A stretch of DNA of 64,000 nucleotides. Origin: Thysanoteuthis rhombus (Eukaryota > Mollusca > Cephalopoda > Oegopsida > Thysanoteuthidae). Where the stretch lies: the NCBI GenBank assembly GCA_963457665.1, contig OY735211.1, positions 38,398,717 to 38,462,716 on the forward strand, given 5' to 3'. Positions 1 to 64,000 of this stretch are shown here, in pieces; within the stretch, counting starts at the first letter, position 1, and the number at the start of each line of letters is the position of its first letter. The position numbers and the translations under genes are program-made. Below the pieces are notes generated by a model. It saw only the letters and a program-made list of their open reading frames with translations, was not told the origin of the DNA and searched no databases.

Positions 1-235
1 GACCACCATCAGCGCCCACTCTTTTGGCCTTGAGCCAAACTAAACTAAGCTTGATAAACTGTGATGAAATAATTCCAACGGTCAATTATTTCTAAACGTA
101 TACATTGATGAGGTGTAAAGCGACGGAGTAATAGCAAGCTAGTCTTACAGACCATCATAACTATGGCCTTGCCTTGTACCATCGTAAACTAAACGCAGCA
201 AATACCCATTGAGGGGTGTACCCCCACCCCCCTGT
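1..235 (+). repeat. SINE-like repeat, family C, two partial units
   Basis: Two copies of a tail motif occur here: GGCCTTGAGCCAAACTAAAC near 33 and a variant (ATGGCCTTGCC...GTAAACTAAACGCAGCAAATA) near 165-210. The same tail recurs at about 34.7 kb (minus), 36.8-37.0 kb and 59.4-59.5 kb, often in units of about 130 bases. I infer a dispersed tRNA-derived SINE family that tends to form tandem arrays. The left unit is cut by the window edge. Confidence 0.45.
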
Positions 236-851
236 GAAGTAGTGGTTAACAAAATAGACCCGCTACACCAATAATACTGTTGTGAATTCCATCTATACGG
301 AGGATACCCACACTTGTGACCTTGGGTCAGAATTGGTTAGGTTTAATGACCATCAATACGTGAATGTGCCAAGATGAATGTAGTGTTGGGAGAGCTTGAA
401 ATCAAAACTCATCTTCTGTCGTTTAAAGTTTAGGCACGCATTCGCCAAATGATTCCTACTCATATATTGGGCCATGAATTGAAACTTGGTTTTTCTTTCG
501 ACACGCATATAACTCGATCCTTCAAACGTTTTTTTCGTGAAGGTGCCATCAACTAGTCTCCGAGCTTTGGAGCGTAAACAGCGAATATTACTTATTCAGC
601 TGTTCACAAGATGACGAGTTTAAAACGGAAATTGATCACATCAGTAACAGCAAATATTCTAAATAATAATGTGCTTAATGGAAAAGCCAGGCCGTTCGAA
701 AGTGACTCGGAAATGAACACATCTCAGCCTATCCCTCGAGAGGAATTATATTGTCAAATATCAAACGACTTGTATTAAAACATTAACCAATTCGCCCTCT
801 CCCTCATTTATTTATGTATTTGTTTATTATTCTTTTGAACCCTCCGTCTGT

Positions 852-852
<1 letters not shown>
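236..852. other. unassigned AT-rich DNA
   Basis: No open frame with gene-like composition and no recognisable repeat was seen. A C-rich run (accccc) lies near 220-235. Confidence 0.5.
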
Positions 853-936
<84 letters not shown>

Positions 937-937
937 A
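853..937. repeat. (TA)n microsatellite
   Basis: An almost pure TA tract of more than 80 bases ends in tatatgtatatatata. It is flanked by unique AT-rich DNA. Confidence 0.95.
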
Positions 938-1330
938 AACAAATAAAGAAGAGTTTATAGTAAAAGACCGCAAAAATTACTGGCAGATGGATTAACCTTT
1001 ATGATATCTAAAACCACTATAAAAAAATCTACAAACCAATAACGGAACGAAGTAAATATTCCAAAAACTAAAATTAAACATTTCAAAAGATGAAACAGAA
1101 TTAACAAGATTAAGATATTAAGCTACTAAGAATATCAGAATAATTAACACAAATATGGCAAAAAAGATGTTTAAATATAATTGGGCGGGACTTTTCAATA
1201 GCGTTTTTGAATAGGGATCCAAAAAATATCAAACATGCATTTTTAAAGCGTCAGAAACACAAATGAATCCATGTAACGAATCGATTATTTCAGTATATAT
1301 ACCAGTCTACAAGAAAATGTTTTGTATCAA
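938..1330. other. unassigned A-rich DNA
   Basis: An A-rich stretch with no coding signal and no recognised repeat. Confidence 0.5.
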
Positions 1331-1558
<228 letters not shown>

Positions 1559-1687
1559 TCGTAAAGTGAAGAACGACCATTAGAACCATTATCAATTTCT
1601 GACTAGTATTCATATCTTCTCCATTTTAATTACTTATCATTGTAAGTATTCATGCTGTCAATCAACGGCAGTGAATAAGCAGCATAG

Positions 1688-1790
1688 ATGAAAAAATAAG
1701 CAATAAGCTCTCGGCAAGACTCGAACACGTATCATTTATACCCCAGGAAGTACCCAACTGGATGGGTTCCGAGAGCTCTTATTGTTGGCA
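1688..1790 (-). mobile_element. tRNA-like SINE head
   Basis: On the minus strand, CCAGTTGGGTA resembles an A box and TGTTCGAGTCTTGCC resembles a B box (RNA polymerase III internal promoter). Complementary ends, caataag(ag)ctctcgg against ccgagagctcttattg, give a tRNA-like outer stem. The core is too divergent from a functional tRNA, so I call it a SINE head. A decayed tRNA pseudogene is the alternative. Confidence 0.5.
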
Positions 1791-3240
1791 GAATATCAGA
1801 TATAACCCAAGAACTCATATTCCTTTATCCCTGATTACTCAGCTACATATTTGTTATTGTTTCTTTGTGCACCAGTTGTATCAGTAACAATTATGATCCC
1901 CTTTATTTATTAGATGAAGCATTGTCAAATATCATCAATTTTCACTTGTATATCCTTCATCTGAATTTTAGTCGTTTCTCAATGCATCATAAATGAATAA
2001 ATACATCGAGGTAAAGAGTAATCAAATCTAAAATACAAATGTGCAATAAATTGAATTGATATTATTTTTTGCATAGAAACCTATGAAAAGTAAATCAATT
2101 AAATTAATTAGCGGGTGAAAAATATTTTTTCGCAGTTTTCCGGATTTTTAGGTCACGATATATATATATATTCAGAGTCAAATCATTCGCCTCCACTTCG
2201 AAATTCAATTTTTTAAACAACGTTTGCTCAACGGAAACGTAACCGAAAAATGAAAAACAATAATAATTAACATTGAAAGCGGAAGTGAAAGATTTGGCTG
2301 TGAAGCATAGGCGTCCGAGGGAGGGGGGCAAACGTGGCATATACCCCATCTCCTGCTTGGATCAGGCATTCTCACCAAGACCGAACAAACCGAATTTTAA
2401 CCTTATAGTCAATGGAGAATAATGATACAGCACGGTTGTTTTATGTAAGCTTACAACAATGTCCATATATTTAAAAGAGTGGGTTAAGATTCACGAAGAC
2501 GGAAAAAAAATGGGGGGAAATATTTTTCGCCAGTGCTTGTATGCGCTTTTGATCCATTAGATCCTGACAGTCTCTCTCGAATAAGTTTTTTAAAAATATT
2601 TCCTCTGCTTTTATAAGGGGCGTTGTATTTACTATGCAACTGTAATAATAAACTGGTCAGTTACATTCTGATGTGTTCACCTAGTAGAAGTACTATTTCA
2701 GTTAATGACTGACGATGGCTGTTAACTGGAGTCAAAAACTCAAATTCAGATATTATTTTTTATAGAGCAGCTTTCATAACATTATAGATTTAAATTACCG
2801 GATAACCGAATTTTGTAATCTTTTCAGATAACCGTATTTAGGCATAAATTCGAAACTCAAGATTCCCCACATGACTGAATCTGACCTTCATTTAGATGAC
2901 GTCACAAAGTCAGATCAATATCGACTAGAACCGAGATATAGCAAAAAAGCAAACAAAAAGAATTCGTTTTTGTTTCAAAGACGCAAAAAATTAAAAACTA
3001 TCGCAGTGATCTTGCTAATCAGAAGTTTTATGATATCTGGCATAATTCATATATTTGTTAGTGGAGCAAAATGGTTATATGATGTTGAAAAAATGACCCT
3101 CCGTCTTCTTTTGACACCATCCAGAACTTAGTCTGGCATCTGACTGTATTTCAAGATGGTGTTGATGTTGTAATCGTTAGAACAACTGACTACCAATAGG
3201 CAGATAGTACGTTCAAATTCAAGTACCGTTGTGAAAGATT
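1791..3240. other. unassigned stretch with no gene
   Basis: No gene was recognised. Short open frames at 2104-2349 (minus) and 2871-3131 (plus) lack domains or gene-like context. A purine-rich segment (gagggaggggggcaaacg) lies near 2318. A perfect TGACGTCA palindrome, the cAMP-response-element consensus, is at 2897-2904; a single 8-mer of this kind can be chance. Confidence 0.5.
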
Positions 3241-3362
3241 TTAAATATCACTTTGCTTTTTTATGAGTGCACATAAACATGCATTAAAATTCATATATAT
3301 AATATATATAAGGAATATGTGTATATTTGAGTACGTAGATATAACAAATATGCTCTTCAGCT

Positions 3363-3417
<55 letters not shown>

Positions 3418-3418
3418 G
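3363..3418. repeat. (CT)n(TA)n microsatellite
   Basis: CT repeats are followed by TA repeats interrupted by ATACAT. A translated open frame here is purely a product of the repeat. Confidence 0.9.
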
Positions 3419-3610
3419 AGTGTGTGTAATTTAACCCTTTCAAAACTAACGTAAAGTGTTTGATGCCGGAATCGAATGTCTCAGGAGACTTCTAAAAGAA
3501 ATATACGGGACATATATAATCAGGCAGTCATTGAAACCACAGGATATATAAGCCCCAAGGGGCTCAAATTATTTACACACGTATATGTTATCAATTAAAC
3601 TTAGTCATTC

Positions 3611-3789
<179 letters not shown>

Positions 3790-4144
3790 GATACCGGGGT
3801 TGGCTGGGCACGGGGCAGGTTGAATCACTCACTTTAATTTTTGTTCCCGCCACTAGACGCCACTGTTAGCCTCGTTTTAGGCAGAAAAAAATGGCCGTTT
3901 TTGTTTTTCAAGTATGTATTAACGTACATGTATCAGTTTGTATATGTATTCTCATAGCTGTATGAATTTGTAAATTGTAAATTGTGTGTATATACACATC
4001 TGATAAGTAATGGATATTATGAGTATTGGATATTAGTACCCGACAAGATGAAAGGGAAGATAGTTTTATGAACAAAATTTGCTCAAAGCAAATTATCCAG
4101 GGTAGTGAGCAAAACAAGGGTGATAATCTGAAAATCATCTAAAT

Positions 4145-4236
4145 GAGCCTCGGGTAGGATTTGAATCCTCATTCATTACCATGGGAGCACTGATGTAGCC
4201 TAGGTCTGCGCTAACCGATAGGGCCATCAGACATCT
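4145..4236 (-). mobile_element. tRNA-derived SINE head
   Basis: On the minus strand, GGTTAGCGCAGACC resembles an A box and GGATTCAAATCCT fits a B box, about 45 bases apart, which is tRNA-like spacing. No intact tRNA fold or acceptor stem was seen. I infer a SINE head or tRNA pseudogene. Confidence 0.5.
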
Positions 4237-4410
4237 GAAGGTTGACAGAAGTCGGAATAACACCCTCAACCCATTGGTTCTCTTCTCCAATCGCCGGCCA
4301 GTTTTGTTTATGTGTTCTGTTAGTTTCAGAACAATGGGTTTTCCCGTATTCCAGCGTTTATATTATTGTTCCTTGGTCGACAGTATGTTATCATGTAATG
4401 AATATTATAT

Positions 4411-4470
4411 ATAATCATTCTGTCGGATCATACATCCATTTCTTAAAAACATAATTTTCGCGTTGAAAGA
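4411..4470 (+). mobile_element. SINE family A, 3' fragment
   Basis: Contains the family tail ataatcattctgtcggatca followed by tacatccatttct and a trailing gcgttgaaag. The same tail ends the fuller copies near 4.75, 12.6, 16.25 and 16.5 kb. Only the 3' end is present. Confidence 0.6.
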
Positions 4471-4539
4471 AACAAATAGAGCAGATATAGACCATGAGTT
4501 AGCATTATGGAAATTCAGAGTTATTTTGGCCTTTACATT

Positions 4540-4774
4540 ACAGGCGGCTGTCCAGCTAAATGATAAGACCGACGTTACGTTAAAGCGGCAACCCTATGGG
4601 TCGAAGGTTCGATTCCTGCATAAGCCCCATTTTCTTTAATTGTTTGTTCCATTCACGTTGTCTGGGCCAAATGGTAAATTCAATGTGTAATAACTGGAGA
4701 CCCTTTCAAATAAGAGTTCCTATATAACATAACGCAATTCATAATCATTCTGTCGGATCATATATTCATTTCTA

Positions 4775-4778
<4 letters not shown>
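4540..4778 (+). mobile_element. SINE family A, near full length
   Basis: A tRNA-like head has an A-box-like CAGCTAAATGATAAGACC and a B box GGTTCGATTCCTGC at 4606-4619. A shared body follows (ccccattttctttaattg, then tcaaataagagttcctatat), and the tail attctgtcggatcatatatt runs straight into a (TA)n tract. Copies at 12.2-12.6 kb (two, inverted) and 16.3 kb have the same head, body and tail order. Such elements are moved by the machinery of a partner LINE; which LINE is unknown here. Confidence 0.75.

Positions 4779-4818
<40 letters not shown>
4779..4818. repeat. (TA)n tract at SINE 3' end
   Basis: A TA run begins directly after the SINE tail, so it may be the expanded SINE tail rather than an independent microsatellite. 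Confidence 0.9.
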
Positions 4819-4821
<3 letters not shown>

Positions 4822-5303
4822 CTTTATTCAGTACGGTTAATAATCAATCGGTTCCAGATTAAGAGACTTGACTTTTTTTGGCAAGTTCAACCAGAGGTTC
4901 AGCAAAGCCTCACTAATTCAAAGCCGCTAAGAATTGTTTTGTCCTTTTTTTTTGCTTTCTCTATTTGACTTCCCCGGGCAGATTAAGCGCTCTGAATACC
5001 ATGTTCGCTTCATTTAATCCCATATTCCTTTCTTTTGTATTAACAATAATTAATTTCTCTTCCCCTCGTCTTACCGCTGGTGCAAGGCAAGAAATATGGA
5101 AATGAATTCATTCTAAAAAGAAAGCCGCTCTATTCCCAGATTTTTGCTTCAGTTAGAGCTTTAATTTAAAGCATTCATATATTTCATTGATATTCACGGT
5201 ACGAAGAAGTGATTCTGTTTAATCTTATGCCTGTAGATAACAGCTTGTCAATTTTTTCTTCTATCTAAAAACTGTTTGAAGGTGAATATGTACTGATACA
5301 TAA

Positions 5304-5306
<3 letters not shown>
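4819..5306. other. unassigned DNA
   Basis: No coding or repeat signal was recognised apart from short homopolymers. Confidence 0.5.

Positions 5307-5384
<78 letters not shown>
5307..5384. repeat. (TA)n(TG)n microsatellite
   Basis: A TA run changes directly into a TG run, a typical compound dinucleotide array. Confidence 0.95.
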
Positions 5385-5387
<3 letters not shown>

Positions 5388-5820
5388 AAGGAAAACAGTT
5401 TTAAGTTTTATTCGCTCACTACCTAAAACAATTCAATTTGAGGAAATTTAGATCCTAAAACCGTTATCCATTATTCACATTGTCGGATACTAATATCCAT
5501 ATCCCACCGTACTGTCGACTTAGGAACAATAATATAGGTGTAGAATTACGTGTAAGCCGGTAATTCTGATACTAACGGAACACATGGACAAAACCAGCTA
5601 TCGATTAAGGAAAAGAAGGAATCAGTTAAGGGTATTATTTCGATTCCTGTCCCCCATCCACGTCCCATGACTCAATCAGTTCACAGGCACACATACACAA
5701 TGAGCCCCGTAGGATTCATTTCTTTATTTTCCTGAACATTGCCATTATTATGCTCTGCAAAATCTGGTTCCTAAAACTGACTTTCCCAATTCATATTGTT
5801 GAATACTAATACCCATTACT

Positions 5821-5822
<2 letters not shown>
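5385..5822. other. unassigned DNA with a short internal echo
   Basis: A weak internal repeat is visible: cctaaaac...ttattcacattgtcggatactaatatccat near 5455 resembles cctaaaactgac...ttcatattgttgaatactaatacccat near 5770. This suggests two decayed copies of one short dispersed repeat. Confidence 0.35.

Positions 5823-5881
<59 letters not shown>
5823..5881. repeat. (TA)n microsatellite
   Basis: A pure TA run, followed by three GATA-like units. Confidence 0.95.
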
Positions 5882-5884
<3 letters not shown>

Positions 5885-6249
5885 ACATGCACTATAGATA
5901 GATAGATTCTGACGATATTCATTTGAGCGTATAAAAGCGTTCTGGTTCACTTATGAAATATTTCTATTTCAATAGGACCTCCATCAATAAGTACCCATAT
6001 AGGATTTAAACGCATGCAATCACTATTACCAGTACAAATAGAAAAAAGACTTGAAAGCCTGGTTTTATTGTATTTCTTCATAGATTTCAACGTTGCACTA
6101 ACAGTTTTATTTCCTTTGCTAGTTTGCCCTTCATGAAGTTAAGTAAACAGCCTGTCAGTAACTAAGTTCATAAGGTGAACATCTTTTCATCTAGAGATTC
6201 CGCTTTTCCGCCCGATTGTAAGACCTGATGCAGTCGGCTGACTCCAAGG

Positions 6250-7180
6250 AAATTATGAAATGATTTGTCCTGTCAACCTCTTCTTAAAGACGCTTGTATT
6301 TTGGGTGGGGCGATTTGAAATGATGTGCGAACCGTCTATCGAGACACGGGCAACGGTGAGTCACTTGACTGATGGAGAGATTGATCAATGTATTCAAACC
6401 TACCGAACTTTCGGGCTACATAAATCATTTGACTCGGCAGTCTTCAACTCAATGCGAGGACTAAATGTTAACGAGAATCTCTTAGATGTCATGGCGAATA
6501 TATAAGGAACTGCGAAAATTAGACTACATAAAGATACAAATACGATAAAGATAGGAAAAAGAGTAAGACAAGAGGATACAATATCACCTATACTACCCAT
6601 TGCCAGTCTTGAAAGCGTCTTTCGGTAAACTGATTGTGAGGGAGTGGGAGTGAACATAGTCGCAGAATATTTAAACCATTTGAGATTCACCGAAAACTGT
6701 CCGATGAAGTCAGAAGCATCGGAAGAATTACAAAACTTGTAGACTGATCTGAGTAGGGAAAGTAAAAATGTCGGCTTAAATATGAACAGAACAAAGACAA
6801 AAGTAATGTTCACCAATAGAGTCCCCCCAAAGAACACAAGAACAGAAGATCAACTTATAGAAGATGTTAATGAAGACGTTTACTTAAAACAGGTGAAAAA
6901 GTCAGTGAAAGGCCATGGAAGGAAAATAAAACGACGTGTAAAAAATCGGCTGGAAATAATTTTCTAAGAGTAGAGACATAATGAAGAGCACATTGTCAAT
7001 GTACTTAAAGCGTAAAATATACAATGCATAATACCAGCTATATCATATATATAATAACAAAACTAACTGAGAACCAACTTAGAATCGTATAGAGAGTTAT
7101 GGAAAGAGCAATGCTAGTGATAATTCTGAGGGACAAAAAGAGATCAAAGTGGATCAGAAGGGAGACTACAAAAACGCACG
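6250..7180 (+). pseudogene. decayed RTE-type LINE reverse transcriptase
   Basis: Joined conceptually across frames, the plus strand shows the order of an RTE-clade reverse transcriptase: KSFDSAVFNSM (family KAFDSV), ANIYKELRK, NHLRF (here HLRF) with the FADD catalytic box changed to FTEN at 6687-6698, LNMNRTKTKVMFTN at about 6778-6815 (family LxMNxxKTKVM), VNEDVYLKQ, GHGRKIKRRV, RDIMKSTLSMYLKRKIYNA, and ENQLRIV...ERAM...RDKKRSKWIRRET near 7070-7160. Several frameshifts and stops interrupt it. The 3' end after the KRSKWI motif is missing. The element is dead. A second member lies at 15.24-16.12 kb on the other strand. Confidence 0.85.
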
Positions 7181-9146
7181 TATATATATTCTTATAAATT
7201 TGGTCGTCAGTTACAATGTTAGTGTGCACACATGATCGAAATAGAAGCAAAGGGATCTTTTTTAAAACTTGTGACCGTACTTGCATCTGAACAGTCGGAC
7301 AGCCTGCTGGCACTCAGAAATTCTACGGATTTCATCATGGAGACATCATTTATAACGCGAATTTTCCACACACTCGCTCACTCGATAGTAAAAACGATGC
7401 ACTCAAGTTGTGCCAAAGTGTGTATAACTTTACAATCTTTATTTAATGCAATCAGTCATTAATAGGATTACAGTCAGTTAATTTTTGCTCTTTTCTGGAT
7501 CCGTAGTCAGTTTCAACACTGGTCGAAATTGTAGCCTTCACGAAACGAAGGATTACCAAATATCATTTAAGATTGAAATGTTTTTCTATGAATTTCGAAT
7601 TATCAAATTCTTATACCCAAACTTCCGCTTTCAAACATTTTGATAAATGTCATGGGAAAAGCCGCGCAGTTTATATTGACTTACCGAGGGTGCCTGTGGG
7701 TCTACGTAAGTCTGGCCGGGAATCTGTGCAAACTGGCTCGAAAGAATGCAACTCACATGACATGAATCGATTGCTCAACCTGCCAATTGACAGAATCAAT
7801 CCATTTTCTGGCTCACACCACCAACATTGTAATATTGTCTAAGATGACATATATTAAAGAACATGTTTCATTCCAGTATTGTAAAATGTGCAGTTATTTC
7901 TTCCTCAGACAACACCGGAATTCCTGCTGTACTCCGATAAAAAATCTTTATATGAAATTATTAGTTGGGAATCCCGGTGCTAACAGGGAAAAACAAATCT
8001 CGAATTTTCACTTCAGCTGAGGATGTGCGAGAAGTTATTTGATTCCTCGGGCAACGCCGGGAATTCCTTGTATATATTCACATACAAATATAAACCCCCA
8101 CCCGCATAATATAGGATTTGCTATACAAACATGTTTATGTTTCTGTCCAGTTTGGACTTCTTCAAGCAACTTCTGTTTATTTCATCATATTTTGAGCTCT
8201 ACTCTAAAGTAACTTAATGTTTAATGTTGAATGTATCGAGCACTGATTTAAACCCAATACACACCAGATATTGCATTATATTAGATCATATTCCTCATTT
8301 GTATGGTGATATATATATTGGTATATTAGAAACATTATAAATTTGAAAAGCTCTCCCAAACATCAACCGCTGTTCAAAACATGCAACCAGCTCAGCTACC
8401 CCACACAACTATATGCACGTTTACGTGTTAATGTATCATATATTCGAGTCGGATGGAAAGTATATCATTCATACCCTGAGGAAAGTGAATTCAGGCCAGG
8501 TTCATGGCAGAAATCGTGTTGGGCTTACCAGTGACATTCGGTGTCCCAGCCCAGATAAAAGCTGATCTCTACTTGGACGACGCAACACACCAGCTGCCTT
8601 CCTAAGGCTAGAGAGCCCTGTCTGTCTTAGTATTTTAACGGTAGGTTAGGAGAATATATGGATTCATTCTTTCTCCAATGATATTGGTCCGAAGTGAACA
8701 TCAGCAACCTTAAACAAAGTTTGAACTCGTCTCACTAGTTTGATAGTCCACACAGTTAATTGTTACACCACTCACACCGCCGAACTACGTTCAGTAAACA
8801 GAGTATGCACAGAGGGGTTGAAATGAAAATAAAAAATGACTAAATAAGCATAAAAGCAGGTGTGAAGGAAACGACGTTTGTTCATAACAACCTATCCTTG
8901 CAACATATATGGAATGAACACCATAAAGGACCCATATAGACATTCGGCAAATGACAAGAAAAATAAATGAATATACCTTTGATGGTGGATAGAGGAGGAA
9001 ATAAAGGTGTCGTTAGTTAAGGGTTCAGTGAATTGTGTCAAAGAAAATTACCATGCAATTTTTCTATCTGCCAATCTCTCCGGGCTATGTAGTCTCTGTT
9101 CAAGGCATATTGTTTCAGCAGTTGGTTTATAAGTATACTAGTATTC
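7181..9146. other. unassigned DNA, possible decayed repeats
   Basis: No gene was recognised; the open frames at 7232-7462, 7573-7842 and 7787-8020 show no domain. The GC-rich motif cgggcaacgccgggaattcc near 8049 and the related gggaatcccggtgctaac near 7967 look like ends of one or two old transposons. At 8460-8640 a block of higher GC (cattcggtgtcccagcccag) also looks like an ancient dispersed repeat, unnamed. Confidence 0.35.
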
Positions 9147-9230
9147 TTGGTGAAAAATTATCTATTCCATATTGTTCATATCTGTCTATCTATGGATAAT
9201 GCAGTCTGTGCAACTCTCTTTGCCTCTTCC

Positions 9231-9368
<138 letters not shown>

Positions 9369-9650
9369 TGATATATGTAGAGAGAGGGAGAGTGAAAAAG
9401 AGAAGGAGATTTTCATGGTACAATGATCAGTGAATCTTTCATACATGCTATTTTGTGAGCGTTTTTAAATGTCTACTTATCCGATTTCCTACAGTGTCCC
9501 TAATCATCATTCTCGAGTTTCATAGACATTTAAATATCCCCTTAAAGTATAATCGAAACCGAGAAGATACACCCTTCCTGAATTTATGAGCAGACCAACA
9601 TGGATTCACTTCTTTACACCCATCGTATAACCCCGGTGTTCATTTACTAC

Positions 9651-9651
<1 letters not shown>

Positions 9652-9741
<90 letters not shown>
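9652..9741. repeat. (TA)n(GA)n microsatellite
   Basis: A TA run of about 60 bases is followed by a GA run, the same TA-to-GA order as the array 400 bases upstream. Confidence 0.95.
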
Positions 9742-9745
<4 letters not shown>

Positions 9746-10028
9746 CAGTTTGGCTATAATTGATTACTTTCACCCAGTTATTGAGATCAATTTTTTTTCT
9801 CTATTTTTATGTACCACTGGGTTTTGCTATTATGGTGTTTCGTTTTCATTTTCTGTTTATTCCATTTTCCTTGGAATAGGGAGTGGTGGTTAGGGTGTGA
9901 CTGTGGTCCCCTGCCATGCTGGTTGGGTTTCAGGTAAGGGGGATGTTTTGAATAGAATTTTAGTTGGATATAATGTTTTCCGGGGTTGGGGAGTGCTGCT
10001 TGCTGTACAATGGAGTTGTGAATGAACA

Positions 10029-10050
10029 ATTATTGTTATTATTATTATCA

Positions 10051-10139
<89 letters not shown>
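10029..10139. repeat. (TTA)n microsatellite
   Basis: About 37 trinucleotide units with a few ATC interruptions at the left end. It translates as poly-Leu on plus and poly-Ile on minus; neither is a real protein. Confidence 0.95.
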
Positions 10140-10221
10140 TCAAAGAAACAGTTGTCCATTGGTCACTAATACATGCAATCTAAACAGTTGCTACAAAAGC
10201 AGTAAATATCCATCTATCTTT

Positions 10222-10332
<111 letters not shown>

Positions 10333-10419
10333 CAATCTACTTCAAAATATTGAGCACTATTGATGATAGATGATGCAACGCCCAAGAACAGCATGTATAA
10401 TTATATATGTTTGCACACG

Positions 10420-10482
10420 TGTGTGTGTGCATGTGTATGTATTTTCGTGTGTGTGTGTGTGTGTATGTATGTGTGTGTGCAC
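10420..10482. repeat. interrupted (TG)n microsatellite
   Basis: Imperfect TG repeats mixed with TATG units. Confidence 0.85.
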
Positions 10483-10559
10483 CTCCGAATCTGAACAACG
10501 CTGGTGAAAAGAATGTAGTACAGACTATTGCTACTTCTATATCTGGGCAGTACAATTAG

Positions 10560-11295
10560 TGAGATCGTTTTATACAAGCTCTTATTACTAGACGTTTAAA
10601 GAAAACGTCAAATGAGACTGTTTTTTTTTTTTCAATTTAGGAAATGGTATTTTTGAGTATTCAATAACAGACAAATACATTCCGACCCGTGAAGTATTTG
10701 TTTGTTTATCGCCTTGTACATCACGTCATCATAGAGCACAAATGCTACAAAGCTTAATTTTCAAAAATTAAAAAAAATAAAAAACGAAAAACATCAACAG
10801 TTTCTGTCCTCGAAATTCAACTTCACTGATTTTGATTATGGCCGGGAGTATGGTTGAAAGTGTTGGATCCAAACTGTTTGAATAGACATGGTTTCACTTG
10901 ATGGACAGAGATTAAGAAAATGATCCCCCTTTCTTGTCTGCCAGAGGCTAGCAGATTGAGTTAGGTAACTTTTTTTTCACTGAAGTTGTAGGAAAAGGTT
11001 TGGCAGCCGGTGTTAGTCCTGGTTTTACAAGTCTGTAGAAGGAAAGCCCATAGGCCCATGCAATTTTCAAGGTGGAATGCAACATGCACATTATTGCCTT
11101 TCCCTGTTGAACCAAGAGTTTAATCAAATAGCATATACTGCTATTCCTTGTTCACGGAGGGCCGTGATTGATTATTTAGAGTGAAAAAATCAGCTCGACC
11201 ACACCAAGACACTTTGTGTCCTTCATCAACAATAAACTTCAATAAGAATAAGGAATCTATCTGTCCAACCATTTAACCAATTGTTAGGACCCAAA
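10560..11295. other. unassigned DNA
   Basis: No coding signal. The stretch tttgtgtccttcatcaacaa near 11213 followed by A-rich sequence could be a retroelement 3' end, but I could not assign it. Confidence 0.35.
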
Positions 11296-11420
11296 GGTTG
11301 ATTCATACCTTTCCCAGGGGCATTAGTGTGATGTGAACACAAACCAAATAAGGTGGGATTTGAATTTGTTTTGCCGATCCATTTTCTGCGTTGTTGACAG
11401 TTAGGCCACTCCTTACCTTA
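11296..11420 (-). mobile_element. tRNA-derived SINE, family B
   Basis: On the minus strand, GTGGCCTAACTGT is A-box-like and AAATTCAAATCCC is B-box-like, followed by a body with aatgcccctgggaaagg. The GATCGGCAAA-type spacer before the B box and the 'CCCTnGGGAAA' body motif recur at 27.2, 33.9 and 40.0 kb, which defines a small family in this window. Confidence 0.6.
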
Positions 11421-11999
11421 CACATTACATTTTTTTTTAAATTTTCATAAGGCTCACGCTTACCATTTTACACATATGTTGTTTCATTTCGACCAGTCTA
11501 ACCAAAAGAATCAGATACGCTCCTCACTTTTCCGAAGTTGGTAATGATGGTGGAAGATTTAGGAAATGAAGAATTACTCCATTTTTTTTTCTGCCCATCC
11601 CATTCCAGAGGGACAGAAGCCAATAGAAACTCGAATTGATCACAGAGTAAAGAGTTATTCTTTCCAATCTCTGGCCATTCCATTTCGGTGATATCCGATT
11701 GTATCTCACGGTTGGATGCCTTGCTACTTAATTCACTTTTAGTCCCCCATCCGATTACGGGCTTTGGCAAAGGGCAAAAAAATGGTTGGATGTTTAGGTG
11801 TGCGTCGGCCTTTTTCTGCCAGTGTCAAACTTGGTGATTTAGAAACTTTTCTGTTCGTTCTTTTTCGGCCTCCTCTTCCTCCTCCTTACCTCTTCTATCA
11901 GCTGATGCCACTCTTTGGGAATCATAGACGCCTAAAATTGAAAGTATTCAATTCCGGTTGATACAGCGCATAAATTGGCATATGGGATGTTATGGGTTA
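11421..11999. other. unassigned DNA with a 90-codon open frame
   Basis: A minus-strand open frame at 11498-11770 contains related words EMEWPEIG and LEWDGQK about 30 residues apart, which reflect a short DNA repeat around ccattccat/cccattcca. It has no recognised domain, and I do not call it a gene. Confidence 0.35.
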
Positions 12000-12060
12000 T
12001 ACTTTACATACATATAAATATACACACACAAATACACGTACACATACACACATACACACA
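12000..12060. repeat. imperfect (CA)n tract
   Basis: CA-rich sequence with TA and CG interruptions. Confidence 0.75.
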
Positions 12061-12143
12061 TGTTGTTTTCAAAATTAATGGCAAAGACGATACAAGATCC
12101 ACCTCTAAAATGGCAGAGTTTGTGGATAAATAGATCTGCACAA

Positions 12144-12145
<2 letters not shown>

Positions 12146-12220
<75 letters not shown>
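12146..12220. repeat. (TA)n tract at outer end of inverted SINE pair
   Basis: A pure TA run abuts the 3' end of the minus-strand SINE copy that starts at 12221. Confidence 0.95.
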
Positions 12221-12224
<4 letters not shown>

Positions 12225-12424
12225 TATAAATTGCGTTACATTATATTGAAACTCTATTTGAAATGATCTCCCAATATTTCTCGGTGAATGTGTCATTTAG
12301 CCAAGCAACACAAATGGAATAAACAATCAAAGAAAATAGGGCTACTGCAGGAATCGAACCAGCAATCGATAGGGTATCTGCTTCAATGTAGCGTTGCTCT
12401 TGCCATTTAGCTAAACAGTTGTCG
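12221..12424 (-). mobile_element. SINE family A, inverted copy
   Basis: Read on the minus strand: A-box-like TAGCTAAATGGCAAGAGCA, then gaagcagataccctatcg, B box GGTTCGATTCCTGC, body attttctttgattgttta, then gagatcatttcaaatagagt and a tail ending in TA repeats. It is the mirror partner of the copy that follows. The heads face each other and the tails point outward. Confidence 0.8.
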
Positions 12425-12627
12425 GTAATGTAATGGTAAGACCAATGCTAGGTTGAAGCAGTTACCCTATCGGTCACAGGTTTGATCCCTGCAACAGCCC
12501 CATTTTCTTTGATTGTTTAGGCTTAATGATACACTCACCGTGTAATTACGTGAGATCATTTCAATTAGAGTTTCAATACGATATAATGCAATTTTAAATC
12601 ATTTTTGTCGGATCATATATCCATTTC

Positions 12628-12630
<3 letters not shown>
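12425..12630 (+). mobile_element. SINE family A, direct copy of inverted pair
   Basis: Starts at aatgtaatggtaagacc and continues gttgaagcagttaccctatc, B box GGTTTGATCCCTGC, body ccccattttctttgattg, gagatcatttcaattagagt, and tail tttgtcggatcatatatcca, then TA repeats. It matches the minus-strand partner across nearly its whole length. Confidence 0.8.

Positions 12631-12694
<64 letters not shown>
12631..12694. repeat. (TA)n tract at outer end of inverted SINE pair
   Basis: A TA run directly follows the SINE tail, mirroring the run at 12146-12220. Confidence 0.95.
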
Positions 12695-12697
<3 letters not shown>

Positions 12698-12839
12698 CTC
12701 AAAGCAAAACATCTTCCTGGTATTAGTTTAGCCTAGAGTGTTACAATGATAGAACTCTCTGGTAGTAATCATCTCCCAAACTAATTCGCTTTCCGATATC
12801 ATCAAAGATTGGCTTAGTACAGTACAGAAGAACTATTAT

Positions 12840-12995
12840 CGGGTTCTTAGAGGAGATCGAACTCACTACAGAGTTAATGATCTGCTTTATCAATACGCAA
12901 ACCAGTATTATAAGTTTAGTTTAGTACAGCATAAAGCCAATATTGAGGAATAGCCAGCGAGAATCTAACTCACTACAGTATTAATCGATATATTA
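12840..12995. repeat. degenerate duplicated tRNA-like B-box segments
   Basis: Two related segments, agatcgaactcactacagag and gaatctaactcactacagta, lie about 115 bases apart with gtttagtacag-type spacers. This suggests two old SINE-like units on the minus strand. Confidence 0.35.
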
Positions 12996-13066
12996 CTGAA
13001 CATTTCTCTACATCGAAGTACAGCAGGCTTCGCAAAATAAGCTGACCATTTTGATTCTTTTGGTCC

Positions 13067-13068
<2 letters not shown>

Positions 13069-13115
<47 letters not shown>
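13069..13115. repeat. (TG)n microsatellite
   Basis: A nearly pure TG run ending in gtgcg. Confidence 0.95.
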
Positions 13116-13117
<2 letters not shown>

Positions 13118-13745
13118 TCCCTCTCACAAAAATTTAAATAACGAATGTCGTGGAAAATGCTTATACCTCACTCGAGCCGTTATTGTAAGTCAAGTTATTC
13201 TTCATCGAGACTGCAGCAAAAATCGTTGTCGCTTTTAACTTATTGGTTATAGAAATTTCAAAGATAAACCAAAAAAAAGAAAAAAAAGAAAGAAAGCAGA
13301 AAAAAACAGTAGTCAGAAAGAATCACAATGGTCAGTTTATTTTGCACCACTCTGTACTGTTATTTTGCTCAGCCATTAATTCATGTTTTTGTGGCATTTA
13401 TATATATATATATATTACTGTAATTTGATTTAATTCGTTTGATCTTTATCTTGTCGGCCATTACCGATTTAATTGGATTTAATCTCGGTCAGCAGATTTA
13501 TTCTTATCAGGAGAATTCATTTGCATTTATTTTTCTAAACGCTTGCGTTTATTGGTTTCTATGAATTTGTGAAGTCGAGGCTTTGGTGATTATTATCACT
13601 GCCTGCAGACTTTACCGCTACTCCACCTCTCACTTGGTAAGCCTCGGTCATTTTATCCACTAATTAGATATTTCTGATGGTAACTAAAACAGAAAAGAAA
13701 ATGATGATTAAGCATTGAACTTGGCAGTTTTCGACCTAAAATTCC
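13116..13745. other. unassigned DNA
   Basis: Contains an A-rich/GAAA-like patch near 13265-13310 and a short TA run near 13400. No gene was recognised. Confidence 0.45.
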
Positions 13746-13749
13746 TTTG

Positions 13750-13875
13750 AAAGGTGTTATTGTCAGAATAGGGTTCTTATATATGTCACATAAAAGCATT
13801 ACTGAATAATTTGATAGAGAAATGAGTTGAAAATCCGGAAAAACGCGATTGTCATTGGACAAGATTTCATGCAAG

Positions 13876-13917
<42 letters not shown>

Positions 13918-14725
13918 ATCTTAATCCTAATGATTTTCTTGAGGGGTGCATTGCTCATGTTTTATTACTGTAATGCATGACTAATGATTTTACGGTATAA
14001 ATGTATTACCCATAAGTATTAATAAGGGAAATATTGTAAATGATTTCACAATAAAGATGCATTAAAACTAGGAGGAAATGTATTCTTAGTGGCAAGGAAT
14101 TAATGTAAGCGTTACTGACAGGATAAAGCTATTATACTTAAAACATAGATTCATTATTAATGATTCTACTTGAGAAAGCATTGCAAATGGATCTATTGTA
14201 GAAATACGTTGTAAATGATTTTGAAATTGGATGCATCTCTGATAAATCTACAAAAGAAATTCGTGGCAATTGATTTTCTATAGAAATGCACTGCATATAA
14301 TATTACTACAGAAAAAATACAAATCATTCATAAATATGCAATATGCATTAAAATTTAGGAAAAAAATTATTTTGGGGCGTCTGAAATAGATGCAAGCATT
14401 ACTACCTGGATCATTATATTATATGTATAATGTAAATGCATTGCTAATTATTTTACTGTAGAAATGCATAGAAATCAGGAAGAAAGGGGTGTCAATGGTC
14501 AGGAAATGATACAAGCGTTACTGACAGAATACGGTTATTATATGCATTATCTTTATACACTGCTTAAGTTCTACTAAATAAAAACATTGCAAATGGTTTG
14601 TTTTTATACATAGAAATACATTGTGAAGGGTTTTTACTTTGGCAATACATTGATAATCAAGAAGAAAGAAATTGGTGGTGATCAAGAACTAAGACAAGTG
14701 TTACTGAGAGAACATGACTAGCAGT
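13750..14725 (+). repeat. degenerate satellite array, plus orientation
   Basis: The motif gttactgacagaata and its variants recur at about 13755, 14111, 14397, 14517 and 14700. Between them lie repeated blocks such as aatgcattgcaaatgatttt, ctgtagaaatgca and aatcaggaagaaag. Spacing is irregular (about 120 to 360 bases), so units have been lost or fused. A TA run at 13877-13914 lies inside. The same blocks occur in reverse complement at 21.25-21.97 kb. Confidence 0.75.
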
Positions 14726-15239
14726 CGCAAAATATGTTTGCTGGTTCGATTCGAAACCTTTTCAAAACCCAATAAAACTTATTTCTCCTTGATCTTACCT
14801 GCCAGTTGGAATATCTCCTGATCTCGCTTTCCTCGCTTTGATTTCATCTCGTCTCGCTCTGTTTGTGGAGCTCATTAGTATTCAGGCACATCTGTTGCTC
14901 TCCAAGCTGAGTGACCTTTATTTGGCTGCTGTGTCACTGTGGCAATTTTGTTTGTCTTCATATCAAATTCACCTACTGGGTCACGATTCCCCTGAACCTT
15001 CTTTTTTTTTTTAATGGAATATGTGAATGTACTTTCTTAATGACCTCTAAATGAACAGTCAAATCATCCAGAGTAACGAACAAACAAAGCTAGCTGACTT
15101 TTACATATATAAATATGTGTACTACTTATTACCCGTGAATAATTTTAAGATATATTTGAATTTTCATGATATGATGATTTCAGAAAAGGGACCCTCTCTC
15201 TCCCTCTCCCTCTTTCTCTATACATACATAAATATACAT
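14726..15239. other. unassigned DNA
   Basis: Contains gctggttcgattcgaaacc near 14740, a lone B-box-like motif, and a CTCG-rich patch near 14820-14860 (gatctcgctttcctcgcttt). No gene. Confidence 0.35.
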
Positions 15240-16123
15240 CATTATCATCATCATCACCAGTCTTTTATCGTTAGTCGTTGGACCTACACTTCCCCCAGGA
15301 TTCGCCACACTTCTCTATCGTGGGCGTTGCGAGGCCAATACTTTCTGAATTAGTCCAGTTCGTCTCTCCATTTTCTATTCTGTCGGCTTCGGTTGTGCAT
15401 ATGATCCGTGGGGATCCTTGTTGTGAGTTGGGACGTCCATCGGTTGTCTGCCATTTTCGCAACAAGACCAGCGCATTACCATTTTAGTTTTATAATGGAT
15501 TCTATGATGTCTCAGTCTCCTGTTTTCTCCCTGATATGCAATGTTTTCTTGTGATCTCTCCTTATGAGGTTGTGCATGATTTTTTCATGTGCATGTTGCA
15601 TGCTTCTCAGTTTGTGGGTCGGTCTCTTGGTTAGGTCCCACGTTTCAGCTCCATAGGAGACTATCGGGAGGATGCATTGGTTGTATACCTTTCTTTTTAG
15701 GACTAATGAGATCTTTTTGTTTTTGAAGGTTTGCTCTGCCGAAGGCTTGCCATCCTAGAGTGATTCTTCGCTTGTTATTTTTCTTTTATGAAGACTCGTT
15801 GTCTTCGGTAGATGTAGTGGTCTACTTTCTCAAGTTTTGCGTCTTCAATTTTGATCGTTGTGTTCTTATTTCCGATGTGTTTGTTACACATGACCTTCGT
15901 TTTGCTGGAGTTCATGTGAAGGCAGACTTTTTTACTTCCTTCGGGTAGTTCATCTAACATCAGTTGGAGGTCGTGTAGGTTTTCTTCGAAAAGGGTAATA
16001 GCGTCTGCAAATCTGAGGTTGCACAAATATTTGCCGTCTATTTTGATTCCCTTATTCTCCCAGTCCAGATCATCTTCAGGCAGGCCGTGAAGAGTTTGGG
16101 TGAGCTAGTATCACCTTGTTTTA
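15240..16123 (-). pseudogene. decayed RTE-type LINE, RT C-terminal half and 3' tail
   Basis: Minus strand, read from 16123 downward: KQGDTSSPKLFTACL (family RQGDTISPKLFTACLE), IDGKYLCNLRFADAITLF, where the FADD catalytic box is FADA at 16001-16012, then LHMNSSKTKVMCN, IKIEDAKLEKVDHYIY and, after frameshifts, a C-terminal segment near 15270-15465 resembling the Trp/Arg-rich end of RTE proteins. It finishes in a tgatgatgatgataatga-type 3' repeat (plus-strand 15241-15262), typical of RTE elements. The open frame at 15775-16026 is the longest intact piece. The element is 5' truncated and inactive. Confidence 0.85.
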
Positions 16124-16190
16124 CATATTTTTGGAGCTTGAAGGGCTCAAAGACTTTAATCAACAAGTTTTATTTATATCCACACACATT

Positions 16191-16255
16191 CAAATAGAGT
16201 TTCAAATAATAAAACCCATCCATAATTTTTCTGTCCGATCATGTCTCCATTTCTT
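16191..16255 (+). mobile_element. SINE family A, 3' fragment
   Basis: Contains caaatagagtttcaaataat and the tail ttctgtccgatcatgtctcc, followed by a short TA/GA tract. Only the 3' end of the SINE is present, directly upstream of a fuller copy. Confidence 0.7.
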
Positions 16256-16285
16256 ATTGATGCACATATATATATATAGAGAGAG

Positions 16286-16535
16286 ATATCTCAATATGTT
16301 GAAGCGGTTACCCTATCGGTGGCGGCTTCGATTCCTGTTGTAGCCTTTTTTTCCTTAATCGTTTACTCTATTTATGGTTTCTAAGGTGAGTGATACATTA
16401 ACCGTGTATTAACGGGAGATCATTCCAAATAGGTTTCCGTATAATATAAAGCAAGTTATAATCATCCTGTTGGGTCACATATATCAATTTGTTAATACAT
16501 AACTGTCAAGTTGAAAGGAGCGAGCACTCCGAGGA
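16286..16535 (+). mobile_element. SINE family A, 5'-truncated copy
   Basis: Starts within the head (atgttgaagcggttacccta), has the B box GCTTCGATTCCTG at 16325-16337, then ttccttaatcgtttactcta, gagatcattccaaataggtt and catcctgttgggtcacatat. It extends further than other copies into gttgaaaggagcgagcactc, which may be the complete family 3' end, followed by a short TA run. Confidence 0.75.
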
Positions 16536-16564
16536 TAAATATATATATAGGGGGGGATACTACA

Positions 16565-16857
16565 TATCCGACAATATGTATTAAGTTGACAATAAGGAAA
16601 AATACTTTTCAAGGAGAGGGATCCATTTTTTCGTATTGCAGTTTCCCGTAATTTTGAATACCTGGTGTCTGCGGCTCACGCATCAAGATATCGCAAGATG
16701 TTATTACTTGAAATAAACAAACATTTCAGTATTGTTTCAAGTGAATTTTAACTTTAATAATACCGAAAGACGAAACATTTTGGTGTTGTAAATTTAGTTT
16801 AAATACAGCTATTTTACCTTATTGTCAACTTGACACATATTGCTTGATATATCGTAA
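16565..16857. mobile_element. inverted-repeat block next to Penelope-like element
   Basis: The left arm near 16571-16605 (caatatgtattaagttgaca, then ataaggaaaaatac) is the reverse complement of the right arm near 16812-16850 (read backward: caatatgtgtcaagttgaca, then ataaggtaaaatag). The arms are about 35 bases with few mismatches, enclosing about 215 bases. It could be a MITE, or part of the terminal structure of the Penelope-like element that follows, since such elements often carry inverted terminal segments. Confidence 0.65.
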
Positions 16858-16899
16858 TCTCATATTCATCATATGTGTCGACATGGAAAATCTGCAAAT

Positions 16900-19215
16900 G
16901 AAACATGGAATGCAGAAAACTATTAACATCTAACCTCCCCTACCGAAACCGGAAAAACTGTTTACTTAGTTGCATCGGAGAAAAGATTATTCCTAAAATC
17001 ACGTACAGGATACTAAGAACTTTCAACCACGTATTTTCTTGATAAGTCGAAGTATACTTGAAGGCCTCAGCCGAAGAACTGAGAGAAGATGAAATCTTAG
17101 CTTTCGAAAAACCAAGAAGTACTAGAAAAAAAATTACAACAGGAAAACTTGTTTTCTACGAATACAGGAACAAACGGAATAAGGTAGGAAATATCAGATA
17201 CCAAAAAAAAAACCCCAAACAATTTAGAAAATTGAACCACAAAATTACATTCCCCTGAGTGATTTGTAAATAGAAAGACATGGGACGTAAAAATCCAATC
17301 TTCAAGATCGAAAACCCAACTCATAACCACAGAACTTGAAGCCCATTCCTTCGGTTAAGATGTTCAACTTGAATTGATAATAACATCATAGACATAATAA
17401 CCGGACACTGAAAACACATCGATTTCGTCAAAGGATACACATACGTAAAGAATTATAACAGCCACGATAAATACGGTAATAAAGAAACCACGTCACCAAA
17501 AAATACATAAATGCACTTCAAAATTATCTAAAGACGATAGAATACTAATTACCTCCCCCAAATGAAGATGGGGGAATTATGATAATGGACATCAGCACAT
17601 ACGACAAAATAACATTTCTATTAAAAGGTTTTAATTCTTGATATAATAGACAAGGAAACAGAAAAATCTAATAAATCATTAAAAAAACTACTGAAAATTG
17701 AACAGAAAACATGGTCAAAACACATTGAATAACACCCCAAAATACCCAAATTATATGAGTTATATAAGACTCACAAACCCAACATCCCAATGAGACCCAT
17801 CTGGCATAGGTGATGACCCTTGTAAAATAGCAAGAGCAAAAGCCAAAATTATAACTCACATTTTAGGAACTATTAGCCCCACACGTTTCAAAAACTCAAG
17901 AGTCCTCATAATCAAAATAAAAGACATCAACATGAAAATATATTGATGGCTAGCTTGGACATTAAATCACTATACACAAACATTCCAGTAGAAAAATATT
18001 AAATTTCCTTAGAAGCCACCTCAAAAAATCAAAAAACAAACCTCTCTCTACCAATAAACAAACTTCTAGATATAAGCACATTCACCAACAAATGTATTTC
18101 TCATTCAATAACATTTTGCAAACAAAAATTTTGATTATCAATGGGGTCACCTCTGAGTTGTGTCATAGCTCGTCTTATTCTATAATTTATAGAATCAGGT
18201 CCCTTTAAAAATATAATACCCAAAACAACTGAGTATTTTTGCTATAAATATAATGTTTTGATATTATACCCACTTAAAACAGAATTAGTAAATATGATAG
18301 ATAAACGTAACAACGTACAATTCATACAATAGAATTTACACATGAAAGAGAGAACAACAGACCCTTACCTTTTTTAGATATGCTATTAAATAGAACTAAC
18401 ACATATTTAGAATTAAGTGTTTACTGCAAATCAACAATCGAAAATGATTACCTAAATTTCTACTCCCACTACAACGCAATAAAATCAGGCGTAATCATAG
18501 GATTTTATCTGAGAGCCCTAAGAATCTGCAGCCTCAATATTTAGAGGAATAGATGATACACTTCTGAAAATCCTTCAAGAACCTTCACTATCCATATCAT
18601 TTTATATACAATTCTAGAAATAAAACATACATAATTTACAGAAACAAAAAAATATGATAGAATGATAACATCAACGGTAAAAGGCAGATAATATTACCTA
18701 CGAACTCAATTTCAAAAAATAACTAGGGGAAAATAGCAAATATGGACAGGCAGGTTGCGACTACAGCTTCCAAATTGATTGAGAAGATTATCAAAAGAAT
18801 ACTTTGTGAGGGTACCACTGAAGTTGAAATTTACGAAGTACTCTGTAAGGTCTGCCACCATGTTGTTGAGACTTCCAGATCTTTGAAAAACGCATCTACG
18901 AACATTGACGAGCATTGAGGTTAGATGACAACTCCAATGCCATCGTTAACCTTCGAAACAAAATTGGCCATAATAGGCCAGGATCGATCACGAAGATTAA
19001 AAAGGGTGAAAAATATTAGTATGTGGAAGAGTTGTCAAAGTAGTTAGCTGAATTTCCTCAAATTAGATCAATACACATTTCTGGAAAAAATGAACAAGAA
19101 AAAAAAAGTTTTGAAAACTTCAAAGACACTTTAAAGATTTCCCTTACATTGAATACGAAATGGTTTGTGGGAACTTCTGTATCAACCCCCAAACGGTCAA
19201 CAGGAGAATAAATTG
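16900..19215 (+). pseudogene. decayed Penelope-like retroelement (RT plus GIY-YIG-like end)
   Basis: Plus-strand fragments in several frames follow the order of a Penelope-like element: LSKDDRILIT near 17525, YKTHKPNIPMRPI near 17765, SLDIKSLYTNIPVEK at 17952-17996, LPINKLLDISTFTNKC near 18048, FCKQKF, MGSPLSCVIARLIL near 18140, FIESGPFKNIIPKT, then EYFCYKYNVLILYP, where the catalytic YIDD box has become YKYN (18243-18254). After it come PFLDMLLNRTNTYLELSVY and FYSHYNAIKSGVIIGFYLRA. Downstream, CKVC at 18844-18855 and ETSRSLK, then RIYEH and RALRLDDNSNAIVN (to about 18950) match the C-terminal GIY-YIG endonuclease of the canonical class; the GIY/YIG core residues are not intact. Stops and frameshifts throughout mean it is dead. 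Confidence 0.88.
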
Positions 19216-19950
19216 GATGGAGTTCAAATCTGCTTAAGGCAGTTTGCGTTCATTTCGGACTAATGCAATTTGGGAAGGCACGGTCCCATTCATTCTCTAC
19301 CGACCAACGTGTGTATATGCACGACGTCTGACCATAAAGAAACTGAACTTTGGAAACAGCGCGTCAGTGAGATGTTTTAAAATGTTCAGACTGATATGCT
19401 ATACAACAGTGATCTTGGCCGCTCGTATGATAAAAACAAGATGCATCAAACCACGATTTGGGTTACGCGTACCGAGAGTGCATGTCTAGAGCGCTTGGTG
19501 TTTTTGCTCAAACTTTTCAGCTAAAACAAGTTTGCTATTATCTTTCCTTACAAAATAGTTTCCTGAAAATTGAAATGTATCCGTAGATTTCATCTTGGGT
19601 ATTAACTAGTCTATCTATATCATGAACAATGTGATTTTCTTGGTTTCCTGTCTCTAACCATCGCCTCTTCTTTTCAAAGGCAAGAGATTTGATCAAAAGT
19701 ATTTGTCCACTATTTGGGAAAATGGATTCTTCATCTGGAAAAAACTTCAGTAGTTTTGTCTTACTCATTAAACCAGGATTCCATGTGTCAGAAGGACCAT
19801 ATGGTTGAGTCACACAATAGGCATAGATAGATGGTCTAAGTCAGGTTGTGATAAAATACAACTGAAAGATTAAGATGAAGGAAAATAGAGGTAAAACATT
19901 AATAGTAATAATAGTGATAGTAATAATAGATATCTAAGTATAAATCAACT

Positions 19951-19951
<1 letters not shown>
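19216..19951. other. unassigned DNA after the Penelope-like relic
   Basis: Open frames at 19244-19489 (plus) and 19538-19813 (minus) have no recognised domain. The first may be a continuation of retroelement sequence but cannot be assigned. Confidence 0.35.

Positions 19952-20019
<68 letters not shown>
19952..20019. repeat. (TA)n microsatellite
   Basis: A pure TA run of about 68 bases. Confidence 0.95.
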
Positions 20020-20021
<2 letters not shown>

Positions 20022-20026
20022 TAAAG

Positions 20027-20258
20027 TTTGCTTTACGCTATTTTCACGTCTAAGAAAAAGATTAAAAAGCTCTCTACGTTTGAATTGTAACGAGCTGTTA
20101 TAGATGCCGGGCCCACCCTTTTTCTCTTCGACCTACACTCCAGTCTTCTGTTCCTCCCACCATACCAATTTCCAATAGTCGTCACCATGTTTCGGTGTCC
20201 AGGAACGATCAAAAAATGCCCCACATAAATTAATGGCAATTGTTTCTTTGCTTTACGC
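20027..20258. other. segment bounded by 12-base direct repeats
   Basis: tttgctttacgc occurs at 20027-20038 and again at 20247-20258, enclosing about 208 bases of higher GC than the surroundings. That is the layout of a target-site duplication around an inserted sequence. A minus-strand open frame (20033-20239) covers most of it but has no recognised domain. Confidence 0.4.
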
Positions 20259-20288
20259 CGGCTTATGGACCGTTTTTTTATTGGAACA

Positions 20289-20306
20289 CGCTATCTTCGG
20301 ATAGCG
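20289..20306. other. perfect hairpin with TTCG loop
   Basis: cgctatc-ttcg-gatagcg forms a perfect 7-bp stem closed by C-G around a TTCG tetraloop, an exceptionally stable RNA hairpin type. No associated RNA gene or terminator context is visible. Confidence 0.5.
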
Positions 20307-21245
20307 GGCGAAAACATTTTTTTTATCAATTAATGTAAATAAGAATAAATAAATGTTCCGGTTCATAGAACTGCATCAGAGTTCCATTTCCGACAAAGGG
20401 GAATTACTTAGATCGTAATCTTTGGTTCCTTAGTGGCTTGAATTCCTTGTTTGTTTGGGGTCGGGTTACAATCAAGACTTTTTTGTTTATTCATTCAATC
20501 TTTTGCTTAGATTGGTTTTTCAAGAACTGGGTCAATGAGCTGTCAGACATTTGATTGAAATACTATAACTCAAAGAAGTAATGGAAATTCAACTCCTCAT
20601 ATTTTGTAGTCATTTTTCGGTTGTTTTGGAAATATATCATTAGACATGCATATAATAGACTTATTCTGTTGATATCACTGGCGGTAATTCGTGACCATTG
20701 AAAAATTTCAAATAAATCTTTGTACAAAATAATTTACAATGCATCTTAGTGGAGCAATTTGGCTGAGATTTTGAAACCAATTGTGCATCTTGTGATAAAA
20801 ATCACCTAATTTGATATTATGGCTGCCTTAGATTACACATTCCTCTGTTGCTATGGAGTGTTGGATTGACTTTCTTGCAATTGGGGATAGAGTTTGGTTG
20901 TCATAGTTATCACTTATTTCGAGTTTGGAATCGTGTCATAGACTTCATCTTGAAAAAATAACAGTCATCTTGAATTTCCGATGATTCTCGTGTATCATCC
21001 CAATGACAATTTCCAAAAATTATGTATGGTAAATAAATCAAAATAATTATGTCCTGATCATTATATCATATCCATCGCTGATACGAAAATTGATCAGCAA
21101 ACAGTTGTTGCTGGCTGCTATCTTGAAAAATGGCTGCCGTGTACGACATATTGAAAATTCATGACAGCTAAATATCCAAATCATTTCGGAGTGGTCTTGT
21201 CTATAAGTGTACGAAAAAATGCACAATTGTTCGTTCAAGTTGCCC
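20307..21245. other. unassigned AT-rich DNA
   Basis: No gene. From about 20560 to 21240 there are echoes such as gacatttgattgaa and tcatcttgaaaaa/tatcttgaaaaatggctgcc that hint at weak internal repetition. I could not define a unit. Confidence 0.35.
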
Positions 21246-21249
21246 TGCT

Positions 21250-21970
21250 ATTCGTATCAAACAAATAACAGCCCTTTTCCATCAATATCATTTGCTTTAT
21301 TATTCATTAAATTAAAATAATTAGCAATGTAATTATGCATAACTGTCCTATTCTATCTGTAACGCTCAACTTGATTCGTGACCACAGTCAATAATTCTCT
21401 TTCTGACTTTCGATGCATTTTTAGAGTGGAATGATTTACAATGCAATTCTTTAGTCGATTTATTTGCAATGGAAATATATTACACAAATAACAACCCTCT
21501 CGGTAACGCTTGCATCATTTTGTAACCACTGACGATCCCTCTCTTTAACATTAGCAATGTACTTACAATGTACAAATGATTGCCTGACTTTGTCACTAAC
21601 GCTTGCAGTAAATCCTGACGACGACTAATTACTTCCTTCTCAATTTTCAATGCATTAGTATCGTAAAACAATTAGCAATCAATATTTAATTAGCATTTAC
21701 ATTATACGTACGATGAGTGCATTTTGTCAGTAATGGTTGTAGTAATTCCTACACCTGTCAATGCCTTTCATACGAATTGTAAATGCATTGTTATAGTAAT
21801 ATCATCAGCAGTGTACTTTTATTATGCATATAATAGCCTGGATTGTGCCAGTAATGCTTTTGATAATTCCTTACTGCTGAGAATCACTTGCTTCCTGATT
21901 TCCAACGCATTTTTTGTACTGAAAACTTTTCGTAGAAAACATCTAATAGCCCTCTTCTGTTGGTAAAGCA
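21250..21970 (-). repeat. degenerate satellite array, minus orientation
   Basis: The reverse-complement partner of the array at 13.75-14.72 kb. It repeats blocks such as ctgtaacgct/tcggtaacgcttgcatca/ccagtaatgct, gacgatccctctctt, cctgatttccaacgcatt, ttagcaatgta and tatgcatataatagcc. Unit spacing is roughly 120 to 190 bases with gaps. Confidence 0.75.
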
Positions 21971-22190
21971 TACTTTTTGTGAAAAGTGAATTAAATCTAC
22001 TGGCAAAACTCGTTTTGAAGTGTCAATTTCGAATCAAAACACATGAGACAAGGGCATATCTGAATAATGTTAAATTGGCGAAATATCAGTCACACTGAGA
22101 ACAAAAATGTCTCTTGTGAGGTATATCATTGTCCGCTTTGAGATGATTATTATTTCACAACAATCATTCGACTATCTTCAATCCTTATTT
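21971..22190. other. unassigned DNA
   Basis: A short stretch of unique AT-rich sequence between two tandem arrays. Confidence 0.45.
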
Positions 22191-22960
22191 GATTCTCTGT
22201 CAAAGAGAGAAATCCCCAGACAAAGAATTTTTCAGGCAAAATATCTTAAAAAATTTTTTTGGCAAAATATCTCGTCAGGTACTCTAGAAAAAAAAATGAA
22301 ATATCCCTCTATCTGATAAGCCACCCAAAGAAAAAGGAAAATTTACACGAGATATGTCGTTAGCAGCACTAGAAATAAAAACGTATCTTGCAGAATATCT
22401 TGTCACCTACTCCAAGAACAATGAATATTTTTTGCAGGATATCTCGTAAACAGCTCCAGATAAAAGAAATTTCTTGAGAGATATTTCGTTAGCCAATCCA
22501 GCACTAAATAAGTTTCTTGCTAGATATCTTGTCAGTCGCTCAAATTATTCTGTTATTCTGTCAGCTACCAAAGGAAAAAAGAAATTTATTGCCAGACATT
22601 TATTCAGCCGCTTCAGAATTAACAAATTTATTGCGAGATATTTTGTCAGACGCTCCAGAACTAATACATTTATTACGATATATCCGGCTAGCCGCTCATA
22701 AACAAAGACTTCTCTCGCGAGAAATTATGTTAGTCTCTCCAGAACAAAGGAATTTCTTGCGAGAAATTCTATCAACCATTTCCGAAGAAAATTCTTGCAA
22801 ATTATTCTGTCATCCGCTTGAAAACGGGAGTTTGTCAGTCTGTTAGCCACTGCAGAAAAAAATGTTGGGAGATATTCCGTTAGCTGCTCAGAACACATAA
22901 CTTTCTAAAGTGATATTCTGTAAGCTGCTCAAGAACAAAGAAATTTCGTAAGTGATAGTT
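22190..22960. repeat. 45-base minisatellite
   Basis: About 15 degenerate units of 44-47 bases resemble ttcttgcgagatatctcgtc followed by agccgctccagaacaaagaa. Good examples are near 22430, 22475, 22520, 22625, 22670 and 22760. Open frames across it (22474-22701, 22517-22846) contain internal peptide repeats such as LLRDILSDAPELI only because the unit is 45 bases, a multiple of three. Confidence 0.9.
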
Positions 22961-23540
22961 AGATTGCGAATATTAAATATGGTATTAAATCTATGAATAG
23001 ATTTCTTACAGGCTCATAATCTTGTGAATCAGGTGCCAGACCTTGGTAAATCAGCAATATTTTACCTGAACTCACAGAAGAAATATGACACGTATTTCAA
23101 ACTGCAATAACTCTTAATCCAGTTCGAAATGGATTTCAAACCAAATACAGCACATTTTAGGAAATAAATCTAAATTCAAGCTCATTAGCTACTTTCAAAC
23201 AATTTCAAAGTACTAAACATGAGTCGTTTTTGTTATTGTAATTATTTGCTCCCTGGCAAGTTAAATTTGGGGGTAACTGCTTTTTATTACAACTGCCTCG
23301 GTGGATGAGGTAGTTATGGAAGAGTGGTTTTACCAAATGCACACTCGCACACTCTCTTCTCTGGCATAAATCACGGTATGGTAGTGACGAGACATTGTTT
23401 TAATATATTCAGTTATCTTAATGAACGTAGGGAGAAAATGATTCATGCCTGTCCGAAGAGTATCGGTTCAACGGTAATATTCGTAGCTCTTACGTAAATT
23501 CGAACTCGATTCGATAATTCTGTTTTCCGAGCAGCTAATT
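22961..23540. other. unassigned DNA
   Basis: No gene. cctcggtggatgaggtagtt near 23297 is a small hairpin-like motif, and a tRNA-like fragment (tatcggttcaacggtaata, then aaattcgaactcgattc) lies near 23462-23515. Confidence 0.35.
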
Positions 23541-23544
23541 GTTG

Positions 23545-23662
23545 AGAAAGCTGCTCACACGTACGCACGCACACAGGCATATGCACCTACACACACATAC
23601 ACATTCACACATACACACACACACACGTACTCATATTCGTTCACACACACACACACACACTT
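23545..23662. repeat. imperfect (CA)n microsatellite
   Basis: CA repeats interrupted by CG, TA and TT steps. Confidence 0.85.
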
Positions 23663-23859
23663 CAAATACGCGCGCGTGAGTGTGCCAATATATCCGAAAG
23701 TCCTAGAGGTCACTTGTAGAACAATGCCATTGTAATAATACTGAGAATAACAATATGAAAGTAGAAAAAAAAAACTAACAAAAAACGTCATCATTATCAA
23801 ACAGAATGCGTCACTTGAGGCTGGCGGATGTAGGAGCCTAATAGCGATGTGCACAACGT

Positions 23860-23965
23860 GAAGTGCGCTAAACGCTGCCATCCTGTGCAGAATTTGAACC
23901 AACGACTGTTGACCTGATTGGCTAGCTTGGAGCTACGGTGCCGGAAGTCAGAGTGTTGTCGCCGG
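23860..23965 (-). mobile_element. tRNA-like SINE head
   Basis: On the minus strand, GTAGCTCCAAGCTAGCC is A-box-like and GTTGGTTCAAATTCTGC contains a B-box-like motif, followed by gcacaggatggcagcg. Divergent; a SINE head or tRNA pseudogene. Confidence 0.45.
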
Positions 23966-24059
23966 ACGCCAAAGCTCAAACAAGAAGACCCAGCAACGAC
24001 ACATGCGCACGCACTTCAACATCTAATTAGTAGCACGTGGGACACTTGATACGTATTTC

Positions 24060-24190
24060 TTCTTTTCTTTCTTTCTTTTTTTTTTTATTTTTTCCCTTTT
24101 TCTCTCTTTCTTTGGCCCTCTTTTTATTTGGCTTTATTTTTTATTATTTTCTTACTGGCGTTATTTTTATTTCTTCAAGTTTCTCTGTCT
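24060..24190. repeat. T-rich polypyrimidine tract
   Basis: CTTT repeats and T runs grade into TTTATTT. Confidence 0.85.
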
Positions 24191-24299
24191 AAAGCGACAC
24201 CATGACCTAAACTAAACTTAAGTCTTTTTTACTTGCCGCCAGTAACCTTCTATCAACTAAGTGCAAGCAACCCAATTGTTAAAGCAACGCAGCGGTAAC

Positions 24300-24480
24300 C
24301 ATCGAGGGCGCCTGCCGTAGCGCAACGGTTTACAAACTCGTCCTACTGACTAATATATTAGATTGTGATTTGTGTGACGTCGTTTTTTGTTTTTTTCACA
24401 TCACAGAGAATAACGCTGAAAGTTAAAGACATACTCATGCAATGTTATTTTTTGCTTTTTCGATGTAAATAAAGATATAA
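24300..24480 (+). mobile_element. possible tRNA-like SINE
   Basis: gccgtagcgcaacggtttac near 24313 is A-box-like and a polyT-rich body follows. The B box is not clear (gattgtgatttgtgtgacg). Weak call. Confidence 0.3.
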
Positions 24481-24599
24481 TTATTCAATATTGGAGATTT
24501 TTGTGTTCTCACCAACAACGGTGTCTACCTTTAAGTAATTTTCAAGTACGAATTTAAATTATGACATTCTACTCAAACTGCTGATAACGTTTACAAAAC

Positions 24600-24960
24600 A
24601 GTTGTAGTGGACATTACTACAGTGAGAATTGTTCAACGTTGGTCCAGTAGATTTGGTCTTGAAATTTGGATACCAATAATATACTTCGGTGACACAAACC
24701 TTTTCTTAATAATGAAGAATTATTTGCAGCAGTGGCCAAAGATCCAGGAACAATAGTTCGATGATATTCTGGAGACTTGAGAACTCCAACAACGAACAAA
24801 TCATCTCAAGGCAACCGGAAAGGTTAAAAGGCTAGAAAAATGAATCCTACTTGAATTCAAAGAAAAGCTCCACGACAGACCCAACACCTCTCAACGGACG
24901 GTATCTCGGCTTAGAGAATTGGGATATGAAATATTGTAGCGTATCCCATTGTCAATTGAC
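24600..24960 (+). pseudogene. possible DNA-transposon helix-turn-helix relic
   Basis: Fragments VVDITTVRIVQRWSSRFG (near 24607-24660), ELFAAVAKDPGTIVRXYSGDL (near 24720-24775, X stop) and RPNTSQRTVSRLRELGYEI (near 24873-24930) follow the order of the paired helix-turn-helix domains at the N terminus of Tc1/mariner-type transposases. No catalytic domain was found downstream and there are stops and frame changes. Confidence 0.35.
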
Positions 24961-26440
24961 ATTTCTCTCACAGGTAATCATCTTTTCAAACATTTTGAAC
25001 TTCGTATTCGTAATAAAATATCAGATAATAGGGAAGATGTAATTTGAGCTTTTGTTGAATTCGTGATCATTAAGCCTAAAATGTTTTTTTATAGAGATAT
25101 TATATTATCATTTATCGTTGGATAAAAGTTATTGTTTCAATTGGGTCTTATTGTCATTGAAAATTTACTCTTTTTTATAACATCAAAGGCATTTCAGATA
25201 GAACAACTGGAAAGTTAATTCGAGGCTGATTGTCCCAATATCGTGACCAAATGCCTAACTAAGCCAAGTTTTGTAAATCAACGTCGGTTCCAATATGATG
25301 TATTCAAATATCTTGTTACTGTAGATAATTACTAAAATTCTTGTCTTGTACAGAGACACAATAGTGGGACACCGCGTATGAATTGAACTCACTAATATGA
25401 TAGAATAGATTGCTAAAAATCACTCTACCTCAGGCGTCTCTGAAACTTACTGTGTACAAAATGTCCAACCTGTACAGATTCTCATTACCATGATCACAAA
25501 AGTAATATTCAACTTACATATACAAAACAAGCTCTTGGCATGAAGGGCTTTGTCAGGAGTAAGTTGATTGTAACAATGCTCTCCAACCTGGTGCTTGGAA
25601 GAGACCTAGCAATAAGAGCATAAGATTTCCTTTGATGACATCTTACGTGAAATAAGTTTGTTTTTGTTTTGTTTTTTTTTGAAGGTTTTCTTTGAATCAC
25701 CCCCTGAAATAACCTCGATTATGATTCAAATATCAAAGGACAATTTCTCCATCGAATGCCATAGATGAAGAATAATTCATATTTTGATATAAACATGAGT
25801 AAAATCATTATGAGTGTGTTTAGTGTTTAGGTAGGTAAGTTTGTTCGGATATATATACGTATGGAGCCCGAATATATCGTCACTATACATGTATCATAGT
25901 GATTCTTTGCATATTCACGTCTGTTAATTAGTATTTCGCGGGCAAATCTTGTTATATATATATATACGTAGGTACATCAATAAGTCCGTAGTCCAATGGC
26001 AAGTAGAATATTTCTTTTACACAACTATCCATTTTCGACATAAGCTCCTTTCTTTTCAAATCAATATTCAGCTAGTTTACTATGTGTCAGGCTATGAACA
26101 TTGATCTACCCACGCGTATTCTTAATGTTCCCTTTTGGGTTTCTTTTGACACAGACGAGAAGCAATTCTATCTCAGATAAAATAAACACAAATGACGAAC
26201 CGAAATGGAATTGTTTTGTTCTGTTTTTTGTTTTGTTTTTGTTCTTATGTTCTTTGTCGTTGTCGTTTTTTTTCTCCTCAGTGATGCCTGTAAAGAATAA
26301 TTGGCATAAGATTTATAGAAAGAAAAATAAATATGATGTTTAAGAGGAACCCTCCAGCAATAGAATCGTTCCAAAAAAAGATGTATTCTTTGTAATGATG
26401 CACGACTTCTACAAAGGTAAATATAACAGAGACCCACAGA
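24961..26440. other. unassigned DNA
   Basis: No gene recognised. Notable only for tatatatacgtaggtacatca near 25961, a short GT-rich patch near 26215-26275 (tgttctgttttttgttttgt), and cctaactaagccaagttttg near 25252, which resembles the family C tail. Confidence 0.4.
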
Positions 26441-26464
26441 AAAAGTTAGTCACCCAATGATAGT

Positions 26465-26825
26465 TTAACGACCTCCTGACGCACCGGTGCCAAATTTGAA
26501 AATCTAGGTACAGGTTAGCTGTCTGGAGGAAGAGTATGAACAAACCCAGCACCTCAGCATGCATAGAAAGCGAATAATGAAGAAACGAAAGAAAAGAAGA
26601 ATGTGTCCATTAAAAAGAATGAAAGAAAGAAAGAATATATCGACAGAAAAGAGGAAAGAATTAATCAATTCAAGTGAAAAAAAAGAAAGAAAGAGGGGTT
26701 GTTTGATGGCAACCCAACCCACCAATGCCATCTTGGAAAATCTAGGTCTGATTTCGTCTGTCTGGGGGAGGAGTATCTACAAGCCTGGGGCCACAGCATT
26801 CACAGAAGTATTTAAAAGAAAAACA
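26465..26825 (+). repeat. two diverged ~100-base copies around an A/G-rich tract
   Basis: The segment near 26470-26570 (aaatttgaaaatctaggtac, ctgtctggaggaagagtatg) is repeated near 26710-26810 (tcttggaaaatctaggtctg, ctgtctgggggaggagtatc). The spacer is GAAA-rich. It looks like a duplicated dispersed repeat. Confidence 0.6.
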
Positions 26826-27160
26826 CCAAGCACAAAATGCTGATAAATATTCAAGCGTTGACAAGTGGCAGTGCTTTCCTATACGAGATCAGTGGCACAC
26901 AATTGAAACTATTTGGGCAGAAAATCCGATAGATACTCAGTCAATAAAGAGGCTTTTTTGTGTGTCCTTCTTGGGTAAAGGGACATACAACCCCTTCTAT
27001 GATTGCTTATGAGACGAAACAAAAAAAATAGGCGGAGACCATGGCAGAGATACAGATGAAATGATGTCAAAAGAAGAAGGGAACGAAAAAGAAAATAGAA
27101 TGAATACGCGATAAAATAATACGTGAGGGCTAGACTGCTGGGTAGGTATGAAGGTATGGT
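26826..27160. other. unassigned A/G-rich DNA
   Basis: No coding or repeat call beyond short A-rich runs. Confidence 0.45.
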
Positions 27161-27300
27161 GGCTATGGTGCAGGTGGCCTCACAGTTATCTACACAGAGG
27201 ACGAGATCGGCGAACCGAGTTCAAACTTTAATTGGGGCAGCTTGAGTTCATTTAGCACTGATACCCTTAGGGAAGACATAAATCCAATTCTATTCCCTGC
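27160..27300 (+). mobile_element. tRNA-derived SINE, family B
   Basis: A-box-like tggtgcaggtggcctcacag is followed by acgagatcggcgaaccgagt and the B-box-like GAGTTCAAACTTT, then a body with cactgatacccttagggaag. It matches the family B order seen at 11.3, 33.9 and 40.0 kb. Confidence 0.6.
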
Positions 27301-27910
27301 TATGGTTAAATAGCAGGGTAGTTAGAAAGCTTCAGTCCTGTATTAAATTTAGTCCAAGGTATCGGACACTTACCCAAGTCCCATAAAAGCCCACAACTCC
27401 TACTATCAGTAATTGGTTCCCCCCCCCCCCATGCATCGTTCAGGAAATGAAGACTAAAATGAGCGTCTCGGGCTTCGTTTCCTTGTACCGGTACTGATGC
27501 ATACACATATACGAGATGCTGTCCAAAAGTACTGGTAATTCGAAGTGTTTACTCTAACACCTAATTTCGATCGTTTCCTTTGAAGTAGTACGCAAGCATG
27601 TATACAGATATTTCTGATAGTGTGCTGCTCATAAAGGGTATGGGCAAATCCGGTACTACATTCTGTTTGCCCGAGTAGTTTGAATTATCCAAACTTTTGG
27701 GTAGTTGTTCAAATTCCCCGAATCTTTGGCGTTTGCATGTATGTATGTGCACAGTCAAGCGTACGTATGTGTATATGTAGGTATGGTGTGCCTGTATATA
27801 TTATATATGTATAGTGCGCACACAGAACCACGCATAGAGCAACGAATGCTTTTATGCCATTAGTGTCGTCAAGAGTCGTGAAATCATAGATACATGTACA
27901 CACAAGTACT
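27301..27910. other. unassigned DNA
   Basis: Contains a C run at 27419-27430 and short TATG-type repeats near 27735-27790. No gene. Confidence 0.45.
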
Positions 27911-28067
<157 letters not shown>

Positions 28068-28166
28068 TAGCTGGAGTACAATAAGATAAGGATGATCATT
28101 ACTGAACGATCATGTAGTGAATTCTACGAGGTTCTAAGCCATCACAACCCCCCAAGTGGGCCAGTA

Positions 28167-28500
28167 ATGCTGAAATTGACCATTTTTGAAAATGCCCGAA
28201 TTGACCTGATTTAAAAATGACTTTAAAAGGTCACCAGATTGCAGTACCACCTATCCCATGTTAATCCCGAGGTCAAGTGACTCATGTACTTAAATTTGGA
28301 GCCCATAGAGTGCTACCGTGTACGTTAGATTTGATAATGCCGAAATTGACCTGGCCTTCAGAGGTCAACGGAGTTGATCATCACCTATCCTGTGTTCATC
28401 CTGTAATCAAGTAACCCTTATCCAAAAATTTTAAGCCCGTAGGATACGACCGTTTTGGGAGTCTACATAACATAAAGTTGACTAGAAACAAACAAACAAA
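28167..28500 (+). repeat. 170-base tandem duplication with (AAAC)n tail
   Basis: The block beginning atgctgaaattgacc at 28167 is repeated as atgccgaaattgacc at 28337. Both contain aggtca, accacctatcccatgttaat/atcacctatcctgtgttcat, caagtgac/caagtaac and a final gagcccatagagtgctaccg/aagcccgtaggatacgaccg. The second copy ends in acaaacaaacaaacaaacg. The A-rich tetranucleotide tail suggests a retrotransposed or transposon-derived repeat. Confidence 0.75.
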
Positions 28501-28669
28501 CAAACGTTCGACGTCTTTATAGCATCAGATGTCTTCATGCAGAATGGTGGAAATAGCAGGAAAAGAAAGGATAGGCGTCAACGAAGAAAATAATGGGCGT
28601 TTTTTACATGCAGAGTTTGAAAAGCAACGAACTGTTAAGAAAATAAAGAAGTTCATTTCTCAAAAAAAA

Positions 28670-28769
28670 AAAAAGTAGAATTGAATGAAAATCTGAAAGC
28701 GGGAGAGAAAGACTAAGAAAGAATGAATCAAGGGAAAAGAATGAAAGAAAGAAAGAAAGAAACAACGAA

Positions 28770-28800
<31 letters not shown>

Positions 28801-28920
28801 AGGAAAGAATAACAGGGTAATAAAAGCAACTTTGTTTTGATTCGGGGTTTGGGGTTTATTTTGTTCAATTTCTTTTTTTTTCTTTCTTTCTTTTGTTCTT
28901 TCTTTCTTCCCATATTTTCA
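28670..28920. repeat. GAAA/GA purine tract and CTTT pyrimidine tract
   Basis: GAAA and GA repeats (28680-28815) are followed 50 bases later by a TTTCTTTC tract (28868-28912), a potential imperfect inverted repeat. Confidence 0.85.
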
Positions 28921-28990
28921 CTTGATTCCGATAGAGAGGTCTAGCGATTGTTTGTGAACGTTCATGTCCAACGACAAACTCTAACAAACT

Positions 28991-29009
28991 GATGATGATG
29001 ATGATGATG
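28991..29009. repeat. short (GAT)n
   Basis: Six to seven GAT units. Confidence 0.85.
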
Positions 29010-29489
29010 GGAAGCAACTCAATTTGCAGCAGGTTCAACGGACTCGATCAAATCGTCTTCTTTTGAAATAGGATTTTACTTACTCCACGTTACTTGAAGG
29101 TAATAACGAAACAAATTGGTTTCTAAATCAAATCCAACAATCGGACCCAGGATACTCAGTCTAGAGCTACGATGGAGTGTAAAACAAAAGACTTCGGAAT
29201 TGAACAAAATATTAGAGACTTGACATGAAGCGAGATTGAAATATCATTTTCAGATCCTACATATCAAACTTGACCAAGATTGTTGCCTGTAAAGAAAATA
29301 AGTAGACATGCTATTGTTTTATGATGTTTAAATGAATCTTAAATGTAACTAGACAATCTTGTGACCCTTCGAATCTCTAAATCAGCGTGATTTACACAAT
29401 ATTATTCTACTCAAAATCATTCAGCCTTAATTTTGCATTCTTTAATTTGGTGGATTTTAAGGATATCTCAATTCTGTACCTACACTTTT
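29010..29489. other. unassigned DNA
   Basis: No gene or repeat recognised. Confidence 0.5.
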
Positions 29490-29870
29490 TGTTTTGGAAA
29501 AATGGTTCCTAAAGAAAGTAAGCGAAAGTAACTGAAATACTTCAAAGTCATAGTTTCGTTACAGAGACAGTTCAGCATAATGGAAATCCCGACCCAAATT
29601 TTGTCTTTTTGCAAAAATGATTTCTCATCGAAGCAAAGGGGCCAGTTTAGCAGGATACTTACATCGTAAATGGACCGCTCCAAAAATTGTATATTTGGAG
29701 AACGATGTCTCAGTTAGGTTGTGGGAAGTAACCTAAATACTTCAAAGTTGTAGTTTTGTACGGAGGCCGGAGATGAGGGTCCACTTCAGCAGTATAGTTA
29801 CAGTGTAAATAGAACCATCCGGCAATAAAAAAATTGCGTTTTTGAAAAGATGTTTTCTTCAATACAAAAA
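29490..29870. repeat. 200-base tandem duplication
   Basis: aagtaactgaaatacttcaa at 29526 recurs as aagtaacctaaatacttcaa at 29726. Downstream, gtttagcaggatacttacat pairs with cttcagcagtatagttacag, and aatggaccgctccaaaaatt pairs with aatagaaccatccggcaata. The second unit is partial and the first is preceded by part of another. Confidence 0.7.
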
Positions 29871-29929
29871 ATTCGCACATCCTTACGACAATTGTCACAC
29901 ACTTGTGGCTTTCTGCAGCATCAAGTCAG

Positions 29930-30300
29930 GCTTATTTGTCAAAAGGCTGTCTCGCCATGGAGCAATGTTTAGCACACTAGTCCCGCTGACCATTTCTTCT
30001 GTATTGAGTTTGATCTTTATTTGGAGCCCTATACTTACGACTTTGTATCCGATAAAACTAAGCTTATTTGTTGAAGGTCGTCTTGTCATAGAGCCGTGGT
30101 AAGTAAATTGATTTCGCAGATCACTACTTCTATATTGAATTCGATTTCACTTGGTCCCCTACACTTGTGTCTTCTGATTAGACTGAGCCAAGCTTATTAG
30201 GAGAAAGTGTCTCACGTAAGGGTTAGCAAATTAGTTTCGAAGATCACTGATTTTGTATTGAGTTCGATCCTTACTGTATGTCCGACAATTGTCGCCTTGT
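29930..30300 (+). repeat. three tandem SINE-like units of ~131 bases (family C)
   Basis: Units start with gcttattt.g/gcttattag at 29930, 30062 and 30192. Each contains gtctcgccatggagc/gtcttgtcatagagc/gtctcacgtaagggt, a B-box-like element (gtattgagtttgatc, atattgaattcgatt, gtattgagttcgatc), and a tail with gactgagccaagctt or its equivalent. The spacing of 132 and 130 bases shows a true tandem array. Confidence 0.8.
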
Positions 30301-31335
30301 AAACGTGTTAAAATACAAGCAGCAAACATGGCATAACGCCCTATACAATCATCAGGTTGTTTACGCACCAACTGAAAGTTTACGGCATCTGTTGGTTTCA
30401 TTTTTTTTTCAAATTCCTGGCAATCGTTATCTGAAACCCACTGAAGGCGATATATTGAAGCATTTCATCTGTCATAGGAAATTATTGTGCGTATGTATGG
30501 CTACGCTATTGTGTGATATAAAATTATTAAAAAGTAATCGAACGGTCTTGTGTAGTTCTTAGCTTAGTAAATATCATATAACACTTGTGTTTTATTTTTG
30601 TTTATCTTCTATTTTTGAAGATAGCACTAAGAATATGTGGTTAGAATATGTCTTCTTTGTTTAGATATTGATTTATCTTTCAGTTCTTTCTTAAACATTT
30701 TTCAAAGATTGGACATCATTACACAGAACTGTTGTTAAACAAACGTGGTGTTGTTTACGAAAGAAAAAGAAGAAAGACTTTTATGAAATGTGTTTTCACA
30801 AGGTGCCGCTTAGAAGGTCCAAAATACAGCGAATCCTCTCCGGCAAAACAAATAACGCCCTGATAGTGGATGGATGGTGTGTGCCCCCTGTTAAGTGTTT
30901 AGGGAAGGGTACGAATTTTGGGGGGAGGGTGCATGGAAGAAAGAAGAATGGGAATGAAAAGAGAAGTGGGAAAAGCGTAAAGAAAGCGAGACTAAAGTAA
31001 GATCAAAAGAGCTGAGTCGTAAAAGTACTGATCGGAAGATAGAAGAAAAAGCATAACATTACCGAAGAAGAGGATAAAGGAAAAGAAATGTCAGTTTGTC
31101 AGATAAACTTGAAAGATCTGACGCTTATATACAAAGGTGGTTGGTTTGGAGTTTCGCTTTCAGATAGGAAGTTTCAACATGAATGTTTAAGAAATTGGCT
31201 GGCGGCGAAAGGTGAACACGTATCACTCCACACCGTAAGACTACATAAAAGTGGGCTGCTCGAATGAAGACTGGGCCCTGCAATGAGGAGTTGACTTATT
31301 CAGTTCTATTACCAATTGTTGGTTGAATTATCAGA
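30301..31335. other. unassigned DNA
   Basis: Open frames at 30278-30562 and 30788-31000 have no recognised domain; the second is Lys/Arg-rich because of purine-rich DNA. A G-rich patch lies near 30918-30931. Confidence 0.4.
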
Positions 31336-31876
31336 AGAGCAAATCATGGAAAGAAAAAAAGAGACTGAAAGAACGAAAGAGGAAGAAGGAAGAAAGAAAA
31401 AAGTAAGAAGAATGGAAGAAAAAAAAAGAGAAAATTCATGAAGAATTATAAAATAGAGGAAGAAAGAAAGAGAGAAATAGAAAAAGAATCAAGGATGAAA
31501 TAAGCAGAAAAAAAGACAAAAAGAGAAGTATTTGAAATAAGGAATGATCAGAGAGAAAGAAAGAAAGAAAGAACCAAGTAAGTAAAAATAGAAAGAAACA
31601 TGTACGAAAGAAAGAAATGAAAGAAAAATAATAGAAAAAAAAGAAATTGACAAAAGAGGTGAGTATATGAAGAAAGGAAGAAAGAAAAAGACAAAAAGTT
31701 AGAGACATAAAATATACTATTTAAAGAAAGAAAGAAAGAAAGAAAGAAAGAAGGCAATCAAGGGAGAAAAAAAACTGAAAAAAGAAGAAAAACAAGGGAA
31801 ATGGTGCAAAAGAAGATGAGGTAAAATCATAGAATAAAAACTTATATAGAAGGAAAAAAAGAGAGGTATGTGAAAA

Positions 31877-31928
<52 letters not shown>

Positions 31929-32072
31929 AAATGGGGATGAAGATGGAGCCGAAATGAAGAAATATACACAATTGATAGAAGTATTTGTATGAAAGAGCAA
32001 ACGAACAGAAAGAGAGAAAGAATAAAGACAGACAGACAGACAGAAAGAAAGACAGATAGACAGACAAAACAA
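31336..32072. repeat. GAAA-rich purine tract
   Basis: About 740 bases of almost uninterrupted purine on the plus strand are dominated by GAAA. Clean runs lie at 31727-31752 and 31877-31930, and the tract ends in GACA/CAGA units near 32030-32065. The minus-strand open frames here (31436-32089) are Phe/Leu/Ser low-complexity translations, not genes. Confidence 0.9.
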
Positions 32073-32935
32073 GATAAATTGAAATACATTTACTCTCCGT
32101 TATTCACAGGTTTTTCTTATGCAGTTTCGATAATCCGTAATTCAGTGATTGATAATTCAACGGGATACCAACTTTTTTCTTTTTTTTTTTAATAGCAGCC
32201 ATCACAGGCTTTCGACCAAAGGTGATGTGTGTCAATGCAAACGCTTGGGACTTGTAATCTATTCATTTCAGCGTAATCATCTTTGTATCACCGATAAACA
32301 GAAAGAATGTGGAAAATTGTCAACTAAAAATTATTGATGTAGACAATATGATATAATCTTAGTTGCTTACTGTCACAAACCAACCAACCATAGAAATTGA
32401 GAAAATATAGACCAACTTTCAAACACATTTTGAAACAACAGCAAAAATGAACTGTACTGGTATGTTATTTTGTCAGTTGCTCGTGTGTTAACGTATACGT
32501 GTGCAAGTCTCGTAACTGTATGGAAAGAAGCTTGTGCATCGAACGTTTTTGTTACATTATCATTGAGTTCGGAACTTCAAATACCGATCATCGTCATCGT
32601 ATGAAAGAAATAGTTGGAATTAGAAATTGGAATCTCTACTTACTCTAATCGCACATCGGCATGAAGTTAGGCGAACGGTATCTTGAAGGACATTAACATT
32701 TTCTCCTATTCACTGTTCTCTAGTTTTATGATGTTTCCGTCAAGTGACTGGCAATTTTTACTGTTTACTTTAATGTATTCATTTATTTATTTATACATTT
32801 ACAATTTAGGATGGGTAGAGTGTTTGTTTATCGAAATGTTTATGGTAAAAGATTTATTATTTTGAGGAACTGGAAGGGTTTGCTGGGAGGTCAGCAAAAT
32901 TATTCGCGTATTCATTGTATTTGTGCCCCTCAGTT
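32073..32935. other. unassigned DNA
   Basis: No gene recognised; only a T run near 32175-32190 and TTTA repeats near 32780. Confidence 0.45.
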
Positions 32936-33345
32936 TCCTAACCTGCGAATGCAATGAATAACTGAAGAAAGAAAAAAGAAGAGAGAGACAAAAAAAAGAA
33001 GAAAGAAACGAGAAAATAAGAGAGAAGGATTTTTTTAGAGGAGAGCGAATGATAAGAGGTGGGAATGAAAGAAGTCTGATTAAATGAAAAAAATGAGAGA
33101 AGAAAAGGAAAAAGCGAAAACATGATGAATAACAGAAAGAAGAATGTTAATAAGCGTAAATAAACGAAGCCAATAGAGAGGAGGGTGTGTACGACAAAGG
33201 AAAAATAACAGGAAATAACAGGAAGATGAAGATAACGCGAGAAAGGAAGAAGAGTCAGACGAGAAGTGAAAGAAGGTCGAAAGACAAGCGGTAAAAAAAA
33301 AAAAAAACGAAAGATTCGCATGAAACAAAGAAGGAACGAACAAAT
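32936..33345. repeat. A/G-rich tract
   Basis: Purine-rich with AGAA, GAAA and AGAGA words, less regular than the upstream GAAA tract. The 127-codon minus open frame (32938-33321) is Phe/Leu/Ser-rich low complexity. Confidence 0.75.
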
Positions 33346-33458
33346 GAAAGGAAGCTTAGGAGAAGAATTTGAATAAAACTATGAAAATTTAAATCTATTA
33401 TGCTCCAATACAAGATAATTCCTTGCATATCAATTCCTGATTTGGGGCTAAATTCTTG

Positions 33459-33728
33459 TTATTTTATAGGGTCAACACCGATGGCTCTTTTTTTCACACT
33501 CCAACAGGAAGGCCACCTGTCCTGATTAATAATGGAATGCCTCTGAAGTGACTCATCCGGGATGCAAACGCGGGTGAAATGTATGGAGACCTTGGAATGT
33601 CCAGACGAAAGAATCCACCTCTTGACCTCTCCGATGTAATCCAAAGCAACACCGAGCACGATACGTTTTCCATCAGCTTGGCTTCAGAAGCTACCGGAAG
33701 GAAGTCAATGTTGGCATCCAACCGCCTC
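33459..33728 (-). repeat. unnamed dispersed repeat, copy 1
   Basis: The minus strand reads ggatgccaacattgacttcc, gaagccaagctgatggaaaa, tgctttggattacatcggag, ccatacatttcacccgcgtt and aatcaggacaggtggccttc. The plus strand at 42.7 kb carries the same order with scattered substitutions (ggatgccaactttgacgact and so on). GC is higher than the surroundings. One frame reads SVLLWITSERSRGGFF here against SVYLRITPVRLRAGFC there, but a second frame also aligns, so coding origin is unproven. Confidence 0.7.
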
Positions 33729-33799
33729 GGGGAGGGGGGAGGGTACTCCAATTGGTTTCGAATAAGTGTCGTTCTTCTCCTAAATTGATTACGTTCCCG

Positions 33800-33945
33800 G
33801 TGCACTCTGCTGTTTTACCCATTGCTGGGTTAGGGAGATGGATCCATGCTTTTCCCGAGGGTATTCGTGGAAAATGTACGTATTTTGAGTTTGAACCCGG
33901 CTCGCCGATCTCATTGTCTGCACTGTAAAACTCTTTGACATTCGT
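33800..33945 (-). mobile_element. tRNA-derived SINE, family B
   Basis: On the minus strand: gagatcggcgagccgggttc with the B-box-like GGGTTCAAACTC, then acgaataccctcgggaaaag and ggatccatctccctaaccca. This follows the family B order. Confidence 0.6.
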
Positions 33946-34640
33946 ATCTCCAACACCTCAACAAACAACTCTAACAAAACAGCGTATTCAATCACATGAA
34001 AAACACTTTTCAGGAAACTGTCACTAGAAATCCTCCAACGCTCCCTTAAACTCACGGTTGGGGAGCTTGAAGCTTCGAGTGCCAAAGGCAAAATGTTTAC
34101 CATTTGTCATTACGCCTATCTATACGGAAATGCGGGAAGTTTCAGCAAAAAATATTCTAGATTTCTTTCCAAATATTCATTCTAGATACTTACAATGGTA
34201 TATTGTAGTTATACAAGCGTTTCTTTATTTGTTAGTCTGCTTGAAATGGATCAAAATTCAAAATCCCTTGAACTAAGAAATAGAGCGTCAGTCGATTATT
34301 TTGGGACCAAATCATATCCTGCTTACCACCATAATATACGTCATTTCCACAGGAACTTCACATTTCCATGAGTTCATTGAACAAATCAACAATGTCCCGT
34401 TCTATGTCGTAGAGTGTAGAAACAATGTGACTGTTGCAATAAGAAGCAGCAAAAATAAGAGGAGAGAAAAACTCATCAAAAATCAATAATTATTTACTAT
34501 GCTTCCTCTAAGGAATTCGGACAACTTCAAATTATTTATTCCACTTCTATTACTGCTACTGCTACTACTAAATATAAAACAACAAATATGAGATTAAAAT
34601 TTAGTAATCTACAAAGCTTTGCTTAATCTGGTGAGAATCC
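33946..34640. other. unassigned DNA
   Basis: Short open frames at 34058-34276 and 34301-34489 have no recognised domain. CTA/CTG trinucleotides occur near 34548-34568. Confidence 0.4.
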
Positions 34641-35180
34641 ACTGTGGTAGGGCACCCAGTGATTGACAAACACACTACGACCAGTGAATCGAACTTGTTA
34701 ATCATCCTGCTATGGTTGGCACCCTCTAGTTGTTTACTAAGCTTGGCTTAGTCCAGCACTAGGCTGATGTCGGTAAGCACAGTTTATAGATAAGATACAC
34801 TCTACTAGCGAATCGGTCTGCACAACGCCAATAAAATTGAGTACCCATTCTGGAATGAACATACTACATTCCCGATTTGATCCGTTGATCAACTTCGTTA
34901 AACATCACGCTCCGACCAATATTATTGAACTCCTAGTTAAGATCAAATCCACTACACTATTGAGTCCCCAGATAGATAACAACCTTATTGCTGTATGCCC
35001 TTGGACAATTTAATATCTTGAATAACTCAGCAGGCATTTTTTTAGTGCGGCACAAGGTCAAAGGCGTCTGGCACCCAGTGAGTGTCGAATATACCTGAGT
35101 CGTAATGCTTGGCGAGTCTAGTTTGCTAAGCTGCACTCCAAACCGAGGATTAACTACAGCTAATGTATTTGTTTGCTCCA
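34641..35180 (-). repeat. family C SINE-like units, minus orientation
   Basis: On the minus strand, ggactaagccaagcttagta near 34742, a B-box-like caagttcgattcactgg near 34690, and a further unit near 35050-35130 with actcactgggtgccagacgc and ctttgaccttgtgccgcact match the family C tail and head. At least two diverged units are present. Confidence 0.55.
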
Positions 35181-35671
35181 AATTTCTTTACAGAGTTCTT
35201 TTGAATAGCTGAAATCCCGACCTAATGAACGAATTAATTGCTATCAATAAAGAATAGATATAATACATGAATCGATTGATAAAAATCAGGCACTGTTTAT
35301 TTTGATTTGTTTTTTAAAAGTGATTTTTTCGATTTATAGAGTTTTTTGGGGGGTGGGGTTCCATTTCGGAAAAATGTCTCATGTACCAACAAACAGTTGA
35401 ACAGATAATTAACAAACCTGACTGCTTCAGGGTCAAACTCCACTGTAAATGCAACCAATTCAGCCACTAAACTGAATTTTATGAAATGTTTTTCCTGCTT
35501 ATCGAGTGCTGCATGCGTGTGCTGAGTTTCTTCTAATTAATATGGACGGTTACGGCTGAGAGCAGCAGAGAAGAAGAAAAGTTGAGATAAAACAGAAAGA
35601 AAAAGTAAACCACCTGTTGACACGGCATGACGTCACAGAATCACTATTTCTTTCCCCTTCATACTTTCTTC
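35181..35671. other. unassigned DNA with a CRE-like palindrome
   Basis: Contains a G run near 35347-35358 and a perfect TGACGTCA at 35628-35635, followed 40 bases later by a CT tract. No transcript or coding signal is visible to support a promoter. Confidence 0.35.
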
Positions 35672-35674
35672 CTC

Positions 35675-35721
<47 letters not shown>
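35672..35721. repeat. (CT)n microsatellite
   Basis: CT repeats with one CTTT interruption. Confidence 0.95.
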
Positions 35722-35727
<6 letters not shown>

Positions 35728-36795
35728 GTCTGACTAAAAGCACTAATGAAGTCAACTCGCTAGGAGTTCGGCAACAAACAGTCATTCTTCCTCTCACTCT
35801 CAACCCTCTTTTTGAACGATACCACTGTAACCATTGTTAGCGGAATAAAAAAAATTCCAATCAGCAGCTGATATCCCTCTGTTACTCCTTCTACTTCTCT
35901 CTCAGCGACACAAAGCCCCCCCTTGCTCTGCGATTTAGCTGTTTTTCATCAGTACCCAGTGGATTTAACTGAAAAGTCGAGCGACGAAATGTATCCATTT
36001 TAGCACAAATCTACCTTTCAAATTGACCACCCTCTTCAAAAATTCGATGGGGTGGTTTTCAGCGGCTCATTTCCAGGGTCACATCGATAGACACATGAAA
36101 GTTTGTGGGGTTATGTTGCATCTGATTCTACGGTAGAATATGATATTCTGACAGGCAGACGGACATACGTTGGTTGGGTAATAAGAAGATGAAAAAACGA
36201 AAATCCTAGAAGACTGCAAAAAGTAGTTCTTTGCAGAGAAAGATAAATATAATCTTCTGGGTGGATAGAACGATTAATTTACTTGAAGGATGACAGAAGT
36301 TTGAGGGGAACAAAAGTAATTATATTTGATAGAGTTAATATCGAACATTTTTTTTTTTGAGTCTTATTTTTACTAAAGAAACCAAATGAATTTTTTTCAT
36401 CGAGCCTTTATATGTGTTATGTTTATTCCGGTTTTGTTGGATCTAACATATAATTCTCAAATGTTGGCAGTTGACATTTTCTCACGACTAAGACCATCCT
36501 CTGAGTTTAATGTGTTCTCAAGGGGATATTCCCGGAAGAGAAAAAGGATTTGAAAACAGACGCTCCTCTGAAGTCGGACCAACCAGATTTAAAAATCCAC
36601 TTGACAGCTCATTTAGTTCTGTAATCAGCCTTACTGAAAAAATCCTTTAATGATCAAAATATGATTCACTTCAATACCAAGATATTTGTTCGGTCAGTAA
36701 CCTTCATTTGCATTTGTGTAATTCCAAAATCAAATAATGGACTTTAGGTTCGGGATGAAACAGAACTTGAAGCTGTTAAACTCACAGTATAACTC
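35722..36795. other. unassigned DNA, possible dispersed repeat at 36.0-36.2 kb
   Basis: No gene. The segment caaattgaccaccctcttca ... ttctgacaggcagacggaca at 36018-36170 has the look of a dispersed repeat and recalls the block at 28.2-28.5 kb, without a convincing alignment. Confidence 0.35.
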
Positions 36796-36799
36796 GTTA

Positions 36800-37030
36800 C
36801 TATGAGTTTAAGCTCGACTCCACTGCATGCCCCTCTACCATGATCTTGTGCCATACTTAGCTAAACGTAATGAATATCAATCGAGTGAGTGCCTACCGTG
36901 GTGCATTAAACTTGCAGACTACTTAACTAATCAAGTCCCCAATTAGTGCTCCATAACTAAGGCCTTGTGCCAGACTAAGCCAAGCTTAATAAGCATCAAT
37001 CGGTTGCTACCAACGATGGTTAATTAAGCT
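36800..37030 (+). repeat. two family C SINE-like units
   Basis: gatcttgtgccatacttagc near 36842 and gccttgtgccagactaagcc near 36962 are followed by aatgaatatcaatcgag and aataagcatcaatcgg. They lie about 120 bases apart, matching the family C unit length. Confidence 0.65.
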
Positions 37031-37204
37031 GAAAAAAAACACTAAAAATTTCTGTGATAGAAAGATTGGTTCGGTATCTGTAGAATCTACAATAATCAAA
37101 ATTTAGAAATAGTAGAGGCAACCATTTTCTCTTGCCATGTTAATGATGCTCATGACTAAAGCTACTTCTATAAGGTAATAGGAAGGGACGACTCTATACA
37201 GCCG

Positions 37205-37680
37205 ACTCGATACCAGGACCACTTCACAATGTAACTATAACGCTCATGTGGAACCTTACTTTCCGTTCAATATACGTATATTCCTATTCTATATGTCTTA
37301 TCATGATTCTTTGAGGGACCAAAAGTGAAGGGAGATCTCTTCGTCTCTTGAAGAGTACAGAAGAGAAGGGAGACTTTTCTTATTTTTTGTGGCATCAAAA
37401 GTGAATCGAGACTTTTCCCCCTTTTCAAGAGGTCAGAAGTGAAGGGTGACCTTTTCCATCCTTGGGAGGTTCACAAGTCTAGCCAAGCTTTTCCACACTT
37501 TGAGGGGTCAAACTTTCAAGAGGGCAAAAGTGAAAGCAAACTTTCCTTAAAGAGGACAAAAGTGATGGGAGATTTTTTCCTTCCTTCAAGGGCTCAGTAT
37601 TGAAAGGAAAAGTGAAGGGAGACTTTTTTACCTCCTTCAAGAAGTGAAAAATAAGGTGAAGTACTAGAGGAACTTAGATG
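37205..37680 (+). repeat. dispersed repeat with internal minisatellite, copy 1 (family D)
   Basis: A unique flank (caatgtaactataacgctca, ggaaccttactttccgttca, tatcatgattctttgaggga) leads into about eight degenerate units of roughly 40-55 bases like ggtcaaaagtgaagggagac followed by ttttccctccttcaaga. The flank and the first units recur at 40.37-40.60 kb, and related units recur at 53.5-54.2 kb. Confidence 0.75.
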
Positions 37681-38337
37681 TTACGAGTCGGGAAGCTTAG
37701 CTCTTTTTTCTCTTCTTATATATTTTACCCGGCGTAGACTGGTACTTCAACTTTATAATATGTTCTAGGTAAAATAAAAATCCGTCGATTTCCAGGATAT
37801 TGAAGTTTTTTTTACCGTCTATATTTATTTCTGGGTAATAGGATATTTGAGGTCCGCATTTCAGTAATTTTTTTTTAAAGAAGTCAATAATACTTCTGAA
37901 ACGCCAAAAATGGCCATTTACGACTTTCATTGGAAATAATACTTGCAGAATACTTCCATATCACAACATTTTACAAGTATGAGGATTAATTGACTCAAAG
38001 AAAGGCTATTTATACTCCCTCTGCCCCCCTCCCCAATGTACTACTACTACTACGGGTGGTTGGTCGCTGAGCTTATGGTTCTTGTTATTCTGGGTTTTTC
38101 CCAACATTTTTTCTTTTTTTTTTTTTAGGAATTCTTATTTCGCTTTTTGTGGTCTCCTTTGCCGCTTACAACCATTTTGTTAAACGCACTTAGCTTAGTT
38201 TTTTTTTAAGCCTTACTTACTTACTTAAGTTTTGATTACTTATCTTAGTTCCGTCTACCCTTATACTGCCTTCTTAACCAGTGGAGACCTGGCCCTGACC
38301 CACTTATGATCATAGAAACTCAATGCTTAACGCCCTA
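37681..38337. other. unassigned DNA
   Basis: A Lys-rich minus open frame at 37697-37930 has no recognised domain. CTA repeats occur near 38040 and T runs near 38105-38130. Confidence 0.45.

Positions 38338-38411
<74 letters not shown>
38338..38411. repeat. (TA)n microsatellite
   Basis: A pure TA run followed by a short TG stretch. Confidence 0.95.
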
Positions 38412-38414
<3 letters not shown>

Positions 38415-38742
38415 GTGTGTTCGTGTGTGTATATTTCTATATCTCTCTGTGCAACTGTGGCAGAGATAGACGGACAGAAAGAGACAGGCGAACAGACTAA
38501 GAGAGTGTTGGAGAGGAGATGAATTTGAGTTGTATTGAAACTTTCTGGTCTGTTTTGAGGTTTCAATATATATATATTTATATATAGTGCAAATCAGGGA
38601 TGTAATTCTACCATGTATATATGTATATGCGTATGTATATATATAGTTGGGGTATATGTCTCACCGTACCTACTACATATAGATGTTGTCTGTTTTCAAA
38701 ACTGATCTTTTCATATTGCTCTGCTCGTTATGTGCGTGGTCA

Positions 38743-39155
<413 letters not shown>

Positions 39156-39158
39156 AGC

Positions 39159-39905
39159 ACTGGTGATAACAGAAATAGAATAGGTGCATCTCTTGTAAAA
39201 ACTTATCCACTGTTTTATTGACGCTTTCCATCTCCCTCTCATTCCCCCGTCCTTTCTCTCCCCGCTTTTCTAATGATTATAATAATGATGTTTCCCCTCA
39301 TTAACAGGAAAAGCGGTTGTTCATTTCGTTGTTATAAACAGATGATACAAAATTCCGCTTATGTTGTTTGTCAATAACTCCACTTGCAGATCCTGTTCGC
39401 AAGGAAGTTAGCGGGAAAACCAGCACGCAATCCGCTTTTACTCTCTCTGGTTTAACCACTTGAAATTGATCAAGCACCTGTCGACGCACTTCCGCTCAGA
39501 AATGGAGACAACCATTTGAGTTGTTTTTTGAAAATATTTACGTATTATCACCCTCAGCGGTTGACCTAAAATCATTCTACTTTTTCTTATCATTATCTAC
39601 AGCAACGAAAATGCCTTCTAGTTATGATTTTTTATTAGGTCCACCAGTACTTGTTGTTGGGAGATGGGGATAGCGATTACGTTATCCCATATATCTATTG
39701 TTGTTGTTGTTGTTTTTATTCTCCTTCATTTTGCTCGATGAATTTGTTAGAATACACGTCCGACTTGCTAGACCCGTCAAAGCTTCACCAAAGTACCCTT
39801 TAGCTTTTCATTAATTTCAAAACAGGTTCCCTACTTTGTCTGTTGCCAGCCTCTCATGACGGTGAGGGGAGGGTTGGACTTTATCGGTTTCTAGTCCGGC
39901 ATTGA
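39159..39905. other. unassigned DNA
   Basis: A 62-codon minus frame at 39301-39489 has no recognised domain. A short TTG repeat lies near 39700-39712. Confidence 0.45.
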
Positions 39906-39914
39906 CCATCTCCT

Positions 39915-40072
39915 ACACTAATTACCAACCAAGGCTGAAGAACTCAGTTTGCCCCTGCTATTTACGCAAGGGCACAAGTGCAAGGCAAAGACAAACTCTC
40001 TTAGCCGAAGTTTGAATTCGATCTGCTGATTCAATTTCCTGTGCAACAAACCGTTAGGCCATCTGCACAGGG
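39915..40072 (-). mobile_element. tRNA-derived SINE, family B
   Basis: On the minus strand, GATGGCCTAACGGTTTGTTGC is A-box-like, followed by atcagcagatcgaattcaaa with the B-box-like GAATTCAAACTTC, then a body with cttgtgcccttgcgtaaata. Its A box is the best preserved in the family. Confidence 0.65.
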
Positions 40073-40364
40073 TGATGAATAATATTGCAGTATGACTAAA
40101 TTTAAATAACGACAGCTGCTTTCGTACATTAATAAGACTTCTTCCCATGAATGAGATTTCAAAGATTTAATACCTATTCCCGCTCCACGCCGGTTACTTA
40201 ACGCACGTAGAATCTGATTTATAAGTTAGGTGTGGGAGGTATCACATTGTCTGTCTGTTGGTCTGTCACACTATAGAAACCACCCAAACATGGGCGCTGC
40301 CTAATCAAACTAGGCATGCATGCACAATGGAACAAGTGGAAGGTTCTCCAAGTAAAATATTTGG
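40073..40364. other. unassigned DNA
   Basis: No gene or repeat recognised. Confidence 0.45.
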
Positions 40365-40620
40365 AAAACTGTTTTAAAGCTTGGGGTGGTTCTAATTGCA
40401 ATGTAATAATAATGCTAAACTGGACCCTTACTTCTCTTCAATGTACACATACACGTATATATACTCCCTTATTTTATACATTCATGTATAATTCTTTGAA
40501 GGATCAAAAGTGAGAGAAACTTCCAGAGATCAAAAGTAGATCTTTCCCTCCCCTTGAGGGATCCGAAGCGATATTTCTTTCTCCTTCAAGATGTCAGAAG
40601 AGTATGGAAATTCCAACTGT
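40365..40620 (+). repeat. dispersed repeat with internal minisatellite, copy 2 (family D)
   Basis: The flank caatgtaataataatgctaa, ggacccttacttctcttcaa and cgtatatatactccctta, then ataattctttgaaggatcaa, aligns with 37.23-37.32 kb. About three minisatellite units follow (gatcaaaagtgagaga, gatcaaaagtagatc, gggatccgaagcg) before the similarity ends. Confidence 0.75.
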
Positions 40621-42704
40621 AACCCTTGAAAATATAACTGAGAAAAAGTTGTGAAACTGCAAATGTAACCTGTCATACTTTAGTTTAATAGTCTAAAATT
40701 TTTATAGCTATTTCATACCTTCATCTTCCTTTATTAGTTACCTTGTAGATATAGATTTGATCCCAACCGAGGCTTATTCTTTATAGATTTATTCCAATCA
40801 ACGCTATATACTCACTGCCGGGGGATGATCGCCCTGGGCAAAAGTTGTGATAAGAAACAATTATCAATTTAAGGTGGAGGTGAAAAGCAGTCTTAAAAAT
40901 TTAATAGAAATTTTAAAAGACGGAAAAATGATTTATTTGGCTCTATTGTTTTATCGGCGGAAAAAAAATTAATTTTTTTCCAAAATACGGAACCAAACTG
41001 AGACACATTATGACTTAAATAATGAGATGCGTTCATTACAATGGTGGATGTAGCCTCGTTGGGAACTCTATCTCTGCTGAAACCTCTCTTGGCTGATCTG
41101 CTCGAATAAATAGGACTCCCTTATTTCTTTTCTGTCAGTATCGATCGAGTCTCACACTTCTTGGAGGCAACAACGAGAAGACTGTCTCCAACATTATCAC
41201 GAAACATTCCAACGGACGCTTAATTCCAAAGGACGATTTATTATGAGAAAATACGACAATTGATTGAATTTCAAATTGATTTCAAAGCTGTTAAAGGACA
41301 GGATGCTGTTAGCGTTTACCCCAATCAAAAATTAATTAATGAACAGAAACTCAAATAGCAATCGTAAATTGAAAAAATTGTGTTTTTTAAAGTCAGGCCA
41401 GTACTTTTGTTGATGTGCACATTCGTCATAAACCTTTTAAAATGATCTCATTTTTTTCCTGAAGTAAAACCCTGTTAACGTTTCCTGCTTAACAGTTTTA
41501 GTTTTTTTTTCAAGTGTTGATTTACAACCTGTCATACATTGTTGAATGTTTCTTGCATTATTCTCTTCTTACGCCGACCAAAATTCAAAAACGTCCTGAT
41601 TTGTTCTGTGTTATTCATTCCATAAACATTTGTTTACGTATTTTAAAAAAGAGAAATGTTGCGTGGCGGTACTATTGAGTGCACTTATGCAAATTTGATA
41701 GGCGTGCCTACGAGAATTCTAAAGAAATATCCCCTTGTGCAAACCTATTTTTGCTCTGTTCTTTCACCCTTTAAAATCGATTTCTTTTTTACAGTTTCTG
41801 CTTTTTTTAGTACTATATCAGCTTTCGTATAGTTCATTGTCATAAAATCCTTCTGGACAGCCAATAATAGGAATTAAGTTTCTCTCTTCGTGTATACTCA
41901 ATGGAGCCATGACCATAACATCTCATTTGTAATTCATTTTGCTTTACGCTTGAAATGTTCATGGTGTTACCCCCACCCCGTCATCGCCTTCTCGTTTTGG
42001 ATCTTTCCAAACCCGCTTATGTCCTTTTGTCGGTTCTACTACAACTTTTGGTTCTCACGGTGTATCTTTCATTACTCTATCTTATGTAGTCATCGAGTCG
42101 TTTCATATCAACTCAGTCCTGACGAATCTTCATTTTTTTTCCATTTTCACATGGGGTCTATCAACATTGTACCCGCTTGTCCAGTTTAGGAATAGTTTCG
42201 ACTACTGCCCATCGATTCATACCTTTATTCATGTTTTTGTTCTTGGGCGTAGTTTCCAAAATCTCCTAGGTTCTTCTTGAGTAAATATTTCTATCTTTTC
42301 TTCTGCTTTATTCTGTTAAATAATATCCGCTTCCAGTATTCGACAGGATGCAATTCCATGGTTTCGTTGCTATTTTTTCGAAGTAAAAGGGGCTAGGGAT
42401 CCGTCTCGGAACATACCTTTTATGAACCTGCTAATAACAATGGTTGGGTGGAGTTAGAGGCATTTTAGTGATCTATCCATAGTAGTGATAGATCATTTTC
42501 CTTTACATTATCCTCCTTCTGGATGTTTGTTTCCATTTGGCATTCATGCAATTAGTGACCTTTTTACTCTAGTACCTGTGAATACCAATTTTAGCCCGGT
42601 GCTTTCCAGTTGGTATACTTTCCTGATGATTCTTTTTTAAGTACATATATTGATGGGAAAGGCATAGATTCTCAATTCTTCCCTTCCCATAGCTACTGGT
42701 AAAA
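40621..42704. other. unassigned DNA
   Basis: About 2 kb without a recognised gene or repeat. The 99-codon plus frame at 41890-42189 has no domain. A segment at 41030-41230 has slightly higher GC. Confidence 0.45.
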
Positions 42705-42965
42705 GATGCATGGCAGACTGGATGCCAACTTTGACGACTTTGCGGCCGGCTCTGTGGCCAAATGGATGCAAAAAAAAAAGTACGATCCGTTTACCTTCGG
42801 ATTACACCGGTGAGACTGAGAGCGGGTTTCTGTGTAGGGATCTGCAGATCTCTATACGCTTCACCCATGCTTGCACCCGGGAGAGGTTCTTTCAGTGTCT
42901 TTCTATTGTCTATCAAGACAGATGGAATCTTCTATACTGGTTTTCTATTAAGCTCCTTTTCAATT
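42705..42965 (+). repeat. unnamed dispersed repeat, copy 2
   Basis: ggatgccaactttgacgact, ggctctgtggccaaatggat, cggattacaccggtgagact, ctctatacgcttcacccatg, cttgcacccgggagaggttc and tatcaagacagatggaatct align in order with the minus strand at 33.46-33.73 kb. An A run near 42767-42778 interrupts the frame. Confidence 0.7.
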
Positions 42966-43139
42966 TCCTGTGGCTCCTCGTTCAGGTTTTCTCTTGTATT
43001 ATTCTCTTCTGCACGGCCGTGACGCAATCCAGAAATGTTTGGTTTCATTTCTATTTGGTTTTCCTGCTTTTTCTGTTGTTTCTGAATTTACTTGTCTGAA
43101 GAATTTACTTTCATTCTTCAGTAACATCCTGTTTTGTTT

Positions 43140-43475
43140 GATTTACCATCTCTTTCTCTCTTTCACTCTTTTTCTTTCTGTCTTTCTTTCTTTCTTCTTT
43201 CCTTTCTTTCTTTCTGTTTCTTGTTTCCTTTTTCTTTTTGTTTATCCCCCCATCCTGGTTACTTTTCTTCTTTTTACTCACTTGCTTACTCTGTTCATTC
43301 ACTTTCTTTCATTTTTTTCTCTCACTTTTATCGTCTCATTTTCTCTTCTCCCTCTGTAGCCTTACCTTTTTTTTTTCGTTCTTATTTTTCACCATTCTTT
43401 TGCTCTTTCAATTCCCTGTCTTTGATTTTCTCTCTTTTTTCTTTACTTTCTTTTTTTCTTTAACTATTCCAAACC
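43140..43475. repeat. CTTT-rich pyrimidine tract
   Basis: Several hundred bases of C/T with CTTT words, the strand complement of the GAAA tracts at 28.7, 31.3 and 33.0 kb. The long plus frames through here are Phe/Leu/Ser low complexity. Confidence 0.9.
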
Positions 43476-44116
43476 ATTAACCGCCAACCAAAACTGTCCA
43501 CTTGTTATCAGTTTTTAAGTGGTTCTGTCTGGATGGTTATCTATCTATGTTTGTGTCACGTACGCAACTGCACCAGTGGGCTGGAAATTTAAACAATATA
43601 AGTTTTTGCATAGTAGTTCGCTTAGTTTGTACCTGGCATTGTCCAGGCTTGTTTTTATTTTATTTTTATTTATTTAATTATTTATTTATTTATTTTTGAA
43701 AATTTGGACTTTTGAGCGATCGCAATTGGCGACAGAAGTAATTAATTCATCAAACTCGCCCTTTTCTATTTTTATTGATCACGCAAACATGGCTGCTGCC
43801 AAAAGACTTATGGTGTGCAACAGTATCTATCGATTGGCTAACCAGACCTATCTCTCTTTTCTTTTCTTTTCGACTATTTTTCCAACTTTTTATTTTGCAT
43901 TTCCTTTTCTATTACTTTCCCTCCCATCCCTTTGCTTTCTTTTTTCTTTCCTTCTCCCTTCCTTGTCTTCTATATCACCATCAAAATACCCACACGATCA
44001 CTTCACAATGCCTCATACTCCAAGTACATGGAAATTGTAGAATGACAAGAAATTTCCTCAAATCTGTCGCACCCACGAGACGATTTCTGTTGAGTGGCAA
44101 ACCAGACTTTCTAGCC
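43476..44116. other. unassigned DNA
   Basis: TTTA repeats near 43655-43696 and a second pyrimidine-rich patch near 43855-43980. No gene. Confidence 0.45.

Positions 44117-44185
<69 letters not shown>
44117..44185. repeat. (ATT)n microsatellite
   Basis: About 22 uninterrupted ATT units, the same motif as the TTA array at 10.03 kb. Confidence 0.95.
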
Positions 44186-44813
44186 CAAAAACGCTTTGAC
44201 AACACTGGCTGTCTTCAACTCGTGATATGTTTTCGCTAATTTCAAGCATCGGTATGTTGGTTATGCGCAGGTCAGGAAATCTCAGCGGAAATACTCCACA
44301 CTCACATCCAGTGCGACTGGCCAATAAGAGAGGAAAGAAAACAGTGGCGCCATTGTTCACATCTCCACTTTGACCTTAAGTTTTCGGTTCCGTTCGCCGA
44401 GAGCAACACCCTGCCGAGAACACACTGAAATTTCTGTGTTCCGAATATGAAATTACACCACTTAGAATCTTTCATTAGATTTATTCTTTAAGGCTCAGTA
44501 GATTTCATCCGGTCCAATCCTTTACGGAAATAAGCGAGTTGTGCTGTGAAATTGGGGATCCGGTTGATCAGACCTAAAGAGAGTGATATATGTCAGCTTA
44601 TGAAACTACTCTCGTACAAAAACATTTAGGAAAAACACCTAGTTCAAAAGGTTCTCTTAACTGAGAGCTTGACAATCATCGGTTAAGTATTATGCTTAAT
44701 ATGAGCCAAGTACCAGATTTGCATGTGTGTAGATGGCTAGGTGGACATATACATACAATTGAATAAACTATAATAGATACGAACAGACTAAAATTGATAT
44801 GAACGGAGAGTAA
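44186..44813. other. unassigned DNA
   Basis: 44230-44430 has more CpG and higher GC than average (gttccgttcgccgagagcaa). No gene recognised. Confidence 0.45.
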
Positions 44814-44837
44814 CACACACACACACACACACACATA

Positions 44838-44897
<60 letters not shown>

Positions 44898-44962
44898 CAT
44901 ATACATATATACATACATCCATACATATATTTGCATGTACATATACATACATATATGTATCG
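44814..44962. repeat. (CA)n(TA)n compound microsatellite
   Basis: A CA block, a long TA block, then CATA-rich sequence. Confidence 0.95.
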
Positions 44963-45169
44963 AAACAGTTAAACACTAAATAATATATGATCGCAACAAG
45001 AGACGATTTATACAATGTACCATAATAACAAAGTATTTGTAAAACAGGGAAAAAACACCTGAGAAAATTACGTAGACTGCATTGAAGGACATGCGGGAAG
45101 TAAGAGACAGAGGTGAAGCAGAAATAGTTGAATTTTTTTTGTATTTAAATCCGTACAGCTTTCTAGATT

Positions 45170-45241
45170 ATACACACACACACATATATATTTACATATA
45201 TAAATACATATACATGTATGTATATATACATTTATATGTAC

Positions 45242-45285
<44 letters not shown>

Positions 45286-45343
45286 GTACATATATATATA
45301 TACATATGCATATATATATATATATATATATATAAGAACAAAG

Positions 45344-45383
<40 letters not shown>
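45170..45383. repeat. compound (CA)n(TA)n(GA)n microsatellite
   Basis: CA, interrupted TA/CATA, then about 40 bases of GA. Confidence 0.95.
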
Positions 45384-45388
<5 letters not shown>

Positions 45389-46530
45389 AAATCATGAACA
45401 GACCAAGAAAGAATAACAGATATGAACATAGATTAAACGAACTGCTAGTAGCAATCGAACTCACTTGCTATGGCTTTTGAGACTTGCATACCAACATCTA
45501 ATCAGCATCTACTAGTAGATTTTGTCGTAGAACCATTATTCGACACTATTAGAGCTAAATTGTAAATATCAGCAAGTTGTCGTCCAATTTGCATTACTTG
45601 AGGATTTCGTTTGTAAAAATTATCAGATATGCAGTTTAGATATGATAACGTTTTAAGGTTGGTTGGTTACTTTGAAATGAAGTTGTTTAATGCGTTAATG
45701 TTGGTTAATGTTTGAAGGTTGACTGGTTACTTTAGTAAGGATGGCTTGTAAAAGTTTATCTTCATTATGGAGAAGAGGCATAACTAATTATGTGGAGATA
45801 TGAACATGTGTTTATGAATAGAACTGTAATTAGGGAAATTCCAGCATGGGGATCGACTTTTTGGTTAATACGTTCGCTTTTTTCAGATAAGATTCAACTA
45901 TCATCAAATCTATCAGCATTGGTTAGTTTAGTTTTTAATTTCGTCTGGCTGACTATATATGTATTTATGTATGTATGTATCAAAGGTTCTGGCCACACCA
46001 ATGGATCTGAAGGGCTTACGAATAAAACGTTTACTCCTTATTATACCTAGAAAAAAATATTGGGATGGGAGAGGTTCAAATTTAAAAAAAAATTTTTAAT
46101 GGAATGATTCAAATTTCCAAGCTTAACTGGTTCGTATCCAGCATTTGCGTTTTTTTTTTTTTTTTTTTTTTTTCAATGCAGATATTTTAGTGATCACCGC
46201 CCAGTAAAAGACAAGAGAAATAACTTTTAAAGATATTTATATCCCTCTCTTCAATTATTCTAATCAATCAAATCCAACATGACATGCTGCCAAAAGACGT
46301 TGGTCACGTGATTGTTTCTATTGAGTGACTAACTCAACCTGTTGCTTAATACGTTTGTTTTTTTCTCTCTTCTTTTCTTCTTTCATTCCTATCATGATAT
46401 TGTTGATGAGGATATATATCCAAAGGAACAATCACGATGTTTATATATGTATTATTGAGTCATCCACAGACAGCAGTTTCGCTAAATTACAATTCTTCAG
46501 TGTGGCTACAAACTATAATTTATCCCAGTA
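45384..46530. other. unassigned DNA
   Basis: A degenerate duplication is visible at 45650-45740: gttttaaggttggttggtta and gtttgaaggttgactggtta. A T run of about 24 lies near 46150-46173. A B-box-like gtgagttcgattgctac (minus) lies near 45450. No gene. Confidence 0.4.
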
Positions 46531-46534
46531 CCAC

Positions 46535-46615
46535 GAGGCAGGATTGAAACCTTTGCTTCAGACCCGGAGGCCGGTATCCCACCTCTACTCCACGGAACTG
46601 GACGGTCAGTAAGAT
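46535..46615 (-). mobile_element. tRNA-like SINE head
   Basis: On the minus strand: GTGGAGTAGAGGTGGGATACC, then gcctccgggtctgaagcaaa and the B-box-like GGTTTCAATCCTGCC. The spacing is tRNA-like; no intact tRNA fold was recognised. Confidence 0.5.
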
Positions 46616-46762
46616 TGATTTAAGCGATATATTTATCTAGCATAAATTCCCCAGAATGCTCTATTCCTATGGAAGATCATTGCATATATAGATGGATAGA
46701 GAGATAAATAAGAACTGACTAAATACGTAGAGAGATATAAAGAGACTGCTATTTCTGTCCGC

Positions 46763-46798
<36 letters not shown>

Positions 46799-46842
46799 TG
46801 CTATACATATATAAATCGAGAGAGAGAGAGAGAGAAAGAGAG
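46763..46842. repeat. (CTGT)n(CT)n ... (GA)n inverted microsatellite
   Basis: CTGT and CT repeats are followed about 20 bases later by GA repeats, which makes an inverted pair able to form a hairpin. Confidence 0.9.
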
Positions 46843-47372
46843 GGTGAGATACAAAGTGAAATCTCATATGAGCGTATGTGTATGTACACGTGGTTGCTCA
46901 CATACCTGCATGGCGATAGCAAAAGACAATGCCAGAAATATTCAACTATGAATAGAAATCTTTTATTATGTTAACAATAGTCATCGAAGAAATATCCCAA
47001 AATACAAGACCGGTATGGCTGGCTGCAATCAAGAAAACGTATGTCATCACATTTACTGAAATAATATTTGAAAGAGGATATTGAAATCAGATCAATTTAC
47101 ACACATTATTTGAATATTATCTTCATTTTTATGAATCGTTTGTTATGTTAGTAAATTGATTTTACGCGAAGATGTCAGTCAACCAATGAGTCTGCGATTG
47201 TCTATCGATAAGTCTGCGACTTCATCGTGACACGTAAAAATTTGCTGAATTTTGATCTGAAATTTTCACTGTGTTCGATTAATATGCATTGATAAGGAAG
47301 GATGATAAAAAAAGAAATAAATGTTTGTTTGTTTCATCTTTAGGCTGCAGACTTATTGATATTTTGATGTGA

Positions 47373-47374
<2 letters not shown>
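46843..47374. other. unassigned DNA
   Basis: No gene or repeat recognised; tgagtctgcgattgtctatc near 47188 is echoed by aagtctgcgacttcatcgtg. Confidence 0.4.

Positions 47375-47434
<60 letters not shown>
47375..47434. repeat. (TA)n microsatellite
   Basis: A pure TA run. Confidence 0.95.
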
Positions 47435-47437
<3 letters not shown>

Positions 47438-47589
47438 TGGAATAAATAATTGTCAGATCTGGAGGACGTGTGTTTCCGGGGGCATACATTTATGTAGTTT
47501 TTGGTAATGATAATTTTGTGAAAATCATCTGCAGGAGAGCTCGATTTCTATATCCTTCGGTTATTAAATGTTGTTATCAATTATATACA

Positions 47590-47740
<151 letters not shown>

Positions 47741-47746
47741 TCAAGT

Positions 47747-47883
47747 AAAGTGTAAAAAAAGGAGAGCCAAAACAGAATAATGTCAGTTTTCTGAAGACAT
47801 GTACGAAACCAGTCAAGATTGATTAAAAACTAGTATATATCAAAGCCATAACTAAAAAGGTCGGCTCTCCTTTGTTACACTTT
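47747..47883. mobile_element. short MITE-like element with 21-bp terminal inverted repeats
   Basis: The left end aaagtgtaa(a)aaaaggagagcc (47747-47768) and the right end, reverse-complemented, aaagtgtaacaaaggagagcc (47863-47883) match apart from one indel and one substitution. The interior is 94 bases with no coding capacity. No clear target-site duplication was seen because AT-rich DNA flanks it. Non-autonomous DNA transposon inferred. Confidence 0.7.
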
Positions 47884-47929
47884 TCTTAAATTCATTCAAC
47901 CCTTCCTGCGAATTTTACCGATCTACCTA

Positions 47930-47933
<4 letters not shown>

Positions 47934-48024
<91 letters not shown>
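47934..48024. repeat. (TA)n microsatellite
   Basis: About 90 bases of pure TA. Confidence 0.95.
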
Positions 48025-48028
<4 letters not shown>

Positions 48029-48112
48029 AAGGGCAATTGTGTTTTGTTTCAAATGTTAGCAAATCCACACTTCAATTTTTTCCATGCGTCTTTGCGACTA
48101 TCAAGTGAGTTT

Positions 48113-48129
48113 TAATAATAATAATAATG

Positions 48130-48176
<47 letters not shown>

Positions 48177-48212
48177 GTATGTGACTGTGTGTATGTGTGT
48201 GTGTGTGTATAC
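48113..48212. repeat. (AAT)n(TA)n(TG)n microsatellite
   Basis: Short AAT run, TA run to 48172, then TG-rich sequence. Confidence 0.9.
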
Positions 48213-48559
48213 GTGCGTGTCTTAGAAAAAGAGACCGCCCTAAAGAAGTGGAAATAATTGGAAGCACGAGTACAAGTGGTCAATAGGGTTAACGGCTTAG
48301 TAAAGTAGGTGAAGTCTACACAATAACCAGTAAAGTGAAAGTGGAAGTACTATATCACGAGGTTGGGGTCGATTCCGGTGTTTTTGCCTGTTTTTGTGCT
48401 CCGCTTCGCACTGAGACGCTGACGTTGATACAGTCTAATTTGATTAATGATATATTCTAAGCTTAGCCTCGAAGAGCACAAAGAAAAATAGGGGAAATGC
48501 TGGCATAAAAGATTGTGTTGCGTCAATCAGACAAGAGTGAAACGCCGTCTTCTGCATTC

Positions 48560-48800
48560 AAGGTCAACATTCGATATCTTAACGGCGTAGAACTGGTACT
48601 AGAGGGTTATATCCAACTACCTCAGACAGGAGACAGGTCACATATTAGTATTACTTTCAAAGTTGACCACTAACACTTGTGGAATATATGAAACTACCTC
48701 CAATAATAGCCAAGCAACAGCCTTATATGGTTTTGAAAGTTGACCATTTGAGCCAGAAGAGTATATGCAATAACCAGAGACACGAGAAAGGTCCCAGATT
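48560..48800. repeat. three degenerate tandem units of ~75-100 bases
   Basis: aaggtcaacattcg, aaagttgaccactaac and aaagttgaccatttgagc begin successive blocks. Each contains gaatatatgaaactacctcc or a variant (gttatatccaactacctcag, gagtatatgcaataaccaga). Confidence 0.55.
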
Positions 48801-50690
48801 AATATGAATCCGTGAGTTTACAACTATGTACTTCATGGATTGTTGTGGACTTTGGGTACCATCTGTACAAATTATTATTCATAACTATATCGTCAAGAAC
48901 AAAACGAAAAGATTTCAAATCCTAAAAAAATAACGCTTAAAAGGTAAGTAGGATAGAATCAGGTGTTAAAATCCAAACCTGACTCAATAAATAGCGGACA
49001 TTTTGAAACCATCGTGTGTTTGGTAGTAATGATCTCTTGCTATTGCCTGGATTCTTCTTCAGTCATATCTGACTAGAGGACTTTATCATCGTGGTAGGAT
49101 ATCTACTTGCTCTCCCACACAAATGTGAGGGGTTACAAACGTATACTTGCACGTAGACAAGCGAAATAAATGGCCAAAAACATAGGCGTCGACGTTTACC
49201 TGTTGATATCACTTCTTTTAGTGCAATTACAAGTTGCTTTCTGGGATATGGATGCTTAGGAACCAGGGATCAGTGAATTTTCTGTCTTGTCTGAAGACGA
49301 GACAAGGCCAGAGGCAAGTCACTGGGACTGATATCAGCCAACCATTAAATGGTTGTACCGAGTTCATAATCGCCTGTACATGGCAAACTTTGTTGAAATT
49401 GAATAATGGGATTTACATAATGCTTTCTCTTGAAGGAGAACACGATGTCTTACTAAAAAGTATCCAACCATACTGAATATTACGAGAACCGGCAATAGAT
49501 AACTTTGTAATCGATCAGAGATGATCAGATGCATGCAAGGGTAGACACCCGTTTTTAGGGTTACTCAGTCGACAATGAAACACCATTGAATGAGCTTGTG
49601 TACTATGTGACCGTTGCATTCAAAATGAGTCTGTCTAATTTCCACGCCCCATGCAGAGATTTTTTTAGGCTAAACATAGCATTGTCCCTGTCCGTCAGCC
49701 CCAATATTCTTCAATCTGAAGAGGGCTTTGCAGACGCTATTGAAAAATGGAATGGATTCTCAGATAAGAGTGTAAGGTCCCCATGAAGAGGAATTGGGTC
49801 CCCTACGAAGGTCATTTTTCTGTTGATATCAAATAGCTGGATACTTCCCGGACGTAAGTCGTATCTAGATGTTTTTAAATAATTGTGACGAGGAGTGGTT
49901 CATGCAACGATTAGAAATAACACTACAAATTGGGCTGAATGTATTGTGTTTGGTTTTTAGTCCACAAGTCCTTGCACCCAGGACTATGAAAGGCGCCACT
50001 GAGGCCGCAAAGTGATACGCAAGTCTCTCCAAAGTTCGTGAAGGGCTTCAAAAGTTCACGGTAAACAATATCAAGTCCTACGCTGCACGCATAGTTCGTG
50101 TCACATGACGTGAGTAAAATAAGATATTACAAAAATGGGCTCAATGAACCAAAGGCATTTCTTTATTTTACCCCACAGAACATTTGTTTCTTGTCGTCCG
50201 GCTTTTCTAAGGCAAGAGATCAAACAAGGGCGGTAAATCAGTTCAAAAATCTATTTGGCGTCGCTGTGTTACAAGATATGTCCCAATATTAGTACATACG
50301 TCTATGTCGGTGTGTACGTGTATTTCTCTTAGTAAAGTGCGTCTGGGAAAATAATTCAAATGATTGAAACATTTTCATTTGGAAAATCCAGAAAGACTTA
50401 CTTATTGACGTAGGACAGAATAATAAACGACGTTTCGTATTAAAAACTGACTTTTTGTAGCTGAGTGTTTCGCTCCGAAGGGAACGTGCACATGACTCTT
50501 GATTGAACTTAGCAGTTTGGGCAATCGTACACGTGGTCTTCCGGACGTTTTTGACGCAAGTTATGCACACCATATGAAGTTTGTAGACACATAAATATTT
50601 GTCTCTCTTTTTCCCAGTTTGATGGCTGACTCATATCCTCGACAAGGAAAGGCTTGATTTTTTTTCAAGAAAATGTATTTGTCTAGTATC
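48801..50690. other. unassigned DNA with short open frames
   Basis: Plus frames at 49234-49476, 49586-49786 and 50098-50292 and a minus frame at 50289-50573 have mixed, non-repetitive composition but no domain I can name. A decayed coding element is possible; I do not call a gene. Confidence 0.35.
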
Positions 50691-50739
50691 TAGTAATTCA
50701 TCTGGCCTCTAGAATCATATAGGTCATCACAAAAGAGAG

Positions 50740-51345
50740 CTTCAATAACGTCATTTGGACTTGCCTAACGGATAACAGTATTCTTGACAGCAATTGACGT
50801 GGGGGATTGACACATTTTTGGATGAATTGAGCAATTTTTCACAAAACTCCTTCACTTAATTTAGAGTAGATTTGGTTCACTAAATGTTTCTCGAGGGTCA
50901 ACTTTAAACTTTATTAGTGCTATGATTGAAACATACTGGTTTTATTAGGGGACAAACTTCCTGTCAGATTTCATGAATGCTTTTGGTGATAACTCAATTA
51001 AAACTATACTGATAGTACGTCAATTTGGTGTGCCTAGCAGAAAAATTGTTTTTTTTTTAATTTAAGACACCCTTCAGGTTGGATTTCGTGAAAGCTTTTG
51101 ACGATTTGTTGATTTGAGGCCGCTTCCAAAAAGCAATTTTATCATGATACACGGTTTAGCTTTGTTTCGTTAAGGCTTCTGGCTGAAAATTCAGTTTGGG
51201 AAAGAAAAGATAATACGTTAATTCGGTATCGCTTCAATTCAAAAATATTGATCCTACGTTGATTCTGTGTTGTCTCCAAAAGACATCGATTTTATTATGA
51301 GATTCAATGGGCAACCGTAAATTGTCATTCGTTTTTTTTTTCGGC
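50740..51345. repeat. weak degenerate tandem structure
   Basis: Repeated words include atttcatgaatgcttttggt/atttcgtgaaagcttttgac/tttcgttaaggcttctggct and gcttccaaaaagcaatttta/gtctccaaaagacatcgatt. Units are irregular (about 110-170 bases). Confidence 0.45.
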
Positions 51346-51890
51346 TTTACTAATGTTGACCTATCCTGCTCAGAGCCGAGTTATATGCAAACTGAGCCAC
51401 GGTGTGGAGCTCAAAATATCAAAGGGACCCACGCATAAATATCAATCTTTAACTTAATTACTATTCCCTTAAGAAAGAAATCAATCATAAATAAGATAAT
51501 TACTTAATACATTTAACATATGAATAGAAGTATTATTTTATAGGTAAAATATCCCTTTTTTCAGTTTAAATCATACTGGCATATCATCTCAGTCATCCCA
51601 ACTAGAAAAACTAGAACATCTTCCTGCACAAAACGGTTCAAGGTCTCATGATCCTAGTCATTGCAGACAATTTCTCTCACTGATGACTGGTTATCAAAGG
51701 CTCCAAGTGGTTGTCAAAATCACTGCGATAATTACGCAGTTTCAGAAAAAATAAGCACTTGATATCACAAAGGAAAATCTTTGTGATAGGGAAGCAAACG
51801 ACGAACTGTCTTACAGATTATGGATATTGTATACATCATTTAATGGTAACATGTATTGTTTCCTACGAAAATTATTCTCAGTATCCCCTT
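51346..51890. other. 5' flank of the hAT relic
   Basis: Contains ggtgtggagctcaaaatatc and aagggacccacgcataaata near 51398-51440, which may belong to the 5' end of the hAT element. Terminal inverted repeats were not identified. Confidence 0.4.
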
Positions 51891-53499
51891 CCCAGTTTGC
51901 CCCGAGTGGTTTTGTATAACTTGAGTAATTGTAGTAAGAGGTTGAAAACTCGTAAAAGCAGCACAGAATATAGATTATCTGTTCCTAATTAATCTGAGAA
52001 GCAGAGATGTACCAATGATCGTAACCAGCTGAATAAAAAAACTATTAACAAGCAGTGCCCCACCAGATTATCAGAGTCATAAAATATTTTGCTCAACATG
52101 GATTAGCATTCTGAGTTGATGATCAAATGTTTGAATCCTTTTTATGATGGAAATTATATGGGAATTTTGGAATTGATAAGGAAATGTGATCCATTTCTTA
52201 CAGAGCTTATTTCCCGTTATATAAACAAAGAGCGTGGGACAGCAAGTTATCTTTCTTTGTTTGTGATGAGATTATTGAACGGATTGGAGAAAGTGTCTAG
52301 TCCTCCACATGCAGAGAAATTCATGCTGTAAAATATCCCTCTTTATGTGTTGATTAAATACCTGAGGTCAACCGCATAAATCAGTTGACGTCCATTGTAC
52401 GACGTGTCAATAAAAGCGGATATCCTGTTGAGCGGGGCTCGAAATTTCTTCCCATTCTTGGTTATGCCGGTACAAGTCGTCAGCAAGATATCTGTCTCTC
52501 TTCCTCTTGATGATTGTAGAGATTGAAGTTATGATAACGCAGCAAATATGTCAGATAAATATGCTTCAATCAAGAATCAATGAAATGAATCCATTAGCAG
52601 AGTATTCCATGAGCAGCGCATTATTTTAACTTAGTTGGTATTGCCAGTGTCAACTGCTCTCTGAATGTTCGTGATTTGTTTGGTCTATTGCAGGAATTAT
52701 ATTCTTTTTCAGCTGGATCAACAGTGCTGGAATTCATAAACAAAGAGATTGGCACTTGATGAAAATGACCAAATTTTTATCCTATAAACACTATCATCCA
52801 CATGTTGGGATTGGCATTTTGAACCCATGAAAGAATTGCACTCAAATTAGTCCAATATATACGCGATGTTGAATACCAAAGTAGACAATAGAGATGGAAA
52901 AGGGAACGTTTGACTTTCTACATCAGCCTAGGCAAAGAAAATGGGTCCTCTTGAAAATGCATTTATGTGTGTTTGGGGGAACAAAATCCTACAGCGGTTT
53001 CAGAAAACGAATTCTCTCCTCTTAAGTACAACCATTTATATCAGCATTGCCACACCATTTTCTTCATCATTTGGAAGTTACGTTGCTGAGCTTCGTGACA
53101 AATACGATGAATTTGAGAATGAAGCCAAGAATCACATTGAAGATATTCAACATGAATATGCATCTTACTATAATTCATCAAAAGTTCGTCTGTATGTTTA
53201 TCGTTATGTACACTTGCACTGCAAAGATTACTCGACATAGCCACATGAAATATTCTGCAGGTACGGATATGATCCCACGTGATTTTTGAGCAAATTGGTT
53301 TTTGAAATCCATACCCCTATATATGTTTTTAAGGGAGTTCGATCAAAGGAGATGGTCGATTTACATGACAATACTAGCTAAAATGATCTCTTACTTTTCA
53401 AAGACGAAATGAAAGAACACTTATTATGCTTCTTTTTTTTTCAAATCAATTCTTGAAATCGATATATGACATAAAGTTTTGTTCTTTATCAAAGAAGAA

Positions 53500-54240
53500 G
53501 CCATTTTGATATTTTTCACTCTCAGGAGGAGTGGGGAGCAATACATAGAGGGGATATTTATTTTCTTTTTTAAGGGTCGAAATCCAGAGAAAGAATTCCT
53601 TTCACTTTTAGGGATCCAAATCTAGTGGAAGGAATTTATTTTCAATTCAAGATGTCAAAAAATCTAGAGGGAATTAAAAGGGGACAAACCGAGAGGGGAC
53701 TCTTATTTCTATTTATTTTTTTCACTTTTTTGGGGTCAAAGTGGAGGAGAAAATTTTTTTTGATTTTTAGGTGTCAAAATAGAAGGGGAGCATTTTACAC
53801 TTTCAAAATCATTTTTCCTCTTGTAGGAGACAAAATCGGGGTGAGCTTCGAGGGTCAAAATCTTGGGGAAAATGTTTTTCCAATGTAAGAGGTCCACATT
53901 GTTGGGGAAAAAAAATTTCCTTCACTTCTAGGCGTCAAAAACGAAGTTAGGATTTTTTTTTTTTCACTTTTTGGAGTCAAAATCGAGATGTAACTTTTTT
54001 GACATTGTTTTTTCTTTTCTTTTCTCTTACGAGGGCCAAAATTTGGAGGAACTTTTTTTCATTTTTTTAGTGTCAAAATCGAGAAAGGAATGTTCCCCAC
54101 TATTTTATGGGTCTAGGGGGGAACGTCCTTTTTACTTTTTGGAGAAAAAAAATGAGAGTGGGCATTTTCTCCCTTCCAGTGATCAAAAGCGTTGGATAAC
54201 TTTTTCTTCAGACTCTTCCTTTGAGGTGTGAAGCATGGTG
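53500..54240 (+). repeat. minisatellite of family D type inside hAT relic
   Basis: A dozen or so degenerate units of about 45-65 bases like ggggtcaaaatcgagagggg followed by aactttttttcactttttag. The unit matches the ggtcaaaagtgaagggagac-ttttcc unit at 37.3 and 40.5 kb in word order. The array lies within the hAT coding order. Confidence 0.8.
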
Positions 54241-54369
54241 AAACAACGCTGGGTATTATTGTTTTAAATTAGCTGAAATGGACACATATTTTGTGCCTGA
54301 GTTGTGACGTAATAATTCAACGTTGTCAACGTCTGTAAGAGTATGCGAATGGAATTGTGCATGAGTGAT

Positions 54370-54860
54370 TTTTTTATATTAGCCTTCTCTTTTGGGGACA
54401 TTGCCCCTCTCCATTTCCAACATCAACCACTCCCAATTGAACATTGGTCTCCTTTTTGAGGACACATTTAGCCCACTTTTCTTAACATTAACCCTCGCAC
54501 CAAAGGCCGTTTCTAAACTATTAGGCGCCTCTTAGAACATTATACCCTTTTTTTAACACTGGTTTCTTTGTTCTCATCATTAAGCCCCCCTTTTAACTAT
54601 GTACTTCTCCTTTTAAACCTTTTACCCTTTTTTAACATTAGTGTGATTTTTTTTTTACATTAATCCTAACTCTTTTGGGAGATTAGCCCCATTTTCTTTT
54701 TAAAGTTTTGCAATCCTCTGACCCCTTTTCAAATATTAACCCTTTCTTAAACATAGACTCCACCTTCTTAGAGTATCCCCCAATGTTTATATTAGTCCCC
54801 ACCTCTGTTTTTTCATCATCAACCTGTCTTTTTTCTAACAGTGTAAAGACAGAGTGGTAT
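54370..54860. repeat. second degenerate minisatellite (aacattaaccc type)
   Basis: Repeated words aacattaaccctcg, aacattatacccttttttta, catcattaagccccccttt, aacattagtgtgatttt and atattaaccctttct occur every 25-45 bases. It is pyrimidine-rich and lies directly after the family D array. Confidence 0.65.
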
Positions 54861-55570
54861 TAAATCAATTCTGAAGACAAATTAAATTAGACACTATCTG
54901 ATTGCCATCGATCTATCTTTCCATTTTATGAAATCCTGATTGGACAGCAATTTACACCGCCAGTTAGAGTGGGTATTCAGTCTGGTAAAGAAAAATACAC
55001 AAAATCGAAGAAGACATCAAGATAATGATTCTGATGAACCACTTGCAGATCTCCGCGGGGTTCAACAATTCTACAGACAGAGATTTTTTGTCACGAACCG
55101 ACCGATTACTCGCAAGTTTAACTCACCGCCAGCATGCTTATCACCAAATATCTCATAATTTTGTATTCATCAAGTCTTCAAAGGAGAATGATGCTTTGCA
55201 GCTGAAAGTTTACGTATCTAATTTCTTGAAAAAAATACATCAATGACTTGGAGCAAGATTGTGAGGATGAATTAGTAAAATTCTCAGAATTCCTGGCCCA
55301 TTCGAAGTAGGTCCTCTGGTCCTATGGAAATACTTGAGAAATAATCCATTTGCAAATCTTTCTAATGCTCTTCGACTATTCTTCAAATTGCCAATCACAG
55401 TCCGTGGAGGTGAACATTCAATTTTCAGACTACCATTTATGACAAAAAAACAAAACGATTCAAAAACAATGGGATGTACCCGTTTAGTTTTTATGTCAAT
55501 TAGAGATGATTCCACCTCCCCAATGCCGTTTGAAACGGTTTTTCTCTCAATAAGTTCCAACAGAAGTCCT

Positions 55571-56930
55571 ATGTACTAAATATTAGTACATATCTTATTA
55601 TCATGCATAATGGCTGAGAATACTCGCCCTTTGGGTGGCAGTTCCCACCTATATGGAATCTACGATCGTAAAACATTAAATCATTATTTCACTCGTGGTT
55701 TCACGGACGTATGCCCCACATAGCAAGGAGAGAGCCATCTGATATACCATCGGTATTTTCAGCTAATGTTAATGAAAATTAAAGGTAAATTAGGCATTGT
55801 TTTTAAATAAATAGTGTGCATTCCATCTAGAACATTCATTTCAGTTAATTTACTCCACAGAAACCGAAATGTGAGAGTAAATTTGAATTTAAAAAAAACA
55901 AAAACAGTGTAATTTTTTTTCTCTTAGATTTCAGGTTTTATTTACTGTAGATAAATTGAAAATGATGACGAAATTTAATGCAAAATCGTAGTTATGACAG
56001 TAACTTTCAGTAAGTAGCACTGTAGATTCGGTTTAAACTTACTTTTGTGTTTGTTGAATTTTTAATGAAAGATATTCCAACATTTGAATAGCAAAGAATT
56101 AATTTCATGTGCTTCATAAAGGTAAATAGTTGTTCGAACTAACGGCAAATAGTTGTTTTAGGCATGTTAACAAAAAATGATAACGATACAGCCCTTTTAG
56201 TTGTCTGTACTTGAAAATTCTGAACGTTACTTTTTGTACAGTCTTGAAAATTGGCGTTTTTTTTAGCTTAAAAAAAATCCCGTAATTCTTTGAAAATTAT
56301 TTGAAATAAGATTACTAAAGCGTACAACCTTTTGGTAGTGGTGGGGGATGAAAACGCGATTTTCTGGGACAAATGTTTTGACATAGAGGTTAAGCAAATC
56401 TTTGTATACCATGTTTCAATGTAAATTTCCCTATCAGTAAACTTTCTTTTTTATCGTGTTTATGTTTCAACTCGATTTATAGTAGTGGCAATTATAAGAA
56501 TTCAACAAATTATTCTTATTCTCAATAAACAGGTTTCTAGAAGTTTGTTATACCTCGACTAATCTCATTACAGACAACTAAGACATTGTAGTGAAAAAAA
56601 AATACCGCGTTCGAAATTTTGGCTCGTATCTCCCAAGCAACACCTGACATGGTAAAAAAGGCACAAGAAATGAAGTTCATAAAAGTGTGTTAACCCAATT
56701 TAAGTCTGTAGCTGCAAGCAGTGATTTTCATTGGCTGTCTCGTGAACTGGCGGCTCGAGTGTGAGTTTCCCGTCACTTGTGTTGTTGTCGTTCTCGTGAT
56801 ACGTGTCGTATTACTTCTTTGAGGTCTTTTTTCTCGTGGTGAGGTCATTATAAAGCCAATATACGCTGTGTCGAAAGTAGTGAATGGCCATTGCGCATGC
56901 ACACACATGCATAAATACATACGCGTGTCT
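55571..56930. other. unassigned AT-rich DNA after the hAT relic
   Basis: tatgccccacatagcaagga near 55709 may be part of the hAT 3' end. No gene; T and A runs near 55895-55920. Confidence 0.4.
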
Positions 56931-56934
56931 TTGC

Positions 56935-57010
56935 GTTAGGTGCAAGGTGGCGTAATGGTGAAGTACACAGAAAATCGAATCAGAAAACTGAGTTCTTACT
57001 TCAGCTGAGA
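56935..57010 (+). mobile_element. tRNA-like SINE head
   Basis: gcaaggtggcgtaatggtga is a good A-box match (TGGCGTAATGG). A B-box position is occupied by a degenerate gagttcttacttc. Followed by unassigned sequence. Confidence 0.45.
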
Positions 57011-57139
57011 AATATAATCTCTTTGTACTGGCGGCTTTGGGAGAAGGAATAAATCAACTTCTCCCTGCGCGCCTGTTATCTGGACAGAACATCGCGTTAC
57101 TTGCATGCCATAATGATTTATGGAGAAGAAAGTAGGTGA

Positions 57140-57460
57140 GTGAACACTTTGGCAAACCACTCTCCTGTGGCTACCTTCCCTTGCGCAGAGGACAGGTTCT
57201 ATTCCTATAGTTGACCTTAGCAAGGATCTAATCTCATACATGCGTATTGGATGGAGACAACCTTGCATTGTTTTCATCTATTTGAGAAGAAATAAGGAAT
57301 TACGAACGCCTGACACCTCATCATGGATCGATGGTTTGCAAACTTGTCTCGCAAACCACTACTCCAGTAGTGAGTCAGATTCTCACTGGGTACCTTACAT
57401 TTTTACCTGTCTTGTGTACTTCCTAACAGTTGTAGTGCTTGGTGTCCGATTGTATTAAAA
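57140..57460 (+). repeat. two diverged tRNA-like units
   Basis: ttggcaaaccactctcctgt ... gacaggttctattcc (57150-57220) and ctcgcaaaccactactccag ... gtgagtcagattctcactgg (57345-57390) share head and B-box position about 195 bases apart. The second ends like family C (ttctcactgggtacc). Confidence 0.5.
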
Positions 57461-58200
57461 AGCCATGATTGCGAATGCTGATTTTAAAGGCACAAAGGAA
57501 GGCTTGCTCTCGTTGCCCAGGGGATTTGTGAAATACAGTTGACTCACATCTATTCTTTGTGCTTTACTGATATCAGCTTTGTCAATATAATTAACCACAC
57601 ATTTGCACAATATATCTAAGCCGTTCGCGACTGGTGCCTAGGAGCTTTTCAAGAATTTCACACTTATATAAAGTGACATCTCTTAATTAAGGAAATTAGT
57701 AAACTGGTTTTGAAGTTGAAATTATTTCGTCTTATTTCATCTATTTACACCCTAAATCATGTATGCACAAAGGCACATGTTTGCTGCTTTTCCAATCGAC
57801 ATATTTTAATGTGAATAATTTAGGCATTGCAATTATCTTGATTTTTTCAAATACTGTAGTACTAGTTCAAAGTTTAGAGACAGTCAAGTGCCAACAAGTG
57901 CTCATATCTAAATAAAACGAGCAATGGAAAGAACAAATAATAGTACCGAGTACGGTAGATTTTTGATACAGCATCATATTTACAGAGTATCACCTCTAAA
58001 GAGTACGGATGTAATTAGATTCCTTACTGCTTCCAGGGAGATTCCAGCCCGACAGTCTACCATACATTGCAACTTCATTCGCGTGGTGGGCTTTTTGTAC
58101 AGGTCAGTAATTTTGAGTTCTCGATGGGGTTGAGGCCCAGCGATCGAATCGACCTCTGCAGCGCCTCATTAACTAGTCTACCAGTATTTCGGGTCGTAAT
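57461..58200. other. unassigned DNA with a possible SINE piece
   Basis: The minus strand near 58133-58160 reads gcagaggtcgattcgatcgc, a B-box-like motif. The 69-codon plus frame at 57924-58133 has no recognised domain. Confidence 0.35.
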
Positions 58201-58239
58201 CATTCAAAGAAAACATACAGTTGAACCATATGATATTTG

Positions 58240-58935
58240 GGTGTAAGGTAGCATAACGTTATCCAATATTTCGAGATATTTCGAATTGTCTCAGTATTCA
58301 TGAGTCGCTCAATTCGATACAACGAACCAATACTGTCTCCAAACTTACAATCTTACTCTGGGACATCCCCTCCTCTGTTTTCAACCGTTGCTCTAATGAA
58401 ATGAGAATGGTATTCTTCGTCAACTTTTTTTCAAAACCGATCAGGTTGAATATTGATTCGTCATCCCATCACCATTAAACTAATGTTCAAAGTTTCATTT
58501 CTTATGCACCTTGGCGAATTGGATGCATACTCACACGCCCTTTAAGGAAATGTGTTGCTTTTTATAGTCCACCCGTCTCGTCAGCCTAAATTGCTGTAAG
58601 TGGTTCTTTTATGATGGTCAAACTATTTTAAAGCGATATTTTCGGCTAGTATCATTTCTCATACAAACAGAAGTCATTTTCTTAATGCCCCTCAAAAGTC
58701 GGTGAATGCTTCTATCTATTCACATGATGGTCTTTTGTCGGTTGTACACGTCTGGGCCAATCCGAATTGCTATCAGTTGCGTTGTAGATCTTTGTAGCAT
58801 TGTAAACAGTACTTTTCAAACACCCAGCAACTTCAGAAACTGCAGCCGCGTACGAACACTTAAGCTTTTGTAGTTGCAGTCTTCGTAATAGTTCCTTATT
58901 GCAAACCACGTTCTCTGCCCACTGCAACTACTTCA
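58240..58935 (-). pseudogene. decayed Tc1/mariner-type transposase
   Basis: Minus strand: an open frame at 58712-58927 holds a helix-turn-helix region, ELLRRLQLQKLKCSYAAAVS then EVAGCLKSTVYNATKIYNAT and DSNSDWPRR, where mariner proteins have 'KSTVYNxxKRYxxxGxxxDRPRxGRP'. After frame changes, MRNDTSRKYRFK and then DDESIFNL at 58442-58465 match the first catalytic aspartate region (SDEKIFN). The second aspartate block and DD34D/E spacing were not found, and the C-terminal part is unclear. Inactive. Confidence 0.6.
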
Positions 58936-59330
58936 CGTCTAATAGAACGATATTATAGAATAACTTTCACTTCATTATAAAGTGTGACAATTACCCCAGA
59001 ATTTTATCACTTTATCCGTAGCCAACTGTCCACCTTTCCACAAAATCTCATTTGAAATCATGGAGATTTTTTTACGTGAGGACAGACAGACAGAGAGACA
59101 GACAAAAGGATATAGGAGAACACATATATTGCTCCCAACTTTGTTGCTCGGGGTTCATAATTCCAGTCGAAGCATATATCATTTGTTGAAATCCATTTTT
59201 CACACTAAAAAGCCGGTTCACAGAAATGCTTACATTGTTTTAATCAAATTTAGGCATTGCACTATATAAGATATTTCAATGTAAACTATCTTGTATCAAT
59301 GAAGCAATAGCAACCTAATCTTGTTTGAAC
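58936..59330. other. unassigned DNA
   Basis: A GACA/CAGA patch near 59082-59104. No gene. Confidence 0.45.
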
Positions 59331-59334
59331 ATTA

Positions 59335-59525
59335 CTTCAGCAATGAGTTCGATTCTCACTAGGTGCGCCACATGTCAGACTATCAGAGTGTCTCGCCGTG
59401 GAATAGCAGTTACCAAGTTTGTTTCGCAGGCATTAGTTCTGTCGGGAATTCGGTCTTCACTGAGCGCGCACAGCTGTGGCCTTGTGCCTTCTAAGCTAAG
59501 CTGAATAAATATCAGAAAATTATCA
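59335..59525 (+). repeat. family C SINE-like units
   Basis: cagcaatgagttcgattctc near 59339 and gtctcgccgtggaatagcag near 59391, followed by gggaattcggtcttcactga and ggccttgtgccttctaagct then gaataaatatc. This is a well preserved single unit preceded by the end of another. Confidence 0.65.
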
Positions 59526-60342
59526 TTAGATTCACAGTAATAATCTCATTTATGTTCTTGTCGTTGAACATTTTATTACTTTTTTGTATTCTACGCATGT
59601 ACTAAATATGTGAGTCGTATAAGTAATTAGATATCATGAAATGAAAGTGCCGTCAGATTGACTTGATTTCACCCCACTTGAGTTTTAACTGCTGCTGCTG
59701 ATTATGACTGAGCACTCCAGCTTATGACCGATGTCGTGATTTGAGACCACTATGGCGCCCACCTAAATGAGTCCCTGGAGTCATTACGGTCGCAACACTT
59801 GACCACAACTGAAGTTCGTAAGAGTTGCTTTAAAACGTTCACGTTCTCTCCTTCCTCTGTTTTCATATAAATTGTACTACGTTATTGAGTTGGCCGGGCC
59901 AAACAGCGTCGAGTCTTCAGAAGGCAACTTCTAGGGGTATAAGTACATATGAGGAAAAGGGACATGGATGAAAATACGAATAGTAGAACCATGAATGTAA
60001 CTCGACTTCAATCCCTCACCAGAATAGCGAGGCAAACATGATTTATAGGAAAAAAACAATCTCTCTTTTAATCCTCATTTCGACCGAGGGAGACCCTTTT
60101 TTTTTCAGAACACGAAACGATACTGGGACGAACAATAAAAAGGTGCGTTGAATTACGAACTTGGCCGTATCACTCTCCCTATCTCCTCCGGGCCCTCTGG
60201 CTTTCGCGATATGCTCAGCAACGTGGCTTGACCGAATAGGGCCATCACTGGCTTGTTCGAAAGACATACCTTTCATATTTATTAGCACGACGTGATCAAA
60301 AGAAGACAATGCATGTCGTGAAATCACGTGACTAAGGATAGT
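59526..60342. other. unassigned DNA
   Basis: A 94-codon minus frame at 60043-60327 has balanced composition but no domain I recognise. CTG repeats near 59688-59699. Confidence 0.4.
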
Positions 60343-61775
60343 AACTGGTAAATTCCGCCACGGTTATTTCCCCCGAGAAAAATTCCCCTGTGCCAAAGCG
60401 AATTTCATCATAGTAAATTTCACTATAGTAAATTTCTCCTCCAAAATTTTTCAGAAATTTCACTACAGTAAATTCGCCCTACAAAATATTACAGAAAATA
60501 AAGACAAAAAAAAGATAAAAATGTAAATCAAAATCTTAATTCTATTTCCGACAATCACAGAAAATGACATTCGAGAATGAAAAAGAAACGATATTCAGTG
60601 ATTTTTTTTGATTTTCCAGTATTGGACCGACGTATACAGTGAAACAGCAAATACTACTAATAATACAAACATTGATTTGTCTCACTATCCAATTACAAGC
60701 CTCAGAACATGACTGTATCATTCCTCACAGCCAAGATATGATTTTTGCTATATTCCAATATATTTTTAAAAGTATATGTGTATATGTAATGCTAGGATAA
60801 TATCCTCATAGTTGGGATGGGAGGGGGCAACATTTTTTGTTAGAAATAGAGGGGGCTAATTTTCATCCCAGTCGATAGGCCATCCCAGCCAGAAATTCAA
60901 TGAGAAGGAGAAATTAGCATCCCCTCTCTCCCTTTCTTTACCTCTTTCGTAAAAAGAAATAAACAACCCCCTCTCTCCCATTCTTTCACTCTATTGTGTG
61001 AATAAATAAACACCCCTTCTTCCCTCTCCTCTTTCACTCTATCGTAAAAAGAAATAAAATTTTCCACTTTCCCTCCCTTTGTTTCACTTTATCGTGAAAA
61101 GAAATAAACATCAACCCCCTTTCACTCTTTCTCTCTCTACCTCTTTCTTTACTCTATCGTAAAAAAAAATTGTTTCATGATAAACAGCTTCGATTTCTGG
61201 CTGGGATGACTTATCGGCTTGGATGGCTACGGTAAGAAGTAACATCGGAAAAAATTATCATGTTCCACAGAACATCCTTTGAAGTATAAAGAAAGCCTAA
61301 ATGCTTTGTTGAACATATTTTCATTGAAAAATGGTGAGATAACATTTTTCATATTCAACCTATAATGTTTTCAGAAATCACGCAGATATATATTACACAC
61401 AAATAATATTGAAATTGGGAGTCGTTCAGTGAATTCCTTCTCTTGAATACCCAAGAAAACAAATTATCGAGGTGGATTGCAGATGAATTAACAAGAAATG
61501 CTCACGAACTATCAAATCAATTGGTAGTGACAATAAAATTTAGTTCAGATAGGAAAACATTTTATTTAATAATATGATTTTTAATGAAAAACTTTGTCTC
61601 CACACAATATTTATATTTTAATTGTTTTTGAGGGGTTTTTGTAATCTTTATTTTAGTGACATTTTGTGGAGGGAATGTACTGCGATAGACTTTACTATGA
61701 TGAAATTTATCTTTGATGGAATTTGCATGGGGTAATTTTCTGCGGGAGGATTTGCCGTGGTAGAATTTACCCGTT
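60343..61775. mobile_element. 1.43-kb element with long terminal inverted repeats
   Basis: The left end (ggtaaattccgccacgg at about 60347, then cgaatttcatcatagtaaat, cactatagtaaatttctcct) matches the reverse complement of the right end (gggtaaattctaccacggca at about 61773 backward, then aaatttcatcatagtaaagt, ttccctccacaaaatg). The similarity runs about 170 bases and includes internal repeats of 'atagtaaattt'. No transposase is encoded, so I infer a non-autonomous DNA transposon. It contains the nested element at 60864-61225. Confidence 0.75.
60864..61225. mobile_element. nested inverted-repeat element with minisatellite core
   Basis: The left arm 60864-60896 (catcccagtcgatagg, ccatcccagccagaaat) and the right arm 61193-61225 reverse-complemented (catccaagccgataag, tcatcccagccagaaat) agree at 29 of 33 positions. 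Between them lie about five units of 47-65 bases with ctctatcgtaaaaagaaata and ccccctctctccc. Non-autonomous transposon carrying a minisatellite inferred. Confidence 0.75.
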
Positions 61776-62590
61776 GACATTTACCCCAGCATCCCTACAA
61801 AAGTCCTTCTCCCCTGCATTTTAAGATGGTTGGAAATGGTCAGACAATTTGAAATGAGAAAAACCTTGTCCTTTGTTAGATCTTTCACTCTCCTTCTGTT
61901 CTACGTTTGAATAAAGACAGAACTATCTATCACAGGTCAGCAAATTATAGTGTTTTTCTATTATTCCCACCACGATAGACAATGGCAGGCCGTTCTACAA
62001 CTAGTTTGTATTTGGTTCTTGACCATCAAACTTGTTTATTACACTTTACTTGGTCTGGCAAAGAGGCAACAATGCTACAAGTTGCTTAGAGTACCCAGTG
62101 TTCTAACACAGTCGCCCATTTCAAGTACCGATCGAATGTGATGCTGTTCAACATTCTGGATTAGATACAATTTCTTTATGTTATAGGCATCCCTAACTTT
62201 ACGAAATCTCTCTTTACACCACTTTGCTCTCATGGAAGACCTTAAGCTGCTATAACTTGTAACTGTGCCAGTGCACATCAGTGCTTTATCTCGATCCATT
62301 TTGTGCATCCGTTCACAAGATATGTCTTAAGATATCAGAAAAGCCCAAGAGAGCTCGTGAGAGCATAATGCTTAGCACAAAACTTGCAGACATGGAAGGT
62401 TACTTTTTGAATCTTGAAACACTGAAAAACTTTCCCCATATAAATGAATGGTAATGGTTTCTTTATTTTACACCATTTTGGCTTACAAAAGGTTTCAGAG
62501 GGAGGCTCTTTTTTCAGGAAGCGGGGGAACCCATCATACGTTTACAGTCAAGTCATGCCAAAAACTTCGGTTCCCGACTGATTGCTGGAG
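61776..62590. other. unassigned DNA
   Basis: A 77-codon minus frame at 62075-62308 has charged, protein-like composition but no domain I recognise. Confidence 0.4.
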
Positions 62591-62594
62591 TTAA

Positions 62595-62785
62595 ACAGCA
62601 TCGAATCTGATCAGTATTTGTCTCACAGGCCAATCCCTCAGTGTGGTGAGTTCGATTCTAATGAGTGCCCCAATTCTGTAACTTTGAGTAGAACTAGGCT
62701 ACACGTTGTAAGTAAACATCACACAGTCAAGTTAGAGTGATATCAGGCTGAGCTCAGCGTTGTAAACATCTCCAACCAAGTAAAA
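62595..62785 (+). repeat. family C SINE-like unit
   Basis: tctcacaggccaatccctca, then tggtgagttcgattctaatg (B-box-like) and a diverged tail gaactaggctacacgttgta, followed by agtaaacatca. Confidence 0.55.
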
Positions 62786-63190
62786 GAATTTTCAAATAAA
62801 AAGGATTATCAACAATCAAGCAGGGACCCTGAGAGTGAGCCGGTGCATTGGGGGTCTGGGGGCCGAGAGTATCTTGGGTAGAGTTGTACATCGAAACCTC
62901 CGAGTCCATACGATATGTCCATTAATAAAATATTCTGACTCTTTGTTTACTAGTGAGTGAATATAGTATGGCGGGCTGAAAGAGTTATAACAGGGTGGCT
63001 AAAGGACAGGGTGTTTGGGCAAGGTGTGTAAATCAGCTTTGCACTGCCTTGTAAAAATCCATCTCGGAGGCCCTGCAATCGAGTTTGTTACTGGTGTCTA
63101 AAACATGGAAGTCGCAGTGTCATTTGAGAGGTTCGCTCGATTAAAAATGTGTTGATATTTATTCCAATGCAAGTGTACCAGTGAAAGTGG
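62786..63190. other. unassigned DNA
   Basis: A GC-richer patch lies near 62840-62870 (gcattgggggtctgggggcc). No gene. Confidence 0.45.
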
Positions 63191-63240
63191 CACAAGGGCC
63201 AATAAAGGAGCACCAGGGCCAATAAAGGGGCACCGGGCAG
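63191..63240. repeat. 20-base tandem repeat
   Basis: cacaagggccaataaaggag, caccagggccaataaagggg and a partial third caccgggcag: 2.5 units of 20 bases. Confidence 0.9.
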
Positions 63241-64000
63241 AGACTGGTCTCACATCAACTGTCTTACTCTCAGCTAGTTCGATCATGCAGCAATATTACG
63301 GAAAAGAATCAATTCGTTACTCACATTCTTCCTCAATCACCATAACACTGCATTTGCTTCCCAACTATCTCTCAATGACATCTATATCATCAAACCCAGT
63401 GCTAATATATACAAATAAAAGATGCTTGAAGGGGGCCTAGAAATGATATAAAATAAACAGCATTGGGCAGGGGTTAGTGTGAGACCTTATCCACTACCAC
63501 CACCACTCTAAGAGCAAAACGCTTACTGTTTTCTTTGAGAATGAGTGCTATACTTTTTTATGCATCTCTGTCCTTGCCTTTTTACCAGAAACAAGTAGGG
63601 ACTTCCTCTAAAGAAGAGGAGATAAAGAGGACAGAATAAATGAGACGGGATTTTTGCTTCTTTTTGAAAGATCGTCTCCAGAGAGAACAAATCCTCCTAA
63701 GAAAGCGAATGGTTTTTATTTAGATTCGATTGAAAAGGTGTTGACACAAGATAAGCTTCTCTGCTACGTCTCCTCCTGTGCATTTTCTAAAGTGTCTAAA
63801 GTGTAAGACAACATGAAAAACACGGCGGAAATATTTTAAGTTTTTATTGTAAACAAAGAATCGTGTGTGGCAGTTCCTAAAAAACGAAAAAGCCAAGCCA
63901 AAAAAAAAACAACAAACAGACAAAAACGAATGGTAAAATTTTAGAAATTAATGAAAAAAAAAAAAAAAAAAGAAAAGAAAAAAAGGCATAAGACTGATGC
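63241..64000. other. unassigned DNA ending in A-rich sequence
   Basis: No gene. A-rich runs near 63900-63911 and 63954-63984 could be a retroelement tail but no body was recognised upstream. Confidence 0.4.

Follow-up and report, generated by a model that had tools for sequence, protein, structure and literature searches.

The block at positions 12146–12694 of the window, i.e. the whole 64-kb stretch of DNA that was analysed, raises the question of how two copies of one SINE came to lie head to head between two TA tracts, and of what such an arrangement means for the locus. Very probably the pair goes back to two independent insertions, both old, of a dispersed SINE of tRNA origin, opposite in orientation and with their heads together, whose outward 3' ends carried or seeded the (TA)n tails. 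The features on which this reading builds are collected in Table 1.

Table 1. Positions in the 64-kb window of the SINE copies, SINE fragments and simple-repeat tracts; the nhmmer E-values are favoured, the profile having been built from the same four copies and two fragments.
Feature	Positions	Strand	Remarks
(AT)38 tract, perfect	12146–12221		adjoins 3' end of left SINE copy; Tandem Repeats Finder, 100% matches
Left SINE copy (L)	12222–12427	-	head at right-hand end; 3' end stops at start of (AT)n; outer limit placed to within about 10 nt, overlaps R
Right SINE copy (R)	12425–12630	+	degraded or truncated at 5' end; lacks 17 internal nt of L
(AT)32 tract, perfect	12631–12694		adjoins 3' end of right SINE copy; Tandem Repeats Finder, 100% matches
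Third copy of the SINE	4543–4780	+	runs into (AT)n tract 4779–4818
Fourth copy of the SINE, 5'-truncated	16290–16545	+	longer 3' end with AAGGAGCGAGCACTCCG at 16515–16531
Tail-only fragment of the SINE family	16185–16259	+	nhmmer E 8.4e-14
Tail-only fragment of the SINE family	4400–4447	+	nhmmer E 6.1e-9

Alignment of the two arms revealed that they are clearly related, with 138 of 169 ungapped columns identical (81.7%) and another 17 columns taken up by gaps, while BLAST gave 74.2% over 186 columns. When the complete block was aligned to its own reverse complement with the TA tracts masked, the identity was 72.3% over 401 columns. The arm alignment reached a score of 193, a value attained by 0 of 1000 mononucleotide shuffles of one arm (mean 22, maximum 41), and the similarity between L and R is far beyond chance. 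The two copies meet near 12424–12432 with essentially no spacer. The alignment and this junction bear out the first-pass annotation, which had described two inverted copies of one SINE, head to head and almost without spacer; the TA tracts it had placed at both outer ends are there as well and are 100% perfect. Its term near palindrome is overstated for arms that are 81.7% identical in ungapped columns and about 74% with the gap included. The copies had also been called nearly full-length, which is only partly right, R being without 17 nt and degraded or truncated at its 5' end and L stopping 30 nt before R in the alignment of the copies.

When the window was searched with the nhmmer profile, four SINE copies and two tail-only fragments were found (a seventh match, E 0.82, was disregarded), i.e. 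several dispersed, non-coding copies as is typical of a SINE, with pairwise identities among the four copies ranging from 72 to 82% (six pairs). The stretch of 17 nt present in L and missing from R corresponds to 18 nt in the copies at 4543 and 16290. At the 3' end the 16290–16545 copy extends past the end of R, and the fragment at 4400–4500 follows it more loosely; judging from these longer 3' ends both L and R have probably been shortened, and neither of them looks complete. The motif AAGGAGCGAGCACTCCG in the extended part of the 16290–16545 copy has its sole match in the window there, and a stretch of the same copy, GGAGCGAGCACTCC, with a single occurrence in the window, might fold into a short hairpin. 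The tail motif GTCGGATCATATATCCATTTC, kept in R at 12607–12627, was found four times in the window at up to 3 mismatches, while 100 shuffled sequences gave 0.00 on average. A literature text search on three short tail motifs returned no cephalopod paper by title and a motif scan of viral contigs gave 0 matches. At the other end of the element, an ACATTAC stretch is seen upstream of the head of the 4543–4780 copy (4530–4550) and, on the minus strand, upstream of the head of L (12424–12436), in the latter case overlapping with the beginning of R. As the BLAST match carries on across this stretch, the SINE may in fact begin further out at its 5' end than annotated.

The head of L contains both an A-box-like sequence, TAGCTAAATGG, and a B-box, GGTTCGATTCC, each of them a pattern match, while the copy at 4543 matched the B-box pattern only and R and the 16290 copy gave no match to the A- and B-box patterns used, which are consensus forms of the Pol III boxes. 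The head typical of a SINE, resembling a tRNA and bearing both Pol III boxes, is hence seen in L. The Rfam tRNA model scored 19.3 bits on the head of L, under its cut-off of 29 bits, and gave no match on R, and ARAGORN called no tRNA in the 64-kb window. The tRNA origin proposed earlier is thus supported, though weakly. Two other Rfam matches, MIR946 across the hairpin and CRISPR-DR38 in R, were under their cut-offs and were set aside.

Tracts of TA are a common feature of the window, with 31 perfect tracts of at least 12 units totalling 1584 bases, and the 4543–4780 copy likewise enters such a tract. Since the heads of L and R face inward their tails point outward, and these 3' ends may have carried or seeded simple-repeat tails that later grew into the (TA)n tracts. 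Retroelement 3' ends made of simple repeats are reported for RTE elements (PMC2887409) and for RTE-2_OV of octopus (PMC9115989). The likeness lies in a retroelement 3' end that enters simple repeats, and any link of the present SINE to RTE-type retrotransposons with microsatellite 3' ends would be one of analogy. Matches to mir-297, mir-1277, mir-3149 and RUF21 on the TA tracts and their edges were set aside, all being under the Rfam cut-offs.

Concerning the origin of the pair, the four copies were compared in an alignment with 156 ungapped four-row columns. Two-versus-two patterns joined L with R, and the 4543 copy with the 16290 copy, at 2 sites, L with the 16290 copy and R with the 4543 copy at 1 site, and L with the 4543 copy and R with the 16290 copy at 0 sites. 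Sites shared by a single pair numbered 3 for L and R, 3 for L and the 4543 copy, 2 for L and the 16290 copy, 2 for R and the 4543 copy and 1 for R and the 16290 copy. As few sites unite L with R and the four copies are only 72–82% alike, two separate old insertions, landing side by side in opposite orientation so that the heads met, would fit best, although a tree of firm topology would take more than four copies. The K2P divergence is lowest between L and R (0.213, the other five pairs being at 0.253–0.357), a value that would also be compatible with a common origin or with some conversion from arm to arm.

This last result, together with the essentially absent spacer and the 2 sites uniting L with R against 1 and 0 for the other groupings, is what would be expected if a single event, by fold-back synthesis or template switching, had copied one SINE into an inverted duplicate whose arms then diverged. 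We regard this as unlikely, the margins by which L and R are closest being small. Differences between the arms also speak against it: R is without 17–18 nt shared by L, the 4543 copy and the 16290 copy, and the 3' tail motif of R is absent from L. A later deletion in one arm could account for both differences. The surroundings of the block are also asymmetrical, and no inverted similarity was detected between the 151 nt that flank the TA tracts on either outer side (966 of 1000 shuffles scored at least as high); an inverted segmental duplication that extends past the tails was therefore rejected.

A search for target-site duplications was performed on L, R and the 4543 copy and gave none that was convincing when compared to 1000 shuffles each. 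The candidate for R, AGCTAAACA/AGCAAAACA, matches at 8 of 9 positions with a score reached by 136 of 1000 shuffles, and the best candidates for L and for the 4543 copy had scores reached by 754 and 437 of 1000, respectively. The number of such pairs arising from independent insertions was also estimated. With the density of this window (4 copies in 64 kb), orientation at random and an assumed genome size of 2.7 Gb, the chance expectation per genome is about 50 head-to-head junctions within 20 bp. The same random-placement estimate for a single 64-kb window is about 0.001, and the genome-wide figure therefore depends on regarding the pair as one selected from a large genome.

The region 12222–12630 is predicted to fold as RNA with -198.2 kcal/mol and z -20.86, a stability that none of 100 shuffles reached, and with the TA tracts included the predicted energy is -269.1 kcal/mol (z -25.6). 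In the latter fold the tracts pair with one another in the minimum-energy structure while the centroid leaves them unpaired. The ability of the SINE pair to fold, which the first-pass annotation had put forward, is thereby supported as a prediction, and the fold is strong; its duplex of about 200 bp comes down to 145 predicted base pairs between the arms, broken up so that the longest uninterrupted helix is 18 bp. With this energy and this number of pairs the block does offer the long predicted duplex that characterises an ADAR substrate, and a comparable fold would be expected from any inverted repeat of such size. As the heads face inward, Pol III transcripts driven by the SINEs themselves would run apart from each other, and both arms would be found together only in a longer RNA reading through from outside.

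Should such a longer transcript exist, the hairpin would be an ordinary potential substrate for ADAR, as with other inverted SINE pairs. A-to-I editing of the block, which had been suggested earlier, is plausible in principle, because neighbouring inverted repeats are a general substrate for hyper-editing and hyper-editing in octopus is exceptionally high. According to PMC5625713, hyper-editing lies mostly within structures formed by neighbouring inverted repeats, and octopus and a frog have exceptionally high levels of it as well as exceptionally high fractions of loci forming double-stranded RNA. On these grounds, and on account of the stability of the predicted fold, the block might be taken for a functional double-stranded RNA element, its read-through transcript folding and being hyper-edited by ADAR as a selected effect. 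This seems to us very improbable, considering that the arms have drifted to 82% identity, that any inverted SINE pair yields a strong fold, and that a Pfam scan of 10 of the 47 open frames (uninterrupted frames of at least 100 aa) recognised no gene in these, the matches to a reverse transcriptase fragment (E 0.0012) and to two others (E 0.068 and 0.019) all being under the cut-offs. Scarcely to be expected, too, is that the pair is a retained structural element whose strong read-through hairpin undergoes heavy editing and acts on a gene nearby, similar pairs with near-zero spacers being kept in this genome above chance. The block probably has no function specific to this locus. That the TA-SINE-SINE-TA unit is a mobile composite element, for which its symmetry and nothing else speaks, was rejected as having next to no probability, as no direct repeat better than expected by chance was found in the 40 nt beside the TA tracts (699 of 1000 shuffles as high) and the copies at 4543 and 16290 sit outside any such unit.

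Some other features of the window were observed. The weak reverse transcriptase match (RVT_1, under cut-off) belongs to an open frame at 15778–16104 on the minus strand, probably the remnant of a LINE. The open frame at 22508–22957 (+) shows, by eye, a leucine-rich repeating pattern and has a weak HisKA match (E 0.019, under cut-off); 42-bp tandem repeats (22582–22697 and 22871–22957) are located in and just past it. Several tandem repeat arrays with units of 15, 40 and 47 bp were found at 60401–61110. A second pair of inverted repeats lies at 4027–4385 and 5411–5651, with 73–74% identity over 142 and 89 columns and 1.1–1.3 kb between them.

Taken as two independent insertions, the block looks like an ordinary inverted pair of old and diverged SINE copies. 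Both head-to-head SINE pairs and the hyper-editing of inverted repeats, including in octopus, are already published. The locus is an example of how SINE-rich genomes yield inverted pairs by chance, and pairs of this kind provide, in general, the starting material for both double-stranded RNA and A-to-I hyper-editing.

When compared with known systems, the element resembles the tRNA-derived SINEs of octopus, annotated as tRNA-Deu, tRNA-Core and many unclassified (PMC8967140, PMC13282606). Shared with them are Pol III box-like motifs in a tRNA-like head, followed by a body and a short 3' tail motif, as well as the presence of several copies per 64 kb. SINEs are reported to make up about 40% of the transposable elements of octopus (PMC8967140) and 11.6% of the genome of O. 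vulgaris (PMC13282606), the latter figure being of relevance only if the DNA comes from an octopus. Head-to-head SINE copies with short spacers have been described in fish (PMC3292006); these head-to-head and tail-to-tail pairs share with the present one the tRNA-derived copies and the head-to-head orientation but concern another SINE in another host and, in that description, have linkers of variable length, whereas here there is essentially none. Inverted pairs of Alu and other SINEs that form editing substrates (PMC5625713, PMC526178) are likewise SINEs in opposite orientation that can fold as one RNA, the difference being that the arms here are about 82% alike. With inverted Alu repeats at close spacing and with AT-rich palindromic repeats, which are described as fragile DNA (PMC10164571, PMC7999016), the block has in common the near-zero spacer and the AT-rich ends, but its arms are 74–82% alike. 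In yeast double-stranded DNA the instability of inverted repeats is reported to drop with divergence and to be gone once homology is down to 75%, although repeats that divergent are still unstable in long single-stranded DNA (PMC10164571). By analogy, the divergence of the arms may be one reason why the pair has persisted.
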